In this document: in pieces, positions 1 to 64,000 of the stretch
Layout of the letters: each line of letters begins with the position of its first letter
Numbering within the stretch: the first letter of the stretch is position 1
Assembly: GCA_902801205.1 (NCBI GenBank)
Contig: CADCHE010000005.1
Span: forward strand, 1-64,000
From: an uncultured Bacteroidia bacterium
GTDB taxonomy: Bacteria; Bacteroidota; Bacteroidia; Bacteroidales; UBA932
Reading direction: 5' to 3'
Length of the DNA: 64,000 bases
Notes under the pieces: generated by a model
The model's database searches: none
Seen by the model: only the letters and a program-made list of their open reading frames with translations
What the model was told of the DNA's origin: nothing
Program-made: the position numbers and the translations under genes

Positions 1-492
1 TTTCAGCAGCGCCGCCAGCCGTTTCCGGGCCCGGGAATACTGCGCCCGGAGGGTTCCTTCCCGCTCGCCGGTGAGGGCGCTGATCTCACCGTAGTCGAGT
101 CCTTCGACCAGGACCAGGGTCAGGATGATCCGCGAGGTGTCGGGCAGCTGCGCAATGGCGGCACGGATCCGGGCGGGGTCCGGCGGAGCGACGGCGAGGG
201 TGTCGTCCTCCGGCGCTTCCGTCGCATTATCCATGGCATATTCCGCCAGGAAGGCCTGCTCGCGGGTACGTTTGCGCACAGCGTCGATGGACGCGCGGAT
301 GCAGGTACGGGCCAGCCAGGCGGACTGCTGGGGGGCCGTGGCGGGCCGTTCCGGTGCGGCAATCAGTTTCAAGAGGGTATCCTGCATGATCTCCTCGGCC
401 AAGGCGTCGTCGCGCACGATCCGGTAGCTGATCGCAAACAGCCGGCGCGACTGGGCCTTGTAGAGTGCCATGGATTCCTCTCTCGTCATCAT
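1..492 (-). CDS. ECF-family RNA polymerase sigma factor (3' end outside window)
   Basis: The 164 codons present read as a small sigma-70 factor of the extracytoplasmic-function class. Region 2 is visible near the N-terminus (LYKAQSRRLFAISYRIVRDD, then AEEIMQDTLLKL) and region 4 near the end (LPDTSRIILTLVLVEGLDY, then GEISALTGEREGTLRAQYSR, a helix-turn-helix). Regions 1.1 and 3 are absent, as expected for ECF factors, and the length fits. It should direct core polymerase to a small regulon, but no anti-sigma gene is visible because the downstream side lies beyond base 1. I chose the ATG at 492 (MMTREES...); an in-frame ATG at 471 is the alternative. A weak -7-like box, TATTATTG, lies at 513-520. 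The stop codon is not in the window. Confidence 0.85.
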   Translation of the reverse strand, partial: MMTREESMALYKAQSRRLFAISYRIVRDDALAEEIMQDTLLKLIAAPERPATAPQQSAWLARTCIRASIDAVRKRTREQAFLAEYAMDNATEAPEDDTLAVAPPDPARIRAAIAQLPDTSRIILTLVLVEGLDYGEISALTGEREGTLRAQYSRARKRLAALLK

Positions 493-759
493 GTCCTGCT
501 TTCTCTTTTCACCAATAATACGAAAAAAGAGGCAGGATGTTACAGGCATGCCGGAAAAATAATCCGTCTCGCACCATCGCGCAATCATGCGGCGCAGTGC
601 CCGTTTCGCCAAAAAAGCCGTGCCAGGTAACTGTTTGATGCCCAGTATTATCAATACTTTCCTTCCCTCGATTTCGGGCTAAGGAGATACACGATTTCTC
701 TAATTATCAGTACGTTATCGGGCACCATGTTCAGGGGGCGATGTGGGCCTCCAGCCGTC
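493..759. other. Gene-free stretch upstream of the sigma factor gene
   Basis: I find no convincing coding region here. The only element I can point to is the weak promoter box for the sigma factor gene at 513-520. The remainder leads into the long inverted repeat that starts at 760. Confidence 0.4.
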
Positions 760-833
760 CCGGCCTCCTTGGAAAGGCCATTCGCCCGGATAGGGATGCA
801 CGCAGTGCAAGCTGGGCTTTCCAAGGAGGCCGG
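760..833. repeat. Long inverted repeat (possible divergent member of the window's hairpin family)
   Basis: CCGGCCTCCTTGGAAAG at 760-776 is exactly complementary to CTTTCCAAGGAGGCCGG at 817-833, a 17-bp perfect stem around a 40-nt loop. The loop carries GGGATG followed by a small palindrome (TGCAC GCA GTGCA). It sits 12 bp from the aspS terminator, the same placement as the hairpins at 13571, 37617 and 62463. The arm sequence is not shared with those copies, so membership in one family is an inference. Confidence 0.6.
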
Positions 834-845
834 AACAACAGCAAA

Positions 846-875
846 GAAGCCCTGCGACGGCAATCACAGGGCTTC
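846..875 (-). terminator. Intrinsic terminator of aspS
   Basis: On the minus strand GAAGCCCTG and CAGGGCTTC form a 9-bp stem followed by TTTGCTG. It lies 45 bp downstream of the aspS stop codon. The T run is short, so efficiency may be modest. Confidence 0.7.
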
Positions 876-920
876 ATGATGTTTATTCCAGAGAATCAGG
901 CAGCCGGGGGCCGCCGACCT

Positions 921-2693
921 TTATGCCTGCGGCGCGCGCAGGTCGAGGAAGAGCTCGTCGAGCTGCGACTGGTCGATGGCGGACGGAGAGTCGATCATCA
1001 TGTCGCGGCCCTGGTTGTTCTTCGGGAAGGCGATGTAGTCGCGGATCGAGTCGCTGCCGCCGAACAGGGCGCACACACGGTCGAAACCGAAGGCGAGGCC
1101 GCCGTGCGGCGGAGCGCCGAACTTGAAGGCATTGATGATAAAGCCGAACTTGTACTCCGCCTCCTCGGGGCCGATGCCGAGCACCTCGAACATCCGCTTC
1201 TGCATGTCGGCGTTGTGGATCCGGATCGAGCCGCCGCCCAACTCGTTGCCGTTCAGGACGAAGTCGTAGGCGTTGGCGCAGACCCGCTCCAAGTCTTCCT
1301 TCGCATCGCTGTAGAACCATTTCTCATGCTCCGGCTTGGGAGCGGTGAACGGGTGGTGCATCGCATAGAAGCGCTGGGTCTCGTCGTCCCATTCCAGGAG
1401 CGGGAAGTCGACGATCCACAGCGGAGCGAAGACCTTCGGGTCGCGCAGGCCCAGCCGGCCGCCCATCTCCAGGCGCAGGACGCCCAGCATCGTCTGGACC
1501 TTGCGCTTGTTCTCGCCGCTCATCACGAGGAGCAGGTCGCCGGGCGCCGCCTCCGCAGCCGCCGCAATCTTCGCCAGGTCTTCCGGGGCGTAGAACTTGT
1601 CGATGGAAGACTTCAAGGTACCGTCTTCGTTCACACGGATGTAGATCAGGCCCTTCGCGCCCACCTGCGGACGCTTGACCCACTCGGTCAGTTCGTCCAC
1701 CTGCTTGCGGGTGTAGCCCGCCGCGCCGGGAACGGCGATGGCACCGATGTAAGCCGCGCCGTCCAGCACACCGAAGCCCTTGCCCTTGGCCACGTCGGTG
1801 ATCTCGTGGATCGTCATGCCGAACCGGACATCCGGCTTGTCGGAACCGTAGCGGTCCATCGCGTCATACCAGGTCATCCGCGGCAGCGGATCGGGAATCT
1901 CCACGTCCAGCACGTTCTTGAACAGGGTGCGCATCATGCCCTCGAAGGTGGCGAGCACATCCTCCTGCTCGACGAATGACATCTCGCAGTCGATCTGGGT
2001 GAATTCAGGCTGGCGGTCGGCGCGCAGGTCCTCGTCGCGGAAGCACCGCACGATCTGGAAGTACCGGTCATAGCCGGCCACCATCAGCAGCTGCTTGAAG
2101 GTCTGCGGGCTCTGCGGCAGGGCGTAGAACTGGCCGGGATTCATCCGGGAAGGCACCACGAAGTCGCGCGCACCCTCGGGGGTGGACTTGATCAGATAGG
2201 GGGTTTCTATTTCCATGAAGCCTTTGGCGTCCAGGTAGTTCCGCACCTCGTGCGCCACGCGGTGACGCAGCATCAGCGCATCCTTCAACGGCCCGCGCCG
2301 CAGGTCGAGGTACCGGTATTTCATCCGCAGGTCGTCGCCGCCGTCGCTATTGTCCTCGATGGTGAAGGGCGGCGTCACGGACTTGTTCAGCACCGTGATC
2401 GAAGCGACCTTGATCTCGATCTCGCCGGTGGGCATCTTCGGGTTCTTGGCCTGCCGTTCGACCACCTCGCCGACGGCCTGGATGACATATTCGCGTCCCA
2501 GGGACGTGGCCGTCTCGACCAGGTCCGCCGGGGCATCCGCTTCCACGACGAGCTGCGTGATGCCGTAGCGGTCGCGCAGGTCGATGAATGTCATGCCTCC
2601 CAGTTTCCGGGATTTCTGCACCCAGCCGGCCAGGGTTACCTGCTGTCCTTGATGGGCGATGCGGAGTTCTCCGCAAGTGTGCGTTCTGTACAT
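921..2693 (-). CDS. aspS: Aspartyl-tRNA synthetase
   Basis: Charges tRNA-Asp with aspartate in the cytoplasm. The 590-residue protein has the usual bacterial length and order: an N-terminal OB-fold anticodon-binding domain (about residues 1-105, starting [11 protein letters not shown]), the class II catalytic core, and the bacterial insertion domain between motifs 2 and 3. Motif 2 is visible in [16 protein letters not shown] and motif 3 in [14 protein letters not shown]. The start at 2693 agrees with the family N-terminus, and a promoter box lies about 36 bp upstream. The gene is monocistronic, with its own terminator at 846-875 and tcdA divergent on the other side. I see nothing unusual in it. 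Whether it is discriminating or non-discriminating cannot be told from the sequence alone. Confidence 0.97.
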
Positions 2694-2728
2694 ATTCGAA
2701 GTCGGTTATAATTCTGTGTAGCAATCCG

Positions 2729-2736
2729 CAAATATA
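2729..2736 (-). promoter_or_regulatory. -7 box of the aspS promoter
   Basis: TATATTTG on the minus strand matches the Bacteroidota -7 consensus TAnnTTTG. No TTTG at the expected -33 distance is obvious. The implied 5' leader of aspS is about 30 nt, too short for a T-box-like leader. Confidence 0.6.
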
Positions 2737-2779
2737 CTCTATTTTCTGCAATGATGGGCCGGAGAAGCGGGGAAATTGG

Positions 2780-2787
2780 TATCTTTG
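2780..2787 (+). promoter_or_regulatory. -7 box of the tcdA-dusB promoter
   Basis: TATCTTTG matches TAnnTTTG. Because it lies downstream of the in-frame ATG at 2751, it argues that the real tcdA start is 2799 or 2802, giving a leader of only a few nucleotides. Confidence 0.6.
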
Positions 2788-2798
2788 TGCCTGGATTC

Positions 2799-3581
2799 AT
2801 GATGACGGACGGGAAAGACATCTTCAACAGGACGGAACGGCTCGTCGGGCCGGCCGCGATGCAGCGCCTGCAAAGGAGCCGCGTCGTGGTGTTCGGCGTC
2901 GGCGGCGTCGGCAGCTGGTGCGCCGAAGCGCTCGTGCGCAGCGGGATCGGGCACCTGACCATCGTGGATGCGGACTGCGTGTGCGCTTCCAATGTCAACC
3001 GGCAGCTGATGGCCACCACGCGGACCATCGGTGCCGTCAAAGTCGACGCGCTCCGCGAGCGGCTGCTGGAGATCGATCCCGACGCCGACGTCGAAGCCGT
3101 GCGCGACATCTACACCGAAGAGAACCGCGACCGGTTCGACCTGGCCTCCTACGACTACATCGTCGACGCCATCGATTCCCTGCACAACAAGGCTTCCCTG
3201 ATCCTGCGGGCCTCCGAGGCGCCCGGCATGCTCCTCAGCTCGATGGGCGCGGCACTGAAGATGGACCCGACCCGGGTGCGCGTGGCCGAATTCTGGGAGG
3301 TGCGCGGCTGCCCGCTCGGCGCCGCCCTGCGGAAGAAGTTCCGGAAAGAAGGCACCTTCCCCGCCAAGCGGATCCCGTGCGTCTTTTCGGACGAAGTGTT
3401 GCCCAACCGGGGCGCCGACCGCGAAGAAGAGAAGGGCGGCCTGTTCGCGAAAGCCGTCATCAACGGCACCGCCGCCCCCGTGACCGGCATCTTCGGGCTC
3501 ACCCTGGCGGGCCTGATCACGGAAGACATCTGCCGGAAAGCCTGGGAAGAAGAGAAGAACCGCGAAACGCCTGCAAAATGA
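2799..3581 (+). CDS. tcdA: tRNA threonylcarbamoyladenosine dehydratase (TcdA/CsdL, ThiF-E1 fold)
   Basis: An E1-like ATP-dependent enzyme expected to cyclise the t6A37 modification of ANN-decoding tRNAs to ct6A. The ATP-binding Rossmann motif GVGGVGSWCAEALVRSGIG is near residue 30, followed by DADCVCASNVNRQ, which is typical of this family, and YDYIVDAIDS. The length of 260 residues matches family members. I chose the ATG at 2799 because the -7 box at 2780-2787 excludes the longer reading from 2751; the ATG at 2802 is equally possible. Its stop overlaps the start of dusB by four bases (ATGA), so the two tRNA-modification genes are translationally coupled. A generic ThiF/MoeB function is the alternative, but the linkage to dusB supports a tRNA role. 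Confidence 0.88.
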   Translation: MMTDGKDIFNRTERLVGPAAMQRLQRSRVVVFGVGGVGSWCAEALVRSGIGHLTIVDADCVCASNVNRQLMATTRTIGAVKVDALRERLLEIDPDADVEAVRDIYTEENRDRFDLASYDYIVDAIDSLHNKASLILRASEAPGMLLSSMGAALKMDPTRVRVAEFWEVRGCPLGAALRKKFRKEGTFPAKRIPCVFSDEVLPNRGADREEEKGGLFAKAVINGTAAPVTGIFGLTLAGLITEDICRKAWEEEKNRETPAK

Positions 3582-4612
3582 AGATCGGAAACATCGACTT
3601 GGGAGAAAGACCCGTGCTGCTGGGGCCGATGGAGGACGTGACGGACGGTTCCTTCCGCGGACTGTGCCGCGAGCAGGGCGCCGCCGTGGTGTACACCGAG
3701 TTCATCCCGGCGGAAGGGCTCATCCGCGACGCCGTCAAGGCTTACGACAAGATGAAGACCTTCCCCGAGGAAGCGCCCATCGGCATCCAGATCTACGGCA
3801 GCGACCCAGACGCGATGGTGCGGGCCGCGCAGATGGCCGACCATGCCGCCGAACTCGTGGGCGGGAACGGGGCCGACCTCATCGACATCAACTTCGGCTG
3901 CCCGGTGAGCAAGATCGCCGCCCGTGGCGCGGGGTCGGGGATGATGCGGTATCCCGACAAGATGGTCGACATCACCCGCCGCATCGTCGAGGCCGTCGGC
4001 AAGCCCGTCACCGTGAAGACGCGCCTGGGCTGGGACGACCACAACAAGATCATCGTGGAACTGGCCGAGCGCCTGCAGGATTGCGGCATCGCCGCCCTGA
4101 CGATCCACGGCCGGACGCGCTGCCAGATGTACCGCGGCGAGGCGGACTGGACCCTCATCGGAGCCGTCAAGGAGAATCCGCGCATGCGGATCCCCATCAT
4201 CGGGAACGGCGACATCACTTCCCCGCAGAAGGCCCGCGAGGCGTTCGACCGCTATGGGGTGGACGGGATCATGGTTGCCCGCGCGTCCTTCGGCCATCCG
4301 TGGATCTTCAACGAAATCAATCACTTCCTGAAGACGGGAGAAGAACTCCCGCCGCTCGGCATCCCGGAACGCGTGGCCCTTGCCAAACGGCACCTGGGGC
4401 TTTCGCTGGAGATGAAAGGCCAGCCGCGGGGCATCTACGAGATGCGCCGCCACCTGTCATGCTATTTCAAGGGATTGCCCGATTTCAAGGAAACCCGGAT
4501 GCGCCTGGTCACCTCCACCGATCCGGACGAGATGTACGCCCTCCTCGACTACATCGCCGACCGCTGGGGCGACACGCCTCCGCCCGCCGGGGAAAGCGTC
4601 TACGGCGTATAG
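3578..4612 (+). CDS. dusB: tRNA-dihydrouridine synthase
   Basis: A flavoenzyme that reduces specific uridines in tRNA D-loops to dihydrouridine. The 344-residue protein begins KIGNIDLGERPVLLGPMEDV, the usual FMN-site opening of the Dus TIM barrel. It contains DINFGCPVSKIAARGAGSGM with the catalytic cysteine, then TIHGRTRCQMYRGEADW and IPIIGNGDI, and ends in a helical domain. The start at 3578 overlaps the tcdA stop (ATGA), so both genes form one unit. The reading frame is open far upstream through tcdA, but the Dus family begins at this methionine. The 3' end overlaps the convergent small lipoprotein gene by 13 bp. Assignment to the DusB subgroup is by general resemblance only. Confidence 0.93.
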   Translation: MKIGNIDLGERPVLLGPMEDVTDGSFRGLCREQGAAVVYTEFIPAEGLIRDAVKAYDKMKTFPEEAPIGIQIYGSDPDAMVRAAQMADHAAELVGGNGADLIDINFGCPVSKIAARGAGSGMMRYPDKMVDITRRIVEAVGKPVTVKTRLGWDDHNKIIVELAERLQDCGIAALTIHGRTRCQMYRGEADWTLIGAVKENPRMRIPIIGNGDITSPQKAREAFDRYGVDGIMVARASFGHPWIFNEINHFLKTGEELPPLGIPERVALAKRHLGLSLEMKGQPRGIYEMRRHLSCYFKGLPDFKETRMRLVTSTDPDEMYALLDYIADRWGDTPPPAGESVYGV

Positions 4613-4767
4613 TCGACAACCGCCTCCGCGCGCGTCTTGCTGTTGTCGGCGGCATCTTCGGACGTGTCGATGGTCTTCCCGGATTCCGTAGCAGGCCGGT
4701 CCGGCGTACAACCTACGGCCAGGACAGCCGCCAGCAGGAAAACCAGGAAATAACGTTTGCCTTTCAT
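4600..4767 (-). CDS. Small predicted lipoprotein (55 aa), unknown function
   Basis: The peptide begins MKGKRYFLVFLLAAVLAVGC: a basic start, a hydrophobic core and a lipobox-like LAVGC with the acylated cysteine at residue 20. The mature part is only about 35 polar residues rich in Thr, Asp and Glu. It is therefore likely anchored in a membrane facing the periplasm or surface. I recognise no family. In-frame ATGs at 4770 and 4776 would add one or three residues. A -7 box lies at 4789-4796. It is convergent with dusB, overlapping its last 13 bases, and divergent from the thioredoxin-fold gene. Confidence 0.6.
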   Translation of the reverse strand: MKGKRYFLVFLLAAVLAVGCTPDRPATESGKTIDTSEDAADNSKTRAEAVVDYTP

Positions 4768-4788
4768 CATCTGCATCTTTGGTTTGCA

Positions 4789-4796
4789 CAAAAATA
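4789..4796 (-). promoter_or_regulatory. -7 box for the small lipoprotein gene
   Basis: TATTTTTG on the minus strand fits TAnnTTTG. It faces away from a weaker TATCTTGC on the plus strand (4819-4826) that may serve the thioredoxin-fold gene. Confidence 0.5.
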
Positions 4797-4834
4797 CGAA
4801 CAATCGGGGAATTTTGCTATCTTGCCGAAAAGAA

Positions 4835-5374
4835 ATGAAGACCATGAAAAGAATCGCCGTCCTGCTCGCCGCCCTGTTCTTTGTCGCCGGGGCAGCCCTT
4901 TCCGCACAGGCTCCGCAGCCCACGGAAGACCTTGACGCCACCTACGCCACGGATTTGCTGAAGAAAGGGACGAAGGCGCCCGCTTTCACACTCCGCGATG
5001 TCGACGGGAAGACCTACACCCTGAAGGATTTCCGCGGAAAAATCCTCGTCATCGACTTCTGGGCCACCTGGTGCCCGGACTGCCGGGCGGAAACGGAGGC
5101 GCTGGTCGCCCTGAAGAAGGCACATCCCGACGTCGTCTTCCTGGGCATCTCCTTCGATACGGAAAAAGAGAAACTGGCCGCCTACACCCGTGAGCACGGC
5201 ATGGACTGGCTGCAACTCTCCGAATTCAAGAAGTGGAAGGAGACCGACGTCTCCGCCGCCTATCACGTCAAGTGGATTCCGACCCAGTACGTTATCAATC
5301 CGAAGGGCCGGGTGGTCTTCGGCACCGTCATGCTCGAAAAAGTCGAAGCCTGGCTCCGGAACCGGAAACGGTAG
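4835..5374 (+). CDS. Periplasmic TlpA/ResA-type thioredoxin-fold protein
   Basis: A secreted thiol-disulfide protein. The start MKTMKRIAVLLAALFFVAG gives a signal peptide ending near ALSAQA. The AhpC/TSA-TlpA-like fold follows: KGTKAPAFTLRDVDGKTYTL, then FRGKILVIDFWATWCPDC with the redox-active CPDC pair near residue 92, and a cis-proline region KWIPTQYVINPKG. At 179 residues it is a single-domain member. It probably reduces or oxidises thiols of exported proteins or supports cytochrome maturation, but no partner gene is adjacent. The ATG at 4844 is an alternative start. It converges on the TonB-dependent receptor gene with only three bases between stop codons. Confidence 0.88.
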   Translation: MKTMKRIAVLLAALFFVAGAALSAQAPQPTEDLDATYATDLLKKGTKAPAFTLRDVDGKTYTLKDFRGKILVIDFWATWCPDCRAETEALVALKKAHPDVVFLGISFDTEKEKLAAYTREHGMDWLQLSEFKKWKETDVSAAYHVKWIPTQYVINPKGRVVFGTVMLEKVEAWLRNRKR

Positions 5375-5377
5375 CGC

Positions 5378-7381
5378 CTACCGCCCCTGCGAAAGGCGGA
5401 TCTGTACGCCGGCCTTGAGCCACCTGCCGGGTTGGGGAACGTTGCCGTGGTCGACGTACGCCTTGTCCAGCAGGTTCTCGCCGGAAAGGTAGAACCGGAT
5501 GCCGGTGCCCTGCTTCCGGGAAACATCCCAGGTAAGTTTTGCGTCGACCAGGCCGTAGGGCGTGTAGTCCGCCGGCTCGCCCGCGACGGGCTTGCCGTCC
5601 TGCCAGACGAAGGGCTGAAAGCGGCCCACGCGGTCGTTCCAGCGCCAGGCCGCCGTCAGGCCGACGCCCGGAAACAGCTGGATTTCAGCCTGAAGGACGA
5701 TTTTGTTCCGCAGATACTCCAACGAATAATACGACTGGACGGCGGGTTCCTCCGCTTTCCGCTGGTTGATGTGCGCATAGCTCGCCGCAAGGTGACGGAG
5801 CGGGAAAGAGGAACGTCCCAGCAGGACGGGCAGGTCGAGCTGCAGGTTCAGTTCTTCGCCCAGTGCGTCGATGCGCGTATGGTTGACCGAGCGCCAGGGG
5901 GCGTCGGCGTCGGCCAGGTCGCGGATCCAGTCGATCATGTCGGTCCCACGGTGATGCCAGACCGAAGCCACGGCCTGCACGCCGCTCCACTGCCCTTTCA
6001 GACCGCCTTCCAGGGAGCGCATCCGCTCGGCACGCAGGTGCTTGTCGGCCAAGTGCCCACCGACGGAATAGTACAGTTCCGTGAAGGATGGCATGCGGAG
6101 CGAGGTGTTCCAGGAAGCATAGAGCGCAAGGGCATCGGACAGGGTCAGGCGCGCATCCGCGCCGGGGTACAGACGGAATCCCGCCCGGTTGCCGGTATTC
6201 TCAGCCGCCGTCACGCCCGCCGACAGGGAGAGCCGCCGCAGGGTGATGCCGTGGTCGAGGTAGAAGCTGATATCCGCCCGGTTCAGGCCCACGGCATACT
6301 GCGCGTCGGCGCCGCGTACCGCCTGCGGCGCAGGGAGCGGCTCGCCAAGATTGGTGCTGATGATGTCTTCGTCGCGCATTTCGGCGCCGAAAGCCGTCTT
6401 CCCGAGCCGGGTGTCGACATAACCGCCCAGGTTCAGGCCCACGACATTCGTCCGGTGGTAGTTGAACGGGTACTTCTGCGGGGCGCCGCGGAAGAGTTCG
6501 AAACGATCCTCGCCGTGGTTCCAGTACACGGCGGGCCGCAGGTGGAACCGGCCCGCGGAAACGGATGCCTGCAGGGCCGTATAGGTCTTCAGCGTATGTT
6601 CGAACTGGTCGTCGAACCGGGGGCTGTAGAAGGTACTGGAGCCGAAGTCGCGCACGCTCATGCCGGCATGCCAGCGCAGGACGGCGTTCTTTTCCGTATA
6701 GGCCCCCTGATAGAAGAACCGACGTGCACGGAAGTCGGTGTTCAGGCCGCCGGCGGCGTTGCGCGTGTAGCCGTCCGAGCGGGAGTAACCGGCGGAAAGG
6801 CTTCCGGAATGCTTCCCGGCGGCATAATGGGAATGCACGCCCCCGCTGAAATAGCCGTGCGAACCGCCTTCCAGCCGGAGTGTCGCCCCGTTGGACGGGA
6901 AGGATCTCCGGGTGATTACGTTGACGGCGCCGAGCAGCGATGTCGTGCCGCAGGTCCGTGCGGCGGGTCCCTCCAGGACTTCGATCCGTTCGATGTCGGC
7001 GGGGTCGACCGGGAAATCGAAGGCGTTGTGGCCGGTCTGCGGATCGGCTACGGAGATGCCGTTGAGCAGGACGGCGATCTGGTCCGCTCCACCGCCGCGG
7101 ATGCCGATGTCGGTCTGCATGCCCATCGCCCCGCGCTGCCGGACATCGACACCGGAGACGTATTTCAGGAGGTCGTTCACGCCGGCGGCAGGGAGGGCGG
7201 CGACGGCGGGCGCACCGAGCACGGAAACGAGACGTGCGGCCCGGCCGGGGGCGAAGGGAGTCCGGGCGCCCGTCACCGAGGCGCTTTCCAGGGAATAGAC
7301 CGTATCCTGCGCCGCCGTGACGGCACGGAGGGCCGGAGCGGACAGCAACACGGCCAGGAGAGGAAGAAGGACTTTTTTCAT
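5378..7381 (-). CDS. TonB-dependent outer-membrane receptor (BtuB/FepA-like)
   Basis: Outer-membrane barrel for active uptake of a scarce ligand, energised by TonB. The 667 residues start with a signal peptide (MKKVLLPLLAVLLSAPALRA). The plug domain follows: GVNDLLKYVSGVDVRQRG, IGIRGGGADQIAVLLNGI and ADIERIEVLEGPAA, ending GAVNVITRR. The remainder is the beta-barrel, with repeated Tyr/Arg-rich strands and a closing LSGENLLDKAYVDHGN motif. It lacks the N-terminal carboxypeptidase-like domain of SusC proteins, so it is a vitamin or siderophore-type receptor rather than a glycan transporter. No dedicated lipoprotein or ABC genes adjoin it, so the ligand cannot be inferred. The start is fixed by the signal peptide and a -7 box at 7401-7408. 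Confidence 0.93.
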   Translation of the reverse strand: MKKVLLPLLAVLLSAPALRAVTAAQDTVYSLESASVTGARTPFAPGRAARLVSVLGAPAVAALPAAGVNDLLKYVSGVDVRQRGAMGMQTDIGIRGGGADQIAVLLNGISVADPQTGHNAFDFPVDPADIERIEVLEGPAARTCGTTSLLGAVNVITRRSFPSNGATLRLEGGSHGYFSGGVHSHYAAGKHSGSLSAGYSRSDGYTRNAAGGLNTDFRARRFFYQGAYTEKNAVLRWHAGMSVRDFGSSTFYSPRFDDQFEHTLKTYTALQASVSAGRFHLRPAVYWNHGEDRFELFRGAPQKYPFNYHRTNVVGLNLGGYVDTRLGKTAFGAEMRDEDIISTNLGEPLPAPQAVRGADAQYAVGLNRADISFYLDHGITLRRLSLSAGVTAAENTGNRAGFRLYPGADARLTLSDALALYASWNTSLRMPSFTELYYSVGGHLADKHLRAERMRSLEGGLKGQWSGVQAVASVWHHRGTDMIDWIRDLADADAPWRSVNHTRIDALGEELNLQLDLPVLLGRSSFPLRHLAASYAHINQRKAEEPAVQSYYSLEYLRNKIVLQAEIQLFPGVGLTAAWRWNDRVGRFQPFVWQDGKPVAGEPADYTPYGLVDAKLTWDVSRKQGTGIRFYLSGENLLDKAYVDHGNVPQPGRWLKAGVQIRLSQGR

Positions 7382-7400
7382 GCTCGCTTCAACAAGGCCG

Positions 7401-7408
7401 CAAAGATA
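7401..7408 (-). promoter_or_regulatory. -7 box for the TonB-dependent receptor
   Basis: TATCTTTG on the minus strand, 19 bp before the chosen ATG. I see no riboswitch-like leader, since the implied leader is only about 15 nt. Confidence 0.6.
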
Positions 7409-7508
7409 AGCAGATTTCCGGGCTTTCGCGCACCGACACACCCCCAAAAGACGATTTAGTGGTTTTCCGGCCCTTTTCCCCTAATGGTGCCGTTGAATGA
7501 ACGCCGTT

Positions 7509-8498
7509 TTACGAAAGCTGCGAACGGATTGCACGATGCAATTCCGATATAAGAACACTGCCTGCGCACGATTTCTCCCAATAGGCGAGTAATTGTTCAA
7601 AGTCATTACGCAGTCCAGTAATGAGTATAAAAGACGTAGAGCGCCCACCATCATCGGAATATCGCTCGATGCTCATTTGCGGAAAGGGCCACGTTTCTAT
7701 CAGGTTTTCAAATTTTTTGTCCAAACGGATCATCCGCACTTCCTTCATGACATCCACGGAGATAATTAGCCCGTCAAACAGGGCACACATTGCTTGGTTG
7801 CTTTCTTTGAACATAAGGACATGTTTCTGATGATGGACTGTCATGCAGAGGTCAAGCGCATTCATCAGAAGATTGTTTTCAGGCTCTATCCGTTGTAGTA
7901 CGATGTCAGTGAACAATTGAAACAACAGGATATTTTCTGGTTGGATGCTTTGATTGAATGAGACCGTTCGGAGAAAAATCCTCCCATCTAATTCACTGAT
8001 AGCAACACTATGTCTGAATAGTTTATCGGAAGAGGATGATAGGATAATGCTTAATAAGGTCCTGTCCGCCTTATACTCCGCATCGATGCGAAGCATCCGA
8101 CCTTTTTTTCGTAGATAGTCAAGCATTTCGAGGGCATTTCGGTTACAGACACTGATAAAATGCTTTTCAAGCTCGTAGGGAAAGCAAATATAAATGTCAT
8201 GCTCAGGAGAATGCTCCCAGACATAATCGAGTTCTGCGATGAGAAGCAGATAGAAATCCATGTGCTCTTCCAAAAAAGAAGCATCTCCACTGAAGGTATG
8301 GATGAAGCGAAGGCCCTTCTCCCTGATCCAAAAAAGATCCACCAGTATGTCAGAGAGCGCATTGAGATTATGCGCGACGGGTAAAGGACAATCCATCTGT
8401 TGCCAGATACGTTCAATAAGAGTATCATGCTCCCAATCAAGATTCACCATGATCGTCTTGTCACAATCTGGAAGATCATTTATGTTAAAGGAAATCAT
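7509..8498 (-). CDS. Barstar-like N-terminal domain protein with unknown C-terminal domain (AT-rich orphan)
   Basis: The 329-residue protein has no signal peptide or membrane segment. Residues about 12-106 resemble barstar, the barnase inhibitor: a short strand, a helix, the signature-like PVAHNLNALSDILVDLFWI (barstars have a G-NLDALWDCL pattern), then a strand and a long helix ending EHDIYICF. The remaining 220 residues match nothing I recognise. Base composition is visibly more AT-rich than its neighbours, which suggests recent acquisition. It stands alone between a TonB receptor and purU, with no ribonuclease toxin gene beside it. It may be an orphan immunity or antitoxin gene, or a regulator built on the same fold. 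The barstar reading is by eye and should be treated as tentative. Confidence 0.6.
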   Translation of the reverse strand: MISFNINDLPDCDKTIMVNLDWEHDTLIERIWQQMDCPLPVAHNLNALSDILVDLFWIREKGLRFIHTFSGDASFLEEHMDFYLLLIAELDYVWEHSPEHDIYICFPYELEKHFISVCNRNALEMLDYLRKKGRMLRIDAEYKADRTLLSIILSSSSDKLFRHSVAISELDGRIFLRTVSFNQSIQPENILLFQLFTDIVLQRIEPENNLLMNALDLCMTVHHQKHVLMFKESNQAMCALFDGLIISVDVMKEVRMIRLDKKFENLIETWPFPQMSIERYSDDGGRSTSFILITGLRNDFEQLLAYWEKSCAGSVLISELHRAIRSQLS

Positions 8499-8740
8499 AT
8501 ATCATTTATTATTCAAAACATGACTTAACAATCAATCTTTTGATTTCCGATAAGATAATAAAAAACTGGAAATTCATTGACCTGTTTTCCGCACTTTTTC
8601 GGCCCGCTGACCAGAACCTACCCCCGCAGCTGCGTGAGAGGCTGATTGTACTCCCCTGGCCGCAAAGATCGACGGCGACTGAACGTTTTTTCATCGGAAT
8701 TTCGTAAATTCGCACTGCGCATCGGCATGCACGACCGCAC

Positions 8741-9619
8741 ATGACAGAAAACGGAATGAAAGGGAAAGCGATCATCCTGCTGCACTGCCCGGACCGGCAG
8801 GGCATCATCACGGACGTCACGAAGTTCATCACGGAAAACCATGGGAACATCGTGTACCTCGACCAGCATGTCGACACGGTCGAAAAGCGGCTGTTCATGC
8901 GGATCGAGTGGGAACTGGACCACTTCTATGTTCCCCGCGAAGAGATCCAGCGGCGCATCGACGACCTGTTCGCGGACCGGTACCAGATGCAGTCCAACGT
9001 GTATTTCGACGACGACGTGCCCCGGATGGCGATCTTCGTCAGCCGGATGAGCCACTGCCTGTACGACCTGCTCGCCCGGTACTACGCGGGTGAATGGAAG
9101 GTGGAAATCCCCTGCATCATCAGCAACCATGAAGACCTGCGCGGCGTGGCGCAGCAGTTCGGCATCCCCTATCACGTGATCGTACCCGGGAAGAGCCCGG
9201 AAGAACGCCTTGCGGCGGAGAACCGGACGATGGACCTGCTCCGCAGCGAGCGCGTCAACTTCGTGGTGCTGGCCCGGTACATGCAGATCATCGGCGACCG
9301 GATGATCGCCGCCTACCCGCATCATATCATCAACATCCATCATTCGTTCCTGCCGGCTTTCATCGGCGCCAAACCCTACCACCAGGCCTATGAACGCGGC
9401 GTGAAGATCATCGGCGCGACAAGCCACTATGTCACGGGGGAACTGGACGCCGGGCCGATCATCGAGCAGGACATCGTCCGCATCAGCCATAAGGACACGC
9501 CGGAAAGCCTGGTCCGGAAGGGCCGCGACCTCGAAAAGATCGTCCTGAGCCGGGCCGTCACGGAGCACATCGAACGGAAAATCCTCACATACAAGAACAA
9601 AACCATCATCTTCGGATAG
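8741..9619 (+). CDS. purU: Formyltetrahydrofolate deformylase
   Basis: Hydrolyses 10-formyl-THF to THF and formate, balancing one-carbon pools and supplying formate for purine synthesis. An N-terminal ACT domain (AIILLHCPDRQGIITDVTKF) is followed by a formyltransferase-like catalytic domain: VLARYMQII, then HHIINIHHSFLPAFIGAKPY with the catalytic His, and GATSHYVTGELDAGPIIEQD with the catalytic Asp. The 292-residue length is normal. I took the ATG at 8741; the ATG at 8756 would also leave the ACT domain intact. It lies 7 bp upstream of lpxK, so the two are probably co-transcribed although functionally unrelated. The upstream 240 bp hold only a weak promoter-like TAAATTCG at 8705-8712. Confidence 0.94.
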   Translation: MTENGMKGKAIILLHCPDRQGIITDVTKFITENHGNIVYLDQHVDTVEKRLFMRIEWELDHFYVPREEIQRRIDDLFADRYQMQSNVYFDDDVPRMAIFVSRMSHCLYDLLARYYAGEWKVEIPCIISNHEDLRGVAQQFGIPYHVIVPGKSPEERLAAENRTMDLLRSERVNFVVLARYMQIIGDRMIAAYPHHIINIHHSFLPAFIGAKPYHQAYERGVKIIGATSHYVTGELDAGPIIEQDIVRISHKDTPESLVRKGRDLEKIVLSRAVTEHIERKILTYKNKTIIFG

Positions 9620-9626
9620 TCACGCC

Positions 9627-10766
9627 ATGCTGGACAAGATTCTCCTCGCACCCTATTATCTCACGTTGAAACTGCGGCATTTCCTCTTCGACCACGGCAT
9701 CCGGCGGGTTCACCAGGCGGAAGTTCCGACGATCTGCATCGGCAACATCACCGCCGGCGGCACCGGGAAGACCCCGCACACGGAGATGGTCCTGCGGACC
9801 CTCCTGCGCAGCGACGAGTGGGCGTACAGCAACCTGGCCGTGCTTTCACGCGGACACCGGCGCAAATCGTCCGGGTTCCAGGTCGTGACGCGGGATGGAG
9901 ACGTGGAAGACTTCGGCGACGAACCGCTGCAGATCAAGAAGAAGTTCCCCGGTGTGATCGTCGCCGTCGACCGGAACCGAGTGGAAGGATGCGACTTCCT
10001 CTGCCACCCCGAAAAACTGAAGACTGATAAAAAGGCACGAAAATGCCGCGTGAAGGAGATTGAGCCGGCGGATCTCATCGTCCTGGACGACGCCTTCCAG
10101 TTCCGCGCCCTGAAAGCCACGCTCAACATCCTGCTGGTCGACTACAACCGGCCGGTGCAGAAAGACAGCCTGCTGCCCTTCGGACGCCTGCGCGACCTGC
10201 CCGAGCGCCTCGGAGAAGCCGACATCCTGATTGTGACCAAGTGCCCCGCCTACCTGCAGGACGAGGAGCGGGTACAGTGGGCCGAAGAGCTCCACCTGAA
10301 AGATTACGACCTCGCCACCTGTAAGGGGAAGGACCGGAAAGGGCGGGAGAAACTCCTGTTGTTCTCCGCCATCCGCTATGACGGAATGCTGCCGGTCTTT
10401 CCGGAGGAGGCCGACCGGAGGTACGCTTACGCCCAGAAACTGGTGCTGTTCTCCGGCATCGCCAAGGATACGCCCCTGCGCCGCTACCTGAGCGACAAGT
10501 ATCGGATCGTCAAGCACTTCAGCTTCGCCGATCACCACAAATACACCGCATCGGACATCCGGAAGATTTCCCGGGCGACGGCGGAACATCCGACCGCCGT
10601 CGTCACGACGACGGAAAAGGACAGCCAGCGGATCGAGCGGCTCTCCTGCATTCCCGCGGACCTGCGCACGAAGCTTTTCCAGGTTCCGATCCAGGTCGGA
10701 TTCCTGACCGAGGAAGAGCATGCCCTCTTCGAACAAGCCCTCTTCAATGCCATCAGAAGGGCGTAG
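9627..10766 (+). CDS. lpxK: Tetraacyldisaccharide 4'-kinase (lipid A synthesis)
   Basis: Membrane-associated kinase that phosphorylates the 4' position of the lipid A precursor disaccharide. It contains the family P-loop GNITAGGTGKTPHTEMVLR near residue 35, preceded by an amphipathic N-terminal helix, then NLAVLSRGHRRKSSGFQVV, and the later VLDDAFQFRALKATLNILLV in which DDAFQ is the LpxK signature. The 379-residue length suits Bacteroidota LpxK. Its presence fits a Gram-negative lipid A-bearing outer membrane. It is the last gene of the purU-lpxK unit. A short CAAGCC/GGCTTG inverted repeat in the 38-bp gap before the convergent cassette lacks a T run, so I do not call a terminator there. Confidence 0.93.
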   Translation: MLDKILLAPYYLTLKLRHFLFDHGIRRVHQAEVPTICIGNITAGGTGKTPHTEMVLRTLLRSDEWAYSNLAVLSRGHRRKSSGFQVVTRDGDVEDFGDEPLQIKKKFPGVIVAVDRNRVEGCDFLCHPEKLKTDKKARKCRVKEIEPADLIVLDDAFQFRALKATLNILLVDYNRPVQKDSLLPFGRLRDLPERLGEADILIVTKCPAYLQDEERVQWAEELHLKDYDLATCKGKDRKGREKLLLFSAIRYDGMLPVFPEEADRRYAYAQKLVLFSGIAKDTPLRRYLSDKYRIVKHFSFADHHKYTASDIRKISRATAEHPTAVVTTTEKDSQRIERLSCIPADLRTKLFQVPIQVGFLTEEEHALFEQALFNAIRRA

Positions 10767-10804
10767 ATCCCAGTCCGCAAGCCACGCTCCATCCGGCTTG
10801 ATGG

Positions 10805-12031
10805 TTATGCCTTTTCCCCGAATCGCCTGGCAAGCTCACTGACCTTGTCCGGGGCCGTATTGAATGAAGGCTCGCCTTCCCAGTTGACGGCACCTTCGCC
10901 CAAGACCGAGAACCTCTTGAGCAGCTCACCGGCATAACCCGGCCAATAACGGCTGATCGTCTTCCGATAGACACCGCCCGGATTTCCGACGCCCTTGGTT
11001 GAATAGGCCAAAGGACGGACAATGATATTGCTCACCACGGAGGCGCCGTCTTCCAGGCCGTCGTAAACGTCATATTTCTCGGCCTCTTGTAATGAAATCT
11101 TCTCGGGATCGCCGCCGTCGAGACGCTGATAGAGTTCATCCTCCTTTGCGTTTATCACCCTTGTGCCAATCACCTCGAAGAGACCATGATAGCCGTTCCC
11201 TCCTTTCTTCTGGGGAATGAACGCAAACACGAGATCACCTTTCCGGACCTGCTCGAGAAGAAGCGTACGCCAATACTCCCCATACTCAATAAGGGACAGC
11301 TCCGATATTCCATTCCGGAAAGACTTGATCTGGCTGCCGGGATCAAGGATATTGAAATGCCAGGTTTGCGGCAGGACCTCCGGATCCTGACCGGAAAAGA
11401 CCGGGGGCTGCTCCGAGCGCTCTTCCTCCGTCAACTCACCTTTCTCATCCTCGGCGGGAGCCACCGTAAACGCCCCCCACAATTTTCTGATCTCCTCGCT
11501 GCCGACCTCCTTTTCACACACGGCATCTTTCTTCAGGTCATCCTGAAGAATACCCGTCAATGAGGCGAATGGTCCTGTAAGCTTGGGCATCTCTCCTTCT
11601 TGTTGGATCTTACATATTTCACCGACAATCTCCGTGAAAGGAGCAATCGATTCCGGATGGAGGTAGAAAATCAACTCATTGAACACTTTCCCCCTCAATT
11701 CCCTGAGTTCCTCATCTTCAAGTTTCTCATCAGCAAGTGTTTCCCAAAGCGAAGAGATAAAGGAAGAATAAACCCTGATCTTCTGTTCATGAATCTTGAT
11801 CGCCTTGTCCTTGTTCTCCTGGCTTTCGGTCTGGCCGATCAGGAGAAACATCGTGATGATTGCCGTCAGGCAGGCTCCTATCAAGGCGCCGATGATCTGA
11901 GAAGGGAGGATGGTCCTTCCCGAAAAAAAGATATTCAGTGCCACAAGCATCGCCAGCAAGACGATTGCGAAGATAACCAACCATTTGACCGTCGTCCGCC
12001 AGCTTTCTTTTGCGCCTTTTAAAATATTCAT
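10805..12031 (-). CDS. Two-TM protein with C-terminal PUA/EVE-like domain (cassette gene 3)
   Basis: I recognise no named family. The 408-residue protein has two membrane helices at about residues 17-38 and 45-67, then a charged helical stretch (about 70-200, rich in Glu and Lys). The C-terminal part from about residue 222 contains WRTLLLEQVRKGDLVFAFIP and GLFEVIGTR. That pattern (a tryptophan helix, GD-x-V-x-x-F, then G-x-x-EV) is what I associate with PUA-like EVE domains, which in other proteins read modified bases. The topology suggests a membrane-anchored cytoplasmic sensor or effector. It is the last gene of a three-gene unit, 17 bp after the 73-aa gene. The start is set at MNILKG because the longer reading from 12088 would overlap that gene. 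Confidence 0.6.
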   Translation of the reverse strand: MNILKGAKESWRTTVKWLVIFAIVLLAMLVALNIFFSGRTILPSQIIGALIGACLTAIITMFLLIGQTESQENKDKAIKIHEQKIRVYSSFISSLWETLADEKLEDEELRELRGKVFNELIFYLHPESIAPFTEIVGEICKIQQEGEMPKLTGPFASLTGILQDDLKKDAVCEKEVGSEEIRKLWGAFTVAPAEDEKGELTEEERSEQPPVFSGQDPEVLPQTWHFNILDPGSQIKSFRNGISELSLIEYGEYWRTLLLEQVRKGDLVFAFIPQKKGGNGYHGLFEVIGTRVINAKEDELYQRLDGGDPEKISLQEAEKYDVYDGLEDGASVVSNIIVRPLAYSTKGVGNPGGVYRKTISRYWPGYAGELLKRFSVLGEGAVNWEGEPSFNTAPDKVSELARRFGEKA

Positions 12032-12048
12032 AATCAGTATGTTTCTAA

Positions 12049-12270
12049 TTACCCCAATGTCTCGACATCGAAATCCGCCTTGGTACAAGCGGCTTTGCGG
12101 CAGTCAAAGCCGTATATACGCATATACATCTCCTTCAGCTCATTCGCGCCATTGTCAAAAGGAGAATTGCAATGATGCTCCGTGGTCACGACGACCTCCA
12201 TGTCAGGAGAAAGGACCTCACCATTCACCCGCTTGACCCTTTTGGGTATTACCCTGAAGACCTTTGCCAT
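12049..12270 (-). CDS. 73-aa protein of unknown function (cassette gene 2)
   Basis: The small basic protein starts MAKVFRVIPKRVKRVNGEVL. It has a central SPDMEVVVTTEHHCNSPFD and ends in a short helix plus CRKAACTKADFDVETLG. No signal peptide or membrane segment is present. Three cysteines and a His-His pair are visible, but not in a clear metal-binding spacing. It lies 10 bp after the nuclease gene and 17 bp before the two-TM gene, so it is almost certainly expressed with them. I recognise no family. The tight spacing suggests an accessory or linker subunit. An upstream ATG at 12309 would overlap the nuclease gene and is not used. Confidence 0.6.
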   Translation of the reverse strand: MAKVFRVIPKRVKRVNGEVLSPDMEVVVTTEHHCNSPFDNGANELKEMYMRIYGFDCRKAACTKADFDVETLG

Positions 12271-12280
12271 GACGTGTTTT

Positions 12281-13312
12281 TTACAGCACCATTCCTTCCA
12301 GCCCCGCATCGAGGATCATCCTGGCGAACTGAAGGCCGTCGACAAGGCGCACGCCCGTCTCCTCCGCAAGTCTCCGGGCTTCCTCGGAGAATCCGTCGCC
12401 GCTGGAGATAACCCACAGCGCTGTAGCGTATTCCCCGAAATGATGGTTGGAAGCGTAGCTCTTGATTTGGGTCACCGCCCAATCATCCGTGATGCCTACG
12501 TGTTTCTTGATCTGGATCATGATAGCGAAACCGATATTGTCGAAATAAGCGATCTTGTCGGCATCGCCGTCTTCCGTCGGAGATTCCCCTTTCCACGGAG
12601 TATCGACCCTGGCGCCAAGAGATTCCATATACCATTTTACCAAGTCCTCGAACTTACTGTCATTCTGGATAGTACGGATTTTCTCAAGAACGATCGGGGC
12701 GGCCGACTCCAGAACCGCCTCTTTCAAGTTGATGGGTTTCTGGTCACGGAAAGCGGAGACCGCATCCTCCACCGAAGCGGCCAGATCATCGATATTGGCG
12801 TTCGTCTGTCTGATTTTCATCCTCGAAGAAAGGGCCTGATCGGCGTATTTATCCCTGGGGATGTCTTTCTCCAGGATTTCCACTTTACGGAAGAAACCGA
12901 GGTCTACATAATCCCCTGACTTGTTATAAAGATACCCGTCTTCCTTTCTTGTCACCGGCTCGCCATCGCAATCCACCAGAAGGGCTGGATCTATCGTCTC
13001 AGCGGAGATGACGGTATTGTCGGCGATCCTGCAGACAGAGAAAGAATAAGGTGCCGGTACGATCACGATGTCCCCCTTCTTCATCTCATTGACGAAGCGC
13101 CAAAGATTCCAACGGTTGCGAGGAAGTCCATATCCTTCCTCCTCCATCATCGCGTCGAAGCTGGATGCTCCTGCTCTGATTTTGGCAAGGTTGGACTCCC
13201 CTTCAACGGCAAAGTCGCACCAACCGATAGATAAATAACCTTTCTTGAACAATTCAACGGAGAGAGGCCATGCGTTTCTCCCACCTGTAATGCGATGTAA
13301 CCAGAAATCCAT
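12281..13312 (-). CDS. Mrr-type restriction endonuclease with PUA/EVE-like N-terminal domain (cassette gene 1)
   Basis: The 343-residue protein has two recognisable parts. Residues 1-105 (MDFWLHRITGGRNAWPLS, then MKKGDIVIVPAPYSFSVCRI) look like a PUA/EVE-family reader. Residues about 205-340 look like a PD-(D/E)xK nuclease of the Mrr group: FEDLVKWYMESLGA, an acidic residue in DADKIAYF (D252), the IQIKK core (Q267, K269), and later YATALWVISSGDGFSEEA. Known relatives of this architecture cut DNA carrying modified bases (type IV restriction). I infer that role here from the domains. It heads a three-gene unit with a -7-like box at 13332-13339. The unit is less GC-rich than its neighbours and has no visible methyltransferase, which fits a modification-dependent enzyme. 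Confidence 0.75.
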   Translation of the reverse strand: MDFWLHRITGGRNAWPLSVELFKKGYLSIGWCDFAVEGESNLAKIRAGASSFDAMMEEEGYGLPRNRWNLWRFVNEMKKGDIVIVPAPYSFSVCRIADNTVISAETIDPALLVDCDGEPVTRKEDGYLYNKSGDYVDLGFFRKVEILEKDIPRDKYADQALSSRMKIRQTNANIDDLAASVEDAVSAFRDQKPINLKEAVLESAAPIVLEKIRTIQNDSKFEDLVKWYMESLGARVDTPWKGESPTEDGDADKIAYFDNIGFAIMIQIKKHVGITDDWAVTQIKSYASNHHFGEYATALWVISSGDGFSEEARRLAEETGVRLVDGLQFARMILDAGLEGMVL

Positions 13313-13331
13313 ATGCCATTGCTATTTTTTG

Positions 13332-13339
13332 TAAATATA
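13332..13339 (-). promoter_or_regulatory. Probable -7 box for the three-gene cassette
   Basis: TATATTTA on the minus strand is one mismatch from TAnnTTTG and lies about 20 bp before the nuclease ATG. Confidence 0.4.
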
Positions 13340-13482
13340 ATTCTTTCGTTCGAGCCATTCAGGTCCAAACAAGGTTCATTTGAAGCTGTCCTGACGGGCA
13401 GAGATGATGGCCAGTCCGAGCGGCTGTCAGGAGATAATCCTATGCCCTGGAAACGGTTCTAAATCAGCAACTTCATTGATTT

Positions 13483-13505
13483 CCTTCCCCGTTTTTCGGG
13501 GAAGG
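13483..13505. other. Perfect 9-bp hairpin upstream of the accessory cassette
   Basis: CCTTCCCCG and CGGGGAAGG are exactly complementary around a TTTTT loop. Neither side carries a convincing T run, so it is not a typical intrinsic terminator. The surrounding 13340-13570 stretch has no credible gene. A second small hairpin (CTGCT GAGT AGCAG) follows near 13518-13531. Confidence 0.5.
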
Positions 13506-13570
13506 AGAATAAGCAAACTGCTGAGTAGCAGCCCGTTATCGGTCACAGAACGCGGCACCGGAAAACCTCA

Positions 13571-13641
13571 CCGCCGGGCCGGGATGGGCTTCGTACGGCG
13601 TAGCCGCCCGCGGCTGCGTGAGCGGGAGGGGCCCGGGCGGA
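13571..13641. repeat. Divergent or partial copy of the window's long-hairpin element
   Basis: The segment AGCCGCCCGCGGCT followed by GCGTGAGCGGGAGGGGCCCG is closely similar to the core of the copy at 62463-62579 (GGCCGCCCGTGGCC, then TCGTGAACGGGAGGGGCCCG). The differences in the small inner hairpin are compensatory: A with T here, G with C there. Short outer arms CCGCC-GGGCC and GGCCCGGGCGG can pair with one bulge. The GGGATGG motif that follows the core in other copies precedes it here. The element is followed after 13 bp by a terminator. Confidence 0.5.
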
Positions 13642-13654
13642 CACACAACGGAAA

Positions 13655-13680
13655 AAGGCCGGCCCGCGGGGACCGACCTT
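13655..13680 (-). terminator. Intrinsic terminator of the subtilase operon
   Basis: On the minus strand AAGGTCGGTCCC and GGGCCGGCCTT pair around CGC, with two G-U pairs, followed by a T run (complement of 13652-13656). It closes the four-gene operon that begins at 18674. Confidence 0.7.
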
Positions 13681-13703
13681 CTTAAACAAAAACCTTCAGC
13701 GGG

Positions 13704-14408
13704 TTATTTCCCGACGATGAAGTCCGCGATCTGGAGCAGGCTCTCAGGCTCGTTCCACTTGATCTTGTGTTCCTTCTGCCAGGCCTTCCAGGCATCCTTC
13801 CGGTCCTGCGGGAGCCAGTCGGAAACACCCTTCTTCGTCGCAACGACATTCTGGCCGCCGGCGATCACGTAGTTCTTCGTGATCAGTTCGAAAGAACGAC
13901 CGGAATTCTTGGAAGCCGCCAGGGCCGCCTCGGTCTTGCCGGTCATGTTCTGGAGCTCCAGCACGGAGACCTTCGCCTCCGCCTGCTGCTTGGCCGTCGT
14001 CTGGAACGCCTGGTCCGACGTGCCGCGGTAGTCCACGGAAGGATTCCGGGCCGCATACTGCTTCTTCGGAACATCCAGGTCACCAAGGACTTCCTCCACG
14101 ACACAACCGTTCTCACCGGCAACCAGCACCTTCACCAGCGAACCGTCCATGTTGACGTATTTGTCCGCACCGATCTCGACATCGATCACTTCCACCATCA
14201 AGGCCTCACGAACGACACCGCCCGCATCCTGATAATGGAGGTTCCCTTTGAAAAGGTGGATATTCACTTTCTGTTTCGCAGCCGCTTTGTCCTTGTAGTG
14301 GACAATCCCTTCCTGGAACTCCGGGAAGAGATAGGGCCAGGTAGTCGTCTGCGCAAAGGCAGCGGTGCCCAGCGCCAGCAGAATCATCAGCGTAAAAAAC
14401 TTTTTCAT
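13704..14408 (-). CDS. Secreted protein, paralogue of the operon's first gene; unknown function
   Basis: The 234-residue protein has a clear signal peptide (MKKFFTLMILLALGTAAFAQ). It is a paralogue of the product of 18018-18674. Both share a WPYLFPEFQEG / YPYLYSEFQDG opening, a middle region with VEIG and NGCVVEEVLGD / NGCVVAEIIGN, and a near-identical end (HKIKWNEPESLL / HKIKWNNPQSLL). I recognise no functional domain. No lipobox is present, so it should be periplasmic or exported. It is the last gene of an operon with a T9SS subtilase and a PorV/PorQ-like barrel, 11 bp after the latter, and is followed by a good terminator. The bracketing of the cargo by two paralogues suggests a role tied to it. 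Confidence 0.75.
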   Translation of the reverse strand: MKKFFTLMILLALGTAAFAQTTTWPYLFPEFQEGIVHYKDKAAAKQKVNIHLFKGNLHYQDAGGVVREALMVEVIDVEIGADKYVNMDGSLVKVLVAGENGCVVEEVLGDLDVPKKQYAARNPSVDYRGTSDQAFQTTAKQQAEAKVSVLELQNMTGKTEAALAASKNSGRSFELITKNYVIAGGQNVVATKKGVSDWLPQDRKDAWKAWQKEHKIKWNEPESLLQIADFIVGK

Positions 14409-14419
14409 CTATACAAAGT

Positions 14420-15343
14420 TTAGAAAGAATAACCTAACGTAATACACAACGACCCGCCAACCGTCTCGGAGGCAAGCAGATAGGCCGCATCAAAAACCAG
14501 GCCTGCGACATGGACGCCGAGTCCCAGCGAAGCATAGGTAGGGACCGCCTTGGCCGCATCGCCGTAGTGGAAACCAGCCCGAACGAAGGCCAGCTGCTTG
14601 AAAGCGTATTCGGCGCCGACGCCCGCCATCAAGCCGCCGGAGAAGAGGTAGTCCGCCTCAGCACCGAGCGTAACGGCCGAAGCCGACGCATCACCCAGGC
14701 CATAAGAAACACCTGCGCGCGCCAGGGTGGGCTGCGCATGGCTGCCGCTTCCGTAGTCGGCCCCGCCACCCAGGTTGCAGACCGAGAAGCCGGCCCGGAG
14801 CGCATCCTGGCTATAGGCCAGGGAGACGTCCGCACCGAACACACTGGCCTTGGCATCCTTGGCCAGCGAGGAAGAAGTCATCTTCGCCGATACGCCGACG
14901 GAGAAATGGTCGGAGAGGGCGAACGCACCGCCCAGGCCGAGGGTCGATTCCTTCGGCGAGAACGTACCGTTGACCTGGCTCTCGGCGCCCAATTCGTTGA
15001 CGACCGTATATTCCGGCATCGCGAAATTCCGGGCGGTCAAGCCGAACGACAGGCGGTCGGAAGCCTTGAAAGAGACACCGGCGCCCAGCACTTTGTCATT
15101 GGCGAAAGAGGGCTGCCACATCCCGTAGGAAACCGCAGCGGCAAGACGGCCGTCCTGGAAAGGAAGCATCGCCGCGTTGTTCTCGAGCGACCAGGCTCCC
15201 GGACGCGCCGCGACCGCCAGGCCGCCGGTTCCCGCCACGGCGCCGTCGGCGCTCACCAGCAGGGAAGGAAGCGTCTGGGCGGAAAGCCCGACGCTGACAA
15301 AAGCGAAAAAGAGGATATGGAGGAATCTTTTCATGGCTGTCAT
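14420..15343 (-). CDS. PorV/PorQ-like outer-membrane beta-barrel protein
   Basis: After a signal peptide (MKRFLHILFFAFVSVGLSAQ) the protein reads as the FadL-fold barrel family used by type IX secretion: PSLLVSADGAVAGTGGLAVA, then SLENNAAMLPFQD near the N-terminus, alternating glycine-rich strands, and a C-terminal aromatic (LGYSF). PorQ- and PorV-type proteins hold or shuttle T9SS cargo at the outer membrane. The neighbouring gene encodes a T9SS cargo, so this is likely its dedicated partner or a PorQ homologue. The ATG at 15343 overlaps the subtilase stop (ATGA), arguing for coupled translation; MKRFL at 15334 is the alternative. The length of about 305 residues is on the short side for PorV. 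Confidence 0.78.
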   Translation of the reverse strand: MTAMKRFLHILFFAFVSVGLSAQTLPSLLVSADGAVAGTGGLAVAARPGAWSLENNAAMLPFQDGRLAAAVSYGMWQPSFANDKVLGAGVSFKASDRLSFGLTARNFAMPEYTVVNELGAESQVNGTFSPKESTLGLGGAFALSDHFSVGVSAKMTSSSLAKDAKASVFGADVSLAYSQDALRAGFSVCNLGGGADYGSGSHAQPTLARAGVSYGLGDASASAVTLGAEADYLFSGGLMAGVGAEYAFKQLAFVRAGFHYGDAAKAVPTYASLGLGVHVAGLVFDAAYLLASETVGGSLCITLGYSF

Positions 15344-18003
15344 AACTTAACGATGTTGGACTTGTACTCCTTCCCGCCCATCGTCAGGGAAACGGTGTAC
15401 GCACCGGGCGCGGCATCTTTCATGTCGATCCGCGCCGGCGTGAACGGAGAGACGTGCAGCGAGCCGTCGAAGAAGAGCGACCCTGCGCCGGAAACGACCT
15501 TCACCTGGACATCGGCCTCCTCACCCGTACGGATGTTGAGGTCGGTCAGCACCGGATTCGGATACAGTTCCACCTCCTTGGTGCTTTCGCGGACCAGGAC
15601 CCGGAAGGTCTGGGAAACGGCCTCGCCCCGGATGTCGGTACCGGTGACCGTAATCTCGGTGATGCCGTAGTTCATCGGCGTCAGGAGGAATTTCCCCTTC
15701 GAGTAGGTCATGTTGGCAACCAGCGGGTCGGAGAACGTGAACGCGTAAGTGAGGTCCTCTCCGTCTTCATCCGCGAAGTAGGTGGCAACCGGAAGCTCCG
15801 TTGTCGTCGCCGCCTTGCTTTGGAAGATCATGTCTTCCATGTCGGCCACCTTCTTCGGCGCATGGTTCTCCAGCACCGTGAAGCGGAGGGTGGACGAAGC
15901 GGCCGCCCCGTAGAAGTCCGTCACGGTAAGGGTGGAAGTATAGGAACCGGCCGGAACGGCCGAAGCGGTGATACGCACCTTCGGATTGTCGCGGTCCAGG
16001 GTGTCGAGCACCAGGGCCGGGGATTCGGGCTGGAGGTCGATCGCGCAGAAATGGCCGTCGGGATCGCTGAACGAGAACTGCGCCACCGCGCTCTCATGCG
16101 GCTTCAGGGAGTATTCCAACGGCGTGGAAGTGGTGATGACCGGCGCATTGTTCCCGCCGGTGGTCACCGTGATACGGGCCGTGAGCCCGGACTTGTTGCC
16201 CGCCAGGTCGCATGCCTGGGCCGCCAGGTAATACTGCTGGTTGAAGTCCAGGCCGGTAATCGTTCCCTCGAGGGTCCCGCCGACCGGAATGTCCTCGACA
16301 TAGAACATGCCGAATGCCGCCCGGGAGGTATTGGAGAAGTCCGAGGTGGAATAATACACATAGATGGAATTGGGCTTTCCGTCGTCGGAATCGCGGGGCA
16401 CGGTGACAGAGAAATGCACGTTGTTCGACTGGGCGGACGCCTTCAGTCCGGAAGGCGTTTCGGGGGCCTTGCCGCCGCTGCCGGCAATGGCACGGTAGGC
16501 GTTCACGAGGCCCTTGCCCAGGTAGTAGTTGGCATTCTGGGCGGCGATGTCGGTGACATTGTCCTCAAGCCGCTTACGGAGGGCGCTGCTTGTATAGCCG
16601 TCCGCGCCGTAGCGCGCCAGCACCAGGGCGGCCACGCCGGAGACGTGCGGACAGGCCATCGAAGAGCCCTGCATCAAGCCGTACTTGTTGCCGGGCAGGG
16701 TGCTGAGCACCTGGTTGCCCTTCTTCGCGTCGCCGCCGGGGGCGGCGATGTCGCACCAATCCCCGTAATTCGTGAAGTAGGAGCGCTTGTAATCGGCCGC
16801 GAGCGCCGTTACGTTCAGGATCTCGGAATAGTCGTTGCCGGACACCGTGGCATTCTCGTTGCCGGAGGCGAAGATGACGATGCCGCCTTTCATGGGGCCC
16901 GTCTGCTTGCCGCTCTCATCGACACCGGCGTACTTGATGAAGTAGTCGACCGCGCTCTTCAGGGAGGAAGGCGTCGTGGTGGCGTTCACGTATCCCCAGC
17001 TGTTCTGGGAGATGACGGCGCCATGGTCGGCCCCCCACTTGATGGCTTCCGGACCGGACCCCTGCTGGGAACCGTCGAAAATCTGGCAGGACATCAGCTT
17101 GGCGCCCGCGATCTTCTTCTTCGCATCGCCGCCGGCCACACCCGAGACCCCCACGCCGTTGTTGTTCACGGCCGCGATCGTCCCGGCCACGTGGGTGCCG
17201 TGGTTCTCGGGATGGATGTTGAACGTCGAGGAAGCGAAATTGTACCCGTAGACATTGTCGCCCGTCTTCTCGGGGTTGTGCCACATGTTGTCCTTGAGAT
17301 CCTCGTGGTTGTAGTCGATACCGCCGTCCACGACGCAGACGACGATGTCGCTCTTCACTTTGGCATAGGTCGAATAGTTGCGCCACACCGGGAATACATT
17401 GATATCGCAGCCGCTCACGGACATCGGCGCCTTGCCGTCATTGTAATAGTGCCACTGTTCCGGCAACCGGGGATCGTCGAAAGGCATCGACGCTGAAGAG
17501 GCGCGCGTGGCGGCAGGCGCCTCGCAGACCGTCGCCTCCGTACCGCCGATCTGCTCCATGCGCGGGCAGTACTCGATGACCTCCACGCCGGGGATCTCCA
17601 GTTCCGAGGCGGCACGCGTCATCTGCCGGCCCTCGTCATAGGACACGAGGTACCACAGGTGCAGCCCTTCCGCCCGCGTACGGGCCTCGAAACGGCCGGC
17701 CTCCGGGAAGAGGCGGCGCATCCGGACGATGCCCAGGTCGGAGAAGGAGCGCACGGAAGGCAGGACGACGTACCCGTCCGCATCCGTGGACGCTTCCAGG
17801 ACCGCGGCCATTTCCGGCGTCACCTTGATATTCATTTCACGCAGCAGGTCCTCGTCAGCCAGCCCCGCACCGATCACGGTCTGCGGACGCGCCTGCGTCA
17901 TTTCGATTTCTTCAACAGCGGATTCCCGCACGCTGCAGGATCCCGCCAGCAGCAGGGCCGGCAGGAGCAGCGCCGGGAAGACGGCTCTTTTCAAAGCAAG
18001 CAT
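15340..18003 (-). CDS. Subtilisin-family (S8) serine protease with T9SS sorting domain
   Basis: The 887-residue protein begins with a signal peptide ending in LLAGSC, which could be a lipobox. A propeptide-like region follows, then the S8 domain with all three catalytic motifs: Asp in VVCVVDGGIDYNHEDL, His in NHGTHVAGTIAA, and Ser in GSSMACPHVSGVAALVLAR. Fibronectin III/Ig-like modules come next. The end is a typical type A T9SS sorting domain: VELYPNPVLTDLNI, then GAYTVSLTMGGKEYKSNIVKL-like strands. It should be exported through T9SS and attached or released at the surface as a protein-degrading enzyme. The start at MLALKR is chosen for the signal peptide. It lies 14 bp after the first paralogue gene and overlaps the PorV/PorQ-like gene. 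Confidence 0.93.
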   Translation of the reverse strand: MLALKRAVFPALLLPALLLAGSCSVRESAVEEIEMTQARPQTVIGAGLADEDLLREMNIKVTPEMAAVLEASTDADGYVVLPSVRSFSDLGIVRMRRLFPEAGRFEARTRAEGLHLWYLVSYDEGRQMTRAASELEIPGVEVIEYCPRMEQIGGTEATVCEAPAATRASSASMPFDDPRLPEQWHYYNDGKAPMSVSGCDINVFPVWRNYSTYAKVKSDIVVCVVDGGIDYNHEDLKDNMWHNPEKTGDNVYGYNFASSTFNIHPENHGTHVAGTIAAVNNNGVGVSGVAGGDAKKKIAGAKLMSCQIFDGSQQGSGPEAIKWGADHGAVISQNSWGYVNATTTPSSLKSAVDYFIKYAGVDESGKQTGPMKGGIVIFASGNENATVSGNDYSEILNVTALAADYKRSYFTNYGDWCDIAAPGGDAKKGNQVLSTLPGNKYGLMQGSSMACPHVSGVAALVLARYGADGYTSSALRKRLEDNVTDIAAQNANYYLGKGLVNAYRAIAGSGGKAPETPSGLKASAQSNNVHFSVTVPRDSDDGKPNSIYVYYSTSDFSNTSRAAFGMFYVEDIPVGGTLEGTITGLDFNQQYYLAAQACDLAGNKSGLTARITVTTGGNNAPVITTSTPLEYSLKPHESAVAQFSFSDPDGHFCAIDLQPESPALVLDTLDRDNPKVRITASAVPAGSYTSTLTVTDFYGAAASSTLRFTVLENHAPKKVADMEDMIFQSKAATTTELPVATYFADEDGEDLTYAFTFSDPLVANMTYSKGKFLLTPMNYGITEITVTGTDIRGEAVSQTFRVLVRESTKEVELYPNPVLTDLNIRTGEEADVQVKVVSGAGSLFFDGSLHVSPFTPARIDMKDAAPGAYTVSLTMGGKEYKSNIVKL

Positions 18004-18017
18004 AAATGATGTGATGT

Positions 18018-18674
18018 TTATTTCAGAAATTCCAGGGTCTCGAGCAGGCTCTGGGGATTGTTCCATTTGATCTTGTGCGCTTTCAGGAAGGCTTTCCACT
18101 CCTCGCGGCGCGCTTCGGGCAGTTTCTCTTCGATGTCCTTGCGCGTGGCCCGGCAGCGGAATTCCGGCGCAACGACGAAGTATTTCGTCACCGTCACCAG
18201 CGGACGGCCCTTCTCGCGTTCATTCAGGACATTCATGTAATTCTGGCCGATGACGTTGTCCTGGACCGACGAGAGTTTCATCGTCGCGGCCGTCGTGGAA
18301 GAAGTGCCATAAGCGCCTTTCGCTTCGTTGGATTCTTCAAAATTACCGATGATCTCCGCCACGACGCAGCCGTTGTCGTTCTTGGCGACGACCTTCATCA
18401 TCTCGCCCATCACGGGGATGAAGACGTCCTGCCCGATCTCGACGGCCAGGACATCGGACAAGTCGGCCTCCTTGATCACGCCATCTTCCAGATAATGCAT
18501 CCGGGCATGACGCAGATGGAGGTTCATCTTCCGGACGTTGGTATTGCCCGCATCCATGACGGCACGGCCGTCCTGGAATTCGGAATAGAGGTAAGGATAC
18601 GTCGTCGTCGGCTTCTGGGCCCAGACGGCTCCTGCCAGGAAGAGCAAGATGACGACAGGGAATATCTTCTTCAT
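18018..18674 (-). CDS. Secreted protein, first gene of the subtilase operon; unknown function
   Basis: The 218-residue protein starts with a signal peptide (MKKIFPVVILLFLAGAVWAQ). It is paralogous along its whole length to the product of 13704-14408, most clearly in YPYLYSEFQDG, NGCVVAEIIGN and the C-terminal HKIKWNNPQSLL. No catalytic or binding motif is recognisable. An in-frame ATG at 18692 exists, but it lies about where transcription should start from the box at 18697-18704, so MKKIF at 18674 is preferred. It opens the operon with the subtilase 14 bp downstream. A folding, propeptide or localisation role for the subtilase is possible but unproven. Confidence 0.75.
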   Translation of the reverse strand: MKKIFPVVILLFLAGAVWAQKPTTTYPYLYSEFQDGRAVMDAGNTNVRKMNLHLRHARMHYLEDGVIKEADLSDVLAVEIGQDVFIPVMGEMMKVVAKNDNGCVVAEIIGNFEESNEAKGAYGTSSTTAATMKLSSVQDNVIGQNYMNVLNEREKGRPLVTVTKYFVVAPEFRCRATRKDIEEKLPEARREEWKAFLKAHKIKWNNPQSLLETLEFLK

Positions 18675-18696
18675 CGCGTTATCGTTTATCATTTTA

Positions 18697-18704
18697 CAAA
18701 TATA
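18697..18704 (-). promoter_or_regulatory. -7 box of the subtilase operon
   Basis: TATATTTG on the minus strand, immediately after the terminator of the upstream SusCD operon, so the two operons are separated within about 40 bp. Confidence 0.6.
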
Positions 18705-18713
18705 GCAAAAAAA

Positions 18714-18736
18714 AGCACCCGCGAAAGGCGGGTGCT
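18714..18736 (-). terminator. Intrinsic terminator of the first SusCD operon
   Basis: AGCACCCGC and GCGGGTGCT form a 9-bp GC-rich stem. On the minus strand it is followed by an uninterrupted run of Ts (complement of 18707-18713). Its position 23 bp after the stop at 18760 closes the four-gene operon. Confidence 0.9.
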
Positions 18737-18759
18737 TCAAATATCATGCAAGGAGATGC

Positions 18760-20541
18760 TTAGTCATTCCATTTGCGAAGTTCGACGTGGTTCGCAGGCC
18801 TGGAGGCCTTGAGTGCCTTGGGACGCGCGCCGTCCGTGTCGTCCTCAGGGAACTCGAACGCATAATCATCACTGATCTTGACAAGCTTGCCAGGGAAAAC
18901 CGTATCCCATGTCGCCGCCTGATACAGCTCAACATCGACGGGCTTGACCAGGTTCAGCAAACCTTCTTGCGGCATCTGGAAGACAATTTTGCCGTCCTCA
19001 TCCCATACAACGACAGGGCCCTGCCAGCCGGATCTATGCGTAGCGAAGCCGATGTCGCTCGCATATAAGGTAACCTGACCATTGTGGGGGTTGAAGGACC
19101 CTTCGAAGAGCGTATAATCATTCGGCACGTAGGCGGCAAGGTCATCCAGGCAGGTCGTATTCTTGAACAGGTTGACGACGGCGATGGTCACCGTTTCCTC
19201 TTCAGGATCGGTGAAAGGAAGGATGATGACCTTGTCGTCGGCCTGCGGGCCGGCCCATTCAGCCATTCCAGAGAATGAATAGGTGCCGTAGAACTGCTCG
19301 GCCTTGTATCCGTAGCTGAAGAAATAGTTGCCGTAGACCTGCTCCTCGTCCTCAGTCTGGAAGATGGTCGTGAAAGCGTTGGACCCGTTGCCCCAGATAT
19401 CCTGGAAGGCACCTTCCTCCACCGTAAAACCGACCTTCTCACCATAGTTGGGGGCCTCGTCCAGGATGACGGCCGCCGTCGAATCGTTGAGCGCGCCGAA
19501 CTCCGTGGCCGGATAGATCAGCCGGCGGGTCGTAGCGGCCGTGTACTGCACTTCGATCTTGGCGCCCTCGGCGGGGCCGATTTCATTGATCTCCGGCGTA
19601 ACGAGCCCCTGAGCGACGAACGGCATGACCAGCTCTTTCCAATCGCTGAAATAGATGAGCGTGTCCGCCGGCATGCGGACCGTCTCGCCTTCGGCGTCTT
19701 CGATCATCGGAAGGGCGAAGTCGAAGGTGGTCTTCTCATACTGGAAGCCGATACCTTCAACCGAAAGCTTGCCTTCATCCCAGGCCGCGGAGCAGGACGA
19801 AACCGCTGCGCTCGGAAGATCCGTAGCGTTCACAACGACCTTCGAATCCATCGTCAGGAGAACGAGGGCACCCGGGATCGGATCAGCAGGGATCTTGATG
19901 GAGAGCGTACTGCCGTCTGCGGTGACGTTGTCAACCGGAATCGGCAGGCTCTTGATTTCAATCAAGTTGCCCTTCTCATCGAAGACGTTTTCGGCGAAGT
20001 AGTGCGCGACGACGCTGCCCGCACCGGTGGAGATGGTAACCGGCTCATTGAACGTAATGCCGACGACATTGTCGGAAGCGATCGCATCTTCGACCAGGGC
20101 GGTCATCACCGGATCGGTGGTGTCCGTCGTGGTAACGGACTGGGTCGCCACGTCGGAAACGACACCCATCTTGCTCGCCGCAACGGCGTAGACCGTATAG
20201 GCGGTGTTGGCGGAAAGTCCAGGAACCGTGAAGGTCGTGTCCGGCTTGGCAGAGAAATTCACCACGCCGGCGAAAGCATCGCTGATACTGAAACCGGCAG
20301 GTTGGGAAAGCAGGGAGGAAGCACTGACGGTTTTTGCAGGACCGGAAGCGAAGGCAAAGGAATAGAACCCCGTATTCGCCGCACCGGCCACCGTCACCGA
20401 CACCGTATTGTCATCCACCACGCTGACCGTAATGGCAGGAGCCGTCGCCGAATCGAACTTGATCGGCTCGTCCTCCGCGAACTTGGTGCAGCCGACCAGC
20501 ATCATCAAGGCTGCAGAAAGGGTATAGAGTACTTTTTTCAT
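18760..20541 (-). CDS. Lipoprotein with Fn3/Ig-like domains, last gene of first SusCD operon
   Basis: The 593-residue protein starts MKKVLYTLSAALMMLVGC, a lipoprotein signal with the acylated Cys at residue 18. It continues with beta-rich modules, including a fibronectin III-like segment (TTFTVPGLSANTAYTVYAVA). A large C-terminal part contains aromatic-rich strands such as YGNYFFSYGYKAEQFYGTYS. Proteins in this operon position are usually surface glycan-binding lipoproteins (SusE/SusF or SGBP-like), and that is my inference. No catalytic motif is seen. It is 16 bp after the previous lipoprotein gene and is followed by a strong terminator. The start at 20541 is chosen from the signal peptide. 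Confidence 0.7.
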   Translation of the reverse strand: MKKVLYTLSAALMMLVGCTKFAEDEPIKFDSATAPAITVSVVDDNTVSVTVAGAANTGFYSFAFASGPAKTVSASSLLSQPAGFSISDAFAGVVNFSAKPDTTFTVPGLSANTAYTVYAVAASKMGVVSDVATQSVTTTDTTDPVMTALVEDAIASDNVVGITFNEPVTISTGAGSVVAHYFAENVFDEKGNLIEIKSLPIPVDNVTADGSTLSIKIPADPIPGALVLLTMDSKVVVNATDLPSAAVSSCSAAWDEGKLSVEGIGFQYEKTTFDFALPMIEDAEGETVRMPADTLIYFSDWKELVMPFVAQGLVTPEINEIGPAEGAKIEVQYTAATTRRLIYPATEFGALNDSTAAVILDEAPNYGEKVGFTVEEGAFQDIWGNGSNAFTTIFQTEDEEQVYGNYFFSYGYKAEQFYGTYSFSGMAEWAGPQADDKVIILPFTDPEEETVTIAVVNLFKNTTCLDDLAAYVPNDYTLFEGSFNPHNGQVTLYASDIGFATHRSGWQGPVVVWDEDGKIVFQMPQEGLLNLVKPVDVELYQAATWDTVFPGKLVKISDDYAFEFPEDDTDGARPKALKASRPANHVELRKWND

Positions 20542-20557
20542 AATCTCTCGCACTTTA

Positions 20558-21487
20558 TTAAAGCTTCTTTGCAGTAATACCGCCGGGCAGTACGATCTGA
20601 TAGTTCGCATTGCTCGTCTGGGCGGCATCTTTCCAGGCGATAATCCACATACCGAGGTTATCCGGTGTAAACGTCAAGCCTGTGACAGCGCCGTCATCGC
20701 CACGGTTGATTTTCACAGTGAACGCACCGCTTTCGACCAGCGCGAAATCCTCGCTCAAACCATAGAGATATAAGGAGGAAGGACCCTCCCAGGAGGATTG
20801 AGAGATCTTATCCGGTGTCGCCTGTCCGAGCGGGACGACGATCTCCGTCTTGTCGGCGTCGACGTTTCCGTAGAAACGCATGTCACCAAGGTCGGCGACA
20901 TTTGTAAAATCGTACAGATTGTAAATCCAGATCTTCTGGACATCTTCGGGATCCTTCTGGATCTCGATTTCGTAGTCGCTCCAGCCATCCCAGTAGCTGT
21001 TGACATGGAGCATGTACTTGCCGAGTATTTCAGACAGCGGGTGGTCGATATCGCTGATCGTGATGTTACAAGTCGTCGCGTCACCCATCTTGATGGTAGC
21101 GGAAGAAACGAGGTTGATCGCGAACTTCAAGTCACCCGTATAGACGCCGTCCGTCTTGGGCTGGATCTCGATATACTGGGTCCGGTGGTCCTTGTCGAAG
21201 GAGAGCACACCGGAGGAGGTCAGCAGGTCGAAGTTGACGCCTTCCTTGGCGCCTTTGGTTTCCGGCGAAGTGATCTCGAACTTGACCGACTCGGAAAGAC
21301 CGGCCACGGAAGCGAGCGTCACGGGAATCTGAAGTTTTTTCCCATCTTCCGCCACGGAGAATGACGTCTTCTGGAAAGCGACGAACGCTTCCTCGTCATC
21401 GAACACCGCAGGCTCGTTCTTGTTGCAGGAGGCGAGCAGGGCCGTGGCCGCTACCGCCAGTAAAGCGTATTTCACTATCTTTTTCAT
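20558..21487 (-). CDS. Lipoprotein with Calx-beta-like domain, third gene of first SusCD operon
   Basis: A 309-residue predicted lipoprotein (MKKIVKYALLAVAATALLASC). Residues about 30-150 carry a Calx-beta or DUF4843-like beta sandwich (AFVAFQKTSFSVAEDGKKLQ, later KEGVNFDLLTSSGVLSF). The second half is a different beta domain with many tryptophans and tyrosines (HVNSYWDGWSDYEIEI, IWIYNLYDF). Aromatic-rich surface domains of this kind often bind carbohydrate. It sits between susD and the Fn3-like lipoprotein gene with short gaps, so a role in ligand capture at the cell surface is likely. No enzyme motif is present, and the ligand is unknown. Confidence 0.7.
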   Translation of the reverse strand: MKKIVKYALLAVAATALLASCNKNEPAVFDDEEAFVAFQKTSFSVAEDGKKLQIPVTLASVAGLSESVKFEITSPETKGAKEGVNFDLLTSSGVLSFDKDHRTQYIEIQPKTDGVYTGDLKFAINLVSSATIKMGDATTCNITISDIDHPLSEILGKYMLHVNSYWDGWSDYEIEIQKDPEDVQKIWIYNLYDFTNVADLGDMRFYGNVDADKTEIVVPLGQATPDKISQSSWEGPSSLYLYGLSEDFALVESGAFTVKINRGDDGAVTGLTFTPDNLGMWIIAWKDAAQTSNANYQIVLPGGITAKKL

Positions 21488-21505
21488 ATCCAATTCCAAT
21501 TAAGA

Positions 21506-22954
21506 TTACTCACCATAACCCGGATTCTGCTTCAGGTTCTCGTTGAGGTCACGCTCACGTTTGGGGATCGGAAGCGCCCACTTGTAGCTCGGGAACTCGA
21601 CATCGAGATTCATCGTGCAAAGGGCATACTCGTCGGCACTGCGTGTCAGGGATTTGCCCCAGCGGGCCATGTCGAAGAAGTAGTGGCCTTCCCAGGCGAG
21701 TTCCTTGCGGCGCTCGTTCTGGATGTCGAGGTTACCCACAGACGTGTAGGCAGCAGCACCGCGGTTGGAGGTGATGGTGTTCATGTCGGAGATGGCCGAA
21801 GCACCGGGAACCGTCGCACCGTGGACCAGCGCCTCGGCACGGTTGAGGTACATTTCGGAAAGGCGGAGGATCACGACGTTGTTGCAGTCGGGAGCGGCAT
21901 TGTCGCCCTTGCCGGCGTACTTGCTCGTCCACCAGCAGCCGGATTCGCCGGCCTCATCGGTGCGGAAGGTCTTCAGGCGGACATCGCCTTCAGCGTACAT
22001 GGCCATCAGGGAAGGGGCCACCTGCGGATCGCCGTAGCCGACCGGGCTGGTCATGTAAGAGATATCCTCCCAGGAACCGTAGGTGCCGTTGGTACGCTTG
22101 CCGTACATCTCGAAGATCACCTCGCCGGAGCCCTTGTCGGCCGTCCAGACGGTCGGATACTCCTCGGCGGTCCACATCTTGAACTTGCCGGAGTTGATGA
22201 CCTTCGTCGCATAGTCGGCGCTCTTCTGCCACTCGCCCATGTAGAGGTAGATGCGGCTCAGGAGGGCCTGGATGGTATAAATGTTCACGGCAGCGAGCGG
22301 ATCGGCGATACCGGAACGAACATAGGCGGGATCGATGATCTTCTCGGCTTCCAGCAGGTCGGCAACCGCATTCTCGTAAACCGTCTTCACGGTCTCACGC
22401 TCGGGCTTACCGGCCGGATCGGTATGGTAGACATACGGGATACCCAGGCTCTCAGGCTGAGAGGTATAAGGCTGGCCGAAGAGAAGGACCGTCTCGAAGT
22501 GGGCGAACGCACGGAGGAAGAGGCACTCGGCCTTGAGGTTGTTCAGATCCTGCGTGGTGACGCTGCTGGTCTCTTTGCCCTCGAGGTTGTCGATGACATT
22601 GTTGGCCATTGCCACGGTGTAATAGCAATAGGCCCACATCGTGGTGTTCGTATTGTCCTTGGTGTAGTTCCAGGTGTAACCCTGGGTGCTGCGGTTGGAG
22701 TTCTTGTAGTTGGACTTCACACCGTTACCGGAACGCATCTCGGACTCGATGACCCAGTCGGAACCATACCAGCCCGTCGAGGAGATGTAATAGTACGCCC
22801 CGGCCGTCGCCTTGTTGAGGCCGTCATACGAGGCCATCGTCAATTCCGTACTCTGCGAAAGCACCGGCGCCTTGGTAAGGAAATCCTTTCCGCAACCCGT
22901 GGCAAATGCGAGGAGCGCCACGGCCGTCATTGCATATAATATCGTTCTTTTCAT
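21506..22954 (-). CDS. SusD/RagB-family nutrient-binding lipoprotein
   Basis: Surface lipoprotein that closes the SusC barrel and binds its ligand. The 482-residue protein starts MKRTILYAMTAVALLAFATGC, followed by GKDFLTKAPVLS. It has the TPR-rich SusD body (LKAECLFLRAFAHFETVLLFGQPY) and the usual late block LRLSEMYLNRAEALVHG, ERRKELAWEGHYFFDMARWG, ending LNENLKQNPGYGE. It follows susC directly; the ATG at 22966, almost touching the susC stop, is an alternative start. Together they form the outer-membrane uptake complex of this locus. The partner set lacks any glycoside hydrolase gene, so the substrate cannot be read from context and might be a peptide or glycan. Confidence 0.95.
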   Translation of the reverse strand: MKRTILYAMTAVALLAFATGCGKDFLTKAPVLSQSTELTMASYDGLNKATAGAYYYISSTGWYGSDWVIESEMRSGNGVKSNYKNSNRSTQGYTWNYTKDNTNTTMWAYCYYTVAMANNVIDNLEGKETSSVTTQDLNNLKAECLFLRAFAHFETVLLFGQPYTSQPESLGIPYVYHTDPAGKPERETVKTVYENAVADLLEAEKIIDPAYVRSGIADPLAAVNIYTIQALLSRIYLYMGEWQKSADYATKVINSGKFKMWTAEEYPTVWTADKGSGEVIFEMYGKRTNGTYGSWEDISYMTSPVGYGDPQVAPSLMAMYAEGDVRLKTFRTDEAGESGCWWTSKYAGKGDNAAPDCNNVVILRLSEMYLNRAEALVHGATVPGASAISDMNTITSNRGAAAYTSVGNLDIQNERRKELAWEGHYFFDMARWGKSLTRSADEYALCTMNLDVEFPSYKWALPIPKRERDLNENLKQNPGYGE

Positions 22955-22967
22955 AACTGTCGTCATT

Positions 22968-25900
22968 TTAGAAGGAGACTTCGACACCGCCGATCAGGGA
23001 CTTGACCATGGAGTTGGCACCCTGCTGGACATTACCGAGGATACCGACTTCCGGATCAAGCGCATCGAGATGGTGGAACGTGTACGGGTTGAGCGCGCTC
23101 ACGTAAACACGCACGCCATTGAAGAATTTGGTGCTGCTCAGGAGTTTCTCCGGAAGGCTGTACGAAAGGGTGACGTCCTTGATACGGAGATAGCTGCCGT
23201 CCTGGAGGAAGCGGGTGGAATAACCGACGAAATAACGTCCAGGCTGTCCGGCCACCGGCTTCGGGGAGACGCCCGTATCGCCGGGTTTCTTCCAGTAGTT
23301 CAGCGACAGGGTCGTCGCGTTCGTCGTCATGTCGTAACCATCGTCAATGTAACCGTTGGTGATGAGCACCTTCTGGCCCACCGCATAGTCGAACCAAGCG
23401 GAGAGGTTGAATCCCTTCCAGGAGAGACTGGTGTTGAAACCACCCGTCGCCTTGGGCTCCGGAGAACCGGTGTAGATGTACTGGGCGCGGTTCACGTCGG
23501 AAGTGAGCTTGCCGTCGGCCGTCCACCACAGACCGTCACCGGTCGAGGGGTTGACGCCGTACCAGTCACGCAGATAGAAGGTGTACAGACTGCGGTCCTT
23601 GACGATACGGGTCGCCGTGGTGTCGTCGATACGGGAATCGGAAGCGACCAGGTATTCGCTATCGCCGATATCCAGCACCTTGGAGCGGTTGAAAGCGATG
23701 TTGAAGCCAGCGGTCCACAGCCAGTCACTGTTCTGGATGATCGTGCCGTCGATCTGGAATTCCAGACCGCGGTTGCGCAAGGAACCGATGTTCATGAAGT
23801 TGCTGCCGAAACCGGTGGTGTAGGGAACTTGCTTGGAGAGCAGCATGTTGTCGGTGAGACGGTTGTAGTAGTCGACGGATGCCGTGATGCGATTGTCGAA
23901 GAAACCGAAGTCCAGACCGACGTTCCAGGTCTTGTTGAGCTCCCAGCTCAGGTCCGGATTGGCCGCACGGGAAGGAGCGAGACCGACGAAGTTGTTGTAC
24001 GTCACCGTCGCATACACGCCGTAGGCGCGGTAGGCGGAGATGTTGTTGTTACCGTTGACACCGTAGGAGGCACGCAGCTTGAGCTGGTTCACATACGGGG
24101 TGAAAGCCTGGAAGAAGTTCTCCTTCGCGATGTTCCAGGAACCGCCCACGGACCAGAAGGTACCCCAGCGCTTGTTCTCGCCGAAGACGGAGGAACCGTC
24201 GTGACGGATGGAAGAGGAGAAGAAGTACTTGTTGGCGTAGTTGTAGTTGAGCACGCCGAAGAAGGAGAGCAGCGAGGTCTCGTTGAAGCTGTAAGCACCT
24301 TCATCCTGCGCACCGGTGGAAGTCGTCGGGTAAGGAATCGCCGAATCGACGTTCGGGGAGCTCAGGCCGAGGAGTTCATACGAGTCGATGAACGCCTCCT
24401 GGCCGGCCAGCACGTGGAGGTTGTGGTCGCCCCAGGCGTCGTCGTACGCCGCCGTGTTGGAGGTGGTGTAGCGGTTGTCGCGGCTCCAGTAGGTGAAGAG
24501 GGCGGACGTACCCTTGTGGGTGTACGGATCCCAGTACTGGCGGGAGTAGTCGGCCAGCACCTCGGCGCCGTTCGTGGTCTTGAAGGTCAGTTGCTCGATG
24601 GGCTTCCACTCGAGGAAGAACGTTCCGTTGAAGCGGTAGTCCTCATCGTTGTACGTCTGGTATTCGGCGATGGCCCGCGGGTTGGTGTCGGAGTTTTCGG
24701 GGATGTTCATGTTCCACGTCCCGTCCGGATTGCGCAGCGGCGTCCAGGGCTTGATCCCCCACATCGCAAACTGCGGGTTGGAATAGTAGAGGTCACCCAT
24801 CTGGCCGGAGTGCGAATCCGCGTAGCTCACGTTGACCTTGGCGCCGGCCTGCAGGGTGCGGGTCAGGCGGTAGTCGGCGTTGACACGGGCGGTGATACGC
24901 TTGTAGTCCTGGCCGTAGAAGACACCCTGGTTGTCATGGAAGGCGAGGGAGGAATAGAAGGATCCCTTGTCGTTGCCGCCCTGAGCGTTGACTTCATATT
25001 CCTGCAGCTTGCCCAGACGGGTAAGTTCCTTGTACCAGTTGGTCGTCCCGTTCTGGAGCAGGGAAGTCGGGAAATAATACTGCGAGGAAGGATCGTCGGG
25101 GTTGAAGCCGGCGTTGATGGCGCAGACCCTCCGGTATTCGAGGAGCTCGCTGCCCGTGAGCGGGCGGAGGTTCCGGTCGTTGATGAGCTGCGACATACCG
25201 TATTTGGCGCGGGCCGTGAATTTGGCCTTGCCCACCTTGCCGCTCTTGGTCGTCACGAGGATGACGCCGTTCGCGGCGCGGGAGCCGTAGACCGAAGCCG
25301 CAGCCGCATCCTTCAGGATGGTGATGGACTCGATGTCGTTCGGGTTGATGAAGGTGGAGGAGGAACCGCCGCCCACACCCACGTTGGAAAGCTGGCGGAA
25401 GTCTTCCGCCATCACGGGGATGCCGTCGACGACCCAGAGGGGCTCGTTGCCGGCGTTGATGGAGGAGGTACCACGGACACGGATCGTGGAAGTGGAACCG
25501 GGCTGGCCGGATCCGGAGGTGATGGACACACCGGCCATCTTACCGGAGAGCATCTTATCGACAGAAGTCGCCGGGACCGAAGCGAGCTGCTCGTTCTTCA
25601 CGGAAGAGACGCTACCCGTGTTGGCCTCGCGGCGGACCGTTCCGTAAGCGACGACGATGGCGTCCTCGAGGAACTGTGCGTCAGGTTTCAACGCGATGTT
25701 GATCTGCGTCCTCCCGTCGATCGCGACTTCCTGCGATTCATACGACATCAAACTGACGACGAGGACGCCGTTCCCAGGCACGGTGATCTTGAAGTTACCG
25801 AGGTTGTCGGTCTGGGTGTACGTGGAAGTACTCCCCTTCAACAGCACGGTCGCGTCGTACAACGGCTCGCCATTGGAGGCATCCGTCACGGTTCCCGAGA

Positions 25901-25976
25901 CCGTCCGCGTCTGAGCAAATGCCGCGCCCATGCCAAGCACGAAGCACAGCAGCAAAGAGAATAACTTTTTACTCAT
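22968..25976 (-). CDS. SusC/RagA-family TonB-linked outer-membrane transporter
   Basis: The 1002-residue protein starts with a signal peptide (MSKKLFSLLLCFVLGMGAAFAQ). A carboxypeptidase-like regulatory domain follows (VSGTVTDASNGEPLYDATVL), then the plug with the SusC signature (IRVRGTSSINAGNEPLWVVDG, SITILKDAAAASVYGSRAAN), and a 22-strand barrel ending GGVEVSF. It imports ligands handed over by the SusD lipoprotein, using TonB energy. There is no N-terminal STN domain, so it does not itself signal to an anti-sigma factor. It is the first gene of a four-gene operon. The 254-bp upstream gap is AT-rich, with no canonical TAnnTTTG box but a cluster of ATCAATT motifs. Confidence 0.96.
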   Translation of the reverse strand: MSKKLFSLLLCFVLGMGAAFAQTRTVSGTVTDASNGEPLYDATVLLKGSTSTYTQTDNLGNFKITVPGNGVLVVSLMSYESQEVAIDGRTQINIALKPDAQFLEDAIVVAYGTVRREANTGSVSSVKNEQLASVPATSVDKMLSGKMAGVSITSGSGQPGSTSTIRVRGTSSINAGNEPLWVVDGIPVMAEDFRQLSNVGVGGGSSSTFINPNDIESITILKDAAAASVYGSRAANGVILVTTKSGKVGKAKFTARAKYGMSQLINDRNLRPLTGSELLEYRRVCAINAGFNPDDPSSQYYFPTSLLQNGTTNWYKELTRLGKLQEYEVNAQGGNDKGSFYSSLAFHDNQGVFYGQDYKRITARVNADYRLTRTLQAGAKVNVSYADSHSGQMGDLYYSNPQFAMWGIKPWTPLRNPDGTWNMNIPENSDTNPRAIAEYQTYNDEDYRFNGTFFLEWKPIEQLTFKTTNGAEVLADYSRQYWDPYTHKGTSALFTYWSRDNRYTTSNTAAYDDAWGDHNLHVLAGQEAFIDSYELLGLSSPNVDSAIPYPTTSTGAQDEGAYSFNETSLLSFFGVLNYNYANKYFFSSSIRHDGSSVFGENKRWGTFWSVGGSWNIAKENFFQAFTPYVNQLKLRASYGVNGNNNISAYRAYGVYATVTYNNFVGLAPSRAANPDLSWELNKTWNVGLDFGFFDNRITASVDYYNRLTDNMLLSKQVPYTTGFGSNFMNIGSLRNRGLEFQIDGTIIQNSDWLWTAGFNIAFNRSKVLDIGDSEYLVASDSRIDDTTATRIVKDRSLYTFYLRDWYGVNPSTGDGLWWTADGKLTSDVNRAQYIYTGSPEPKATGGFNTSLSWKGFNLSAWFDYAVGQKVLITNGYIDDGYDMTTNATTLSLNYWKKPGDTGVSPKPVAGQPGRYFVGYSTRFLQDGSYLRIKDVTLSYSLPEKLLSSTKFFNGVRVYVSALNPYTFHHLDALDPEVGILGNVQQGANSMVKSLIGGVEVSF

Positions 25977-26075
25977 AAGCTTAAAACTTTGTTAAACTTA
26001 ATATAATGAATGCAACAATTCCCTGTTTCATTCGTCTCCTTGTATAGGAAATTCTGTCAAAGGAACGAATAATTT

Positions 26076-26152
26076 ATCAATTATGCAAGAAATTGATTCT
26101 TTGACGATTTCTTGCCCGATAATTGATTTATATCGTTTAACAGAAATCAATT
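26076..26152. promoter_or_regulatory. Cluster of ATCAATT/AATTGAT motifs upstream of susC
   Basis: The heptamer occurs four times in 77 bp: ATCAATT at 26076 and 26146, and its complement AATTGAT at 26091 and 26121. The outer pair GAAATTGATT and AATCAATTTC also forms a longer inverted repeat. It lies 100-175 bp upstream of the susC start within an AT-rich gap that has no standard -7 box. A regulator-binding region is plausible; AT richness alone could also produce such matches. Confidence 0.35.
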
Positions 26153-26230
26153 TCCAGAGATTTGGAGCCAAAGGATTTTACATTTTCCAAAAACGGGTCC
26201 GGATATTTATAAAATGTAATGCAAAATAAT

Positions 26231-27325
26231 TTACTGTCCGCCCAATATTTTGTTCTGTTCGTCTACCGAAGCCTCGTGAATGGCAGTGAAAACGGCCGTC
26301 ACGAACGATTCTGACAGTCCGTACTCCGCCCCCCGGCGGATCATCCCGGCAAGCAGCGAATCCCACCGCGAAGCCTGTACGATGGCGATGTTGTGCGACT
26401 TCTTGAACTGGCCGATCTTGCGCGACACTTCCATCCGGGAACGCAGGGCGTCCAGCAGGTTCTCGTCGATGACGTCGATACGCGCGCGGAGTTGCTCGAT
26501 GTTCTCGTTGTACTCCTTGTCGTCGGTATCCTTGCGGCGGACCGTCAGGCTCTCCAGCAGGACCTTCAGGTCTTCGGGAAGGATCTGCTGCCCGGCATCG
26601 GAAAGGGCGCAGGAGGGGTCGCAGTGCGACTCGATCATCAGCCCCTCGAGCCCCAGGTCCATCGCCCGCTGTGACAACGGGAGCAAGTGCTCGCGCGCAC
26701 CGCCCATGTGGCTCGGATCCACGAAGAAGGGGACGTCCGGGTACCGGGTGCGCAACTCGACCGCCAGCTGCCAGCCGGGCGCGTTGCGGTACGGCAGGCG
26801 CTCCGTCGTCGAGAAGCCGCGGTGGATGACACCGAGTTTGCGCAGGCCTGCACGGCCCAGCCGCTCCAGGGCACCGATCCAGAGGTCGAGGTCGGGATTG
26901 ACGGGGTTCTTGACAAGCACGGGGATGTCGGTGTCCTGCAGGGCATCCGCGATCTCCTGCACCAGGAAGGGGTTCGCCGTGGTGCGCGCCCCGATCCATA
27001 CCATGTCGACACCGTACTTGATGCACTCGAAGACGTGCTTTTCGCAGGCCACCTCCGTGCAGACTTTCATGCCGAACTCCTGCTTCACCTTCTGGAGCCA
27101 CTTCAGCCCTTTCGTGCCCACGCCCTCGAAGGAGCCCGGGTGGGTGCGCGGCTTCCAGATGCCGGCGCGGAAGACGTGGATGCCGAAGGAGGCGAGCCCC
27201 TTCGCCGTCATCATCATCTGCAATTCAGATTCAGCGCTGCAGGGACCGGCGATGACAAGCGGGGGGATGCGCTCGTCGAAAAAGCCCCACTGCGATACGG
27301 GAATAATGTCCAATGTCCGTTCCAT
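26231..27325 (-). CDS. Bifunctional DAHP synthase / chorismate mutase
   Basis: Catalyses the first shikimate-pathway step (PEP plus erythrose 4-phosphate to DAHP) and the conversion of chorismate to prephenate. Residues 1-265 are the KDPG-like DAHP synthase: PLVIAGPCSAESELQM, FRAGIWKPRTHPGSFEGVG, GARTTANPFLVQE, FVDPSHMGG. The remaining 100 residues are an AroQ-type mutase helix bundle (NIEQLRARIDVIDENLLDAL, then SRMEVSRKIGQFKK). This fusion order is typical of Bacteroidota. It is the last gene of the phe/tyr operon. The C-terminal mutase may also provide feedback control by prephenate, as known for similar fusions. The start is clear from the conserved N-terminus. Confidence 0.96.
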   Translation of the reverse strand: MERTLDIIPVSQWGFFDERIPPLVIAGPCSAESELQMMMTAKGLASFGIHVFRAGIWKPRTHPGSFEGVGTKGLKWLQKVKQEFGMKVCTEVACEKHVFECIKYGVDMVWIGARTTANPFLVQEIADALQDTDIPVLVKNPVNPDLDLWIGALERLGRAGLRKLGVIHRGFSTTERLPYRNAPGWQLAVELRTRYPDVPFFVDPSHMGGAREHLLPLSQRAMDLGLEGLMIESHCDPSCALSDAGQQILPEDLKVLLESLTVRRKDTDDKEYNENIEQLRARIDVIDENLLDALRSRMEVSRKIGQFKKSHNIAIVQASRWDSLLAGMIRRGAEYGLSESFVTAVFTAIHEASVDEQNKILGGQ

Positions 27326-27345
27326 ATACCTTTATTATTAAATGA

Positions 27346-28233
27346 TTATCGGATGATTTTCTTGATGCGGTTGGCGTCGCGGATGAGCCGGTCCGTGCCC
27401 GCCTCGTCATAGTCCGCGATGGCTTGCCGGAACAGCTGCATCTTTTCGAGGTACGTATCGATCACATGCAGGACGTTGTCGCGGTTCTGCATCAGGATCG
27501 GCACCCACATCTCGGGGGAACTCTTCGCCAGGCGGACCGTGGAAGAAAAACCGCCGGAGGCCAGGTCGAAGATGTGCTTCTCGTCGCGTTCCTTCTCCAG
27601 GACCGTGAGGGCGAGGGCGAAGGATGTCACGTGGGAGATGTGCGAGACATAGGCCGTGTGGATGTCATGCTGGTCGGCGGCCATGTAGATCGGGCGCATG
27701 CCCAGCGTATCATAGAGGCGTTCCGCAAGGGCGACGGCCGCCGGGTCGGACTCCTCCGCATTGGCGAAGATGCACGCCCGCGAATCGAAGAGGTTCGGCT
27801 GGGCCGCCCACGGGCCGCTGTACTCGGTGCCGGCCATCGGATGCGTCGCCACGTAACGCCGGCGCAGCGGATGGTAATGCACGCACCGGACGATCTGCCC
27901 CTTGGTCGAGCAGGTGTCCAGCACCGTCTTGGAGCGAGCCTGCGTCTCCGCCAGGCGGTCGAGGATCCGCGGCAGGAGCGCTACGGCGGCGCCCACGGGC
28001 ACGGCCAGGACGATGACGTCGCTCCGGTCGATGCAGTCTTCCAGGGAGACGACCTCGTCGACGAGCCCGATCTTTTCCGCGGCGGATGCGTTTACGCAGT
28101 CCGCTTCCACGCCCAGGATCCGCGCAGCGAAACCGCGGCGCTTCAAGTCGATGGCCATCGAGCCGCCGATAAGGCCGAGACCGATGATACCGACGGTTTG
28201 CTGCGGCTCACTCTGTATCTTGTTCTGTTCCAT
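27346..28233 (-). CDS. tyrA: Prephenate dehydrogenase
   Basis: Oxidatively decarboxylates prephenate to 4-hydroxyphenylpyruvate for tyrosine synthesis. The 295-residue protein has an N-terminal NAD(P)-binding Rossmann motif (VGIIGLGLIGGSMAIDLKRR), then DVIVLAVPVGAAVALL and TVLDTCSTKGQIV. The TyrA signature HPMAGTEYSGPWAA carries the catalytic His region, and the helical C-terminal domain includes HISHVTSFALALTVLE. No chorismate mutase or ACT domain is attached, consistent with the mutase being fused to DAHP synthase next door. It lies 20 bp upstream of that gene and 12 bp after the aminotransferase gene. Confidence 0.95.
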   Translation of the reverse strand: MEQNKIQSEPQQTVGIIGLGLIGGSMAIDLKRRGFAARILGVEADCVNASAAEKIGLVDEVVSLEDCIDRSDVIVLAVPVGAAVALLPRILDRLAETQARSKTVLDTCSTKGQIVRCVHYHPLRRRYVATHPMAGTEYSGPWAAQPNLFDSRACIFANAEESDPAAVALAERLYDTLGMRPIYMAADQHDIHTAYVSHISHVTSFALALTVLEKERDEKHIFDLASGGFSSTVRLAKSSPEMWVPILMQNRDNVLHVIDTYLEKMQLFRQAIADYDEAGTDRLIRDANRIKKIIR

Positions 28234-28245
28234 ATATTTCCTGTT

Positions 28246-29451
28246 CTATAAATGCAACTTCGAGACGATCCGTTCCCGCGCCTCCTGCAAGACGGGGACA
28301 CGCGCGCAGAGGGAGATGCGGATATACGACCGGCCGTTCTTTCCGAAGATGAATCCCGGAGTGATGAAGACGCCCGCCTCCCCGAGGATGCGGTCACTGA
28401 GCACCTCGCCCGCGGAACGCTCCCCGTCGCCCGCTCCAGGCACCCGTCCCCACAGGAACAGGCCGGCGGAATGGGCGTCGTAACGGACGCCGAGCGCGTC
28501 GAAGATCCGGCCGGCTTCGACCCGGCGCCGAGCATACTCCCGGTTGAGGGCGTCGAACCACTCCGGTCCCTGGGACAGCGCCTCCACCGCCGCAAGCTGC
28601 AACGGCTTGAACATGCCCGAATCCATCTGGCTCTTCACCTTCAACACCTCGGCGACCAGTTCCTTCGCCCCGGCAACCATGCCGATGCGCCAGCCTGACA
28701 TGTTGTGCGCCTTGCTGAGCGAGTTGAGTTCCAACACACAGCCGGAGGCCCCTTGCGCCGCCAGGATCGATCCCGGCTCCGGATTGAGGATGAAGGAATA
28801 GGGATTGTCGTTGACGACGAGGATGCCGTGGTCGCGCGCGAAGGCGGCCAGGCGGTCGTACAGCTGCGGGCTCGCCTTGGCGCCGGTAGGCATGTGCGGA
28901 TAGTTGGTCCACATCAGCTTGACGCCACGGAGGTCCATCCGCTCCAGCGCATCGAAATCCGGCCACCAGCCGTTCTCCTCCCGCAGGTCGTAGGGGATGA
29001 TTTCGGCCTCCACCAGCCGCGACGCGGAGGAATAGGTAGGATACCCGGGGTCGGGCACCAGGACCTTGTCTCCGGGATCGACGAAGGCCATGGAGATCAG
29101 CAGGATGCCCTCCTTGGAGCCCACGAGGGGCTGAATCTCGCAGGACGGGTCGAGGGTGACGCCGTAGTAACGGGCGTACCACCGGGCGAAGGCCTCGCGC
29201 AGGGCGGGCAGGCCGACATAGCTCTGGTAGGCATGGTTGCCGGGTTCGCGGGCGGAGGCCACGAGGGCCTCGATGGCGGGCTGCGGCGGCATGCCGTCGG
29301 GGGCGCCGATGCCCAGGTTGATCACCCGGGGCTCGCCGCGGCCTTGCCGGGCGGCATTCAGCGCATCGATCTCGCGCAGTTTCCGCGAGAAGTAATATTC
29401 CCGGACCGAAGCGGTCCGGCGGGCAGGCTGTATGATCATCTTGTCAGTCAT
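28246..29451 (-). CDS. Class I/II PLP-dependent aminotransferase, probably aromatic
   Basis: Expected to transaminate phenylpyruvate and 4-hydroxyphenylpyruvate to Phe and Tyr, given its place between pheA and tyrA. Fold-type I motifs are clear: INLGIGAPDGMPPQPAIEAL, YQSYVGLPALREAFARWY, NYPHMPTGAKAS, and the PLP-lysine site LNSLSKAHNMSGWRIG, with the distal Arg in SYIRISLC. Length is about 400 residues. The subfamily resembles LL-DAP aminotransferase-like enzymes found in Bacteroidota phe/tyr operons, so a side role in other transaminations is possible. The start at 29451 overlaps the end of pheA by 8 bp; an ATG at 29457 is in frame too. Confidence 0.85.
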   Translation of the reverse strand: MTDKMIIQPARRTASVREYYFSRKLREIDALNAARQGRGEPRVINLGIGAPDGMPPQPAIEALVASAREPGNHAYQSYVGLPALREAFARWYARYYGVTLDPSCEIQPLVGSKEGILLISMAFVDPGDKVLVPDPGYPTYSSASRLVEAEIIPYDLREENGWWPDFDALERMDLRGVKLMWTNYPHMPTGAKASPQLYDRLAAFARDHGILVVNDNPYSFILNPEPGSILAAQGASGCVLELNSLSKAHNMSGWRIGMVAGAKELVAEVLKVKSQMDSGMFKPLQLAAVEALSQGPEWFDALNREYARRRVEAGRIFDALGVRYDAHSAGLFLWGRVPGAGDGERSAGEVLSDRILGEAGVFITPGFIFGKNGRSYIRISLCARVPVLQEARERIVSKLHL

Positions 29452-30286
29452 TTTCATTTTCGCACCGTTTGTATTCTCCCAGGATCCGCAGGTCGGCCAT
29501 CAGGGGCTTCACGGCCCGCAGCGCCTGGCGGTAGCGGTCGTAGGCGCCGAACCGGATGTCGGCATAAAAGAAATACTGCCACTGGACACCGGGGATGGGC
29601 AGCGACTGGATCCGGGTGAGGTTCATGTCGTAGAACGACAGGATGGTGAGCACCTGGGCGAGCGAACCGGGCTTGTGGGGCAGCGTGAAACAGAGCGACG
29701 CCTTGTCGATGGCGCGGCGGGGCGTTTCGACGGCCTCGTCGAGGATGAGGAAGCGGGTGAAATTCTGCTTGTACGTCTCGATGCTCCGGGCGAGGATCTC
29801 GAGGCCGAAGCGTTCCGCCGCCAGGACGGACGCCACGGCGCCGACGCCCCGGAGGCCTTCGCGGGCGACCTGCGCCGCGCTTCCGGCGGTGTCTTCCGAC
29901 TCCACCATCGTGATCCACGGGCACTGCTGCTCGAAGTACTGCCGCGTCTGGTTGATGGCCATGTAATGCGTCCGCACTTCGCGGATGTCTTCCAGCCGCT
30001 GGCCGGGCAGGGCCATCAGGTTCTGGTGGATAGGGATGTAGATCTCGCCCGTGATCCGGTACGGATGGGCGCGCAGCAACTCGAAATTGGGCAGCAGTCC
30101 GCCGGAGATCGTGTTCTCGATCGCCATCACCGCAGCATCGGCCCGGCCATCGTCCATCGCACGGAACAGATCGGCGAAGGTTCCGCATTCCACCACATCG
30201 ACCTGCTCGTCACGGGCCGCATAGAACCGCTGCGCCGCCTCCTCGTGGAAACTGCCCCGGTATCCTTGAATCGCAATCCTTTTCAT
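29444..30286 (-). CDS. pheA: Prephenate dehydratase
   Basis: Converts prephenate to phenylpyruvate. The 280-residue protein has the PDT domain (RIAIQGYRGSFHEEAAQRFY, AVMAIENTISGGLLPNFELL, and the TRF motif in QNFTRFLIL) followed by a C-terminal ACT domain (ASLCFTLPHKPGSLAQVLTI, then LTRIQSLPIPG), which is the phenylalanine-binding regulatory site. I set the start at MKRIAIQG (30286). The longer reading from 30355 would place the terminator hairpin at 30306-30330 inside the gene. It is the first structural gene of the phe/tyr operon, preceded by a leader peptide and terminator that look like an attenuator. Confidence 0.95.
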   Translation of the reverse strand: MKRIAIQGYRGSFHEEAAQRFYAARDEQVDVVECGTFADLFRAMDDGRADAAVMAIENTISGGLLPNFELLRAHPYRITGEIYIPIHQNLMALPGQRLEDIREVRTHYMAINQTRQYFEQQCPWITMVESEDTAGSAAQVAREGLRGVGAVASVLAAERFGLEILARSIETYKQNFTRFLILDEAVETPRRAIDKASLCFTLPHKPGSLAQVLTILSFYDMNLTRIQSLPIPGVQWQYFFYADIRFGAYDRYRQALRAVKPLMADLRILGEYKRCENEND

Positions 30287-30298
30287 CTTCTGTCCATC

Positions 30299-30330
30299 AA
30301 AAAAAGCTGCCCGGCAAAATCCCGGACAGC
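30299..30330 (-). terminator. Attenuator terminator of the phe/tyr operon
   Basis: On the minus strand GCTGTCCGG and CCGGGCAGC pair around GATTTTG, followed by seven Ts (complement of 30299-30305), 13 bp before the pheA ATG. The 5' arm can instead pair with CCGGACGGC in the leader (about 30373-30381) through nine contiguous pairs with one G-U, giving a mutually exclusive antiterminator. If it is not an attenuator, it would simply be the terminator of pyrH-frr. Confidence 0.75.
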
Positions 30331-30361
30331 CCTGTTTCGCAATCGCATGGTTCACGCCATA

Positions 30362-30442
30362 TTACTGCACGCCGTCCGGCCTATCATCTCCGAGATAATA
30401 GAACCCAAAATAGAACGCGCAGTAAAATCGTGTACCAGGCAT
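30362..30442 (-). CDS. Phe/Tyr-rich leader peptide of the phe/tyr operon (26 aa)
   Basis: A 26-codon open frame starts seven bases after a good -7 box and ends with TAA 75 bp before pheA. Residues 6-16 read FYCAFYFGFYY: four Phe and four Tyr in eleven codons, exactly the two amino acids whose synthesis the operon serves. That composition is the hallmark of attenuation leader peptides such as those of pheA and trp operons. The Tyr-Tyr codons are followed by a small hairpin (UAUUAUCU / GAGAUGAUA region), then by a segment able to pair with the terminator's 5' arm. A ribosome stalled on these codons would leave that segment free; one that reaches the stop codon would cover it. The mechanism is inferred, but the peptide is directly visible. 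Confidence 0.8.
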   Translation of the reverse strand: MPGTRFYCAFYFGFYYLGDDRPDGVQ

Positions 30443-30449
30443 AACACTG

Positions 30450-30457
30450 CAAATATA
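30450..30457 (-). promoter_or_regulatory. -7 box of the phe/tyr operon
   Basis: TATATTTG on the minus strand. The expected transcription start lies two to three bases before the leader-peptide ATG, so the leader peptide would be translated from a nearly leaderless mRNA. The box lies 22 bp past the frr stop codon. Confidence 0.65.
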
Positions 30458-30479
30458 GGAAAATATCCGAAAGGTGGAA

Positions 30480-31049
30480 CTATACCGTCATAATTTCTTT
30501 TTCCTTGGCGGCAACCATCTCGTCCACTTTCTTGGTGTGGGTGTCGGTCACCTTCTGGACCTCGGTCTCCCCTTCTCCGCGGACATCTTCCGAGAAATCA
30601 CCGGCCTTTTCGGCCTTCTTCAGTGCATCGACGGCGTCGCGGCGGCAGTTGCGGATGGCGATCTTGGTATTCTCGCCGGCCGCCTTCGCCTTCTTGATCA
30701 ACTCCTTGCGGCGTTCCTCCGTAAGCGGCGGGATGGGGCAGCGGATGACCTCGCCGTTGTTCTGCGGGGTGAAGCCCAGGTTCGCGGCCATGATGGCCTT
30801 CTCGATCACGGGAATCATGCTCCGCTCCCACGGCTGGATCGCGATGGTCCGTGCGTCGGGCGTCGTGACGGAAGCGACCTGCGGGACCGGCGTCGCGGTA
30901 CCGTAATAGTCCACCGTCACATTGTTGAGGATGGAAGGATTGGCCTTGCCGACCCGATAGGTCTTGAGGTCCTCCTCCAGGAAGGCGACAGCATCCATCA
31001 TCTTGTCGGAAGCGTTGCCCAGGATTTCTTTGGCTTTCTCTGTCAACAT
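30480..31049 (-). CDS. frr: Ribosome recycling factor
   Basis: Works with EF-G to split post-termination ribosomes. The 189-residue length is close to the usual 185, and the sequence carries the family landmarks: KTYRVGKANPSILNNVTVDYYG, ATPVPQVASVTTPDARTIAI, QPWERSMIPVIEKAIMAANL, and LTEERRKELIKKAKAAGE. The two-domain triple-helix/beta layout is intact. It follows pyrH by 23 bp, a common bacterial pairing (pyrH-frr). I see no separate terminator before the phe/tyr promoter at 30450-30457. Read-through from frr would therefore pass through the attenuator hairpin at 30306-30330, which may serve both transcripts. Confidence 0.97.
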   Translation of the reverse strand: MLTEKAKEILGNASDKMMDAVAFLEEDLKTYRVGKANPSILNNVTVDYYGTATPVPQVASVTTPDARTIAIQPWERSMIPVIEKAIMAANLGFTPQNNGEVIRCPIPPLTEERRKELIKKAKAAGENTKIAIRNCRRDAVDALKKAEKAGDFSEDVRGEGETEVQKVTDTHTKKVDEMVAAKEKEIMTV

Positions 31050-31072
31050 GGTCTTATGATCTTGATTTCTGA

Positions 31073-31780
31073 TTATTTATGCACGAGGGTTCCGACTTTT
31101 CCGCCGCGGACGAGCTGCGTCAGGTTGCCCGCCTGGCCGATGTCGAAGACGATGACCGGCATGTTCCCTTCGCTGCAGAGCGCGAAGGCCGTCTGGTCCA
31201 TCACCTTCAGATGACGGGAGAGGGCTTCGTCGAAGGTAAGCGTATCGTAACGGACGGCGGAAGGGTCCTTTTCGGGGTCGGCGGTATAGACGCCGTCCAC
31301 CCGCGTTCCCTTGAGCAGGGCGTCCGCCCCGATCTCGAGGGCGCGGAGCGCCGCACCGGAATCCGTCGTGAAGAAAGGATTCCCGGTCCCGCCCGCGATC
31401 AGCGCCACACCGCCATTCTCGAGAAGACGGACGGCATTGTCACGGTTGTAATAGCGCACCAGCGGCTCCATGGGTGTGGCGGAGAAGACTTCCGCAGCGA
31501 CGCCTTCGTCTTTGATGAACTGACTGAGCGCCAATGCGTTGATAATCGTCGCCAGCATGCCCATCCGGTCGCCTTCCACGCGGTCGAAGCCCTTGTCGAG
31601 GCCCTGCAGGCCGCGGAAGATGTTGCCGCCGCCGTTCACGACGGCCACTTGCAGACCGGCCTTCGCCGCATCTGCGATTTCCTTCGAAAACTTCCTGAGA
31701 CTGTCGGTGTCCAGGCCCCGGCCCTGCGGCCCGCCCAGGCTTTCGCCGCTCAATTTCAATAAAACGCGTTTGTACATCAT
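31073..31780 (-). CDS. pyrH: UMP kinase
   Basis: Phosphorylates UMP to UDP. The 235-residue protein shows the amino-acid-kinase fold of bacterial PyrH: YKRVLLKLSGESLGG at the N-terminus, VAVVNGGGNIFRG, GDRMGMLATIINALAL, ALIAGGTGNPFFTTDS for the nucleotide site, and MDQTAFALCSEGNMPVIVF near the end. The start is taken at the ATG at 31780 (MMYKR...), with 31777 equally likely; the longer reading from 31795 would begin at the transcription start. A -7 box lies at 31801-31808. It is the first gene of the pyrH-frr unit. Confidence 0.97.
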   Translation of the reverse strand: MMYKRVLLKLSGESLGGPQGRGLDTDSLRKFSKEIADAAKAGLQVAVVNGGGNIFRGLQGLDKGFDRVEGDRMGMLATIINALALSQFIKDEGVAAEVFSATPMEPLVRYYNRDNAVRLLENGGVALIAGGTGNPFFTTDSGAALRALEIGADALLKGTRVDGVYTADPEKDPSAVRYDTLTFDEALSRHLKVMDQTAFALCSEGNMPVIVFDIGQAGNLTQLVRGGKVGTLVHK

Positions 31781-31800
31781 GCTTTTACGTTCCAATCAGA

Positions 31801-31808
31801 CAAAAATA
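31801..31808 (-). promoter_or_regulatory. -7 box of pyrH-frr
   Basis: TATTTTTG on the minus strand, about 20 bp before the pyrH start. Confidence 0.6.
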
Positions 31809-31840
31809 AGTATTTTTCCGTAATTGCAAAAGAGTTCCCC

Positions 31841-32854
31841 TTATAGACGTATGCCCAGCCCGACGGAAAAGACCGGCGGGAACGGTCCGGCGGCGGGGCG
31901 GGGCATCAGCCAGGAGACGCCGCCCAGCAGGCAGCACCGGCCCCGGGAGAAGAGGACGCCTGCGTCCAGGGACGGTCCGGAGGCGGAATAATCCGACACG
32001 CGCGCCCAGGCCCCCGTGTCGTCCCGCCAGGCGAGGACCGACGTACCGAATCCGGCGCCGGCGTAAACGTCCAGCCAGGGAAGCAGGGCGCGGACGACGC
32101 CGCAGGAAAGGTTCCATTCTCCCAGCCGCACACTGCCGTCGGGACGGAACCGTCCGCCGGAGGTGCGCCAGCCGTCCGACGTGCATTCGTACGCCGTCCC
32201 GGTCGGCGAAAAGCCGGTCCGCGCAGCGACATACCCGCCCCAGCGGCCACGCAGGCACTGCAGGTGGAGGCCTCCCTGCCAGGAATCGCCCAAAGCGGAG
32301 AGCGCGACGGCCGCCACGTGCAATGCTGGGCCGGGGGCGGCGGGCGCCATGGAGGGATGGCTTTCACCGGCGAGACAGGCAGGGCTTTCCGACCCTGACG
32401 CCCGGCCGGGAGGCATCGGTGCGGCGGCGGGGAGGATGCCCGGCCACGGGGGGCGGACGGGTCTTTCGGGCTTGGCGGGGATGGCGGGACGGCCGGAGGC
32501 TTCGGGCGGCCGGGGCGACACAGGGCGCTCCGGCTCACGGACAGGAGGTTCCGGCTCCGCCGCCGCTTCTCCCAGATAGGAGGCCCGGATCCGGGCGTAG
32601 CGCTCCCGCTGGGCGGGGGTCATCTTCCCGGAAGCCTGCCGGAGAATGCCGCGCAGACGGACGAGTTCCGTCAACAACGCCGTCACCTCCTGCCGGGCGA
32701 CCACCTCGCCGGAAGCGCGAGAACGGAGGTCACGGCAGCGGAGGGCGATCTGTTCATATTTGTCCAGCACGGCGTCCCAATCCTCCTGCGCACGAAGCAG
32801 CGGGGAGGAAAGCAGCAATCCTGCCAGCAAGATGAACCTGAAAAACCGCATCAT
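31841..32854 (-). CDS. Secreted protein with Pro-rich linker and C-terminal barrel-like domain; unknown function
   Basis: The 337-residue protein has a signal peptide (MMRFFRFILLAGLLLSSPLLRAQ). A helical segment at about 25-90 follows (LDKYEQIALRCRDLRSRASG, later MTPAQRERYARIRASYLG). A proline-, glutamate- and arginine-rich linker spans about 95-160. The C-terminal region has alternating hydrophobic/aromatic strands with Gly (WGGYVAARTGFSP, LDVYAGAGFGTSVLAW) ending in FSVGLGIRL, like an outer-membrane barrel. It may therefore place a periplasmic coiled region under a barrel anchor. I recognise no named family. It is divergent from the Ser/Thr kinase gene across only 37 bp, so shared regulation or function is possible. 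Confidence 0.65.
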   Translation of the reverse strand: MMRFFRFILLAGLLLSSPLLRAQEDWDAVLDKYEQIALRCRDLRSRASGEVVARQEVTALLTELVRLRGILRQASGKMTPAQRERYARIRASYLGEAAAEPEPPVREPERPVSPRPPEASGRPAIPAKPERPVRPPWPGILPAAAPMPPGRASGSESPACLAGESHPSMAPAAPGPALHVAAVALSALGDSWQGGLHLQCLRGRWGGYVAARTGFSPTGTAYECTSDGWRTSGGRFRPDGSVRLGEWNLSCGVVRALLPWLDVYAGAGFGTSVLAWRDDTGAWARVSDYSASGPSLDAGVLFSRGRCCLLGGVSWLMPRPAAGPFPPVFSVGLGIRL

Positions 32855-32877
32855 CCTCTAAAATACATAAAATTGAC

Positions 32878-32885
32878 TAACTTTG
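32878..32885 (+). promoter_or_regulatory. -7 box of the Ser/Thr kinase gene
   Basis: TAACTTTG lies six bases before the ATG at 32892, so the transcript would be leaderless or nearly so. On the opposite strand TATTTTAG at 32858-32865 may serve the divergent gene. Confidence 0.55.
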
Positions 32886-32891
32886 GCTCCG

Positions 32892-33812
32892 ATGTCTGAA
32901 GATTCCGCATTTTTCTCCGGGCCTGACAGCCTGGCGGAACGGCACGAAACAGCCGCCCCGCGCCTTGTGCATGCCTCCCGCAACGGATGGAGCGAGATCC
33001 ATGTCATCGACAGAGGGGGCCGGCTCCGCGCCCTGAAAGCGCTGAAACCCGGGTTCCGGGGCGATGCCCGCTACGAAACCCTGCTCCGCAAGGAATACGA
33101 GATCGGATACAGCCTCTCGCACACCTCCATCTGTGAAGTGTACGGATTCGTTTCCGAACCGGGACTCGGGAACTGCATTGAAATGGAATGGATCGACGGG
33201 CGTTCCCTGGCAGACATCCTGGCGGAGCGGCGCCCGGACAAGGCAACGGCACGCAAGTGGGTGCTCCAGCTCTGCGACGCCCTCGCTTACCTGCATGCAA
33301 AGCAGATCATCCATCGCGACATCAAGCCTGCAAACCTGCTGGTCACCCACAACGGGAAGAATCTCAAACTCATCGATTTCGGCTGCTCCGACGCAGACGC
33401 CTTCACCGTCCTGAAAGGGCCGGCGGGCACCGCTTCGTTCGCCGCGCCGGAACTGCGGAACGGGGCGGACGTGGACAACCGGACGGACATCTGGTCGCTG
33501 GGCAAGGTCATCGCCCTGCTGCTGCCCGGAGAGAAAAAGACGGCCGCACGTTGCACCCGGACGGCCCGGGAAGAGCGTTTCACGGATGTGGAACAGGTCC
33601 GGGATGCCCTGCTCCGGCCCCGCCGCTGGCCGATTCTCTTGGCATGCACGGCCCTTGTGGCAGCGGCCCTCTACCTGTTCCTCCACCAGACCGCCGTCCG
33701 GACGGACGATCCCGCACCGGAAACGCCGGCGGCGGATTCCGTCGACGTGGAGACGGTCGACGAACTTTTCCGCCAAGCCACGGAAATGATCGAAGGCGCC
33801 GACGTTCAATAG
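32892..33812 (+). CDS. Membrane-anchored eukaryotic-like Ser/Thr protein kinase
   Basis: The 306-residue protein carries a Hanks-type kinase domain with the key residues present: ATP-anchoring Lys in LRALKALKPG (about K49), a Glu near residue 69, the catalytic loop IIHRDIKPANLL (residues 139-150), DFG at 162-164 and an APE motif at 185-187. The glycine-rich loop is poorly conserved (NGWSEIHVID). After the kinase comes one transmembrane helix (about 247-265) and a short outside tail of about 40 residues, so no sensor domain is attached. The ATG at 32892 is chosen; a TTG at 32883 overlaps the promoter box. No phosphatase neighbour is seen. Its last 7 bp overlap the convergent HTH-like gene. Confidence 0.9.
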   Translation: MSEDSAFFSGPDSLAERHETAAPRLVHASRNGWSEIHVIDRGGRLRALKALKPGFRGDARYETLLRKEYEIGYSLSHTSICEVYGFVSEPGLGNCIEMEWIDGRSLADILAERRPDKATARKWVLQLCDALAYLHAKQIIHRDIKPANLLVTHNGKNLKLIDFGCSDADAFTVLKGPAGTASFAAPELRNGADVDNRTDIWSLGKVIALLLPGEKKTAARCTRTAREERFTDVEQVRDALLRPRRWPILLACTALVAAALYLFLHQTAVRTDDPAPETPAADSVDVETVDELFRQATEMIEGADVQ

Positions 33813-34363
33813 ACTTCGATTTCTTGTATTCCCGCCGTCCGTCCGGCCACGTAGGCGGGAAGCGGTTCGCCGCCCCGCCGGATATCCGTCAAGTAGAGCG
33901 GATGCCCCTTTAATATACGGGAGACCGAAAAGACATCTCCCTTGCGCAGTTTCGAGGTCCCGGGGGCGACCACTTCGAAAAAGGCGCCGTCGCCGTGACG
34001 CAACCGCACCTGCCGGTCCGGCAGCCAGCGGAGGACCACTTCCCTGCCCGGGGCGAGGGCGGAGCAATCCAGCGTTTCCCCTGCAAGGAAAGCGGAACCT
34101 TCCTGCAAGGTGCGGCACAGGTCGCGGAAATCTTCCCGGCCGATGAAACGCGCCAGGACGTCGAGCGTCGCGATCCTGGGTTTCGGATGCAGGGACATGT
34201 ACCCGTAGAACCGCTTGAGGGTCGAAGCCGACAGCGGCTGACCCGTTTTTTCTCCGATCCGGAAAGAGAGCGCTTCGAAATCGTTGGAGGTCTCTACCGG
34301 TCCGCCGAATTCGGAGCGGACCGCTTTCCGCAAATACTCCAATTCTTGGGAAAACTCATTCAT
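33806..34363 (-). CDS. Putative regulatory protein with helical N-terminal domain; unknown
   Basis: The 185-residue protein has a helical N-terminal half containing EALSFRIGEKTGQPLSAST followed by LKRFYGY. In Bacteroidota this 'STLKRF/LWGY' pattern occurs in a family of predicted DNA-binding or signalling proteins. The C-terminal half is beta-rich (VVLRWLPDRQVRLRHGDGAF, RKGDVFSVSRILKGHPLYL). I cannot assign a function. It starts inside the end of the LRR lipoprotein gene (8-bp overlap), so the two are co-expressed. It ends within the convergent kinase gene. A regulatory link with the kinase is tempting but unsupported by more than position. Confidence 0.6.
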   Translation of the reverse strand: MNEFSQELEYLRKAVRSEFGGPVETSNDFEALSFRIGEKTGQPLSASTLKRFYGYMSLHPKPRIATLDVLARFIGREDFRDLCRTLQEGSAFLAGETLDCSALAPGREVVLRWLPDRQVRLRHGDGAFFEVVAPGTSKLRKGDVFSVSRILKGHPLYLTDIRRGGEPLPAYVAGRTAGIQEIEVY

Positions 34364-35171
34364 GATATGCGATTTGCACGTTTTCATCACAGCGGAGGCT
34401 GCCGAGCACCTGCCCCTTGGCGAGATAGATCGTCGTCAGTTCAGGACAAGAAGTGCAGCAGACCGTGTTCATCCTCGGGCAGCCGGAAAAATCCAGCGTC
34501 TGCACCCGGGTATCCTCGCAGCGGAACGAATCCAGGCGGGCGTTGCCCAGGAGGATTTCCTGCAGGGGGTTGTTGTCGCAATCGAACTGCGTCAGTTCGT
34601 CCAGGCCGCGGACATCGATCCTTTGCAGATGATTGAATGACACCTGCAGCAAGGTGAGCTTCGGGTAGTGTCGCATGGACAGTTCCTCCAGGGCATTGAA
34701 CGACAACGCAAGGTGGTCGAGGTCCGGGTGGTCGCCCAGGCGGAGCGTCCGGATCCGGTTGCTGACCAAGTAGATATGGGCCAGTTTCGGATTATGTGTC
34801 AAATCCACTTCCTGGATGCCTCCGGGATGTTCCTCGTCCCTTCCGCTGGCATGCAGGTGCACCAGATTGGGGAAAAACTGGATCCCGTCCAGCGTCTTTA
34901 TGTCCTGCGACGAGAGTTCGATCTTCGTCACGCCCTCGGCTTCTTCTTCGCTGAGCCGGCCGTCCTTGTCCGTGTCGTAGTTCCAGAGAATCCACGCCCG
35001 GAATTTTTCATCCGGAATGACGACGCCTTCCGCGCCCACGGACGCTTCCGGCGAGGCAGGCTCCTCCTCCCCGGGCCGTCCGGGCTGGGGAAGGGTGCGG
35101 GAACAGGAAACAGCGCCCGCCAGTACGGCCAGGCAAAGCAACGCAGACAGATATCTATGCAGGGCAGTCAT
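34356..35171 (-). CDS. Lipoprotein with EF-hand-like motif and leucine-rich repeats
   Basis: The 271-residue product begins MTALHRYLSALLCLAVLAGA and reaches a lipobox-like AGAVSC. Residues about 55-80 include NYDTDKDGRLSEEEAEGV, an EF-hand or dockerin-like calcium loop (DTDKDGRLSEEE). From there on it is a run of irregular leucine-rich repeats (KIELSSQDIKTLDGIQFFPN, LAHIYLVSNRIRTLRLGDHP, LTLLQVSFNHLQRIDVRGLD) ending in HE. Such proteins are typically surface-exposed and bind proteins or host ligands. It overlaps the downstream regulatory gene by 8 bp. The -7 box at 35176-35183 is so close to the ATG that the mRNA should be leaderless. Confidence 0.8.
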   Translation of the reverse strand: MTALHRYLSALLCLAVLAGAVSCSRTLPQPGRPGEEEPASPEASVGAEGVVIPDEKFRAWILWNYDTDKDGRLSEEEAEGVTKIELSSQDIKTLDGIQFFPNLVHLHASGRDEEHPGGIQEVDLTHNPKLAHIYLVSNRIRTLRLGDHPDLDHLALSFNALEELSMRHYPKLTLLQVSFNHLQRIDVRGLDELTQFDCDNNPLQEILLGNARLDSFRCEDTRVQTLDFSGCPRMNTVCCTSCPELTTIYLAKGQVLGSLRCDENVQIAYHE

Positions 35172-35175
35172 CACA

Positions 35176-35183
35176 CAAAGATA
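35176..35183 (-). promoter_or_regulatory. -7 box of the LRR lipoprotein gene
   Basis: TATCTTTG on the minus strand ends only four bases before the ATG at 35171, which coincides with the expected transcription start. Confidence 0.6.
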
Positions 35184-35235
35184 AGAAAACAATTCATCAT
35201 CCTGCCCCCGAAAGCATTCCATGACCTCCAAATGA

Positions 35236-35367
35236 CCCGGATATGACCTTGACAGCGGAGAAACCTTACCCATCGAAAAGCAGGGGCTCTTGCTCTGCAT
35301 CGGCGGCATCGTCCAGCTGGGCGTGCAGAACGCGCTGGCATTCATGGAAAAGTTCAAGAAGGACTGA
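35236..35367 (+). pseudogene. Possible 3' remnant of a lost gene
   Basis: A 43-codon frame after an in-frame stop reads as plausible protein: YDLDSGETLPIEKQGLLLC, then IGGIVQLGVQNALAFMEKFK, before TGA at 35365. It looks like a membrane-proximal or helical C-terminus with no start codon or upstream body. It is wedged between the LRR lipoprotein promoter and the end of the symporter gene. A remnant left by deletion is the simplest reading; chance coding in GC-rich DNA cannot be excluded. Confidence 0.3.
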
Positions 35368-35374
35368 ACCGCAT

Positions 35375-36775
35375 CTACTTCCGGAGGGAAGACTCGTAGT
35401 CGCGCAGGGCGCGGACGGCTTTCGGACACAGGATCAGCAAGGCGAGCACGTTGATCCAGGCCGTCAGGCCGACACCCACGTCGCCCAGCTGCCAGATCAC
35501 GCCCGCCTCGCGCAGCGAGCCGAAGACGACCATGCCGAGCAGCACGAAACGGAAGGCCCAGATACAGGCCTTCTCGGCCTTCTCCTTGCCCGGACGGCCT
35601 TCGAAGAAATAGATGATGCTCGATTCTCCGTAGAAATAATAGGCCATCACGGTGGTGAAGACGAAGAAGACCAGCGCGACGGCGACGAAGGTGCCGCCGA
35701 AGCCGGACAGGACGGAATCGACAGCCGCCTGGGTGAAGCCGACGTAATTGTCGCCCAGTTGCGGCGCACGGGCGACAAGCAGTTCGCCCGTCTTGGCGTC
35801 GAAGATGTTGTACGTGCCCGCACAGAGGATCATCAGCGCAGTGGCCGTGCAGATGAGCAGGGTGTCCACATACACCGAGAAGGCCTGCGCGAGGCCCTGC
35901 CGGGCGGGATGCGAAACGGCGGCCGAAGCGGACACGATGGCGCCGCCGCCCTGCCCCGCTTCATTCGAGAAGATGCCCCGCTTGACCCCCATCATGATGG
36001 TGGATCCCAGGATGCCGCCGGCGACGGGCTGGACACCGAAGGCGTTCGTGACGATGGCCCGCAACACGCCGGGCACCGCGTCGATATGCTGCGCGATGAC
36101 GACGAGTGTGATGACAATGTAACCCAGGGCCATGAACGGCGTCACGATGGATGCCACCCGGGCGATGCTCTTGATGCCCCCGATGATGACGAGCCCGAGC
36201 AGGAAGGCCAGGCCGAGGCCGGAAACGAGGGGCGACAGGTGGAACGTGTTGCCGAGCGCACCCGCCACGCCGTTGGCCTGTACGGTGGGCAGGAAGGTGC
36301 CGTAACCGACCAGGCAGAGGATGGAGAAGAGCACGCCCAGCCACCGGGCATGCAGCCCCTTCTCGATGTAACTGGCGGGGCCGCCGCGGAATCCGGTCGC
36401 ATGGCGGAACTTGTACTGCTGGGCGAGCGTGGATTCCATGAAGGCCGTGGAAGCCCCGAAGAAGGCGATGATCCACATCCAGAAGACGGCACCGGGGCCG
36501 CCGAGCGCGATGGCCGTGGCGACACCAACGATGTTCCCGGTCCCCACCCGTCCCGAAAGGGCCACGCAGAACGCCTCGAAGGAGGAAATGCCGTGTTTCC
36601 TGCCGTCCGGCGTCCGCTCCGACTTGGCGAACAGGGAGCGCACCATCAGTCCGAAACGGCGGACCTGGACAAAGCGGGTGCGGAAGGAGAAATACACGCC
36701 GGCACCGACCAGGAGCACCACCAGCAGCGGGCTCCAGACGATGTCATTGAGCAGGGATACGATTTTCTCGAACAT
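35375..36775 (-). CDS. Sodium:alanine/glycine symporter (AGCS family)
   Basis: Inner-membrane transporter that takes up alanine or glycine with Na+. The 466 residues form about ten hydrophobic helices. Family hallmarks include the N-terminal GAGVYFSFRTRFVQVRRF, AFCVALSGRVGTGNIVGVAT, PGAVFWMWIIAFFGASTAFM and GIFSNEAGQGGGAIVSASA. Length and start agree with the family. It is transcribed alone from a -7 box at 36793-36800. No catabolic partner is adjacent. Discrimination between alanine, glycine and glutamine as substrate is not possible from sequence alone. Confidence 0.95.
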   Translation of the reverse strand: MFEKIVSLLNDIVWSPLLVVLLVGAGVYFSFRTRFVQVRRFGLMVRSLFAKSERTPDGRKHGISSFEAFCVALSGRVGTGNIVGVATAIALGGPGAVFWMWIIAFFGASTAFMESTLAQQYKFRHATGFRGGPASYIEKGLHARWLGVLFSILCLVGYGTFLPTVQANGVAGALGNTFHLSPLVSGLGLAFLLGLVIIGGIKSIARVASIVTPFMALGYIVITLVVIAQHIDAVPGVLRAIVTNAFGVQPVAGGILGSTIMMGVKRGIFSNEAGQGGGAIVSASAAVSHPARQGLAQAFSVYVDTLLICTATALMILCAGTYNIFDAKTGELLVARAPQLGDNYVGFTQAAVDSVLSGFGGTFVAVALVFFVFTTVMAYYFYGESSIIYFFEGRPGKEKAEKACIWAFRFVLLGMVVFGSLREAGVIWQLGDVGVGLTAWINVLALLILCPKAVRALRDYESSLRK

Positions 36776-36792
36776 GGGGCATCAACTTGAAG

Positions 36793-36800
36793 CAAATATA
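36793..36800 (-). promoter_or_regulatory. -7 box of the symporter gene
   Basis: TATATTTG on the minus strand, 18 bp before the ATG. A TACGGA/TCCGTA inverted repeat starts at the box and spans to about 36823; it might be an operator. Confidence 0.55.
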
Positions 36801-36841
36801 CGGATTCTCTTTGATTTCCGTATGGTTGCGCCCCAGAAAGA

Positions 36842-37396
36842 CTAGAATGCCCAGCCGAATCCCAGATACGGATAGAAACTGACGTGGGAAGGAGAGAAAC
36901 GGAGCAGCGGCATCGCGCCGGCCCGCAGCAGGAATCCCTTGTCCGTCACCAGGCGGTACCCCAGGCTGAAGTACGGGATGGCTCCGAAGGAATGCTCGGG
37001 GGCGCCCCCCGTATCCGACGTAAACCTGTCCAGGCAGACAATCGCACCGGCGCCGCTTTCGAACTTGGATTTCCCCTTGCCCAGAAGATAGTTTACTTCC
37101 AAGGGAACCGCGAACCGGAACATCCGGTTGTAAGCGACCGGCATTTCTCCGTCCGCGAAGGACAGAGCGACGGCAGAGGAGGAGGAATAGGCATAACCGA
37201 AACCGAGGCCGGTCCTCCACCCGAGTCCATACGGAACCGCACGGTTGAACCGTGCATCGTAATTCACTCCGATCATCTGGGAGGCTCCCAGCAATTCGCC
37301 ATAAACACTCTTGCTATGGTTCTGCGCGCTGACGCTCAAACCCGCCAGGGACAGCCCCAGGGCAAGAAGCAGCGGCATAAAGATGCTTTTTTTCAT
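36842..37396 (-). CDS. Small outer-membrane beta-barrel protein
   Basis: The 184-residue protein has a signal peptide (MKKSIFMPLLLALGLSLAGL, then SVSAQ). About eight predicted strands with alternating aromatic residues follow (GVNYDARFNRAVPYGLGWRT, FRFAVPLEVNYLLGKGKS), ending in a C-terminal Phe (YPYLGFGWAF), as expected for outer-membrane insertion. It resembles the PorT/OmpX-like 'outer membrane beta-barrel' families common in Bacteroidota. I cannot give a specific function. It is monocistronic with a clear promoter and no recognisable terminator before the symporter promoter. Confidence 0.7.
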   Translation of the reverse strand: MKKSIFMPLLLALGLSLAGLSVSAQNHSKSVYGELLGASQMIGVNYDARFNRAVPYGLGWRTGLGFGYAYSSSSAVALSFADGEMPVAYNRMFRFAVPLEVNYLLGKGKSKFESGAGAIVCLDRFTSDTGGAPEHSFGAIPYFSLGYRLVTDKGFLLRAGAMPLLRFSPSHVSFYPYLGFGWAF

Positions 37397-37427
37397 GTTT
37401 TCAATACGTCTGGTTAAAAATGGGGGG

Positions 37428-37435
37428 CAAAGATA
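37428..37435 (-). promoter_or_regulatory. -7 box of the small beta-barrel gene
   Basis: TATCTTTG on the minus strand, giving a leader of about 25 nt. Confidence 0.6.
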
Positions 37436-37459
37436 CGAAAAAAACGGAGAAACCGAACG

Positions 37460-37549
37460 TTTCCGGCTCGGAGGCCAATGGCCGACGGTGGGAGTCTGAG
37501 GGGTAACCCCTCAATAAAATGACCCCGGGCCGCGTCATGCGGCCGGAAA
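37460..37549. repeat. Inverted-repeat block in a gene-free region
   Basis: TTTCCGGC at 37460-37467 and GCCGGAAA at 37542-37549 bracket several nested hairpins: GAGGGGTAACCCCTC, and GGCCGC GTCAT GCGGCC. The string CGGTGGGAG is shared with the element at 37617-37713. It may be another structured element of the same kind. Confidence 0.45.
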
Positions 37550-37560
37550 GGGCACGAAAA

Positions 37561-37601
37561 GAAGGCGACTAATAAGTGATTATTGGTCGTCTTCTTTTTT
37601 T
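37561..37601 (+). terminator. Strong bidirectional terminator-like hairpin without an obvious gene
   Basis: GAAGGCGACTAATAA and TTATTGGTCGTCTTC pair over 15 positions (some G-U) around GTGA, followed by seven Ts on the plus strand; four Ts follow on the minus strand. No plus-strand gene precedes it and the nearest minus-strand gene, tRNA-Leu, already has its own terminator, so it may end an unrecognised small RNA. Confidence 0.75.
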
Positions 37602-37616
37602 ATTAAAAAAGTGAGC

Positions 37617-37713
37617 CGGGCGGGTTGTCCTGGCAAACCCGTGGCCGCCCGTGGCCCCGCGAAGCGGTGGGAGGGATGGAGCGAAGCGGAAGGTTTGCAG
37701 GACAACCCGCCCG
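37617..37713. repeat. Long hairpin element, copy A
   Basis: The left arm (37617-37639) and right arm (37692-37713) are complementary over 22 bases with a single bulged G. The core begins with CCCGTGGCCGCCCGTGGCC and ends GTGGGAGGGATG plus GAGCGAAGCGGAA. The same two core strings occur in copy B (62463-62579). The arms of A and B differ, yet each pairs with its partner: GGTTGT with ACAACC here, GGTTCG with CGAACC in B. This compensatory pattern indicates a conserved folded structure. Confidence 0.8.
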
Positions 37714-37737
37714 CGAACTTGAAACAATATAAAGAAA

Positions 37738-37778
37738 GAGGATGACCTCTAAGTCATATTGACTTTTTAGTCATCCTC
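37738..37778 (-). terminator. Terminator of tRNA-Leu
   Basis: GAGGATGACTaaaaAGTCA on the minus strand pairs with TGACTtagaGGTCATCCTC to give a long stem, followed by TTTCTTT. It lies 8 bp past the end of the tRNA gene. On the plus strand TTTT follows the mirror stem, so it may work in both directions. Confidence 0.75.
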
Positions 37779-37786
37779 CTTTTCGT

Positions 37787-37868
37787 GCCCGAGGTGGGAA
37801 TCGAACCCACACGTCTGTTAGGACACAGGATTTTGAGTCCAGCGCGTCTACCATTCCGCCACTCGGGC
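37787..37868 (-). tRNA. tRNA-Leu (anticodon CAA)
   Basis: The 82-nt gene folds as a class II tRNA. The acceptor arms GCCCGAG and CTCGGGC pair perfectly. The D-arm contains GGCGGAATGGTAGACGC and the anticodon loop is CTCAAAA with CAA at positions 34-36. A variable arm lies around TGTCCTAACAGACG, and the T-arm is GTGGG TTCGATT CCCAC. One pair of the anticodon stem appears to be a U-U mismatch. CCA is not encoded, so it must be added after transcription. A -7 box lies just upstream and a terminator just downstream, so it is transcribed alone. Confidence 0.95.
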
Positions 37869-37880
37869 CTCGCACGGATG

Positions 37881-37888
37881 CAAAGATA
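37881..37888 (-). promoter_or_regulatory. -7 box of tRNA-Leu
   Basis: TATCTTTG on the minus strand, 12 bp before the mature tRNA 5' end. Confidence 0.6.
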
Positions 37889-37945
37889 CGTCTTTTCCGC
37901 TTCTTTGAGAATTTTTTTTCGTAATATTGAAGAAATTTTACCGAT

Positions 37946-39289
37946 ATGCGAAGACTTCTCTTTACCGGCATCCCCGCCCTGCTGGCCTTCCTGGCCGGCG
38001 CATTGGCGGCCACGGCCCAGAACCCCATCATCCCGGAAGCAAAATACAATTCCGACCCGCAGGCCCGCACCTGGTCGATGCCCGACGGCACCCAGCGGCT
38101 CTACGTCTACGGATCCCGCGACGAATCCTCCACCTGGTACTGCTCGCATGCCTATGACGTGCTCTCGACCGATGACATGAAGTCCTGGAAACTGACACCG
38201 GACTCCTTCCTGTCGAAGGGAGAAGGCGACCAGGTACCCTATAATGACGAATTCCTCTACGCACCCGACTGCTTCCGCAAGGACGGAAAATACTGGCTGT
38301 TCTACTCGCAGAGCGGCGGCAGGGACGTGGAAGGGGTCGCCGTGTCCGACCGTCCCGAGGGGCCGTTCCGCGACGGCAGCGCCATCCAGGGCGCCAACCA
38401 GATCGACCCGTCCGTCTTCATCGACGACGACGGACAGGCATACCTCTTCTTCGGGCAGTTCGCGGCCAAGTGCGCCCGGCTGAACCCGGACATGCGCAGC
38501 ATCGACCGCTCGACCCTGCGTGACAGCATCATCACGGAAGCAGAGCACCACTTCCACGAAGGGATCCAGGCTTTCAAGCGGAACGGTATCTACTACCTCG
38601 TCTACGCCGACATCAGCCGGCGGGGCATGCCCACCTGCCTGGGCTACGCCACGTCCGAGCATGTCATGGGTCCGTACACATACCGGGGCGTGATCGTCGA
38701 CAACTTCGGCTGCGACCCGTACGTGTGGAACAACCACGGGTCGGTGGGCGAACTGAACGGGCAGTGGTATGTCTTCTACCACCGTTCCACGAACGGGACC
38801 GAGATGCTCCGGAAATCCTGCGTCGAGCCCATCCGCTTCAACCCCGACGGCACCATCGACGAAGTGCCGATGACGACCTCCGGCGCGGCCGGCTACCTGG
38901 ACCCGTTCACGCTGATGCCGGGATGGCGCGCCTGCGGGCTCACCGGGCACGCACGGATCGTCCTCCGCAAGCAGGCGGGCCGGGAGATCCTCGCGCAGAT
39001 CCGCCGCCGCGACTCTGCGCTCTGGCGTGACTTCCGTTTCGACCGCACGCCGGAACGGATGCAACTGACCGTGATACCCCACAGGGGCGGAAAGGTACAG
39101 GTGTTCGCGAACACCCTCTGCCTGCCGCTGGTCGCCGAGTTCGACGTGCCGGCGGGAGACGGCATGCGTCCCGTCACCCTGGAAGTGCCGGTGAAGGCCG
39201 CTCTCGAAGGAGTACATCCGCTGTTCTTCCGGTTCAGCGGGGAGGCCGAGACCGACCTGATGGACCTCGTTTCCTTCCGCTTCCGGTAG
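37946..39289 (+). CDS. Secreted GH43-family glycoside hydrolase
   Basis: The 447-residue protein has a signal peptide (MRRLLFTGIPALLAFLAGAL, then AATAQ). The five-bladed propeller of family 43 follows: YVYGSRDESS near the N-terminus, VPYNDEFLYAPDCFRKDGKY, NQIDPSVFIDDDGQAYLFFG, HHFHEGIQAFKRNGIYYLVY (with a Glu in the position expected of the acid), and a C-terminal beta domain from about residue 320 resembling a CBM6-like module. Family members release arabinose, xylose or galactose from plant or host glycans; the exact specificity is unclear. It stands alone near tRNA-Leu with a weak promoter (TAATATTG at 37922-37929), outside the SusCD operons. No lipobox, so likely periplasmic. Confidence 0.88.
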   Translation: MRRLLFTGIPALLAFLAGALAATAQNPIIPEAKYNSDPQARTWSMPDGTQRLYVYGSRDESSTWYCSHAYDVLSTDDMKSWKLTPDSFLSKGEGDQVPYNDEFLYAPDCFRKDGKYWLFYSQSGGRDVEGVAVSDRPEGPFRDGSAIQGANQIDPSVFIDDDGQAYLFFGQFAAKCARLNPDMRSIDRSTLRDSIITEAEHHFHEGIQAFKRNGIYYLVYADISRRGMPTCLGYATSEHVMGPYTYRGVIVDNFGCDPYVWNNHGSVGELNGQWYVFYHRSTNGTEMLRKSCVEPIRFNPDGTIDEVPMTTSGAAGYLDPFTLMPGWRACGLTGHARIVLRKQAGREILAQIRRRDSALWRDFRFDRTPERMQLTVIPHRGGKVQVFANTLCLPLVAEFDVPAGDGMRPVTLEVPVKAALEGVHPLFFRFSGEAETDLMDLVSFRFR

Positions 39290-39340
39290 CGGAATCGGCG
39301 GAAATGCGGTCCGTGTCTTTCATTATCAGCACATTTTTAT

Positions 39341-39348
39341 TATTTTTG
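39341..39348 (+). promoter_or_regulatory. -7 box of the zinc metallopeptidase gene
   Basis: TATTTTTG, 27 bp before the ATG. Confidence 0.55.
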
Positions 39349-39375
39349 CTCCTCAACCTTTCACATTTTTGAGCA

Positions 39376-40245
39376 ATGAGACTTGACGGAAGAAGAGAAA
39401 GTTCCAATGTAGACGACCGCCGGCGCGCCGGCGGCGGCACCATCGCCGGCGTCGGACTGGGCGGCATCGTGATCGTAGGACTCCTGACCCTGTTGATGGG
39501 CGGAAACCTGGGCGACGTATTCAACAACGTGGTGCAGACCACCATGCAACAAGGAAGCGTCACCTCCGGCGGAACGGGCGAGTTCACGGAAGAGGAACAG
39601 CAGCTTGCCACCTTCTCGAAGCAGATCCTGGCCGGCACCGAAGACATCTGGACGGCCGTTTTCGCCAAGTACGGCTATAATTACCGCGCGCCGAAGATGG
39701 TCCTGTACACCGGCACCACCTCTTCGGGCTGCGGCACGGCCAACGCATCCATCGGGCCGTTCTACTGCTCCGCGGACGAATGCCTGTACATCGACCTGAA
39801 CTTCTTCTCGTCGATGAAACAGCAGCTCGGGGCGGACGGCGACTTCGCCTACGCCTACGTCATCGCCCATGAAGTCGGGCACCATGTCCAGCACCTGCTG
39901 GGCACCCTGGACAAGGCACACCAGCAGATGAACCGGATGAGCAAGGCCGCGGCCAATGCGGTCAGCGTCCGCATCGAGCTGCAGGCCGACTACTACGCCG
40001 GCGTCTGGGGCAGGAACGACAACGCGAAGTTCGGCTCGCTCGAGGCGGGCGACATCGACGAAGCCATCCGCTGCGCCTCGGTGATCGGCGACGACTACCT
40101 CCAGAAGAAATCCCAGGGCTACGTGGTGGAGGAATCCTTCACCCACGGAACCGCCGCCCAACGGAAAAAATGGCTGAGCCGCGGTCTCAACTACGGCGAC
40201 CTCGAACACGGAGACACTTTCAGCATCTCCGAATCGCAGCTGTAG
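39376..40245 (+). CDS. YpfJ-family neutral zinc metallopeptidase
   Basis: The 289-residue protein starts MRLDGRRESSNVDDRRRAGG, then has one transmembrane helix at about residues 22-42 (GGTIAGVGLGGIVIVGLLTL). A periplasmic domain follows with the zinc motif HEVGHHVQHLLG near residue 172 and the third-ligand region ELQADYYAGVWG. The SSGCGTANASIGPFYCSADE stretch is also characteristic of this family (COG2321). The cellular role of YpfJ is not established; protein quality control is often suggested. The N-terminal sequence follows the usual pattern, so the start is secure. It is transcribed alone. Confidence 0.93.
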   Translation: MRLDGRRESSNVDDRRRAGGGTIAGVGLGGIVIVGLLTLLMGGNLGDVFNNVVQTTMQQGSVTSGGTGEFTEEEQQLATFSKQILAGTEDIWTAVFAKYGYNYRAPKMVLYTGTTSSGCGTANASIGPFYCSADECLYIDLNFFSSMKQQLGADGDFAYAYVIAHEVGHHVQHLLGTLDKAHQQMNRMSKAAANAVSVRIELQADYYAGVWGRNDNAKFGSLEAGDIDEAIRCASVIGDDYLQKKSQGYVVEESFTHGTAAQRKKWLSRGLNYGDLEHGDTFSISESQL

Positions 40246-40326
40246 CTGCCAGCCCTTTCCCAAGAGCTTGACGCCCCGTCAGTCCGGGGCATGCGAAATC
40301 ATACGAATACGAAAAAAAAGCTCACC

Positions 40327-42261
40327 ATGAATCATTTCACTTTGCCGGAAGACGGGGGACTCATCGAGAAAGACCTGCCCCGTGGCATCCTGCACTCTTA
40401 CGAGAAGATCAGCACTGAAATCTTCGACGACTCCTCCCGCGGGAGCGCCTGCATTGCGGAGCTGATCGCAAAAGCCATCGAAGAACACCGGAAATCCGGT
40501 CTGCCGCGTCCCTTCAAGCTGGGACTGACGACCGGTGAGACGCCCGTGTCGCTCTACAAGCACCTGACCGCCCTGCACGAAGCCGGCCGGGTGTCCTTCG
40601 AAGACGTCGAAGTCTTCTCCATCGACGAATACTATCCCTGCTCGCAGGATTCGGCGCAAAGCCGGAACCGTCGCCTGCACGAAGCCTTCCTGGACAAGGT
40701 GGACATCCGCAAGGAGAACGTCCACATCCCGGACGGAACCGTTCCGCAGGCCGAAGTATCCGACTATCTGGCCGAATACGAGAAGATTGCCCGCGGTATG
40801 GACCTGCTGGTAATCGGCATCGGCGAAAGCGGCCAGGTGGGGTTCAACGAACCCGGCACGGCGCGCAGCAGCCGCACCCGCACGGTCCTCCTCTCCTACA
40901 AGTCGCGGAAGCGCCAGGCGCGCAACTTCAACGGGGACCTCTCCGTGACGCCGCGCACGGCGGTGACGATCGGCATCGACACGATGCTGAGCGCCCGCCG
41001 CATCATCCTCATGGCCTGGGGCGAAAAGAAGGCCGAGGCCGTCCGCGACATCGTGGAAGGGGAAGCCTCCACCGCCTGTCCCGCGTCGCTGCTGCAGGAG
41101 CATGGGAACATCTCCTTCTACACCGACACGGCCGCCGCGGCCCTGCTGACCCGCGTCGTAGCGCCCTGGATGGTCGGTCCTTGCCGGTGGACGCCGAAAT
41201 ACATCCGCAAAGCCGTCATCTGGCTGTGCGGGAAGGTGCAGAAACCGATCCTGAAACTCTCGCACCAGGACTACCTGGAGAACTCGCTGGGGGAACTGCT
41301 GGAGTTGTACGGCCCCTTCGACAAGATCAACATCGAGGTGTTCAACGACCTGCAGCACACCATCACCGGCTGGCCGGGCGGCAAGCCTGACGCGGATGAT
41401 TCGACCCGCCCCGTCAAGTCGAAACCCTTCCCGAAGAAGGTCCTCATCTTCTCCCCGCATCCGGACGACGACGTCATCTCCATGGGCGGCACATTCATCC
41501 GCCTGGTCCACCAGGGGCACGACGTGCATGTCGCTTACGAGACCTCCGGCGACCTGGCCGTCCACGACGACGTGGTGCTCCAGCACATGGATGCCGCCCG
41601 CCAGCTCGGATTCGGCGACCGGTTCGACGAAGTGAAGGCGCTCATCGCCTCCAAGCAGCCGGGTGCACCGGAACCCAAGGAACTGCTGGCCATCAAGGCG
41701 GCGATCCGGCGCAGCGAAGCCCGCGGTGCCGTGCGGTCATTCGGTCTGGATGACAACACCAACGCACACTTCCTCAACCTGCCGTTCTACGAGTCCGGCG
41801 GCGTGACCAAGCTGCCGCGCACGCAGAAGGACATCGACATCATCAAGGAACTGATCGTCCGGCTCCGCCCTGACCAGATCTACATGGCGGGCGACCTGGC
41901 CGATCCGCACGGAACGCACCGGATCTGCACCGAGGCCGTGCTGGAAGCGATCCAGCAGCTGAAAGACGAAGGGCAGGAGTGGCTCGGAAAGACCCACATC
42001 TGGCTGTACCGCGGCGCCTGGATGGAATGGGAACTCGGCCGTGTGGACATGGCGGTCCCCCTCAGTCCGGAAGAACTGATCGAGAAGCGGCACGCCATCT
42101 TCCGCCATCTCTCCCAGAAGGACATCGTTCCCTTCCCGGGTGACGACCCGCGCGAGTTCTGGCAGCGTGCCGAAGAACGCACCCAGAACACCGCCCGGCA
42201 CTACGACGCGCTCGGCATGGCCGAATACCAGGCCATCGAAGTGTTCCTGAAACTCTGCTGA
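40327..42261 (+). CDS. Glucosamine-6-phosphate deaminase-like domain fused to PIG-L deacetylase-like domain
   Basis: The 644-residue protein has an N-terminal NagB/6PGL-like domain (residues 1-270: LGLTTGETPVSLYKHLTALH, VEVFSIDEYYP, LVIGIGESGQVGFNEPGTAR) and, from about 370 on, a PIG-L/LmbE-type domain (VLIFSPHPDDDVISMGGTFI, then MAGDLADPHGTHRIC) with metal-binding His/Asp residues. Such fusions occur in Bacteroidota and probably act on amino-sugar phosphates or N-acetylated sugars. The NagB residues Asp141 and His143 are replaced by Ser168 and Gln170 here, whereas Asp72 and Glu148 equivalents remain (D100, E175). The adjacent nagB is intact. The ATG at 40327 is preferred; 40291 lies at the foot of a GCCCC/GGGGC hairpin. 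Confidence 0.88.
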   Translation: MNHFTLPEDGGLIEKDLPRGILHSYEKISTEIFDDSSRGSACIAELIAKAIEEHRKSGLPRPFKLGLTTGETPVSLYKHLTALHEAGRVSFEDVEVFSIDEYYPCSQDSAQSRNRRLHEAFLDKVDIRKENVHIPDGTVPQAEVSDYLAEYEKIARGMDLLVIGIGESGQVGFNEPGTARSSRTRTVLLSYKSRKRQARNFNGDLSVTPRTAVTIGIDTMLSARRIILMAWGEKKAEAVRDIVEGEASTACPASLLQEHGNISFYTDTAAAALLTRVVAPWMVGPCRWTPKYIRKAVIWLCGKVQKPILKLSHQDYLENSLGELLELYGPFDKINIEVFNDLQHTITGWPGGKPDADDSTRPVKSKPFPKKVLIFSPHPDDDVISMGGTFIRLVHQGHDVHVAYETSGDLAVHDDVVLQHMDAARQLGFGDRFDEVKALIASKQPGAPEPKELLAIKAAIRRSEARGAVRSFGLDDNTNAHFLNLPFYESGGVTKLPRTQKDIDIIKELIVRLRPDQIYMAGDLADPHGTHRICTEAVLEAIQQLKDEGQEWLGKTHIWLYRGAWMEWELGRVDMAVPLSPEELIEKRHAIFRHLSQKDIVPFPGDDPREFWQRAEERTQNTARHYDALGMAEYQAIEVFLKLC

Positions 42262-42285
42262 TCCAAAAAAACACCATACAAAGTC

Positions 42286-43083
42286 ATGAGAGTCATCATC
42301 AAAGACACCAAACAGGAGGCCTCCGTCTGGGCGGCCGCCCACATCGCCGCCGCCATCAAGGCGAAAGCGCAGAAGACCGATGCCCCCTTCGTCCTCGGCC
42401 TGCCGACCGGATCCACCCCGCTGGACACCTACGCCTGCCTGGCGCAGATGTGCGCGGAAGGGAAGGTCTCCTTCAAGAACGTCATCACCTTCAACATGGA
42501 TGAATACGTGGGCATCCCGGAGAAGCATCCCGAGAGCTACCACTCCTTCATGTACCGCAACCTGTTCGACAAGATCGACATCCCGGCCGGAAACATCCAC
42601 ATCCTCGACGGGAACGCTCCCGACCTCGATGAGGAATGCCGCAATTACGAGAAAGCCATCGAGGCGGCCGGCGGCATCGACCTCTTCCTCGGCGGCGTGG
42701 GCGAAGACGGGCACCTGGCGTTCAACGAGCCGTTCTCTCCGCTGAACTCCCGTACGCGGGTGGTCGACCTGACGCAGGACACGATCGAGGTGAACGCCCG
42801 CTTCTTCGGCGGCGACACATCCCTCGTCCCCAAGCGGGCGATGAGCGTGGGTGTCGGCACCGTCTGCAGCGCGCGCGAGGTGCTGATCCTGGCCTTCGGC
42901 AGCAAGAAGGCACGGGTGGTGAAAGAGGCCGTCGAAGGGGCGATGAGCCACTACGTGACCCTCTCGGCCCTCCAGGCGCATGAGAACGGCACCGTCCTGC
43001 TGGACGAGCCGGCGGCCGGAGAGCTGAAAGTCAATTCCTACCGCTATTTCAAGGCCGTCGAGGCCGCTGAAAACAGGAAATAG
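42286..43083 (+). CDS. nagB: Glucosamine-6-phosphate deaminase
   Basis: Converts glucosamine 6-phosphate to fructose 6-phosphate and ammonia. The 265-residue protein aligns by eye with the E. coli enzyme, down to numbering: D72 in FNMDEYVG, D141 and H143 in GGVGEDGHLAFNEP, and E148. The phosphate loop VLGLPTGSTPLDTYA is conserved. It lies 24 bp after the NagB/PIG-L fusion gene and 4 bp before an esterase gene, so the three probably form one unit for amino-sugar use. The sequence does not reveal whether it keeps GlcNAc6P allostery. Confidence 0.96.
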   Translation: MRVIIKDTKQEASVWAAAHIAAAIKAKAQKTDAPFVLGLPTGSTPLDTYACLAQMCAEGKVSFKNVITFNMDEYVGIPEKHPESYHSFMYRNLFDKIDIPAGNIHILDGNAPDLDEECRNYEKAIEAAGGIDLFLGGVGEDGHLAFNEPFSPLNSRTRVVDLTQDTIEVNARFFGGDTSLVPKRAMSVGVGTVCSAREVLILAFGSKKARVVKEAVEGAMSHYVTLSALQAHENGTVLLDEPAAGELKVNSYRYFKAVEAAENRK

Positions 43084-43087
43084 CGCC

Positions 43088-43996
43088 ATGACGGTACGCA
43101 CAACATTCCTGCACAGGGCGCTGGTGGCGCTCTGTGCTTTCGTCTTGTCTTGCGGCCTGCTTTCCGGGCAGGGACTCTCCCGCCGCTGCGAGCACCGTAC
43201 GGTCCGTTTCCAGAAGATGGACCGCGAATACTACCTGTACATCCCCGCTTCCATGAAGCCGGGCGCGGCGCTGGTCATCGCGCTGCACGGACACGGCGGG
43301 CAGGCGGAAGACATGCCTGCGGCCCTGCTGACGACAGCCGACAAGGGCGGCTTCGCCCTCTGCGTCCCCCAGGGAATCATCGGCCCCGAAGGGCATCCGG
43401 GCTGGAACGTCGGTTATCCCTTCCAGAAAGGGATGAAGAGCGACGATGTCGCCTTCATCTGCTTCCTGGCGAAGAAACTGCAGAAAGAGTTCGGGCTGAG
43501 CCGCAGCGACGCCTTCCTGACCGGGATGTCGAACGGCGGGGAGATGTGCTACCTGACGGCGATGCGCGCTCCGGAGACCTTCAAAGCCATCGCTTCGATC
43601 GCCGGCCTGACGATGGAGTGGATGGCGCGCGACCTTTCGTACCGCAAGCCCGTCCATTTCATGGAAGTCCACGGCACCGAGGACCATGTGTCCGAATGGC
43701 TCGGCGACCCGGAGGACAAGGGCGGATGGGGCGCTTACCTGCCGGTTCCCGTCGCCGTGGGACGGATCGTCGCGGCGAACGGCTGCCTGTATGAGCAGGT
43801 GGAGGAATTGCCGCAGAAAGAAGGCCGCCATCCGGTGACCCTGTACCGGTTCACGGACGGGAAACCGGCCGCAAACGGCGGCGCACCCGCGGAAGTCTGG
43901 CTCTACAAGGTGCAGGGCGGCGGCCATTCCTGGGCCAACGGCGACATGGACACCTTCGGCCTCATCTGGGAATTCTTCAGCCGTTTCATCGACTGA
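43088..43996 (+). CDS. Secreted alpha/beta-hydrolase esterase (PHB depolymerase/LpqC-like)
   Basis: The 302-residue protein has a signal peptide (HRALVALCAFVLSCGLLSGQ) that contains a cysteine but no convincing lipobox. The alpha/beta fold shows YLYIPASMKPGAALVIALHG, the oxyanion region HGHGGQAEDMPA, the nucleophile elbow AFLTGMSNGGEMCYLT (Ser), EVHGTEDHV (acid region) and GGGHSWANGD (catalytic His). This is the layout of esterase families that deacetylate or deferuloylate plant glycans (CE1-like). With the amino-sugar genes just upstream, removal of acyl groups from glycans is plausible, but the substrate is not determined. Confidence 0.83.
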   Translation: MTVRTTFLHRALVALCAFVLSCGLLSGQGLSRRCEHRTVRFQKMDREYYLYIPASMKPGAALVIALHGHGGQAEDMPAALLTTADKGGFALCVPQGIIGPEGHPGWNVGYPFQKGMKSDDVAFICFLAKKLQKEFGLSRSDAFLTGMSNGGEMCYLTAMRAPETFKAIASIAGLTMEWMARDLSYRKPVHFMEVHGTEDHVSEWLGDPEDKGGWGAYLPVPVAVGRIVAANGCLYEQVEELPQKEGRHPVTLYRFTDGKPAANGGAPAEVWLYKVQGGGHSWANGDMDTFGLIWEFFSRFID

Positions 43997-44015
43997 CGGC
44001 ACCGCCCTCCCCTGC

Positions 44016-45305
44016 TTACACAATCTTGTCGAACGCTTGCGCAAGGTCGGCAATCAGGTCGTCGACATGCTCGGTGCCGATGGACAGGCGGATCGTACTC
44101 GGATAGATGCCCTGGTCCGTCAGTTCGGATTCGGTGAGTTGGGAATGCGTGGTCGTGGCAGGGTGGATGACCAGCGACTTGACATCGGCCACATTGGCAA
44201 GGAGGGAGAACAACTCCAGGGAATCGATGAACCGGAAGGCCTCGTCCTTCCCTCCCTTGATCTCGAAGGTAAAGATTGATCCGCCGCCTCCGGGGAAGTA
44301 TTTCCGGTAGGTCTCATGGTCCGGATGGCCCGGCAACGAGGGATGGTTGACCTTCGCCACCTTGGGGTGCCGGGACAGGAAGTCCACGATTTTCAAGGTG
44401 TTGGAGACGTGTCTCTCGACGCGGAGCGAGAGGGTCTCCAGCCCCTGCAGGAAGATGAAGCAGCTGACCGGGGACAGCGTTGCACCGATATCCCGAAGAA
44501 GGGTAGCGCGGGCGCGGGTAATATAGGCCGCAGGGCCTACGGCATCTGCAAAAACGATTCCGTGATAACTGTTCTCCGGCTCCGTAAACTGCGGGAACTT
44601 GCCGGATGCCTTCCAGTCGAATTTCCCCGAATCCACGATGACGCCGCCGATGGTGGTGCCGTGGCCACCGATGAACTTGGTGGCGGAATGGACCACGATA
44701 TCCGCGCCGTGCTCAATCGGCCGGAGGAGGAAGGGCGTTGCAAAAGTGTTGTCTACCACGAGGGGAATCCGGTGCCGGTGGGCGATTTCCGCAACCTTTT
44801 CGATATCGATGACATTGCCGTTGGGGTTGCCGAAGGTCTCGATGAACAGGAGTTTCGTTTCCGGACGGATGGCTTTTTCGAAGTTGCGGATGTCGGCAGG
44901 ATCGACGAAGGTGGTCGAAATTCCGTAAGGGACGAGCGTGTGCCGCAAGAGGTCATAGGTGCCCCCGTAGATGGTTTTCGCCGCGACAACATGGTCGCCC
45001 GCGCGGGTGATGTTCAGGATGGAATAGGTGACGGCCGCGGCGCCGGAAGCGACGGCGAGTGCTCCCACACCGCCTTCCAGCGCGGCGACGCGCTGTTCCA
45101 GGATATCCTGGGTGGTGTTGGTCAGACGGCTGTAGATGTTGCCGGGGTCGGCAAGGCCGAAACGGGCGGCAGCATGCTCGCTGTTATGGAAAACATAGGA
45201 GGATGTCTGGTAGATGGGAACCGCCCGGGCGTCGGTCACGGGATCGGCATGCTCCTGCCCAACGTGGAGCTGGAGGGTTTCGAAATGAAGTTTACCTGTT
45301 GCCAT
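44016..45305 (-). CDS. metY: O-acetylhomoserine aminocarboxypropyltransferase (sulfhydrylase)
   Basis: PLP enzyme that makes homocysteine from O-acetylhomoserine and sulfide. The 429-residue length and motifs match the MetY branch of the Cys/Met metabolism family: YQTSSYVFHNSEHAAARFGL, NIYSRLTNTTQDILEQRVAALEG-type opening, ASGAAAVTYSILNI, VVDNTFATPFLLRP, and the PLP-lysine site VHSATKFIGGHGTTIGGVI. The end (IRLSIGTEHVDDLIADLAQA) is typical. It is divergent from an Lrp/AsnC-type regulator, with a 10-bp inverted motif on either side of the promoters. The start at 45305 agrees with the family. Confidence 0.93.
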   Translation of the reverse strand: MATGKLHFETLQLHVGQEHADPVTDARAVPIYQTSSYVFHNSEHAAARFGLADPGNIYSRLTNTTQDILEQRVAALEGGVGALAVASGAAAVTYSILNITRAGDHVVAAKTIYGGTYDLLRHTLVPYGISTTFVDPADIRNFEKAIRPETKLLFIETFGNPNGNVIDIEKVAEIAHRHRIPLVVDNTFATPFLLRPIEHGADIVVHSATKFIGGHGTTIGGVIVDSGKFDWKASGKFPQFTEPENSYHGIVFADAVGPAAYITRARATLLRDIGATLSPVSCFIFLQGLETLSLRVERHVSNTLKIVDFLSRHPKVAKVNHPSLPGHPDHETYRKYFPGGGGSIFTFEIKGGKDEAFRFIDSLELFSLLANVADVKSLVIHPATTTHSQLTESELTDQGIYPSTIRLSIGTEHVDDLIADLAQAFDKIV

Positions 45306-45327
45306 AATCGTTGTATTTTTCTGCTAG

Positions 45328-45335
45328 CAAAGGTA
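45328..45335 (-). promoter_or_regulatory. -7 box of metY
   Basis: TACCTTTG on the minus strand, with a TTTG (complement of 45352-45355) 16 bp further upstream. The box overlaps one base of the proposed operator. Confidence 0.6.
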
Positions 45336-45363
45336 AATATGAGAGTTTTTTCAAACAAGTAGA

Positions 45364-45394
45364 TTTGAAATTTTGGAGAATTCCTCTATATTTG
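45364..45394 (+). promoter_or_regulatory. Promoter of the Lrp-type regulator
   Basis: TTTG at 45364-45367, a 19-bp spacer, then TATATTTG at 45387-45394: a full match to the Bacteroidota -33/-7 promoter. The implied leader is about 60 nt and contains the second GCTAGCAGAA site. Confidence 0.7.
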
Positions 45395-45459
45395 CCAATA
45401 ATTGTAGACGAGTCACCCAAAACCGGGAAGTTTTTTACCCGCTAGCAGAAGATTCTACT

Positions 45460-45924
45460 ATGGCCGAAACGCTCGACAGAACCGACATCCAGATGCTGCG
45501 CGCCCTCCAAGAGAACGCCCGCATCACCGTCAAGGACCTGGCCCTGAAGGTCCATCTTTCCCCGACCCCCGTTTTCGAACGCCTGCACCGGCTGGAGAAA
45601 GAGGGCTTCATCCGCCGGTATACGGCCGTTCTGGACGCTGCCAAACTGGGGCGCGGTTTCCTCGTGTTCTGCAGCGTGCGCCTTCGTAGGATGGGGAAGG
45701 AAGTGGCCGATGATTTCGTAAACCGGGTGAAGGACATCCCGGAAGTGGCCGAATGCTACAACATTTCGGGGGATTTCGATTACCTTCTAAAGATTTACGC
45801 CCCGGACATGCAGTACTACAACGACTTCCTCATCAATACGCTCGGGACCATCGACAGCCTGGGATCCGTACAAAGTTCCTTTGTAATGAACGAAATCAAG
45901 AACAACTACGGCCTACCGCTGTAG
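45460..45924 (+). CDS. Lrp/AsnC-family transcriptional regulator
   Basis: The 154-residue protein has the winged HTH typical of the family (LDRTDIQMLRALQENARITV, then KDLALKVHLSPTPVFERLHRLE) and a C-terminal RAM/ACT-like ligand-binding domain (FCSVRLRRMGKEVADDFVNR, VAECYNISGDFDYLLKIYA). Feast/famine regulators of this type sense amino acids. Its position opposite metY and the inverted TTCTGCTAGC pair suggest control of sulfur amino acid synthesis. The ATG at 45460 is chosen because the frame upstream runs through the promoter. It converges on the second SusCD operon with a 9-bp gap. Confidence 0.93.
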   Translation: MAETLDRTDIQMLRALQENARITVKDLALKVHLSPTPVFERLHRLEKEGFIRRYTAVLDAAKLGRGFLVFCSVRLRRMGKEVADDFVNRVKDIPEVAECYNISGDFDYLLKIYAPDMQYYNDFLINTLGTIDSLGSVQSSFVMNEIKNNYGLPL

Positions 45925-45933
45925 GGGCTGCGG

Positions 45934-46815
45934 CTAGAGCAGCGTGATGGTCAGGGGGTACGCCCCCTCGTTCAGGTAACCGTGATAATAGGTCGGCAGG
46001 CAGTAGACCGGATACAGCTGGAAGACGGTGTCGGACAGTTTCCGGTTCTCCCGGTCGAAATCGGAGAAATCGCGCCCCCACGTATATGTGCTCGGATAGA
46101 AACCCCAGGCCATGTGCTTGGTGGTATGGGAAGGGTCGGGGACCGTCATCCCGGTAAAGAAGGGATCATAGGTGATCCGGCCGTCGGCCTCCACCTTGAA
46201 TTCCACATACTCCGGCGGCGTGTCCATGAACCCGTTGGCAGCATAATCCTCCGCAATCAGACCCTTCGTATACGGGTCCATCACCCGGTAGATGTCGGCT
46301 TCGACAGCCTTGTAGATGTCAGCCTCGTAGGCGTTGTCGAACACGCAAGCATCGAAGTACGAGCACTTTCCGAGCCGCTCGAACGTCAGTTTGCGCTGGG
46401 CCGTGACGGCCACGGCAGCCCGTCCGGCAGGCGACACCTGGTCGGCAATCGTCAGCTTGAACCGGTATTTCTTGTCGGTGGCCAGCCGGTCCGGGGCCGT
46501 GACGCGGATCTGTACCGCCGACTCGTAACGCCCGTCCGCAAAGAGGACGTTGGGCGTCATCAACCGGAAGAGATCCGTGGCATCCGCCAAGCCGTCCCCT
46601 GTCTCGTAGGTGCAGGTAACCGAAGCGGACGTGACACCGAAACCGGTCCGGTAAATCGGCACAAGGAGCGTCCCCTCCTCCGAACCGACTTCCAAGTTCA
46701 GCACGGGCGCACCGAAGGCGAATCCGTCCGCCCCTCCGTAACGGGCGCCCGGATTTTCCTGGCTGCAACCCAGGACCATGGCCATCAAAACGATGATATA
46801 CAGTAACTTCTTCAT
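45934..46815 (-). CDS. Lipoprotein, last gene of the second SusCD operon
   Basis: The 293-residue protein begins MKKLLYIIVLMAMVLGC, a lipoprotein signal with Cys at 17. A beta-sandwich-like first half (LNLEVGSEEGTLLVPIYRTG, then YESAVQIRVTAP and KYRFKLTIAD) resembles Calx-beta or DUF4843/1735-type domains found in surface glycan-binding proteins. The second half has many Tyr and Phe (YFDACVFDNAYEADIYKAVE, GFYPSTYTWGRDFSDFDREN). No catalytic residues stand out. It abuts susD with no gap (ATG directly after the susD stop on the minus strand), so translation is coupled. Ligand binding at the surface is the likely role. Confidence 0.7.
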   Translation of the reverse strand: MKKLLYIIVLMAMVLGCSQENPGARYGGADGFAFGAPVLNLEVGSEEGTLLVPIYRTGFGVTSASVTCTYETGDGLADATDLFRLMTPNVLFADGRYESAVQIRVTAPDRLATDKKYRFKLTIADQVSPAGRAAVAVTAQRKLTFERLGKCSYFDACVFDNAYEADIYKAVEADIYRVMDPYTKGLIAEDYAANGFMDTPPEYVEFKVEADGRITYDPFFTGMTVPDPSHTTKHMAWGFYPSTYTWGRDFSDFDRENRKLSDTVFQLYPVYCLPTYYHGYLNEGAYPLTITLL

Positions 46816-48456
46816 CTATTCAACGTAAGGATTCTGGTCTTCTGGACCGATGGAAGGATTGTTGTCGATCTCGGCCTGCGGGATCATCATGATGCACTCG
46901 CGGAAATCCGCCGGGAAACCGAGGTATTCAGGGTATTTGCTCAGCAGGTTCGTGTGGTTCGAAGGTTCGCCGTTCACCGTCCAGTTGCGGGTCCAGCCCT
47001 TGCGCAGGCGCAGGATATCGTAGATGCGGCCTGCCTCGCCCCAGAGTTCGATCCGGCGCTGGAGCAGGATCTCGTCCAGCAGCGTCTCGACGGTACCGAC
47101 GGATGCGAACGTCTGCTCGCTGCCGGTCAGGTGGACCAGCCGCGAAGCGTAGGCGGGATTGCGGCGCGACTCCAGTTCGGACAGCCAGTGCTTGGCCTCC
47201 AGTTCATCTCCCAGCCGGCAATAGGCCTCCGCCGCAATCAGGCAGGCCTCCTCCATGCGCATGAAGATATAGTCGCCGGCATAGTTCTTCTGGTTCTTCC
47301 ACTGGAACTTGAACTGGTTGTAATTGATATTCGCCCCATACTTCCAGTCGGATGTGGGGACGCCGATGTTCCCGTTCCACCACCCCTTGCGTACGTCCGT
47401 CTCCGGAATCTGGGCGTAGAGCCAGTTGCTGATGCATTTGGGCGACTCCGCCGCATAGTATATGTTGGTACAAGCGTCCATGTGCGAGAAGAACGAAGCG
47501 TAGACGGTGGACTGCTCGGTAATCACCTCGGCGCCCCAGAGCACGGAGCTCGTGGAGACACTGTTGAACGGGGTCGTTCCCGTCGTCCAGTTGCGCGTCG
47601 CATTGTCGAACGTACCCTTGACGACGGTCGCGCCGGCCAGGCTGATCAGGCTGCGCCCGGGCTTGGACATCGCGGTGACCGCCGCTTCGGCGGCCGTCTT
47701 CCAGTCGTTCATCACGAGGGCTACACGGGCGCGCAGCAGCTGTGTGGCATACTTGTCCAGGTGCGAGATATGCTCCTGCGGCAGGCCGGAGGTCTCGAAC
47801 AAGGCCAGGGCCTCGTCAATGTCCCGGCAGATCCGCACATAGACATCCTCCACCGTCCCGCGTCCCTTGCCGACGGACGCACTCGTCGTGGGCTCGGTGT
47901 ATACCGGAACCCCGGGAGCGTCCTGGTGTCCGACATAGGTCTGCTGGAAACTCTGGATCAGCATGAAATAGCAGTAGGCGCGCACGGCATAGGCCTGCGC
48001 GGCGATGTCCTGGCGGCGGGCCAGGTCACCGGTGGCCGACTCCCACGCCGAAAGCAGGTAGTTGGCGTTGTCGATGAGTTCGTAGAAATACGCCCAAGTA
48101 AAGTAGCTGCGCCAGATCTTGCTGGAATAGCGGGAGCGCATGTCGTACGTGTAATCCTTCCAGAACCATCCGGCGCCCTGCGCCGTATGGACCATGTCCT
48201 CTCCCATCAGCTCGGCAGCCAGGGTCACGGCCAGGTTCCCGAAGCAATGGTGGGCGTTCGCAGTGACGAAGTTCAGCCGCGTATACATCGTGGCGTAGAT
48301 GCCGTTCAGGGCGACCTCCATCCCTTCCGCGTCCGACAGGATCACATCTTTCTCAACCTCGTCGCTCGGGCCGGTCTCCATCATGGAGGAGCAGCCTGTC
48401 AGGGCGAGGACCAGTCCCGCGCCAAGCGCGGCAATCATTAAGGTGAATCTCTTCAT
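46816..48456 (-). CDS. SusD/RagB-family nutrient-binding lipoprotein
   Basis: The 546-residue lipoprotein (MKRFTLMIAALGAGLVLALT, then GC) belongs to the SusD family: early SDAEGMEVALNGIYATMYT, the TPR core (AQAYAVRAYCYFMLIQSFQQ), FMRMEEACLIAAEAYCRLGD, and the final RRIELWGEAGRIYDILRLRK block. It should form the lid of the adjacent SusC barrel. It lies 6 bp after susC. Compared with the other SusD in the window it is longer and clearly distinct, so the two systems take different ligands. Confidence 0.95.
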   Translation of the reverse strand: MKRFTLMIAALGAGLVLALTGCSSMMETGPSDEVEKDVILSDAEGMEVALNGIYATMYTRLNFVTANAHHCFGNLAVTLAAELMGEDMVHTAQGAGWFWKDYTYDMRSRYSSKIWRSYFTWAYFYELIDNANYLLSAWESATGDLARRQDIAAQAYAVRAYCYFMLIQSFQQTYVGHQDAPGVPVYTEPTTSASVGKGRGTVEDVYVRICRDIDEALALFETSGLPQEHISHLDKYATQLLRARVALVMNDWKTAAEAAVTAMSKPGRSLISLAGATVVKGTFDNATRNWTTGTTPFNSVSTSSVLWGAEVITEQSTVYASFFSHMDACTNIYYAAESPKCISNWLYAQIPETDVRKGWWNGNIGVPTSDWKYGANINYNQFKFQWKNQKNYAGDYIFMRMEEACLIAAEAYCRLGDELEAKHWLSELESRRNPAYASRLVHLTGSEQTFASVGTVETLLDEILLQRRIELWGEAGRIYDILRLRKGWTRNWTVNGEPSNHTNLLSKYPEYLGFPADFRECIMMIPQAEIDNNPSIGPEDQNPYVE

Positions 48457-48462
48457 GGCAGG

Positions 48463-51400
48463 CTAGAATTTAAGGTCGAAACCAAGGGTCAAGGAACGGG
48501 TCGGCGTGTAGGAATACGAAGTGGAACCCGAGAAGGAGGCCTGGGGATTCATGCCCTTCAGGTGCGTGAAGATCCAGGGGCTGTCCGCCGCCAGGAACAC
48601 CCGGGCGGAGGAGAGGCCGGCCTTTCGGGCAAGGGTTTCCTTCAGGGAATACCCCACAGAAAGGCTCTTGACCGCCAGATAGGAGGCGTCTATAAGGAAC
48701 CGGTCGGTGATGATGTCGGAAGTGACCGTGGTCGCCCGCGGCACGTCCGTCACTTCGCCCGGCGTCGTCCAGGCGCGGAGCGCGTTCCGGTGGTACGCCT
48801 GCCCCACGAACGTCGGGTTCATCAGGCCTTCGTACACCGAGTCGAACACCTTGCCGCCGAGCGACCAGGTGAAGAGGGCGGAGGCGTCGAAACGCTTCCA
48901 GCGCAACGTCGTGGACAGCGACCCATAGACGTCCGGGATACGGCTGCCCAGCTTGTACTTGCTGGCAGAAGCTGCCGTGGTCTGCGCCGTGACGTACTCG
49001 CTGCCCGGCACCATCACGCCGGACGCGTCCTTCTCATAGGCCCAGTAGAGCTGGTCGCCCGTCGCCGGGTCGACCCCCGCACTGCGGGCCATGTAAAAGG
49101 TGTTCAGCTCCTCCCCTTCCCGGATCAGGTAGACCCCGTTGATGATATCGTCGCTGCCCTGGCCGGTCAGGTGCAGCACCTTGTTGTGCACCGTCGAGGC
49201 CATCGCCGTCACGTTCCAAGTCAGGTCCTTCGTCGAGACGACGTCGGCGGCGAGGGTCAGGTCGAGACCGCTGTTGCGGATGCTGCCGACATTGGCATAG
49301 TACCCGTCGAAGCCCAGCGAAAGGGCCATCGGATAGTCCAGCAGCATGTCGGACGTCTTCCGGCTGTACCATTCAAAGGTACCCCAGATGCGGTTCAGCA
49401 AGCGGAATTCAACCCCCGTGTTGAAGTTGGCATTCTTCTCCCAGGTGACGTCCCGGTTCTCCAGCGAACTGATCACGGCACCGGAATAGGCGGCATTCGG
49501 GAAACCCATGTAATAGAGCGACTGCCAGGCGTAGTAACTGCCGAGGTTGTCGTTGCCCTGCACGCCGTAGCTGGCCTTGAGCGTCAGGTTGTCCAGCCAG
49601 TCGGCGTCCTGCAGGAACGGTTCCTGCGAGATGCGCCAGGAAGCACCCAGCGACCAGAACAGCCCCCAGCGGTGGTCTTTCTGGAACCGGGAGGAGGCGT
49701 CGCGGCGGGCGCTGGCGGAGAAGTAGTATTTGTCGGCGTAGTCGTAGTTCAGCCGGGAGAGCCACGAATCGATTGCGTACAGGTCCTTCACGGAGTTGCC
49801 GTCGGCCAGGGTGGAGCCCATCGCCAGTTCATCGAAGTCGTCGAAGGAGAATCCCGTCCTCTCGCCGGTCAGGTAGCGGTAGGCATAGCGGTAGAATTCG
49901 TGACCGGCCATCAGGTCCAGGCCATGTCCGCCGAAATCTTTCTTGTAGCCCAGGAGCTGGTTCCAGGTATAGCTCAGCATCGTCCCGTTCTCCTTGTTCA
50001 GGCGGCCGGTGCCGGCGGCGTTCCCGTTGTTCCGGTTGTATTTGGTGGAACGCAGGGAGGTGTTGTCGTCCAGGCCGAGCGAGGTCGTCAGCGAAAAACC
50101 GTTCCACTTCAGCCCCACATGCGAACGGGCGCTCACCTGCGAAGAGAGCAGGCGGTAGTCGTCGTCGAACAGGGTGGCGACGGAGTTGCGGTTGTTCTGC
50201 GCACCGGCCGGACGGGAGGATCCGTAGTCAAAGACCTTTTCGCCGTTCTCCATAACCAGGCTGCCGTCAAGGCCGTGCACGTAGACGGGATAGATCGGCG
50301 CCATCATCATCGCGGAATACCAGATGTTCGAGTTGGTAGAGCCGGACGCGCCCAGGAAACGGCTGTCCGTATAGGCATAGCTGATGTTCGTCCCCATCTC
50401 CAGCCAGTCCTTCGGAGTGATGTCCACCCCGGTCCGGAGGGTGTAGCGCGTGAAACCGGTCGTCTTCAGCGTTCCCTCTTCGTCCAGGTAGCTGCCCGAC
50501 GCCATGTAGCGGGCCTTTCCCGTCGCGCCGCTCACCGAGAGCTGGTACTCCTGGCGCATCGGCAGGCGGGCCTTGACTTCGTCCATCCAGGACTCGTCCC
50601 ACTTGAGCGACGCTTCCGGAACCACCTGGCCGTCAGCGAGGAAGAGTTCTGAGACTGGCTTGTCGAAGGGGTTGTAGACAGCGTCGGTGCCGAGGATCTG
50701 CCGGGAGAGCCACGCCGGCGTCATCGCCTTGGCGACGGCCGGCAGGTACCCTTCCGTGTGCACCAGGTCGTTGTAGCAGGCATTGTACATCTGCCCCATG
50801 TACTCCCGCGCGTCAACCGTCTCGTAGAGCGGAATCGCCCGGTCGAGCACGCCGAACTTGGCGCTCAGGCCGATCTCCAGGTGTTCGTCGCCCGCCTTCG
50901 CGCGGCGGGTCGTCACCAGGATGACACCGTTCGCGCCCCGGGCGCCGTACAAGGCGCCCGCAGAAGCGTCCTTGAGGACGGAGACACTTTCGATGTCGCT
51001 GCTGGACAACGCATTCAGGTTGCCGTCGAACGGGACGCCGTCGACCACGATCAGCGGGGCGTTCGAGGCATTGACCGATCCGAATCCGCGGATCCGGATC
51101 TCGGCGCCCGAGCCGGGCTGGCCGCTGCCGGACGTCGTCATCACACCGGCCACCTGCCCGTCGAGCATCTTCGTCACCTCCGTGACCGGCTTGTCGCGCA
51201 GTTTGTCGGCGTTCACCACCTCGGCCGAGCCGGTGAAACTTTCCTTCCGGGACGTGCCGTAAGCCACTACCAGGACGTCCCCGAGCTGGGAGACGTCCGG
51301 ATCGAGGGCCACGTTCAGCTCGCCCCCCTTGCCGCACGGAATGCGGCGGGTCACCATGCCCAGGCTGGAGAATTCGAGAACGACGCCTTCCGGTACGACG

Positions 51401-51600
51401 ATCTCGTAGCGACCGTCGGCGGACGTCTCCGCGGAGGCGCCGCCGCCTGCCTGGAGGACCGCCGCCGAGGGAATGGGCGCGCCGTCGTCAGATGCGGTGA
51501 CAACGCCATGGACGGTGACCTTCCCCGCAGGCTGAGCAAACGATGTGCTGCACATTGCTGCGCAGCACATCGCAAGAAACATTCGTCTGATACCCATCAT
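48463..51600 (-). CDS. SusC/RagA-family TonB-linked outer-membrane transporter
   Basis: The 1045-residue protein has a signal peptide (GIRRMFLAMCCAAMCSTSFA), the carboxypeptidase-like domain (VHGVVTASDDGAPIPSAAVL), the plug (IRIRGFGSVNASNAPLIVVD, VSVLKDASAGALYGARGANG), and a barrel ending SLTLGFDLKF. I place the start at 51600, where ATG overlaps the stop of the preceding FISUMP gene by one base (TAATG), giving coupled translation. The longer reading from 51615 is less likely. It is the third gene of a five-gene operon, unusual in that two FISUMP lipoproteins precede it. Confidence 0.95.
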   Translation of the reverse strand: MMGIRRMFLAMCCAAMCSTSFAQPAGKVTVHGVVTASDDGAPIPSAAVLQAGGGASAETSADGRYEIVVPEGVVLEFSSLGMVTRRIPCGKGGELNVALDPDVSQLGDVLVVAYGTSRKESFTGSAEVVNADKLRDKPVTEVTKMLDGQVAGVMTTSGSGQPGSGAEIRIRGFGSVNASNAPLIVVDGVPFDGNLNALSSSDIESVSVLKDASAGALYGARGANGVILVTTRRAKAGDEHLEIGLSAKFGVLDRAIPLYETVDAREYMGQMYNACYNDLVHTEGYLPAVAKAMTPAWLSRQILGTDAVYNPFDKPVSELFLADGQVVPEASLKWDESWMDEVKARLPMRQEYQLSVSGATGKARYMASGSYLDEEGTLKTTGFTRYTLRTGVDITPKDWLEMGTNISYAYTDSRFLGASGSTNSNIWYSAMMMAPIYPVYVHGLDGSLVMENGEKVFDYGSSRPAGAQNNRNSVATLFDDDYRLLSSQVSARSHVGLKWNGFSLTTSLGLDDNTSLRSTKYNRNNGNAAGTGRLNKENGTMLSYTWNQLLGYKKDFGGHGLDLMAGHEFYRYAYRYLTGERTGFSFDDFDELAMGSTLADGNSVKDLYAIDSWLSRLNYDYADKYYFSASARRDASSRFQKDHRWGLFWSLGASWRISQEPFLQDADWLDNLTLKASYGVQGNDNLGSYYAWQSLYYMGFPNAAYSGAVISSLENRDVTWEKNANFNTGVEFRLLNRIWGTFEWYSRKTSDMLLDYPMALSLGFDGYYANVGSIRNSGLDLTLAADVVSTKDLTWNVTAMASTVHNKVLHLTGQGSDDIINGVYLIREGEELNTFYMARSAGVDPATGDQLYWAYEKDASGVMVPGSEYVTAQTTAASASKYKLGSRIPDVYGSLSTTLRWKRFDASALFTWSLGGKVFDSVYEGLMNPTFVGQAYHRNALRAWTTPGEVTDVPRATTVTSDIITDRFLIDASYLAVKSLSVGYSLKETLARKAGLSSARVFLAADSPWIFTHLKGMNPQASFSGSTSYSYTPTRSLTLGFDLKF

Positions 51601-53375
51601 TATTCCTTGACGCAACGGATCGAAGAAGCGTACGGACGGTTGAGCTGGGTAACGGAAGCCGGATTACCCCACGCGAGGATCTGCACCTGCGCCAGGGTGT
51701 TGGACGTCGAACGGGTATGCCACTGGGCACCGCCGCCCACACTGTACAGGGAGCCGTCGTTCGGGGTCTTCTCTCCGGCGAAGGGGAACCAGTATTCCTT
51801 GCCGGAAGAAGGATCCTTGTAGCGGAAGCCGATGCAATACTCGTCGTCATACTCGATGTACCAGGGCTGGGAAGGATCATACTTGCCGCTGTCGTTCAGC
51901 TTGCCTTCCTTCTTGTACTGCTTGCGGAAGTCCCAGGCTTCGCCGCTCGCAGGGACGGTCCAGCCCTCCGGGCACGGGTCGTAGATGGTCTTGCCGCCGC
52001 TGACGCCACCCCAGAGGTCGTGGTTCTGCAGTTCGCCTTCGTTGGTGAGCCAGTCGCAAACCGGGTAGTCCTTGGAAGGAGCGCTGTAGAAGACGCTCGG
52101 GTTGGCGATGGAGGAATCGAGCATGTGGAGCTTGTGGTCGGAGAAATGCGGCCGTTCACGCGACTCCTCGTAGATCCGGTTGCCGGCGATGTCGTATTTC
52201 TTCACATAGGCGGCCGACGTCACGCCGTCCGCTCCGACGAACGGGTCCTTGCGGCCCCACTGGTACAGGAGGCCGAAGGCATCGGCGGAATACTTCGTGG
52301 CGCTGCGCGCCCCAAGGTTGCGGTCCATGAAGGTGTACGTCTTCCCGCTGGAAGCTTTGAACACGAACGGATCCGCATCCGGGTCGTAATCGGTCACCCA
52401 CAGGTGCCAGCTCCAGACGATGATCCCGTCGTTCATGGCCGCGACAACCGCGTTGCCGGACTTGCCGGCATTGAGCTGGACGACCACGACGCCTTCCGTA
52501 CCGTTTCCGGAGACGGATTTCACCATGCCGAGTTCATCCTGCCAGACCAGGCCGGCCGTGTTGAACTGCAGCTTCTGGGTGGAGTTGCCCTTCACGGCGG
52601 TGATCGTCACCGTGGATCCGGGCTTGACGATGAAGCTGTTGGCCGCACCGCCCGCCGTGGAGATCTCGATGATCTCCAGGTCGAACTTCAGGGAAGCCGT
52701 CCGTCCCTGCGCATCCTTGACCGCCAGGTTGACCTGCACCGAGGAGCCCACGGAGGCAGGCGCCGTCAGCGTGATCACACCACCGGCATTGTCGGCATCG
52801 ATGGCACACTCGGCCTTCCAGCCGTTCGAAGCGGTGATGCTCTCGACCTGCACTTTGGAGGTGGCGCCCGAAATCTTGACAGGCAGGGTGAAGGAACTGC
52901 CGGCCTTGGCCGCCATCGACTTCACGTCGCTGACGAGCGCGACCTGCAGCGGGTCGGATTCGGCGACCTTCACGGTCGTCGTCGCCGACGCGGTGCGCTT
53001 GTTCGCGGGGTCGTTCACGTTCAGGGTAACGGTCACCGGCGTGCCGTCCGAATAGGAGGGCGCCGTAAACTCGACGGAGCCCTGGTAGGAGGCGTCCGTA
53101 CTGACGGTCACCTTCGCCGCAGCATCGGAGGCCGTGGCCGTGACGGAAAGCGCTGCGCCTTCCACGCCGTTCACCGTGAACGGCAGCGAGAGTTTCTCGC
53201 CGGGATTCGCGTCATAGGTTGCGGAGGCGAAAGCCGCCGAAAGCGTACCGAGGTTGCTGCCTCCTTCCCCGCCGCCGGACGGCGTGGGGTCCTCCTTCGA
53301 ACCGCACGCGACCGTCAACGGCAGCGCCACGGCAAGGGCAAGGAGGGTGCGGAAAAGTCCGTTTTTCTTCATCAT
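51600..53375 (-). CDS. FISUMP-domain lipoprotein (second gene of operon)
   Basis: The 591-residue lipoprotein (signal MKKNGLFRTLLALAVALPLT, then VACGSKE) has three Ig-like repeats in its first half (KLSLPFTVNGVEGAALSVTA, later SFTLPVKISGATSKVQVESI). The C-terminal 270 residues are a Fib_succ_major (FISUMP) domain: WVTDYDP, FMDRNLGA, YQWGRKDPF, LWGGVSGGKTIYDPCPEGWT and the final SSIRCVKE. The function of this domain is unknown; it is thought to be surface-exposed. It is paralogous to the gene just upstream, sharing the whole C-terminal domain. It is 24 bp after that gene and overlaps susC by one base. Confidence 0.88.
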   Translation of the reverse strand: MMKKNGLFRTLLALAVALPLTVACGSKEDPTPSGGGEGGSNLGTLSAAFASATYDANPGEKLSLPFTVNGVEGAALSVTATASDAAAKVTVSTDASYQGSVEFTAPSYSDGTPVTVTLNVNDPANKRTASATTTVKVAESDPLQVALVSDVKSMAAKAGSSFTLPVKISGATSKVQVESITASNGWKAECAIDADNAGGVITLTAPASVGSSVQVNLAVKDAQGRTASLKFDLEIIEISTAGGAANSFIVKPGSTVTITAVKGNSTQKLQFNTAGLVWQDELGMVKSVSGNGTEGVVVVQLNAGKSGNAVVAAMNDGIIVWSWHLWVTDYDPDADPFVFKASSGKTYTFMDRNLGARSATKYSADAFGLLYQWGRKDPFVGADGVTSAAYVKKYDIAGNRIYEESRERPHFSDHKLHMLDSSIANPSVFYSAPSKDYPVCDWLTNEGELQNHDLWGGVSGGKTIYDPCPEGWTVPASGEAWDFRKQYKKEGKLNDSGKYDPSQPWYIEYDDEYCIGFRYKDPSSGKEYWFPFAGEKTPNDGSLYSVGGGAQWHTRSTSNTLAQVQILAWGNPASVTQLNRPYASSIRCVKE

Positions 53376-53399
53376 CTTAAGTTTCTATGATATAATGTA

Positions 53400-54833
53400 T
53401 TATTCCTTTACGCAGCGCACCGCAAGATAGTAACCGAAGTTGATGTTGGCGCGTCCGGCCGAGCTGGGCGTGTTGTGCCCATAGTGACCGCCGCGGAAAT
53501 AGGACGACGACGCAAACGTATCGGCCGTGTTCGTCCAGTGCTTTCCGCAAGGCCAGGTGCCGCCCACGTAGTTGACCAGGTTGCCATTCCAGGAGCTCTC
53601 GCCCATCGACGGGAAGAAGAAGTCCTTGCCGCCTACGGTGAAGTTGGCACCGACCATCGCATTGTTGGCCGCGGCCGCACCTTCCTTGTACACCTTCGTC
53701 TTCGTGACGGCCGCATCGCTCACGAATGCCGCCGCAGCAAAGGAAGGAACCTTCCAGCCGGCCGGGCAGGGATCGTACATCGACTTCTGGCCGGAGACTC
53801 CGCCCCAGAGGTCCTTCACGGCGTCCTTGTCGATCTGGCTGAAGTTGTTGGTGATCCAGGACCAGCCGCCGGCATTCACGCCGAGGTAGCGGTTCAGCGG
53901 GTTCGCAATGGAGCCCTCGATGTTGCTGACGGCCTCGTTGTCGACCTTGGGGAATTCCACGACCTCACCGGCGAGGTTGTAGGCCGGTTTGTACTCGGCC
54001 GCGTCGAACTTGGCGCCCGGGAACGGGTCCTTGCGGCCCCAGTTGTAGAAGTTACCATGGACGGCATCCGTACCGGGGACGGAAGTCATCGCGCCCAGGT
54101 CGCGGTCCATGAAGGAATAGGTGACGCCGTCCGCGTCCTTCCAGTCCATCGTGGAAGCGGCGGGGTCGTAGTCGGTCACCCAGAGGTGCCAGCTCCAGAC
54201 GATCTGGCCGGAAGCTTTCGCACAGACGACCGCGTTGCCGGTTGCATCGGCGTTCAGTTCCACATAGATGCTGGAAGCATCGGAAGGGTCGAGGACGACA
54301 GCCTTCACGAGCCCCTGGGCATCCTGCCAGAGCAGGTCGGCCGCATCGAAGGACAGGACGCCGCCGTTCGCCCCCCGCTGCGCGGGAATCTTCACCAGGG
54401 AACCGGGCTTCGCGATGAACGCGTTGGCAGGCGTGTCGAACGGCTGGATGTTCTCCAGCGCCTTCGCCTTCACCTGCAGCGTCGTCGCCTTGCGGCGGCC
54501 GTTGATGCCGTCCTCCACCGTCACGTCGACGGTGAAGTCCTCGTCCTTGAAAATATATTCGGGGGCGTATACCGTCACGGTACCGCCGTCCATCTGGCTG
54601 TTGATCGCCACTTCAGCGCGGTAGAGCGGGTTGCTGGGCACGGCCGTACCCTTCAGGAGGTAGCCGCCGCTGTTGGCCACGTCGAAGGAACAGGTCTGGG
54701 ACTGCCCGGAATAGAGCACGATTTCGGAAGTCGACGGAACGGTAAGTTCCAGGTCGGAAAGGGTGTCTGCACAGGAGGAGACTGTCAATGCCGCCGCTAC
54801 GGCCGCCAGAGACACAAGAACCGCTTTTTTCAT
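53400..54833 (-). CDS. FISUMP-domain lipoprotein (first gene of operon)
   Basis: The 477-residue lipoprotein (MKKAVLVSLAAVAAALTVSS, then CAD) has a shorter Ig-like N-terminal half than its paralogue and the same C-terminal FISUMP domain: WVTDYDP, FMDRDLGA, YNWGRKDPFPGA, LWGGVSGQKSMYDPCPAGWK and final VRCVKE. The clear duplication within one operon suggests divergence for different ligands, or one as partner of the other. It opens the second SusCD operon. The -7 box at 54970-54977 implies a 5' leader of about 130 nt, long for this genome. Confidence 0.88.
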   Translation of the reverse strand: MKKAVLVSLAAVAAALTVSSCADTLSDLELTVPSTSEIVLYSGQSQTCSFDVANSGGYLLKGTAVPSNPLYRAEVAINSQMDGGTVTVYAPEYIFKDEDFTVDVTVEDGINGRRKATTLQVKAKALENIQPFDTPANAFIAKPGSLVKIPAQRGANGGVLSFDAADLLWQDAQGLVKAVVLDPSDASSIYVELNADATGNAVVCAKASGQIVWSWHLWVTDYDPAASTMDWKDADGVTYSFMDRDLGAMTSVPGTDAVHGNFYNWGRKDPFPGAKFDAAEYKPAYNLAGEVVEFPKVDNEAVSNIEGSIANPLNRYLGVNAGGWSWITNNFSQIDKDAVKDLWGGVSGQKSMYDPCPAGWKVPSFAAAAFVSDAAVTKTKVYKEGAAAANNAMVGANFTVGGKDFFFPSMGESSWNGNLVNYVGGTWPCGKHWTNTADTFASSSYFRGGHYGHNTPSSAGRANINFGYYLAVRCVKE

Positions 54834-54969
54834 TTTTTCAGAATCTTGTTGAAGTTCGTATATAATATCATCTTGTTCGCAGGGCCTTGCTTACAAATTC
54901 CTGCCCGAAGGGATGGTTTTTTGTTAAAAAGCCACTTCCACGACGGTAGAATGGGGGTTCATTCCGTTT

Positions 54970-54977
54970 CAAAGTTA
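54970..54977 (-). promoter_or_regulatory. -7 box of the second SusCD operon
   Basis: TAACTTTG on the minus strand. No -33 TTTG at the usual spacing. The roughly 130-nt untranslated leader (54834-54964) holds no open frame I would call. Confidence 0.5.
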
Positions 54978-55010
54978 AATATTTTTTTCAAAAAAAAGAA
55001 CAAACGGCCA

Positions 55011-55042
55011 TTTGCGTATCTTGCTTGAAAAGGCTACATTTG
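55011..55042 (+). promoter_or_regulatory. Promoter of purL-cysS
   Basis: TTTG at 55011-55014, a 20-bp spacer, then TACATTTG at 55035-55042: a full Bacteroidota-type promoter. The leader to the purL ATG is about 18 nt, too short for a purine riboswitch. Confidence 0.7.
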
Positions 55043-55065
55043 TAAGATAAATCTCTTGTGCGCTT

Positions 55066-58000
55066 ATGGAAAAATACCGTATTTTCGTCGAGAAGCATCC
55101 GGAATTCCAGGTCGAGGCCCGCAGCCTCAAGGATGAGCTTTGCGAAAACCTGCAGCTGGAGCTCCGCACGCTCCGGCTGCTGAACGTCTATGACCTCGAC
55201 GGGTTCACCCCCGAACTGCTGGAGAAATGCCGCTACAGCGTCTTCGGCGAAACGGTGACGGACGCCGTCACGGACAGCATCGACCTTGCGGGCACCCGGC
55301 ACATCGCCGTGGAATTCCTGCCCGGGCAGTTCGACCAGCGGGCCGCCTCGGCCGTGGACTGCGTCCACCTGATCGACCCGGCGGCGCAGATCCGCATCAA
55401 GAGCGCCAAGCTGCTCATCCTCGACGGGGACGCCTCCGACGAAACGCTGGACAAGATCCGCAAATACTATATCAACCCGGTAGAGGCCCGCGAGAAGGAC
55501 CTTGCCGTCCTTTCTTTCGCCGACCAGGCCCCCGTCAAGCCGGTTCCCGTGCTGGAAGGCTTCCGCGCGATGAAGCCGGAGGAACTGGAAGGCTGGCGCC
55601 GGAAGATGGGGCTGGCGATGAGCGCCGCAGACCTGCAGGAAGTGGTGAACTACTTCACCCGCGAAGGGCGCGACCCCAACGAGACCGAACTGCGGATCCT
55701 GGACACCTACTGGAGCGACCACTGCCGCCATACCACCTTCACCACCGAACTGGAGAGCATCGGCATCGAGGACTCCTTTATCAAGGAAGACATCGACGGG
55801 GCCCTGAACCTCTACCTGAAGATGCGGACGGAACTCGGCCGCGAGCAGAAGGGGCTGAACCTGATGGACATGGCCACGATCGGCGCACGCTACCTGCGGA
55901 AGGCGGGCAAGCTGGACGACATGGAGGTGAGCGAGGAGAACAACGCCTGCAGCATCTACGTCGATGTCGACGTGGACGGCGCCGTGGAGCGCTGGCTGCT
56001 GATGTTCAAGAACGAGACCCACAACCATCCGACCGAAATCGAGCCCTTCGGCGGGGCCGCCACCTGCCTGGGCGGCGCCATCCGCGACCCGCTCTCCGGC
56101 CGGTCGTATGTCTACCAGGCCATGCGCGTCACCGGTGCCGGCGACATCTACAAGCCCGTCGCCGAGACCCTCGCCGGCAAACTGCCCCAGAAGGTGATCA
56201 CCCGCAAGGCAGCGCAGGGCTATTCCAGCTACGGCAACCAGATCGGCCTGGCGACGACCCACGTCCGCGAGATCTTCCACGAAGGCTACACGGCCAAGCG
56301 GATGGAGATCGGCGCGGTGGTCGGCGCCGTGAAGGCCTCGCAAGTGCGCCGCGAGCGCCCCGCGCCCGGCGACGTCGTGCTCATGCTCGGCGGCCGGACG
56401 GGCCGCGACGGGATCGGCGGCGCCACCGGTTCGTCGAAGGAGCACACGGGCGAATCGCTGGAGACCTGCGGCAGCGAGGTCCAGAAGGGTAATCCGCCGG
56501 AGGAGCGCAAACTCCAGCGGCTGTTCCGCCGCCCGGAAGTGACCTCCCTCATCAAGAAATCGAACGACTTCGGGGCCGGCGGCGTGTCCGTCGCCATCGG
56601 AGAACTCACCGACGGCCTGGACATCTACCTCGACAAGGTCCCGGTGAAATACAGCGGCATGAATGCGACGGAACTGGCCATCAGCGAGTCGCAGGAACGG
56701 ATGTCCGTGGTCGTGGCCGCGGCCGACGAGGAAGCCTTCCGCCGCTTCTGCGCCGAGGAGAACATCGAGGTCACGCACGTGGCCGACGTCACGGACACCG
56801 CACGGATGCGGATGTTCCTGAACGGGGAAGTCGTGGCCGACCTGCAGCGCGCCTTCATCGACAGCGCCGGCGCGAAGCACTATGCCGACGCCGTGATGGG
56901 GGCCGTGGAGGAAGTCGACCCGCTCTTCCGCGACGTTCCCGGCAAGACATTGAAAGATAAACTGTTCTGCAACCTGCAGGACCCGAACGTCACCTGCCAG
57001 AAAGGCCTCGTCGAGATGTTCGACGCCACCATCGGCCGTTCCACCGTGCTGATGCCCTACGGCGGCGAACTGCAGGCCACGGAAACGCAGGTGTCGGTGC
57101 AGAAACTCCCGACGGACGGTGTCACCTCCACCGCCAGCATGATGGCCTTCGGCTTCAACCCCGACCTCTCGTCGTGGAGCCCCTACCACGGGGCCGCCTA
57201 CGCATTCGTGGAGGCGTGCACCAAGGTGGTGGCCGCCGGCGGCGACTGGAAGACGATGCGTTTCTCCTGCCAGGAATACTTCGAGCGGATGACGTCCGAC
57301 CCGAAGACCTGGGGCAAGCCCGCCGCCGCCCTGCTCGGCGCCTTGAAGATGCAGCACGACCTCGGCCTGCCGTCCATCGGCGGCAAGGACTCGATGAGCG
57401 GCTCCTTCGAGACGGAGAAGGGGACGATCCACGTGCCGCCGACCCTCGTGGCCTTCGGCATCACGACGGTCGATGCCCGCAAGGTCATCTCGCCGGAACT
57501 CAAGTGGGAGGGCGACAACCTCTACCTGATCCGCCACACCCCGAAAGACAACTTCATGCCTGACACCGAGCAGCTCAAGCGCAACTGGGACTACGTACAC
57601 GCGAAGATCGCCGACGGCACCATCGTGGCGGCCTGGTCGGTGGGCTTCGGCGGCGTGGCCGAGGCGCTCTGCAAGATGAGTTTCGGCAACGCCTTCGGCG
57701 TGGACGTGAAGATGGACGAAGAAGAACTCTTCAACCTCTCGTACGGGTCCATCGTCGTGGAGACCGACGGGACGCTCGACGACGACCGGGCCATCCTGCT
57801 GGGGACCGTCACCGACGGTGAAGACGGCGACCTGCACATCAACGGTGTCCGCGCCTCGATCTTCGAACTGATGGACTTCAACCTCTCCCCGTTCGACAAG
57901 GTCTATCCCGCCGTGAGCACCCCGGACTTCACCCGCACGGCCCCGCGCGGCCTGCAGGACGAGAAGCCCGTCAAGGCCTCGAAAGAGACGCTCCGGTATC

Positions 58001-58818
58001 CGGGTGAAGCCGTGGAGCATCCGCTCGTCTACCTGCCCGTCTTCCCGGGCACCAACTGCGACTACGACTCCGCCAAGGCCTTCCGCAAGGCGGGGGCGCA
58101 GGTGGAGATGGGGGTCTTCCGCAACCTCACGGAGCAGGACGTGAACGAATCCATCGAGCGGATGAAGGACGCCATCGACCGCTGCCACATCCTGATGCTG
58201 AGCGGCGGCTTCTCCGCGGGCGACGAGCCGGACGGCAGCGGCAAGTTCATCGCCTCTGTCCTGAACAATGCCGTCGTGGGCGGCGCCATCGAGCGCCTGC
58301 TCGGCCGCGGCGGCCTCATCCTGGGCATCTGCAACGGCTTCCAGGCCCTCGTGAAGTCGGGTCTGCTGCCTTACGGGAAGCTCGGCCAGGTGACCGCGGA
58401 GTCCCCGACCCTCTTCCGCAACGACATCGGGCGGCACGTCTCCCAGATGGTCACGACGCGCGTGGCTTCGACCGCCTCGCCCTGGCTCGCCGGGATGCAC
58501 GTCGGCGACCTGCACGCCATCCCCGTCAGCCACGGGGAAGGCAAGTTCGTCGTCAATGAGCAGCTGGCCGCGGAACTCTTCCGCCGCGGGCAGGTGGCCT
58601 TCCAGTATGTCGACCCCGTCACCGAGGAGGTGACGATGGAATCGCCCTACAACCCCAACGGATCCTACTACGCCATCGAAGGCATCCTCTCGCCGGACGG
58701 GCACATCCTCGGCAAGATGGGCCACAGCGAGCGCTACGAGGACGACCTGTTCAAGAACATCGAAGCGGAGAAGGCGCAGCCCCTCTTCGAGAACGCCGTG
58801 AAATATTTCAGAAAATAA
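55066..58818 (+). CDS. purL: Phosphoribosylformylglycinamidine synthase (large, single-chain)
   Basis: Fourth step of purine synthesis: FGAR plus glutamine and ATP to FGAM. At 1250 residues it is the long form in which PurS, PurL and PurQ functions are fused. The central synthetase halves show YWSDHCRHTTFTTEL, KNETHNHPTEIEPFGGAATC, GGRTGRDGIGGATGSSKEHT, and SIGGKDSMSGSFE. The C-terminal class I glutaminase has FPGTNCDYDSAKAFRKAGA, SGGFSAGDEPDGSGKF, the nucleophile Cys in LILGICNGFQALVKSGLLP, and SHGEGKF for the His/Glu part. It lies 3 bp before cysS. The 1354-residue antisense frame over it is a GC-driven artefact. Confidence 0.97.
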   Translation: MEKYRIFVEKHPEFQVEARSLKDELCENLQLELRTLRLLNVYDLDGFTPELLEKCRYSVFGETVTDAVTDSIDLAGTRHIAVEFLPGQFDQRAASAVDCVHLIDPAAQIRIKSAKLLILDGDASDETLDKIRKYYINPVEAREKDLAVLSFADQAPVKPVPVLEGFRAMKPEELEGWRRKMGLAMSAADLQEVVNYFTREGRDPNETELRILDTYWSDHCRHTTFTTELESIGIEDSFIKEDIDGALNLYLKMRTELGREQKGLNLMDMATIGARYLRKAGKLDDMEVSEENNACSIYVDVDVDGAVERWLLMFKNETHNHPTEIEPFGGAATCLGGAIRDPLSGRSYVYQAMRVTGAGDIYKPVAETLAGKLPQKVITRKAAQGYSSYGNQIGLATTHVREIFHEGYTAKRMEIGAVVGAVKASQVRRERPAPGDVVLMLGGRTGRDGIGGATGSSKEHTGESLETCGSEVQKGNPPEERKLQRLFRRPEVTSLIKKSNDFGAGGVSVAIGELTDGLDIYLDKVPVKYSGMNATELAISESQERMSVVVAAADEEAFRRFCAEENIEVTHVADVTDTARMRMFLNGEVVADLQRAFIDSAGAKHYADAVMGAVEEVDPLFRDVPGKTLKDKLFCNLQDPNVTCQKGLVEMFDATIGRSTVLMPYGGELQATETQVSVQKLPTDGVTSTASMMAFGFNPDLSSWSPYHGAAYAFVEACTKVVAAGGDWKTMRFSCQEYFERMTSDPKTWGKPAAALLGALKMQHDLGLPSIGGKDSMSGSFETEKGTIHVPPTLVAFGITTVDARKVISPELKWEGDNLYLIRHTPKDNFMPDTEQLKRNWDYVHAKIADGTIVAAWSVGFGGVAEALCKMSFGNAFGVDVKMDEEELFNLSYGSIVVETDGTLDDDRAILLGTVTDGEDGDLHINGVRASIFELMDFNLSPFDKVYPAVSTPDFTRTAPRGLQDEKPVKASKETLRYPGEAVEHPLVYLPVFPGTNCDYDSAKAFRKAGAQVEMGVFRNLTEQDVNESIERMKDAIDRCHILMLSGGFSAGDEPDGSGKFIASVLNNAVVGGAIERLLGRGGLILGICNGFQALVKSGLLPYGKLGQVTAESPTLFRNDIGRHVSQMVTTRVASTASPWLAGMHVGDLHAIPVSHGEGKFVVNEQLAAELFRRGQVAFQYVDPVTEEVTMESPYNPNGSYYAIEGILSPDGHILGKMGHSERYEDDLFKNIEAEKAQPLFENAVKYFRK

Positions 58819-58821
58819 GCC

Positions 58822-60390
58822 ATGAGACCCCTCTTCCTGACCAACACCCTCTCGCACAACAAGGAACTGTTCACCCCGATCCACCCCGGACACGTGGGCA
58901 TGTATGTCTGCGGCCCGACCGTGTACGGCGACGCCCACCTGGGGCACGCCCGCCCGGGAGTGACGTACGACGTCCTCTACAAACTGCTGCGCCACCTGGG
59001 CTACAAGGTCCGGTACGTACGGAACATCACCGACGTCGGCCACCTGGAGCACGATGCGGACGAAGGCGAGGACAAGATCGCGAAGAAGGCCCGGCTCGAA
59101 CAGCTGGAGCCGATGGAAGTGGTCCAGTCATACACCTTCCGCTACCACGAGGCGATGCGGCTGCTGAACGTGGCGCCGCCGTCGATCGAGCCGCGCGCAT
59201 CGGGACACGTCATCGAGCAGATCGAAACAGTGAAGAAGATCCTGGAGGCGGGCTACGCTTACGAAAGCAACGGCAGCGTCTATTTCGATGTCGAGAAATA
59301 CAACGCCGACCACCACTACGGGATCCTCTCCGGCCGCACCCTGGAAGACACCCTGGAGGGGACGCGTTCCCTCGACGGCCAGGGCGACAAGAAAGCGCCC
59401 TACGACTTCGCGCTCTGGAAGAAGGCGGAGCCCCAGCACATCATGCACTGGCCCTCGCCCTGGAGCGAAGGCTTCCCGGGCTGGCACCTGGAGTGCTCGG
59501 TGATGGGGGAGAAATACCTGGGCCGCGAGTTCGACATCCACGGCGGCGGCATGGACCTGATGTTCCCGCACCATGAGTGCGAGATCGCGCAGAACGTCGC
59601 CTCACGCCGGACGCAGGGCGTGCATTACTGGGTGCACAACAACATGATCACGATCGGGGGCCAGAAGATGGGCAAGTCGCTGGGCAACTTCATCACCCTG
59701 CCGCAGCTCTTCTCCGGCGACCATCCGAAGCTGGACCAGGCCTACAGCCCGATGACGGTCCGCTTCTTCATCCTGCAGGCCCATTACCGCAGCACGCTGG
59801 ATTTCAGCAACGACGCCCTGCAGGCGGCGGAGAAGGGGCTCAAGCGCATCCTGCTCGCCGCGAAAGACCTGCGCGAGATGGCCGCCAAGGCCGGCGTCCG
59901 GTCGGAAGTCGTGGGAACGGAAGGCCACCGCGCCGACGCCCTCGTCTACGGAGAACTGCTCGACAGCACGGCGCCGGAAGGATGCCCGGCAACGACGGAT
60001 ACGGTGAAGGCCGTCTTCGACGGGGTCTACGAGGCCCTCTGCGACGACCTGGGCACGCCTGTGGCCCTGTCGCACCTGTTCGAAGCCGTCCGCATCATCA
60101 ATGCTGCGAAAGCCGGGGAACTCACCCTGTCCGAAGGCGACCTGCAGACGCTGGTCCGCCTGTTCGACGACATCGTCTTCGGGGTCCTGGGCCTGCGGGA
60201 CGATGCGGCCGCCGCAAGCGGCGAGGGCGGGAAGGTGGTCGAAGGACTGATGGAAATGGTGCTCGAGCAGCGCGCCGCCGCCAAGGCCGCCAAGGACTGG
60301 GCCCGTTCCGATTCCATCCGCGACCAGCTGAAAGCCCTCGGCATCACCGTCAAGGACACGAAAAACGGCGCCGAGTGGACGCTGGAATAG
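58822..60390 (+). CDS. cysS: Cysteinyl-tRNA synthetase
   Basis: Charges tRNA-Cys. The 522-residue class I enzyme shows the family signatures: [20 protein letters not shown] (zinc Cys and HIGH-like element), [48 protein letters not shown] with zinc ligands, and the KMSKS-like [16 protein letters not shown]. The C-terminal helical anticodon region includes [20 protein letters not shown]. It follows purL by 3 bp and is probably co-transcribed. Its last 41 bp overlap the convergent glycosidase-like gene. The length is slightly above the E. coli enzyme because of small insertions. Confidence 0.97.
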
Positions 60391-62380
60391 CCAGCTGAAC
60401 CACACACCATCCCCCGGCCGGCAGGCTGGAAAGCACTAAGGAGCCGTCTTCCCGCGCAGCCTCGGTGCGGAGCGTCCGGGACACGGACCATTTCCCGGGA
60501 ATCTCCAGGCAGGGCGCAGGCACTGCTTCCTGCCCGGGGTTGCAAAGGAGGAGTGACAGCCGCTTCCTGTCGGCGGACAGCGCCGACAACGCATACAGGC
60601 CGCCCGCGTCGCGCAGCGATGCGGGCAGTTCTTTTCCGCCCGAAAGAAGGCGGTAAACGTCCCGCAGCTGGTGCATCCGGTCCGTACTCCCCCAGAAACG
60701 GGGCTGCCGGAACAACTGGTCGTACCCATCCCAGCCATAAATGACGAACGTGCCGTCCGGCGTCCTGCAAAGCAGGCAGGAAGGGACATGTTCCCCGCCG
60801 GTAACGTATTCTCCGAGGATTCGGACTTCGATACCCTCCCGCGGAACGAGCCCATAGCAGGTCCCCATCGGAGAAAGGGGCTGCGGCTCGCCGCCGTCAA
60901 AGGACTCGGCGGACGGGGTGCCCAGCGGCTGCGCCTCGGCAAGCCCTACGTCGACGCCCCGTGCAAGGAGCGCCAACGCGGCGGGGACGTCCAGGACCAG
61001 GCCGCCCGCAAAGGCCTCGGGCGGCAGCAGGCGGGCCTGGTCGCCGAATGCGATGCCCGGACCGCCGGCGCCCGTATAGCAGGACGGCACGCCGTTCGCG
61101 CCCAGGAAGGCTGCAGCGGCCGAATGGGAGGCCTCCACCATCATCCGGCCGTTGCCGGCATAGGGAGCAGGCAGGTGAAGGTCGCGCAAGCGGTGCTCGG
61201 CTTCCCACACGCGGAACCCGCAGGGAGTCGTGCCCCGGAACAGGGCGAGCAGTGCCGTATCGTCATCCATGTCTGCGACATGGGCTTCCACGTATGCCCG
61301 GTCGGGCTGCTGCGGCGCATAGCAGCACATGTACTTGTGGCGGTGCACGCCGCCTTCCGCCAGCATGATTTTGTCATACAGTTCGCACCAGGCGGCCGGA
61401 ACGATGTCGGATTTGCGGGGATAGGGGTCGTTCTCATCGAACAGGACGATGTCCCGGTCCCGATACCACCCGGCCTGCATCCGGACGAAGTCGAGCACGT
61501 CGCCCAGGGTCTGGCCGGGGAAACGCGGAGCGACGATCGGCCAGTAAGTGGCACCGCTGAGCCGCATGAAGGGCTTATGCCCCTCACCGGCAAGGATGCG
61601 GGACAGTTCCTCCATGTCCACGCCTTCGGCGTCGAAATGGGTATAACTGGCACAGATGCCCATGGCGATGCCGGGATCGACTTCATCCACCGCTTCACGC
61701 AGGCTCCGGCAGAAATCGGTCATGCTCCTGCCCATCACGTCGAGAAAGGCGGTGCGTTCCGCGCTCGGAGCGCCGGTGAAGAGGTCGCGGACCTGCTCGC
61801 GGGTATAGTCCTTCCCCGTCGCCGCTTCCAGCAGGGCGAGGTGGCCCGGACACACGCAGGTGAACCCCGGCCGGACCGACTGCACCAGGTCGTCGTCCAT
61901 CAGGATGAAGTGGGCGCCGGCCCGGGCGATGTCCTGTACCGTCCGCCGCATCAGCCCGAGGAACAGGGTATCGGTGGTGCAGATGGCACCGCCGGTCCGG
62001 CCGTCGAATTCCGTCAGGTGGAGAAGGCCGGGATACTGCGCCTCCAGTTCCGGACGGAGATTGCCATAGCCCAGCGAATTCGTCCAGACGCCCGTCTGGA
62101 AGCCAGCGTCTTCGAAATAGCGGATGGCGTCGTGCAGGTGCTCCAACCGCGCTTCGCGCGCGGCGCCCGTCTGAAAGACCTCTTCCAGGGAGACCAGCAC
62201 GATGTCCACGCCGCCGCGCTGCAAGTCGGCCAGATAGGTGGCCGCCGTACTGTCGTTGAAATAATCAAGCGGAACCTGCGTGATGACAAGCGGCGGTTCC
62301 GCCGCGGTTCTGTCGGCGCAGCTGATGGCACCCAGGGCGGCCAGCAAGGCCGATGCAAGCAGGAGAAAAAGACTTTTCAT
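60350..62380 (-). CDS. Secreted glycosidase-like lipoprotein (TIM-barrel), uncertain family
   Basis: The 676-residue product starts [20 protein letters not shown], then CADR, a probable lipoprotein signal. The first 350 residues read like a TIM-barrel hydrolase with an acidic strand end: [61 protein letters not shown] beta-galactosidase-like middle ([20 protein letters not shown]) and a beta-rich C-terminus ([28 protein letters not shown]) follow. I do not recognise a specific GH family, so the activity is inferred from layout only. It overlaps the end of cysS by 41 bp on the opposite strand. The neighbouring LacI-type gene may regulate it. Confidence 0.65.
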
Positions 62381-62405
62381 GGCGATCATTCCATTGGTTT
62401 CCGGA

Positions 62406-62413
62406 CAAATATA
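62406..62413 (-). promoter_or_regulatory. -7 box of the glycosidase-like gene
   Basis: TATATTTG on the minus strand, 25 bp before the chosen ATG. Confidence 0.6.
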
Positions 62414-62462
62414 CATAAAAAGGACAAATGTCGCTTGAGCCCCCGGGACGGGAGTGGGGCGA

Positions 62463-62579
62463 CAGGCAGGTTCGCCCGGAAAACCCGTGGCCGCCCGTGG
62501 CCTCGTGAACGGGAGGGGCCCGCGCCGACAGGCGTGGGAGGGATGAGCGAAGCGAAGGTTTTCCAGGCGAACCTGCCTG
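62463..62579. repeat. Long hairpin element, copy B
   Basis: The left arm (62463-62485) and right arm (62557-62579) are complementary over 22 of 23 positions. The core starts CCCGTGGCCGCCCGTGGCC, identical to copy A over 19 bases, continues TCGTGAACGGGAGGGGCCCG, shared with the divergent copy at 13571-13641, and ends GTGGGAGGGATG plus AGCGAAGCGAA as in copy A. It is followed by a terminator after 34 bp. No gene lies within it. Confidence 0.8.
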
Positions 62580-62613
62580 CCGCAAGAGCCGCTCCCGCCT
62601 GTCAAGATACAAA

Positions 62614-62647
62614 GAAGGCGACCCATCATCACTGATCAGTCGCCCTC
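62614..62647 (-). terminator. Intrinsic terminator of the LacI-type regulator gene
   Basis: On the minus strand GAGGGCGACTGATCA pairs with TGATGGGTCGCCTTC around GTGA, followed by TTTG. It resembles the hairpin at 37561-37594 in sequence (GGCGAC stems). On the plus strand a TTTT follows, so it could also close a plus-strand transcript of the element at 62463-62579. Confidence 0.7.
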
Positions 62648-62672
62648 TTTTCTGATTCAGGTCGGGACGCTC

Positions 62673-63737
62673 CTAGAAGGATGCGGCGGTCGGCTTGGCA
62701 CCGAACGGGCCGCCAAGCACCAGCTGCGCCTTCAGCGTCACCTGCTTCTCTTCCTTGGAAAGCTCCTTTTTCGCAATCATGTCCTGCAAGAGCGCGAAGG
62801 ACTTGCCCGCAATCTCATCGCAAGGCTGGATGACATGCGGCACGACCGGCTTGTTGAGGTCGTACAGGTCGCTCTCGTCGAAGCAGACGAAGGAGAAGTC
62901 CTTCGGGAGGGACAGCCCGAGCACATTCAGGGCGTTGAAACCGTAGATCGCCATCTTCTTCGTAGGAAGGATGAATCCCTCGCAGCCACGGGCGGCCGCA
63001 TCACGGAAGATCGTGATCACGTCCTTCTTGGCCACCTCGGCATCGTACTCGATCCGGTGAATCCGGATCTCGTCCGACAGGCCGGCCTCCTCCATCGCCT
63101 TCCGGTAACCGGTTTCACGGTCGCGGAGGGAAGTGACGCCGTTCTTGTAGGAGATCATCTCAATCTTGCCGAACCCCTGGTGGATCAAGTACTTCGCCGA
63201 CATGTAACCGGCATCGACATTGTCCACGAGCACGCGGCCGAAGTCGTCGTCGCCCTCCTGGATGTCACGGTCGAACAGGACGATCGGAACACCCATCTCG
63301 GCATACTTCTTCAGGACGGCCTCCGCCCCCAGGCAGGGAGCGACGATCAGCCCGTCGACATTGAATCCGGTCATCGTGTCCATCAGGTGGCTGAACTTCT
63401 CCACCTGCTCGTCGGAACTGGCGAAAAAGACCGTGTAGCCTTGCTGGCCGGCATAGTTCTCGATCTTCCTACAGATCTCTGCAAAGAAAGGATTGGAGAT
63501 GTCGGAAACGATGAGCGCGATGGAGTTCGAACGTCCGCTGCGGAGCGATGCCGCAGCATTGTTCCTGCGGTATCCGAGCCGGCTGGCCACCTCCAACACC
63601 CGCTTGGCGGTGTTGACGTTGACCGGGCAGTCCAAACGACCGTCGGGACGGACTTTGGCGTTCATCACGAAAGAGACGAGGGTGACGGACACCCCTGCCT
63701 CTCTCGCGACGTCTCTGATTGTGATTTTCTTTTTCAT
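62673..63737 (-). CDS. LacI-family transcriptional regulator
   Basis: The 354-residue protein begins with the LacI HTH (KKKITIRDVAREAGVSVTLV, then SFVMNAKVR). The hinge SRLGYRRNNAAASLRSGRSN follows, then a periplasmic-binding-protein-like sensor domain (ALIVSDISNPFFAEICRKIE, FDRDIQEGDDDFGRVLVDN, FVCFDESDLYDLNKPVVPHV). It should bind an operator and release it on binding a sugar-like ligand. It is 12 bp downstream of the membrane pyrophosphatase gene and followed by its own terminator. Its target may be the secreted glycosidase-like gene downstream, but no operator palindrome is obvious there. Confidence 0.94.
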   Translation of the reverse strand: MKKKITIRDVAREAGVSVTLVSFVMNAKVRPDGRLDCPVNVNTAKRVLEVASRLGYRRNNAAASLRSGRSNSIALIVSDISNPFFAEICRKIENYAGQQGYTVFFASSDEQVEKFSHLMDTMTGFNVDGLIVAPCLGAEAVLKKYAEMGVPIVLFDRDIQEGDDDFGRVLVDNVDAGYMSAKYLIHQGFGKIEMISYKNGVTSLRDRETGYRKAMEEAGLSDEIRIHRIEYDAEVAKKDVITIFRDAAARGCEGFILPTKKMAIYGFNALNVLGLSLPKDFSFVCFDESDLYDLNKPVVPHVIQPCDEIAGKSFALLQDMIAKKELSKEEKQVTLKAQLVLGGPFGAKPTAASF

Positions 63738-63749
63738 GGAAGCGATAGA

Positions 63750-64000
63750 CTAGCCATGAAGCATCACGGTGAGTCCCGCCATGACAACGGACACCATGCT
63801 CATCAGCTTGATGAGGATGTTGAGGGACGGGCCGCTGGTATCCTTGAAAGGATCGCCGACGGTATCACCGACGATGGTCGCCTTGTGCGCATCGGAGTTC
63901 TTGCCGCCCAGGTGGCCTTCCTCCACGTACTTCTTGGCATTGTCCCAGGCGCCGCCCGAGTTGGCCAGGAAGATGGCGAGGACGAAACCGGCACCCAGAC
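63750..64000 (-). CDS. hppA: Membrane-bound (Na+ or H+ translocating) pyrophosphatase, C-terminal end
   Basis: Only the last 83 codons are present. They read as the conserved C-terminus of ion-pumping pyrophosphatases: [20 protein letters not shown], then [20 protein letters not shown] with the acidic/lysine motif that binds Mg-PPi, and [20 protein letters not shown], the final helix, ending MLHG. The [15 protein letters not shown] motif is essentially diagnostic. The enzyme couples PPi hydrolysis to Na+ or H+ export in the inner membrane. The ion type cannot be decided from this fragment. The start lies beyond base 64000. The LacI-type gene begins 12 bp after its stop. Confidence 0.95.

Follow-up and report, generated by a model that had tools for sequence, protein, structure and literature searches.

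Among the closest known counterparts of the element considered here is the pheL-pheA leader of Escherichia coli, in which a leader peptide rich in the product of the operon is combined with RNA segments capable of the alternative pairings 1:2, 2:3 and 3:4 and with an intrinsic terminator ahead of pheA. This leader senses phenylalanine in front of pheA alone, with tyrosine control being exerted by protein. The leader studied here, which lies 5' of pheA in an uncultured member of the class Bacteroidia, is laid out in a comparable manner, with a peptide, the 1:2, 2:3 and 3:4 helices and a terminator before pheA; unlike pheL, it carries mixed Phe and Tyr codons, precedes an operon for both amino acids and matches no leader family of Rfam. 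Sensing of more than one amino acid is a feature of the ilv and thr leaders, and the trpL leader peptide of Sinorhizobium is reportedly leaderless, so that both multi-amino-acid sensing and a start near the 5' end have precedents in principle, albeit in other operons and phyla. Shine-Dalgarno signals are rarely used in Bacteroidota. A 2010 treatment of attenuation in bacteria by Lopatovskaya et al. may already list cases from Bacteroidetes.

A survey from the same year recorded no demonstrated leader-peptide system beyond Proteobacteria and Actinobacteria save the atypical ermC, and itself added one such system in Firmicutes (PMC2965389). Within the phylum, a 2021 transcriptome of Flavobacterium psychrophilum offers strong clues to leader-peptide attenuation before amino-acid operons, and describes a structured element 5' of pheA that is kept in other genera of Flavobacteriaceae and has no Rfam match (PMC9723704). 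This element shares with the studied leader the gene, the phylum and a structured 5' region; however, the main text of that paper presents it without a Phe/Tyr peptide, competing helices or a spread beyond the family (PMC9723704). The map of Bacteroides thetaiotaomicron likewise contains short frames reminiscent of leader peptides (PMC7366714). The Bacteroid-trp RNA motif (Rfam RF01692), tabulated in 2010 (PMC2864571), is also a candidate cis-regulatory RNA of Bacteroidetes, whose name points to a trp operon; it differs in that the studied window has no match to the motif. A full-text literature search, largely confined to non-subscription papers, turned up no account of a leader combining Phe and Tyr codons in Bacteroidia. 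What may be new here is the predicted dual Phe and Tyr specificity and the wide spread in Bacteroidia, ribosome-mediated transcription attenuation itself being known.

Organization of the leader locus

Coordinates refer to the window, i.e., the whole 64,000-nucleotide stretch of DNA that was analysed, and the features of the locus lie on its minus strand. In the direction of transcription, frr (ending at 30480) is followed by a TATATTTG box, the leader frame, the terminator, its T-tract and pheA (ATG at 30286). The box (30450..30457) corresponds to the Bacteroidota-type -7 promoter consensus TAnnTTTG (PMC9723704) and, as read from the sequence, lies 7 nt 5' of the leader ATG. The leader peptide frame of 26 codons (30362..30442), with its ATG at 30442 and a TAA ending at 30362, encodes MPGTRFYCAFYFGFYYLGDDRPDGVQ, whose residues 6-16 read FYCAFYFGFYY; the eight candidate regulatory codons F6, Y7, F10, Y11, F12, F14, Y15 and Y16 span 30395..30427, and the frame is devoid of Trp codons. 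The terminator consists of a 5' arm, GCTGTCCGG (segment 3, 30322..30330), a 3' arm, CCGGGCAGC (segment 4, 30306..30314), and a tract of seven T (30299..30305), with 96% of the stem cells paired across 28 genus rows. The frame with its Phe/Tyr run, the -7 box, the terminator with its seven Ts and the start of pheA at 30286 had all been named in a first-pass annotation of this DNA, and are read directly from the sequence. In F. psychrophilum 5.5% of mRNAs are leaderless (PMC9723704), and about 3.7% of the 5' UTRs of B. thetaiotaomicron are shorter than 10 nt (PMC7366714); given these low fractions, the near-leaderless start predicted here would, if confirmed, be of a minority type.

Between the Phe/Tyr codons and the terminator lies segment 2, the antiterminator arm CCGGACGGC (30371..30379), which begins 15 nt past the last Tyr codon and has segment 3 as its alternative partner. 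A pairing of such a segment with the terminator 5' arm had been proposed earlier and holds, whereas its position is 30379-30371 rather than the 30373-30381 then given. Segment 1, TTACTGCGCG (30416..30425), is the 5' arm of a protector or pause helix on the basis of the predicted fold and a cognate-pairing test, and the 3' arm of this helix, CGTGCAGTAA (30362..30371), has base 30371 in common with segment 2. The last Phe/Tyr codons and those right before segment 2 fold into an apical hairpin (30381..30401), which is predicted in the single fold and by RNAalifold.

Of 594 ATG-initiated frames with 10-40 codons found on the two strands of the window, the leader frame is the sole one with at least 6 Phe/Tyr per 12 residues; it reaches 8 in 12 residues, and the next-best frames reach 5. 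Dinucleotide shuffles of the 400 nt 5' of pheA (row L111, the studied locus) never attained 8 in 100 trials, with a mean of 1.9. A chance frame, considered as a candidate explanation, is ruled out by this window-wide count together with the upstream shuffles. Additionally, the leader RNA folds with z = -6.44 relative to dinucleotide shuffles, none of 200 shuffles being as stable. At gathering score, a scan of the window with Rfam release 15 found no family at the attenuator, be it an amino-acid leader, Bacteroid-trp or a T-box, and its sole match was a tRNA (37786-37868); the best match in a permissive scan of 30150-30650 was RcsR1, at 17.5 bits versus the 60 needed (E 0.46).

As a side observation, an in-frame GTG 5' of pheA opens a 303-residue frame (29444-30355, minus strand) that crosses the terminator, and gene callers could pick it as a wrong start of pheA.

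The operon and its products

The gene order is frr, leader, pheA, aminotransferase, tyrA and DAHP synthase-chorismate mutase fusion, the last four genes overlapping or being separated from their neighbours by at most 20 bases. The prephenate dehydratase pheA (29444..30286, minus) matches Pfam PDT above cut-off, with NCBIfam PRK11898.1 at 204.5 bits missing its cut-off of 219. The class I/II aminotransferase (28246..29457, minus) matches Pfam Aminotran_1_2 and no NCBIfam model above cut-off among the 25 of 64 matches listed; an aromatic role would follow from its operon context. The prephenate dehydrogenase tyrA (27346..28233, minus) is recognized by NCBIfam PRK08507.1 above cut-off and by Pfam PDH_N/PDH_C, and the fusion gene (26231..27325, minus) by Pfam DAHP_synth_1 and CM_2. 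These assignments for pheA, tyrA and the fusion bear out the earlier proposal that the operon serves synthesis of the very amino acids encoded in the leader. Further, the TrpE N-terminal domain found no match in the source genome (98.7% complete), so that the amino acids made by way of this operon would be chiefly Phe and Tyr; by the same token, the organism may be unable to make tryptophan. On the 3' side of the operon lies a gene pair (21506-25976, minus) that we take to resemble outer-membrane SusC/SusD.

Competing RNA helices

For the pairing tests, leaders sharing their first 80 bases were merged, which reduced 140 leaders to 135. The pairing of segment 2 with segment 3 beats 95% of shuffles in 96 of these 135 distinct leaders, and does not in the other 39. 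Comparison between lineages, across 92 distinct types, gives a score of 19.05 for cognate segments as against 11.75 for foreign ones, a result matched by 0 of 5000 permutations. A segment's own partner ranks among the top three of all partners in just 33 of the 92 types, a modest figure that probably reflects GC-rich cores common to many lineages. Within the genus no covariation of segments 2 and 3 was detected (124 of 2000 permutations, and a second test no better than shuffles), nor any in the terminator beyond what shuffles give, because segment 3 is nearly invariant there.

The protector helix, in which the start of the frame pairs with the bases right after segment 2, had been missed in the first-pass annotation; it completes the classical set, of which the annotation had recognized the other two helices. 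For this helix, cognate pairing exceeds non-cognate pairing among genus leaders as well as among those from beyond the genus (0 of 2000 permutations in each case), while at single loci it beats 95% of shuffles in 8/27 genus loci and 36/103 others. The apical hairpin corresponds to columns 45-66 of the RNAalifold consensus, with changes on both sides at three pairs.

The fold of the leader was additionally computed with constraints for the position of the ribosome, a check proposed in the earlier annotation; these folds and the masking geometry rest on an assumed ribosome footprint. When the ribosome occupies the last Tyr codons and the terminator 3' arm has yet to be transcribed, the predicted structure is the antiterminator. 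When it sits at the stop codon, again with the 3' arm unmade, segment 2 is masked and no antiterminator forms; in the absence of a ribosome, the RNA folds into the protector helix and the antiterminator is likewise absent. Both of the latter states allow the terminator to form subsequently. Together with the 15-nt gap, and under the same assumed footprint, these folds agree with the previous suggestion that the Tyr codons are placed such that stalling there would free the segment, with a ribosome at the stop codon masking it. As isolated duplexes the two alternatives are equal in strength (antiterminator -16.4, terminator -16.5 kcal/mol), and at equilibrium the terminator is the favored fold of the full-length RNA for each of the ribosome states examined. 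Hence, the choice of antitermination must be kinetic and made during transcription. Known attenuators likewise decide during transcription.

Proposed mechanism

The locus thus displays a frame rich in codons for the operon's products with its own start and stop, an intrinsic terminator before the first gene, an antiterminator that shares the terminator 5' arm (in the between-lineage comparison), a protector helix (in the leaders taken as a set), and control codons placed such that a stalled ribosome frees segment 2 and one at the stop masks it. The reading favored here, to which we assign a probability of about 0.88, is ribosome-mediated transcription attenuation: the element would sense charged tRNA-Phe and tRNA-Tyr jointly and thereby control the pheA-aminotransferase-tyrA-DAHP synthase/chorismate mutase operon. 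The first-pass annotation's term "translational attenuator" is accordingly replaced, while its central proposal, that a stall on the Phe/Tyr codons selects the antiterminator over the terminator, fits the anatomy, the constrained folds and, most strongly, the comparative evidence. From the anatomy, conservation, between-lineage covariation of the helices, spacing and footprint-constrained folds we infer the regulation itself, including where transcription starts, that the frame is translated, that ribosomes stall in it and that the outcome depends on Phe and Tyr.

Under this model transcription would begin a few bases 5' of the leader ATG. Given an ample supply of both amino acids, the ribosome would reach the TAA at 30362 and cover segment 2, leaving segment 3 to pair with segment 4, upon which RNA polymerase would stop at 30299. 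A shortage of charged Phe- or Tyr-tRNA would instead stall the ribosome on one of the eight Phe/Tyr codons, where it would cover segment 1, break the protector helix and free segment 2; the latter could then pair with segment 3, and transcription would continue into pheA. If the frame is not translated at all, the protector helix would form and the terminator would be expected to win.

Control codons, spacing and alternative readings

By a script that searched from the last Phe/Tyr codon to the terminator, the distance from that codon to segment 2 is 3-20 nt in 131 of 133 rows (median 11; standard deviation 3.3 in these 131), whereas the distance from segment 2 to the stop codon has a standard deviation of 12, the position of the stop wandering. 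A spacing tied to the Phe/Tyr codons is what a sensor of stall position would need. In the genus alignment, codons 11, 12, 14, 15 and 16 are nearly always T-initial, with variation at the third base and exchange between F and Y, a pattern that suggests selection on a translated Phe/Tyr message. These two observations bear on a quite different reading, namely that the element is a plain terminator with a small structured RNA, or a riboswitch or protein-bound leader, the Phe/Tyr frame being a by-product of T-richness. T-rich runs do yield Phe codons; however, shuffles with the same dinucleotides fail to produce such frames, Phe/Tyr identity is kept while third bases vary and the two residues exchange, the spacing of the segments tracks these codons and not the stop, and no Rfam family appears at gathering score, or with E below 0.4 in the permissive scan. 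A by-product of this kind is hence hardly credible.

It could also be that the same architecture truly senses only tyrosine, or one amino acid, with the other residues as passengers. All 28 genus rows have Tyr (TAT or TAC) at codon 15, the second-last of the run; one genus leader that does precede pheA (L035) has a single Phe and seven Tyr; and in two leaders from which pheA is gone (L211 and L244, see below) only one Phe is left, next to three or four Tyr. Against this, all 134 distinct leaders have at least one Phe and at least one Tyr, with totals of 666 F and 501 Y; both residues occur among the last five Phe/Tyr codons in 130 of the 134; and 94 leaders end their run with a Phe codon, 40 with a Tyr codon. 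A single-residue sensor is therefore considered unlikely. A further alternative is that the element is an inactive relic in the source species, with pheA being read from frr or an internal promoter. Several relatives indeed have pheA close behind frr and no leader, and one (L249) retains the terminator part alone; yet in the window every element is intact, from the promoter-like box and the frame to segments 1-4 and the T-tract, which makes such decay in this species very improbable.

Distribution among Bacteroidia

Loci of pheA were drawn from 61 genomes, i.e., the source and 60 relatives, of which 43 had a match, from named public genomes (80 loci) and from a phylum-wide set in which 251 of 296 genomes matched. 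The 400 nt 5' of pheA were searched for a Phe/Tyr-rich ATG frame against 100 shuffles per sequence, the strict test requiring at least 5 F/Y in 12 residues and no more than 5 of the 100 shuffles doing as well; four loci with short upstream sequence (L028, L070, L076, L080) were left out. In the genus, 14 of 23 loci (L001-L022 and L024, the last being counted as a genus member) pass, as do all six loci from other families of the order (L023, L025-L027, L029, L030) and 58 of 77 named loci, which partly repeat other loci (at least L043, L052 and L065). One genus locus, L012, passed the strict test through a frame that lies by chance within another gene, and is counted as a miss.

The phylum search used genomes at least 90% complete, and 58 of its 64 same-class rows plus 2 same-order rows were examined; six same-class rows of family f29 with a divergent pheA stand outside this 60-locus count. 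A leader passes in 55 of these 60 loci, with four lacking such a frame and one failing the shuffle test. Outside the class, 5 of 29 loci carry a leader (L115, L173-L176), these 29 of 184 rows being mostly the best-scoring and hence no random sample. The predicted Phe/Tyr leader is thus common across the class Bacteroidia, its carriers including Paraprevotella xylaniphila (L105), Phocaeicola (L109), Parabacteroides (L097) and three Candidatus Cryptobacteroides (L037, L049, L051), and its wide distribution in the class is probably ancestral. Phe/Tyr-rich frames before pheA in related genomes, which the earlier annotation had proposed to look for, are consequently widespread, and its remark that such a leader is unusual in a member of Bacteroidota does not hold.

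The five carriers outside the class have a pheA that scores high for their group, so that a leader and a class-like pheA occur together; the two were perhaps co-transferred horizontally.

By script, a terminator is present in every leader row that passes the frame test, and a segment able to pair with the terminator 5' arm was found, under permissive settings, in 139 of 140 leader rows, L018 having none by the criteria used. The script-called terminators or segments look spurious in L012, L071, L075 and L171. Of the 28 genus leaders, 19 have a TATATTTG-type box 7-11 nt 5' of their ATG, which sustains for these the near-leaderless layout noted earlier; in eight others the gap is 18-23 nt, and one has no box match. 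A covariance model of the genus leader, run with Infernal's stricter filters, gave a single match per genome in 25 of the 61 genomes. Three of the 25 matches do not precede pheA (G020, G377 and G367, with G369 outside this check): the first is a leader without pheA, the second a His leader and the third a Trp leader.

Loss of the leader and its separation from pheA

A tree of pheA, built without L012, L043 and L052, comprises 45 in-group rows, of which 16 have no leader; this pattern requires at least 2 changes, and parsimony gives 10. Eight of the 16 leaderless rows have pheA starting at most 34 nt past the end of the frr match, which leaves no space for a leader, and six have no frr match in the retrieved sequence. 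The tree reads as repeated loss of the putative leader. Orthologous loci lacking the frame, which the first-pass annotation had named as grounds for rejecting an attenuator, do therefore occur, but as repeated losses they leave the mechanism standing.

The aminotransferase was matched in 69 of 121 genomes, and its upstream region was inspected in 57 of them (30 loci and 27 stretches), and additionally in L211, a match of the covariance model. In 50 of the 57, pheA lies 5' of the aminotransferase and in 7 it is absent there, L211 being the eighth without it. Two of these loci, from similar genomes, have lost pheA and carry a Tyr-heavy leader before the aminotransferase (1 Phe and 3 Tyr in L211, 1 Phe and 4 Tyr in L244). 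The genome of L244 does have a pheA, at another site and lacking a leader; a search of the other genome of the pair, which is 80% complete, yielded none. Codon choice in the leader might accordingly follow operon content, a reading that is suggestive only, since a single lineage is concerned and L035, with pheA in place, also has a single Phe. At L249 both the frame and pheA are gone, and segment 2 and the terminator are kept between frr and the aminotransferase (in the last 130 bases); this is a putative fossil of the attenuator. The remaining loci with pheA absent 5' of the aminotransferase (L261, L263, L264, L265, L269) have no leader, one of them (L263) retaining a truncated start of pheA.

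Implications and other leader-peptide candidates

Taken jointly, these patterns raise the proposition that a dual Phe/Tyr attenuator was ancestral to Bacteroidia, formed part of a wider set of His, Ile/Leu/Val and Trp leaders, and had its control codons re-tuned with operon content; we regard the chances of this combined scenario as evenly balanced. If true, it would imply close coupling of the leading ribosome to RNA polymerase, over leader regions if no further, in a phylum that makes little use of Shine-Dalgarno signals. A literature search on this point found no test of transcription-translation coupling in Bacteroidota; in Bacillus subtilis this coupling is reported to be loose (PMC10931766). 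Since attenuation needs a ribosome close behind RNA polymerase, the element offers a ready reporter of coupling in Bacteroidia, for which genomes without the element, or with a relocated pheA, would provide natural controls. For gut and environmental Bacteroidia, it would further supply a concrete mechanism by which the synthesis of aromatic amino acids is controlled, a matter that the literature consulted treats in outline only, and it could constitute a new Rfam family.

Other candidates of this kind occur in the source genome itself. A frame encoding MVFNAHIHHHHPSPER precedes hisG (L201, contig C10, base 1202 of the reverse complement) and is followed by a hairpin with a weak T-tract, making the locus a probable His attenuator. 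Another, encoding MTYTSIIVLSLLVLVLDRRGLGRF, precedes ilvD (L206:1251, plus strand, contig C8) and is followed by a strong terminator, which makes it a probable Ile/Leu/Val attenuator. Leader-peptide control hence looks general in the source organism. The two weakest matches of the covariance model point to genus relatives in the same manner: one is a His-rich leader frame with a terminator (L212:1948-1989, minus) before a hisG-like gene resembling the hisG of the source, and the other is a frame with two adjacent Trp codons and a terminator, MRIAEFIFWWRLSE (L213:1015-1059, minus), whose 3' neighbour is presumably trpB-like, judging by its first residues.
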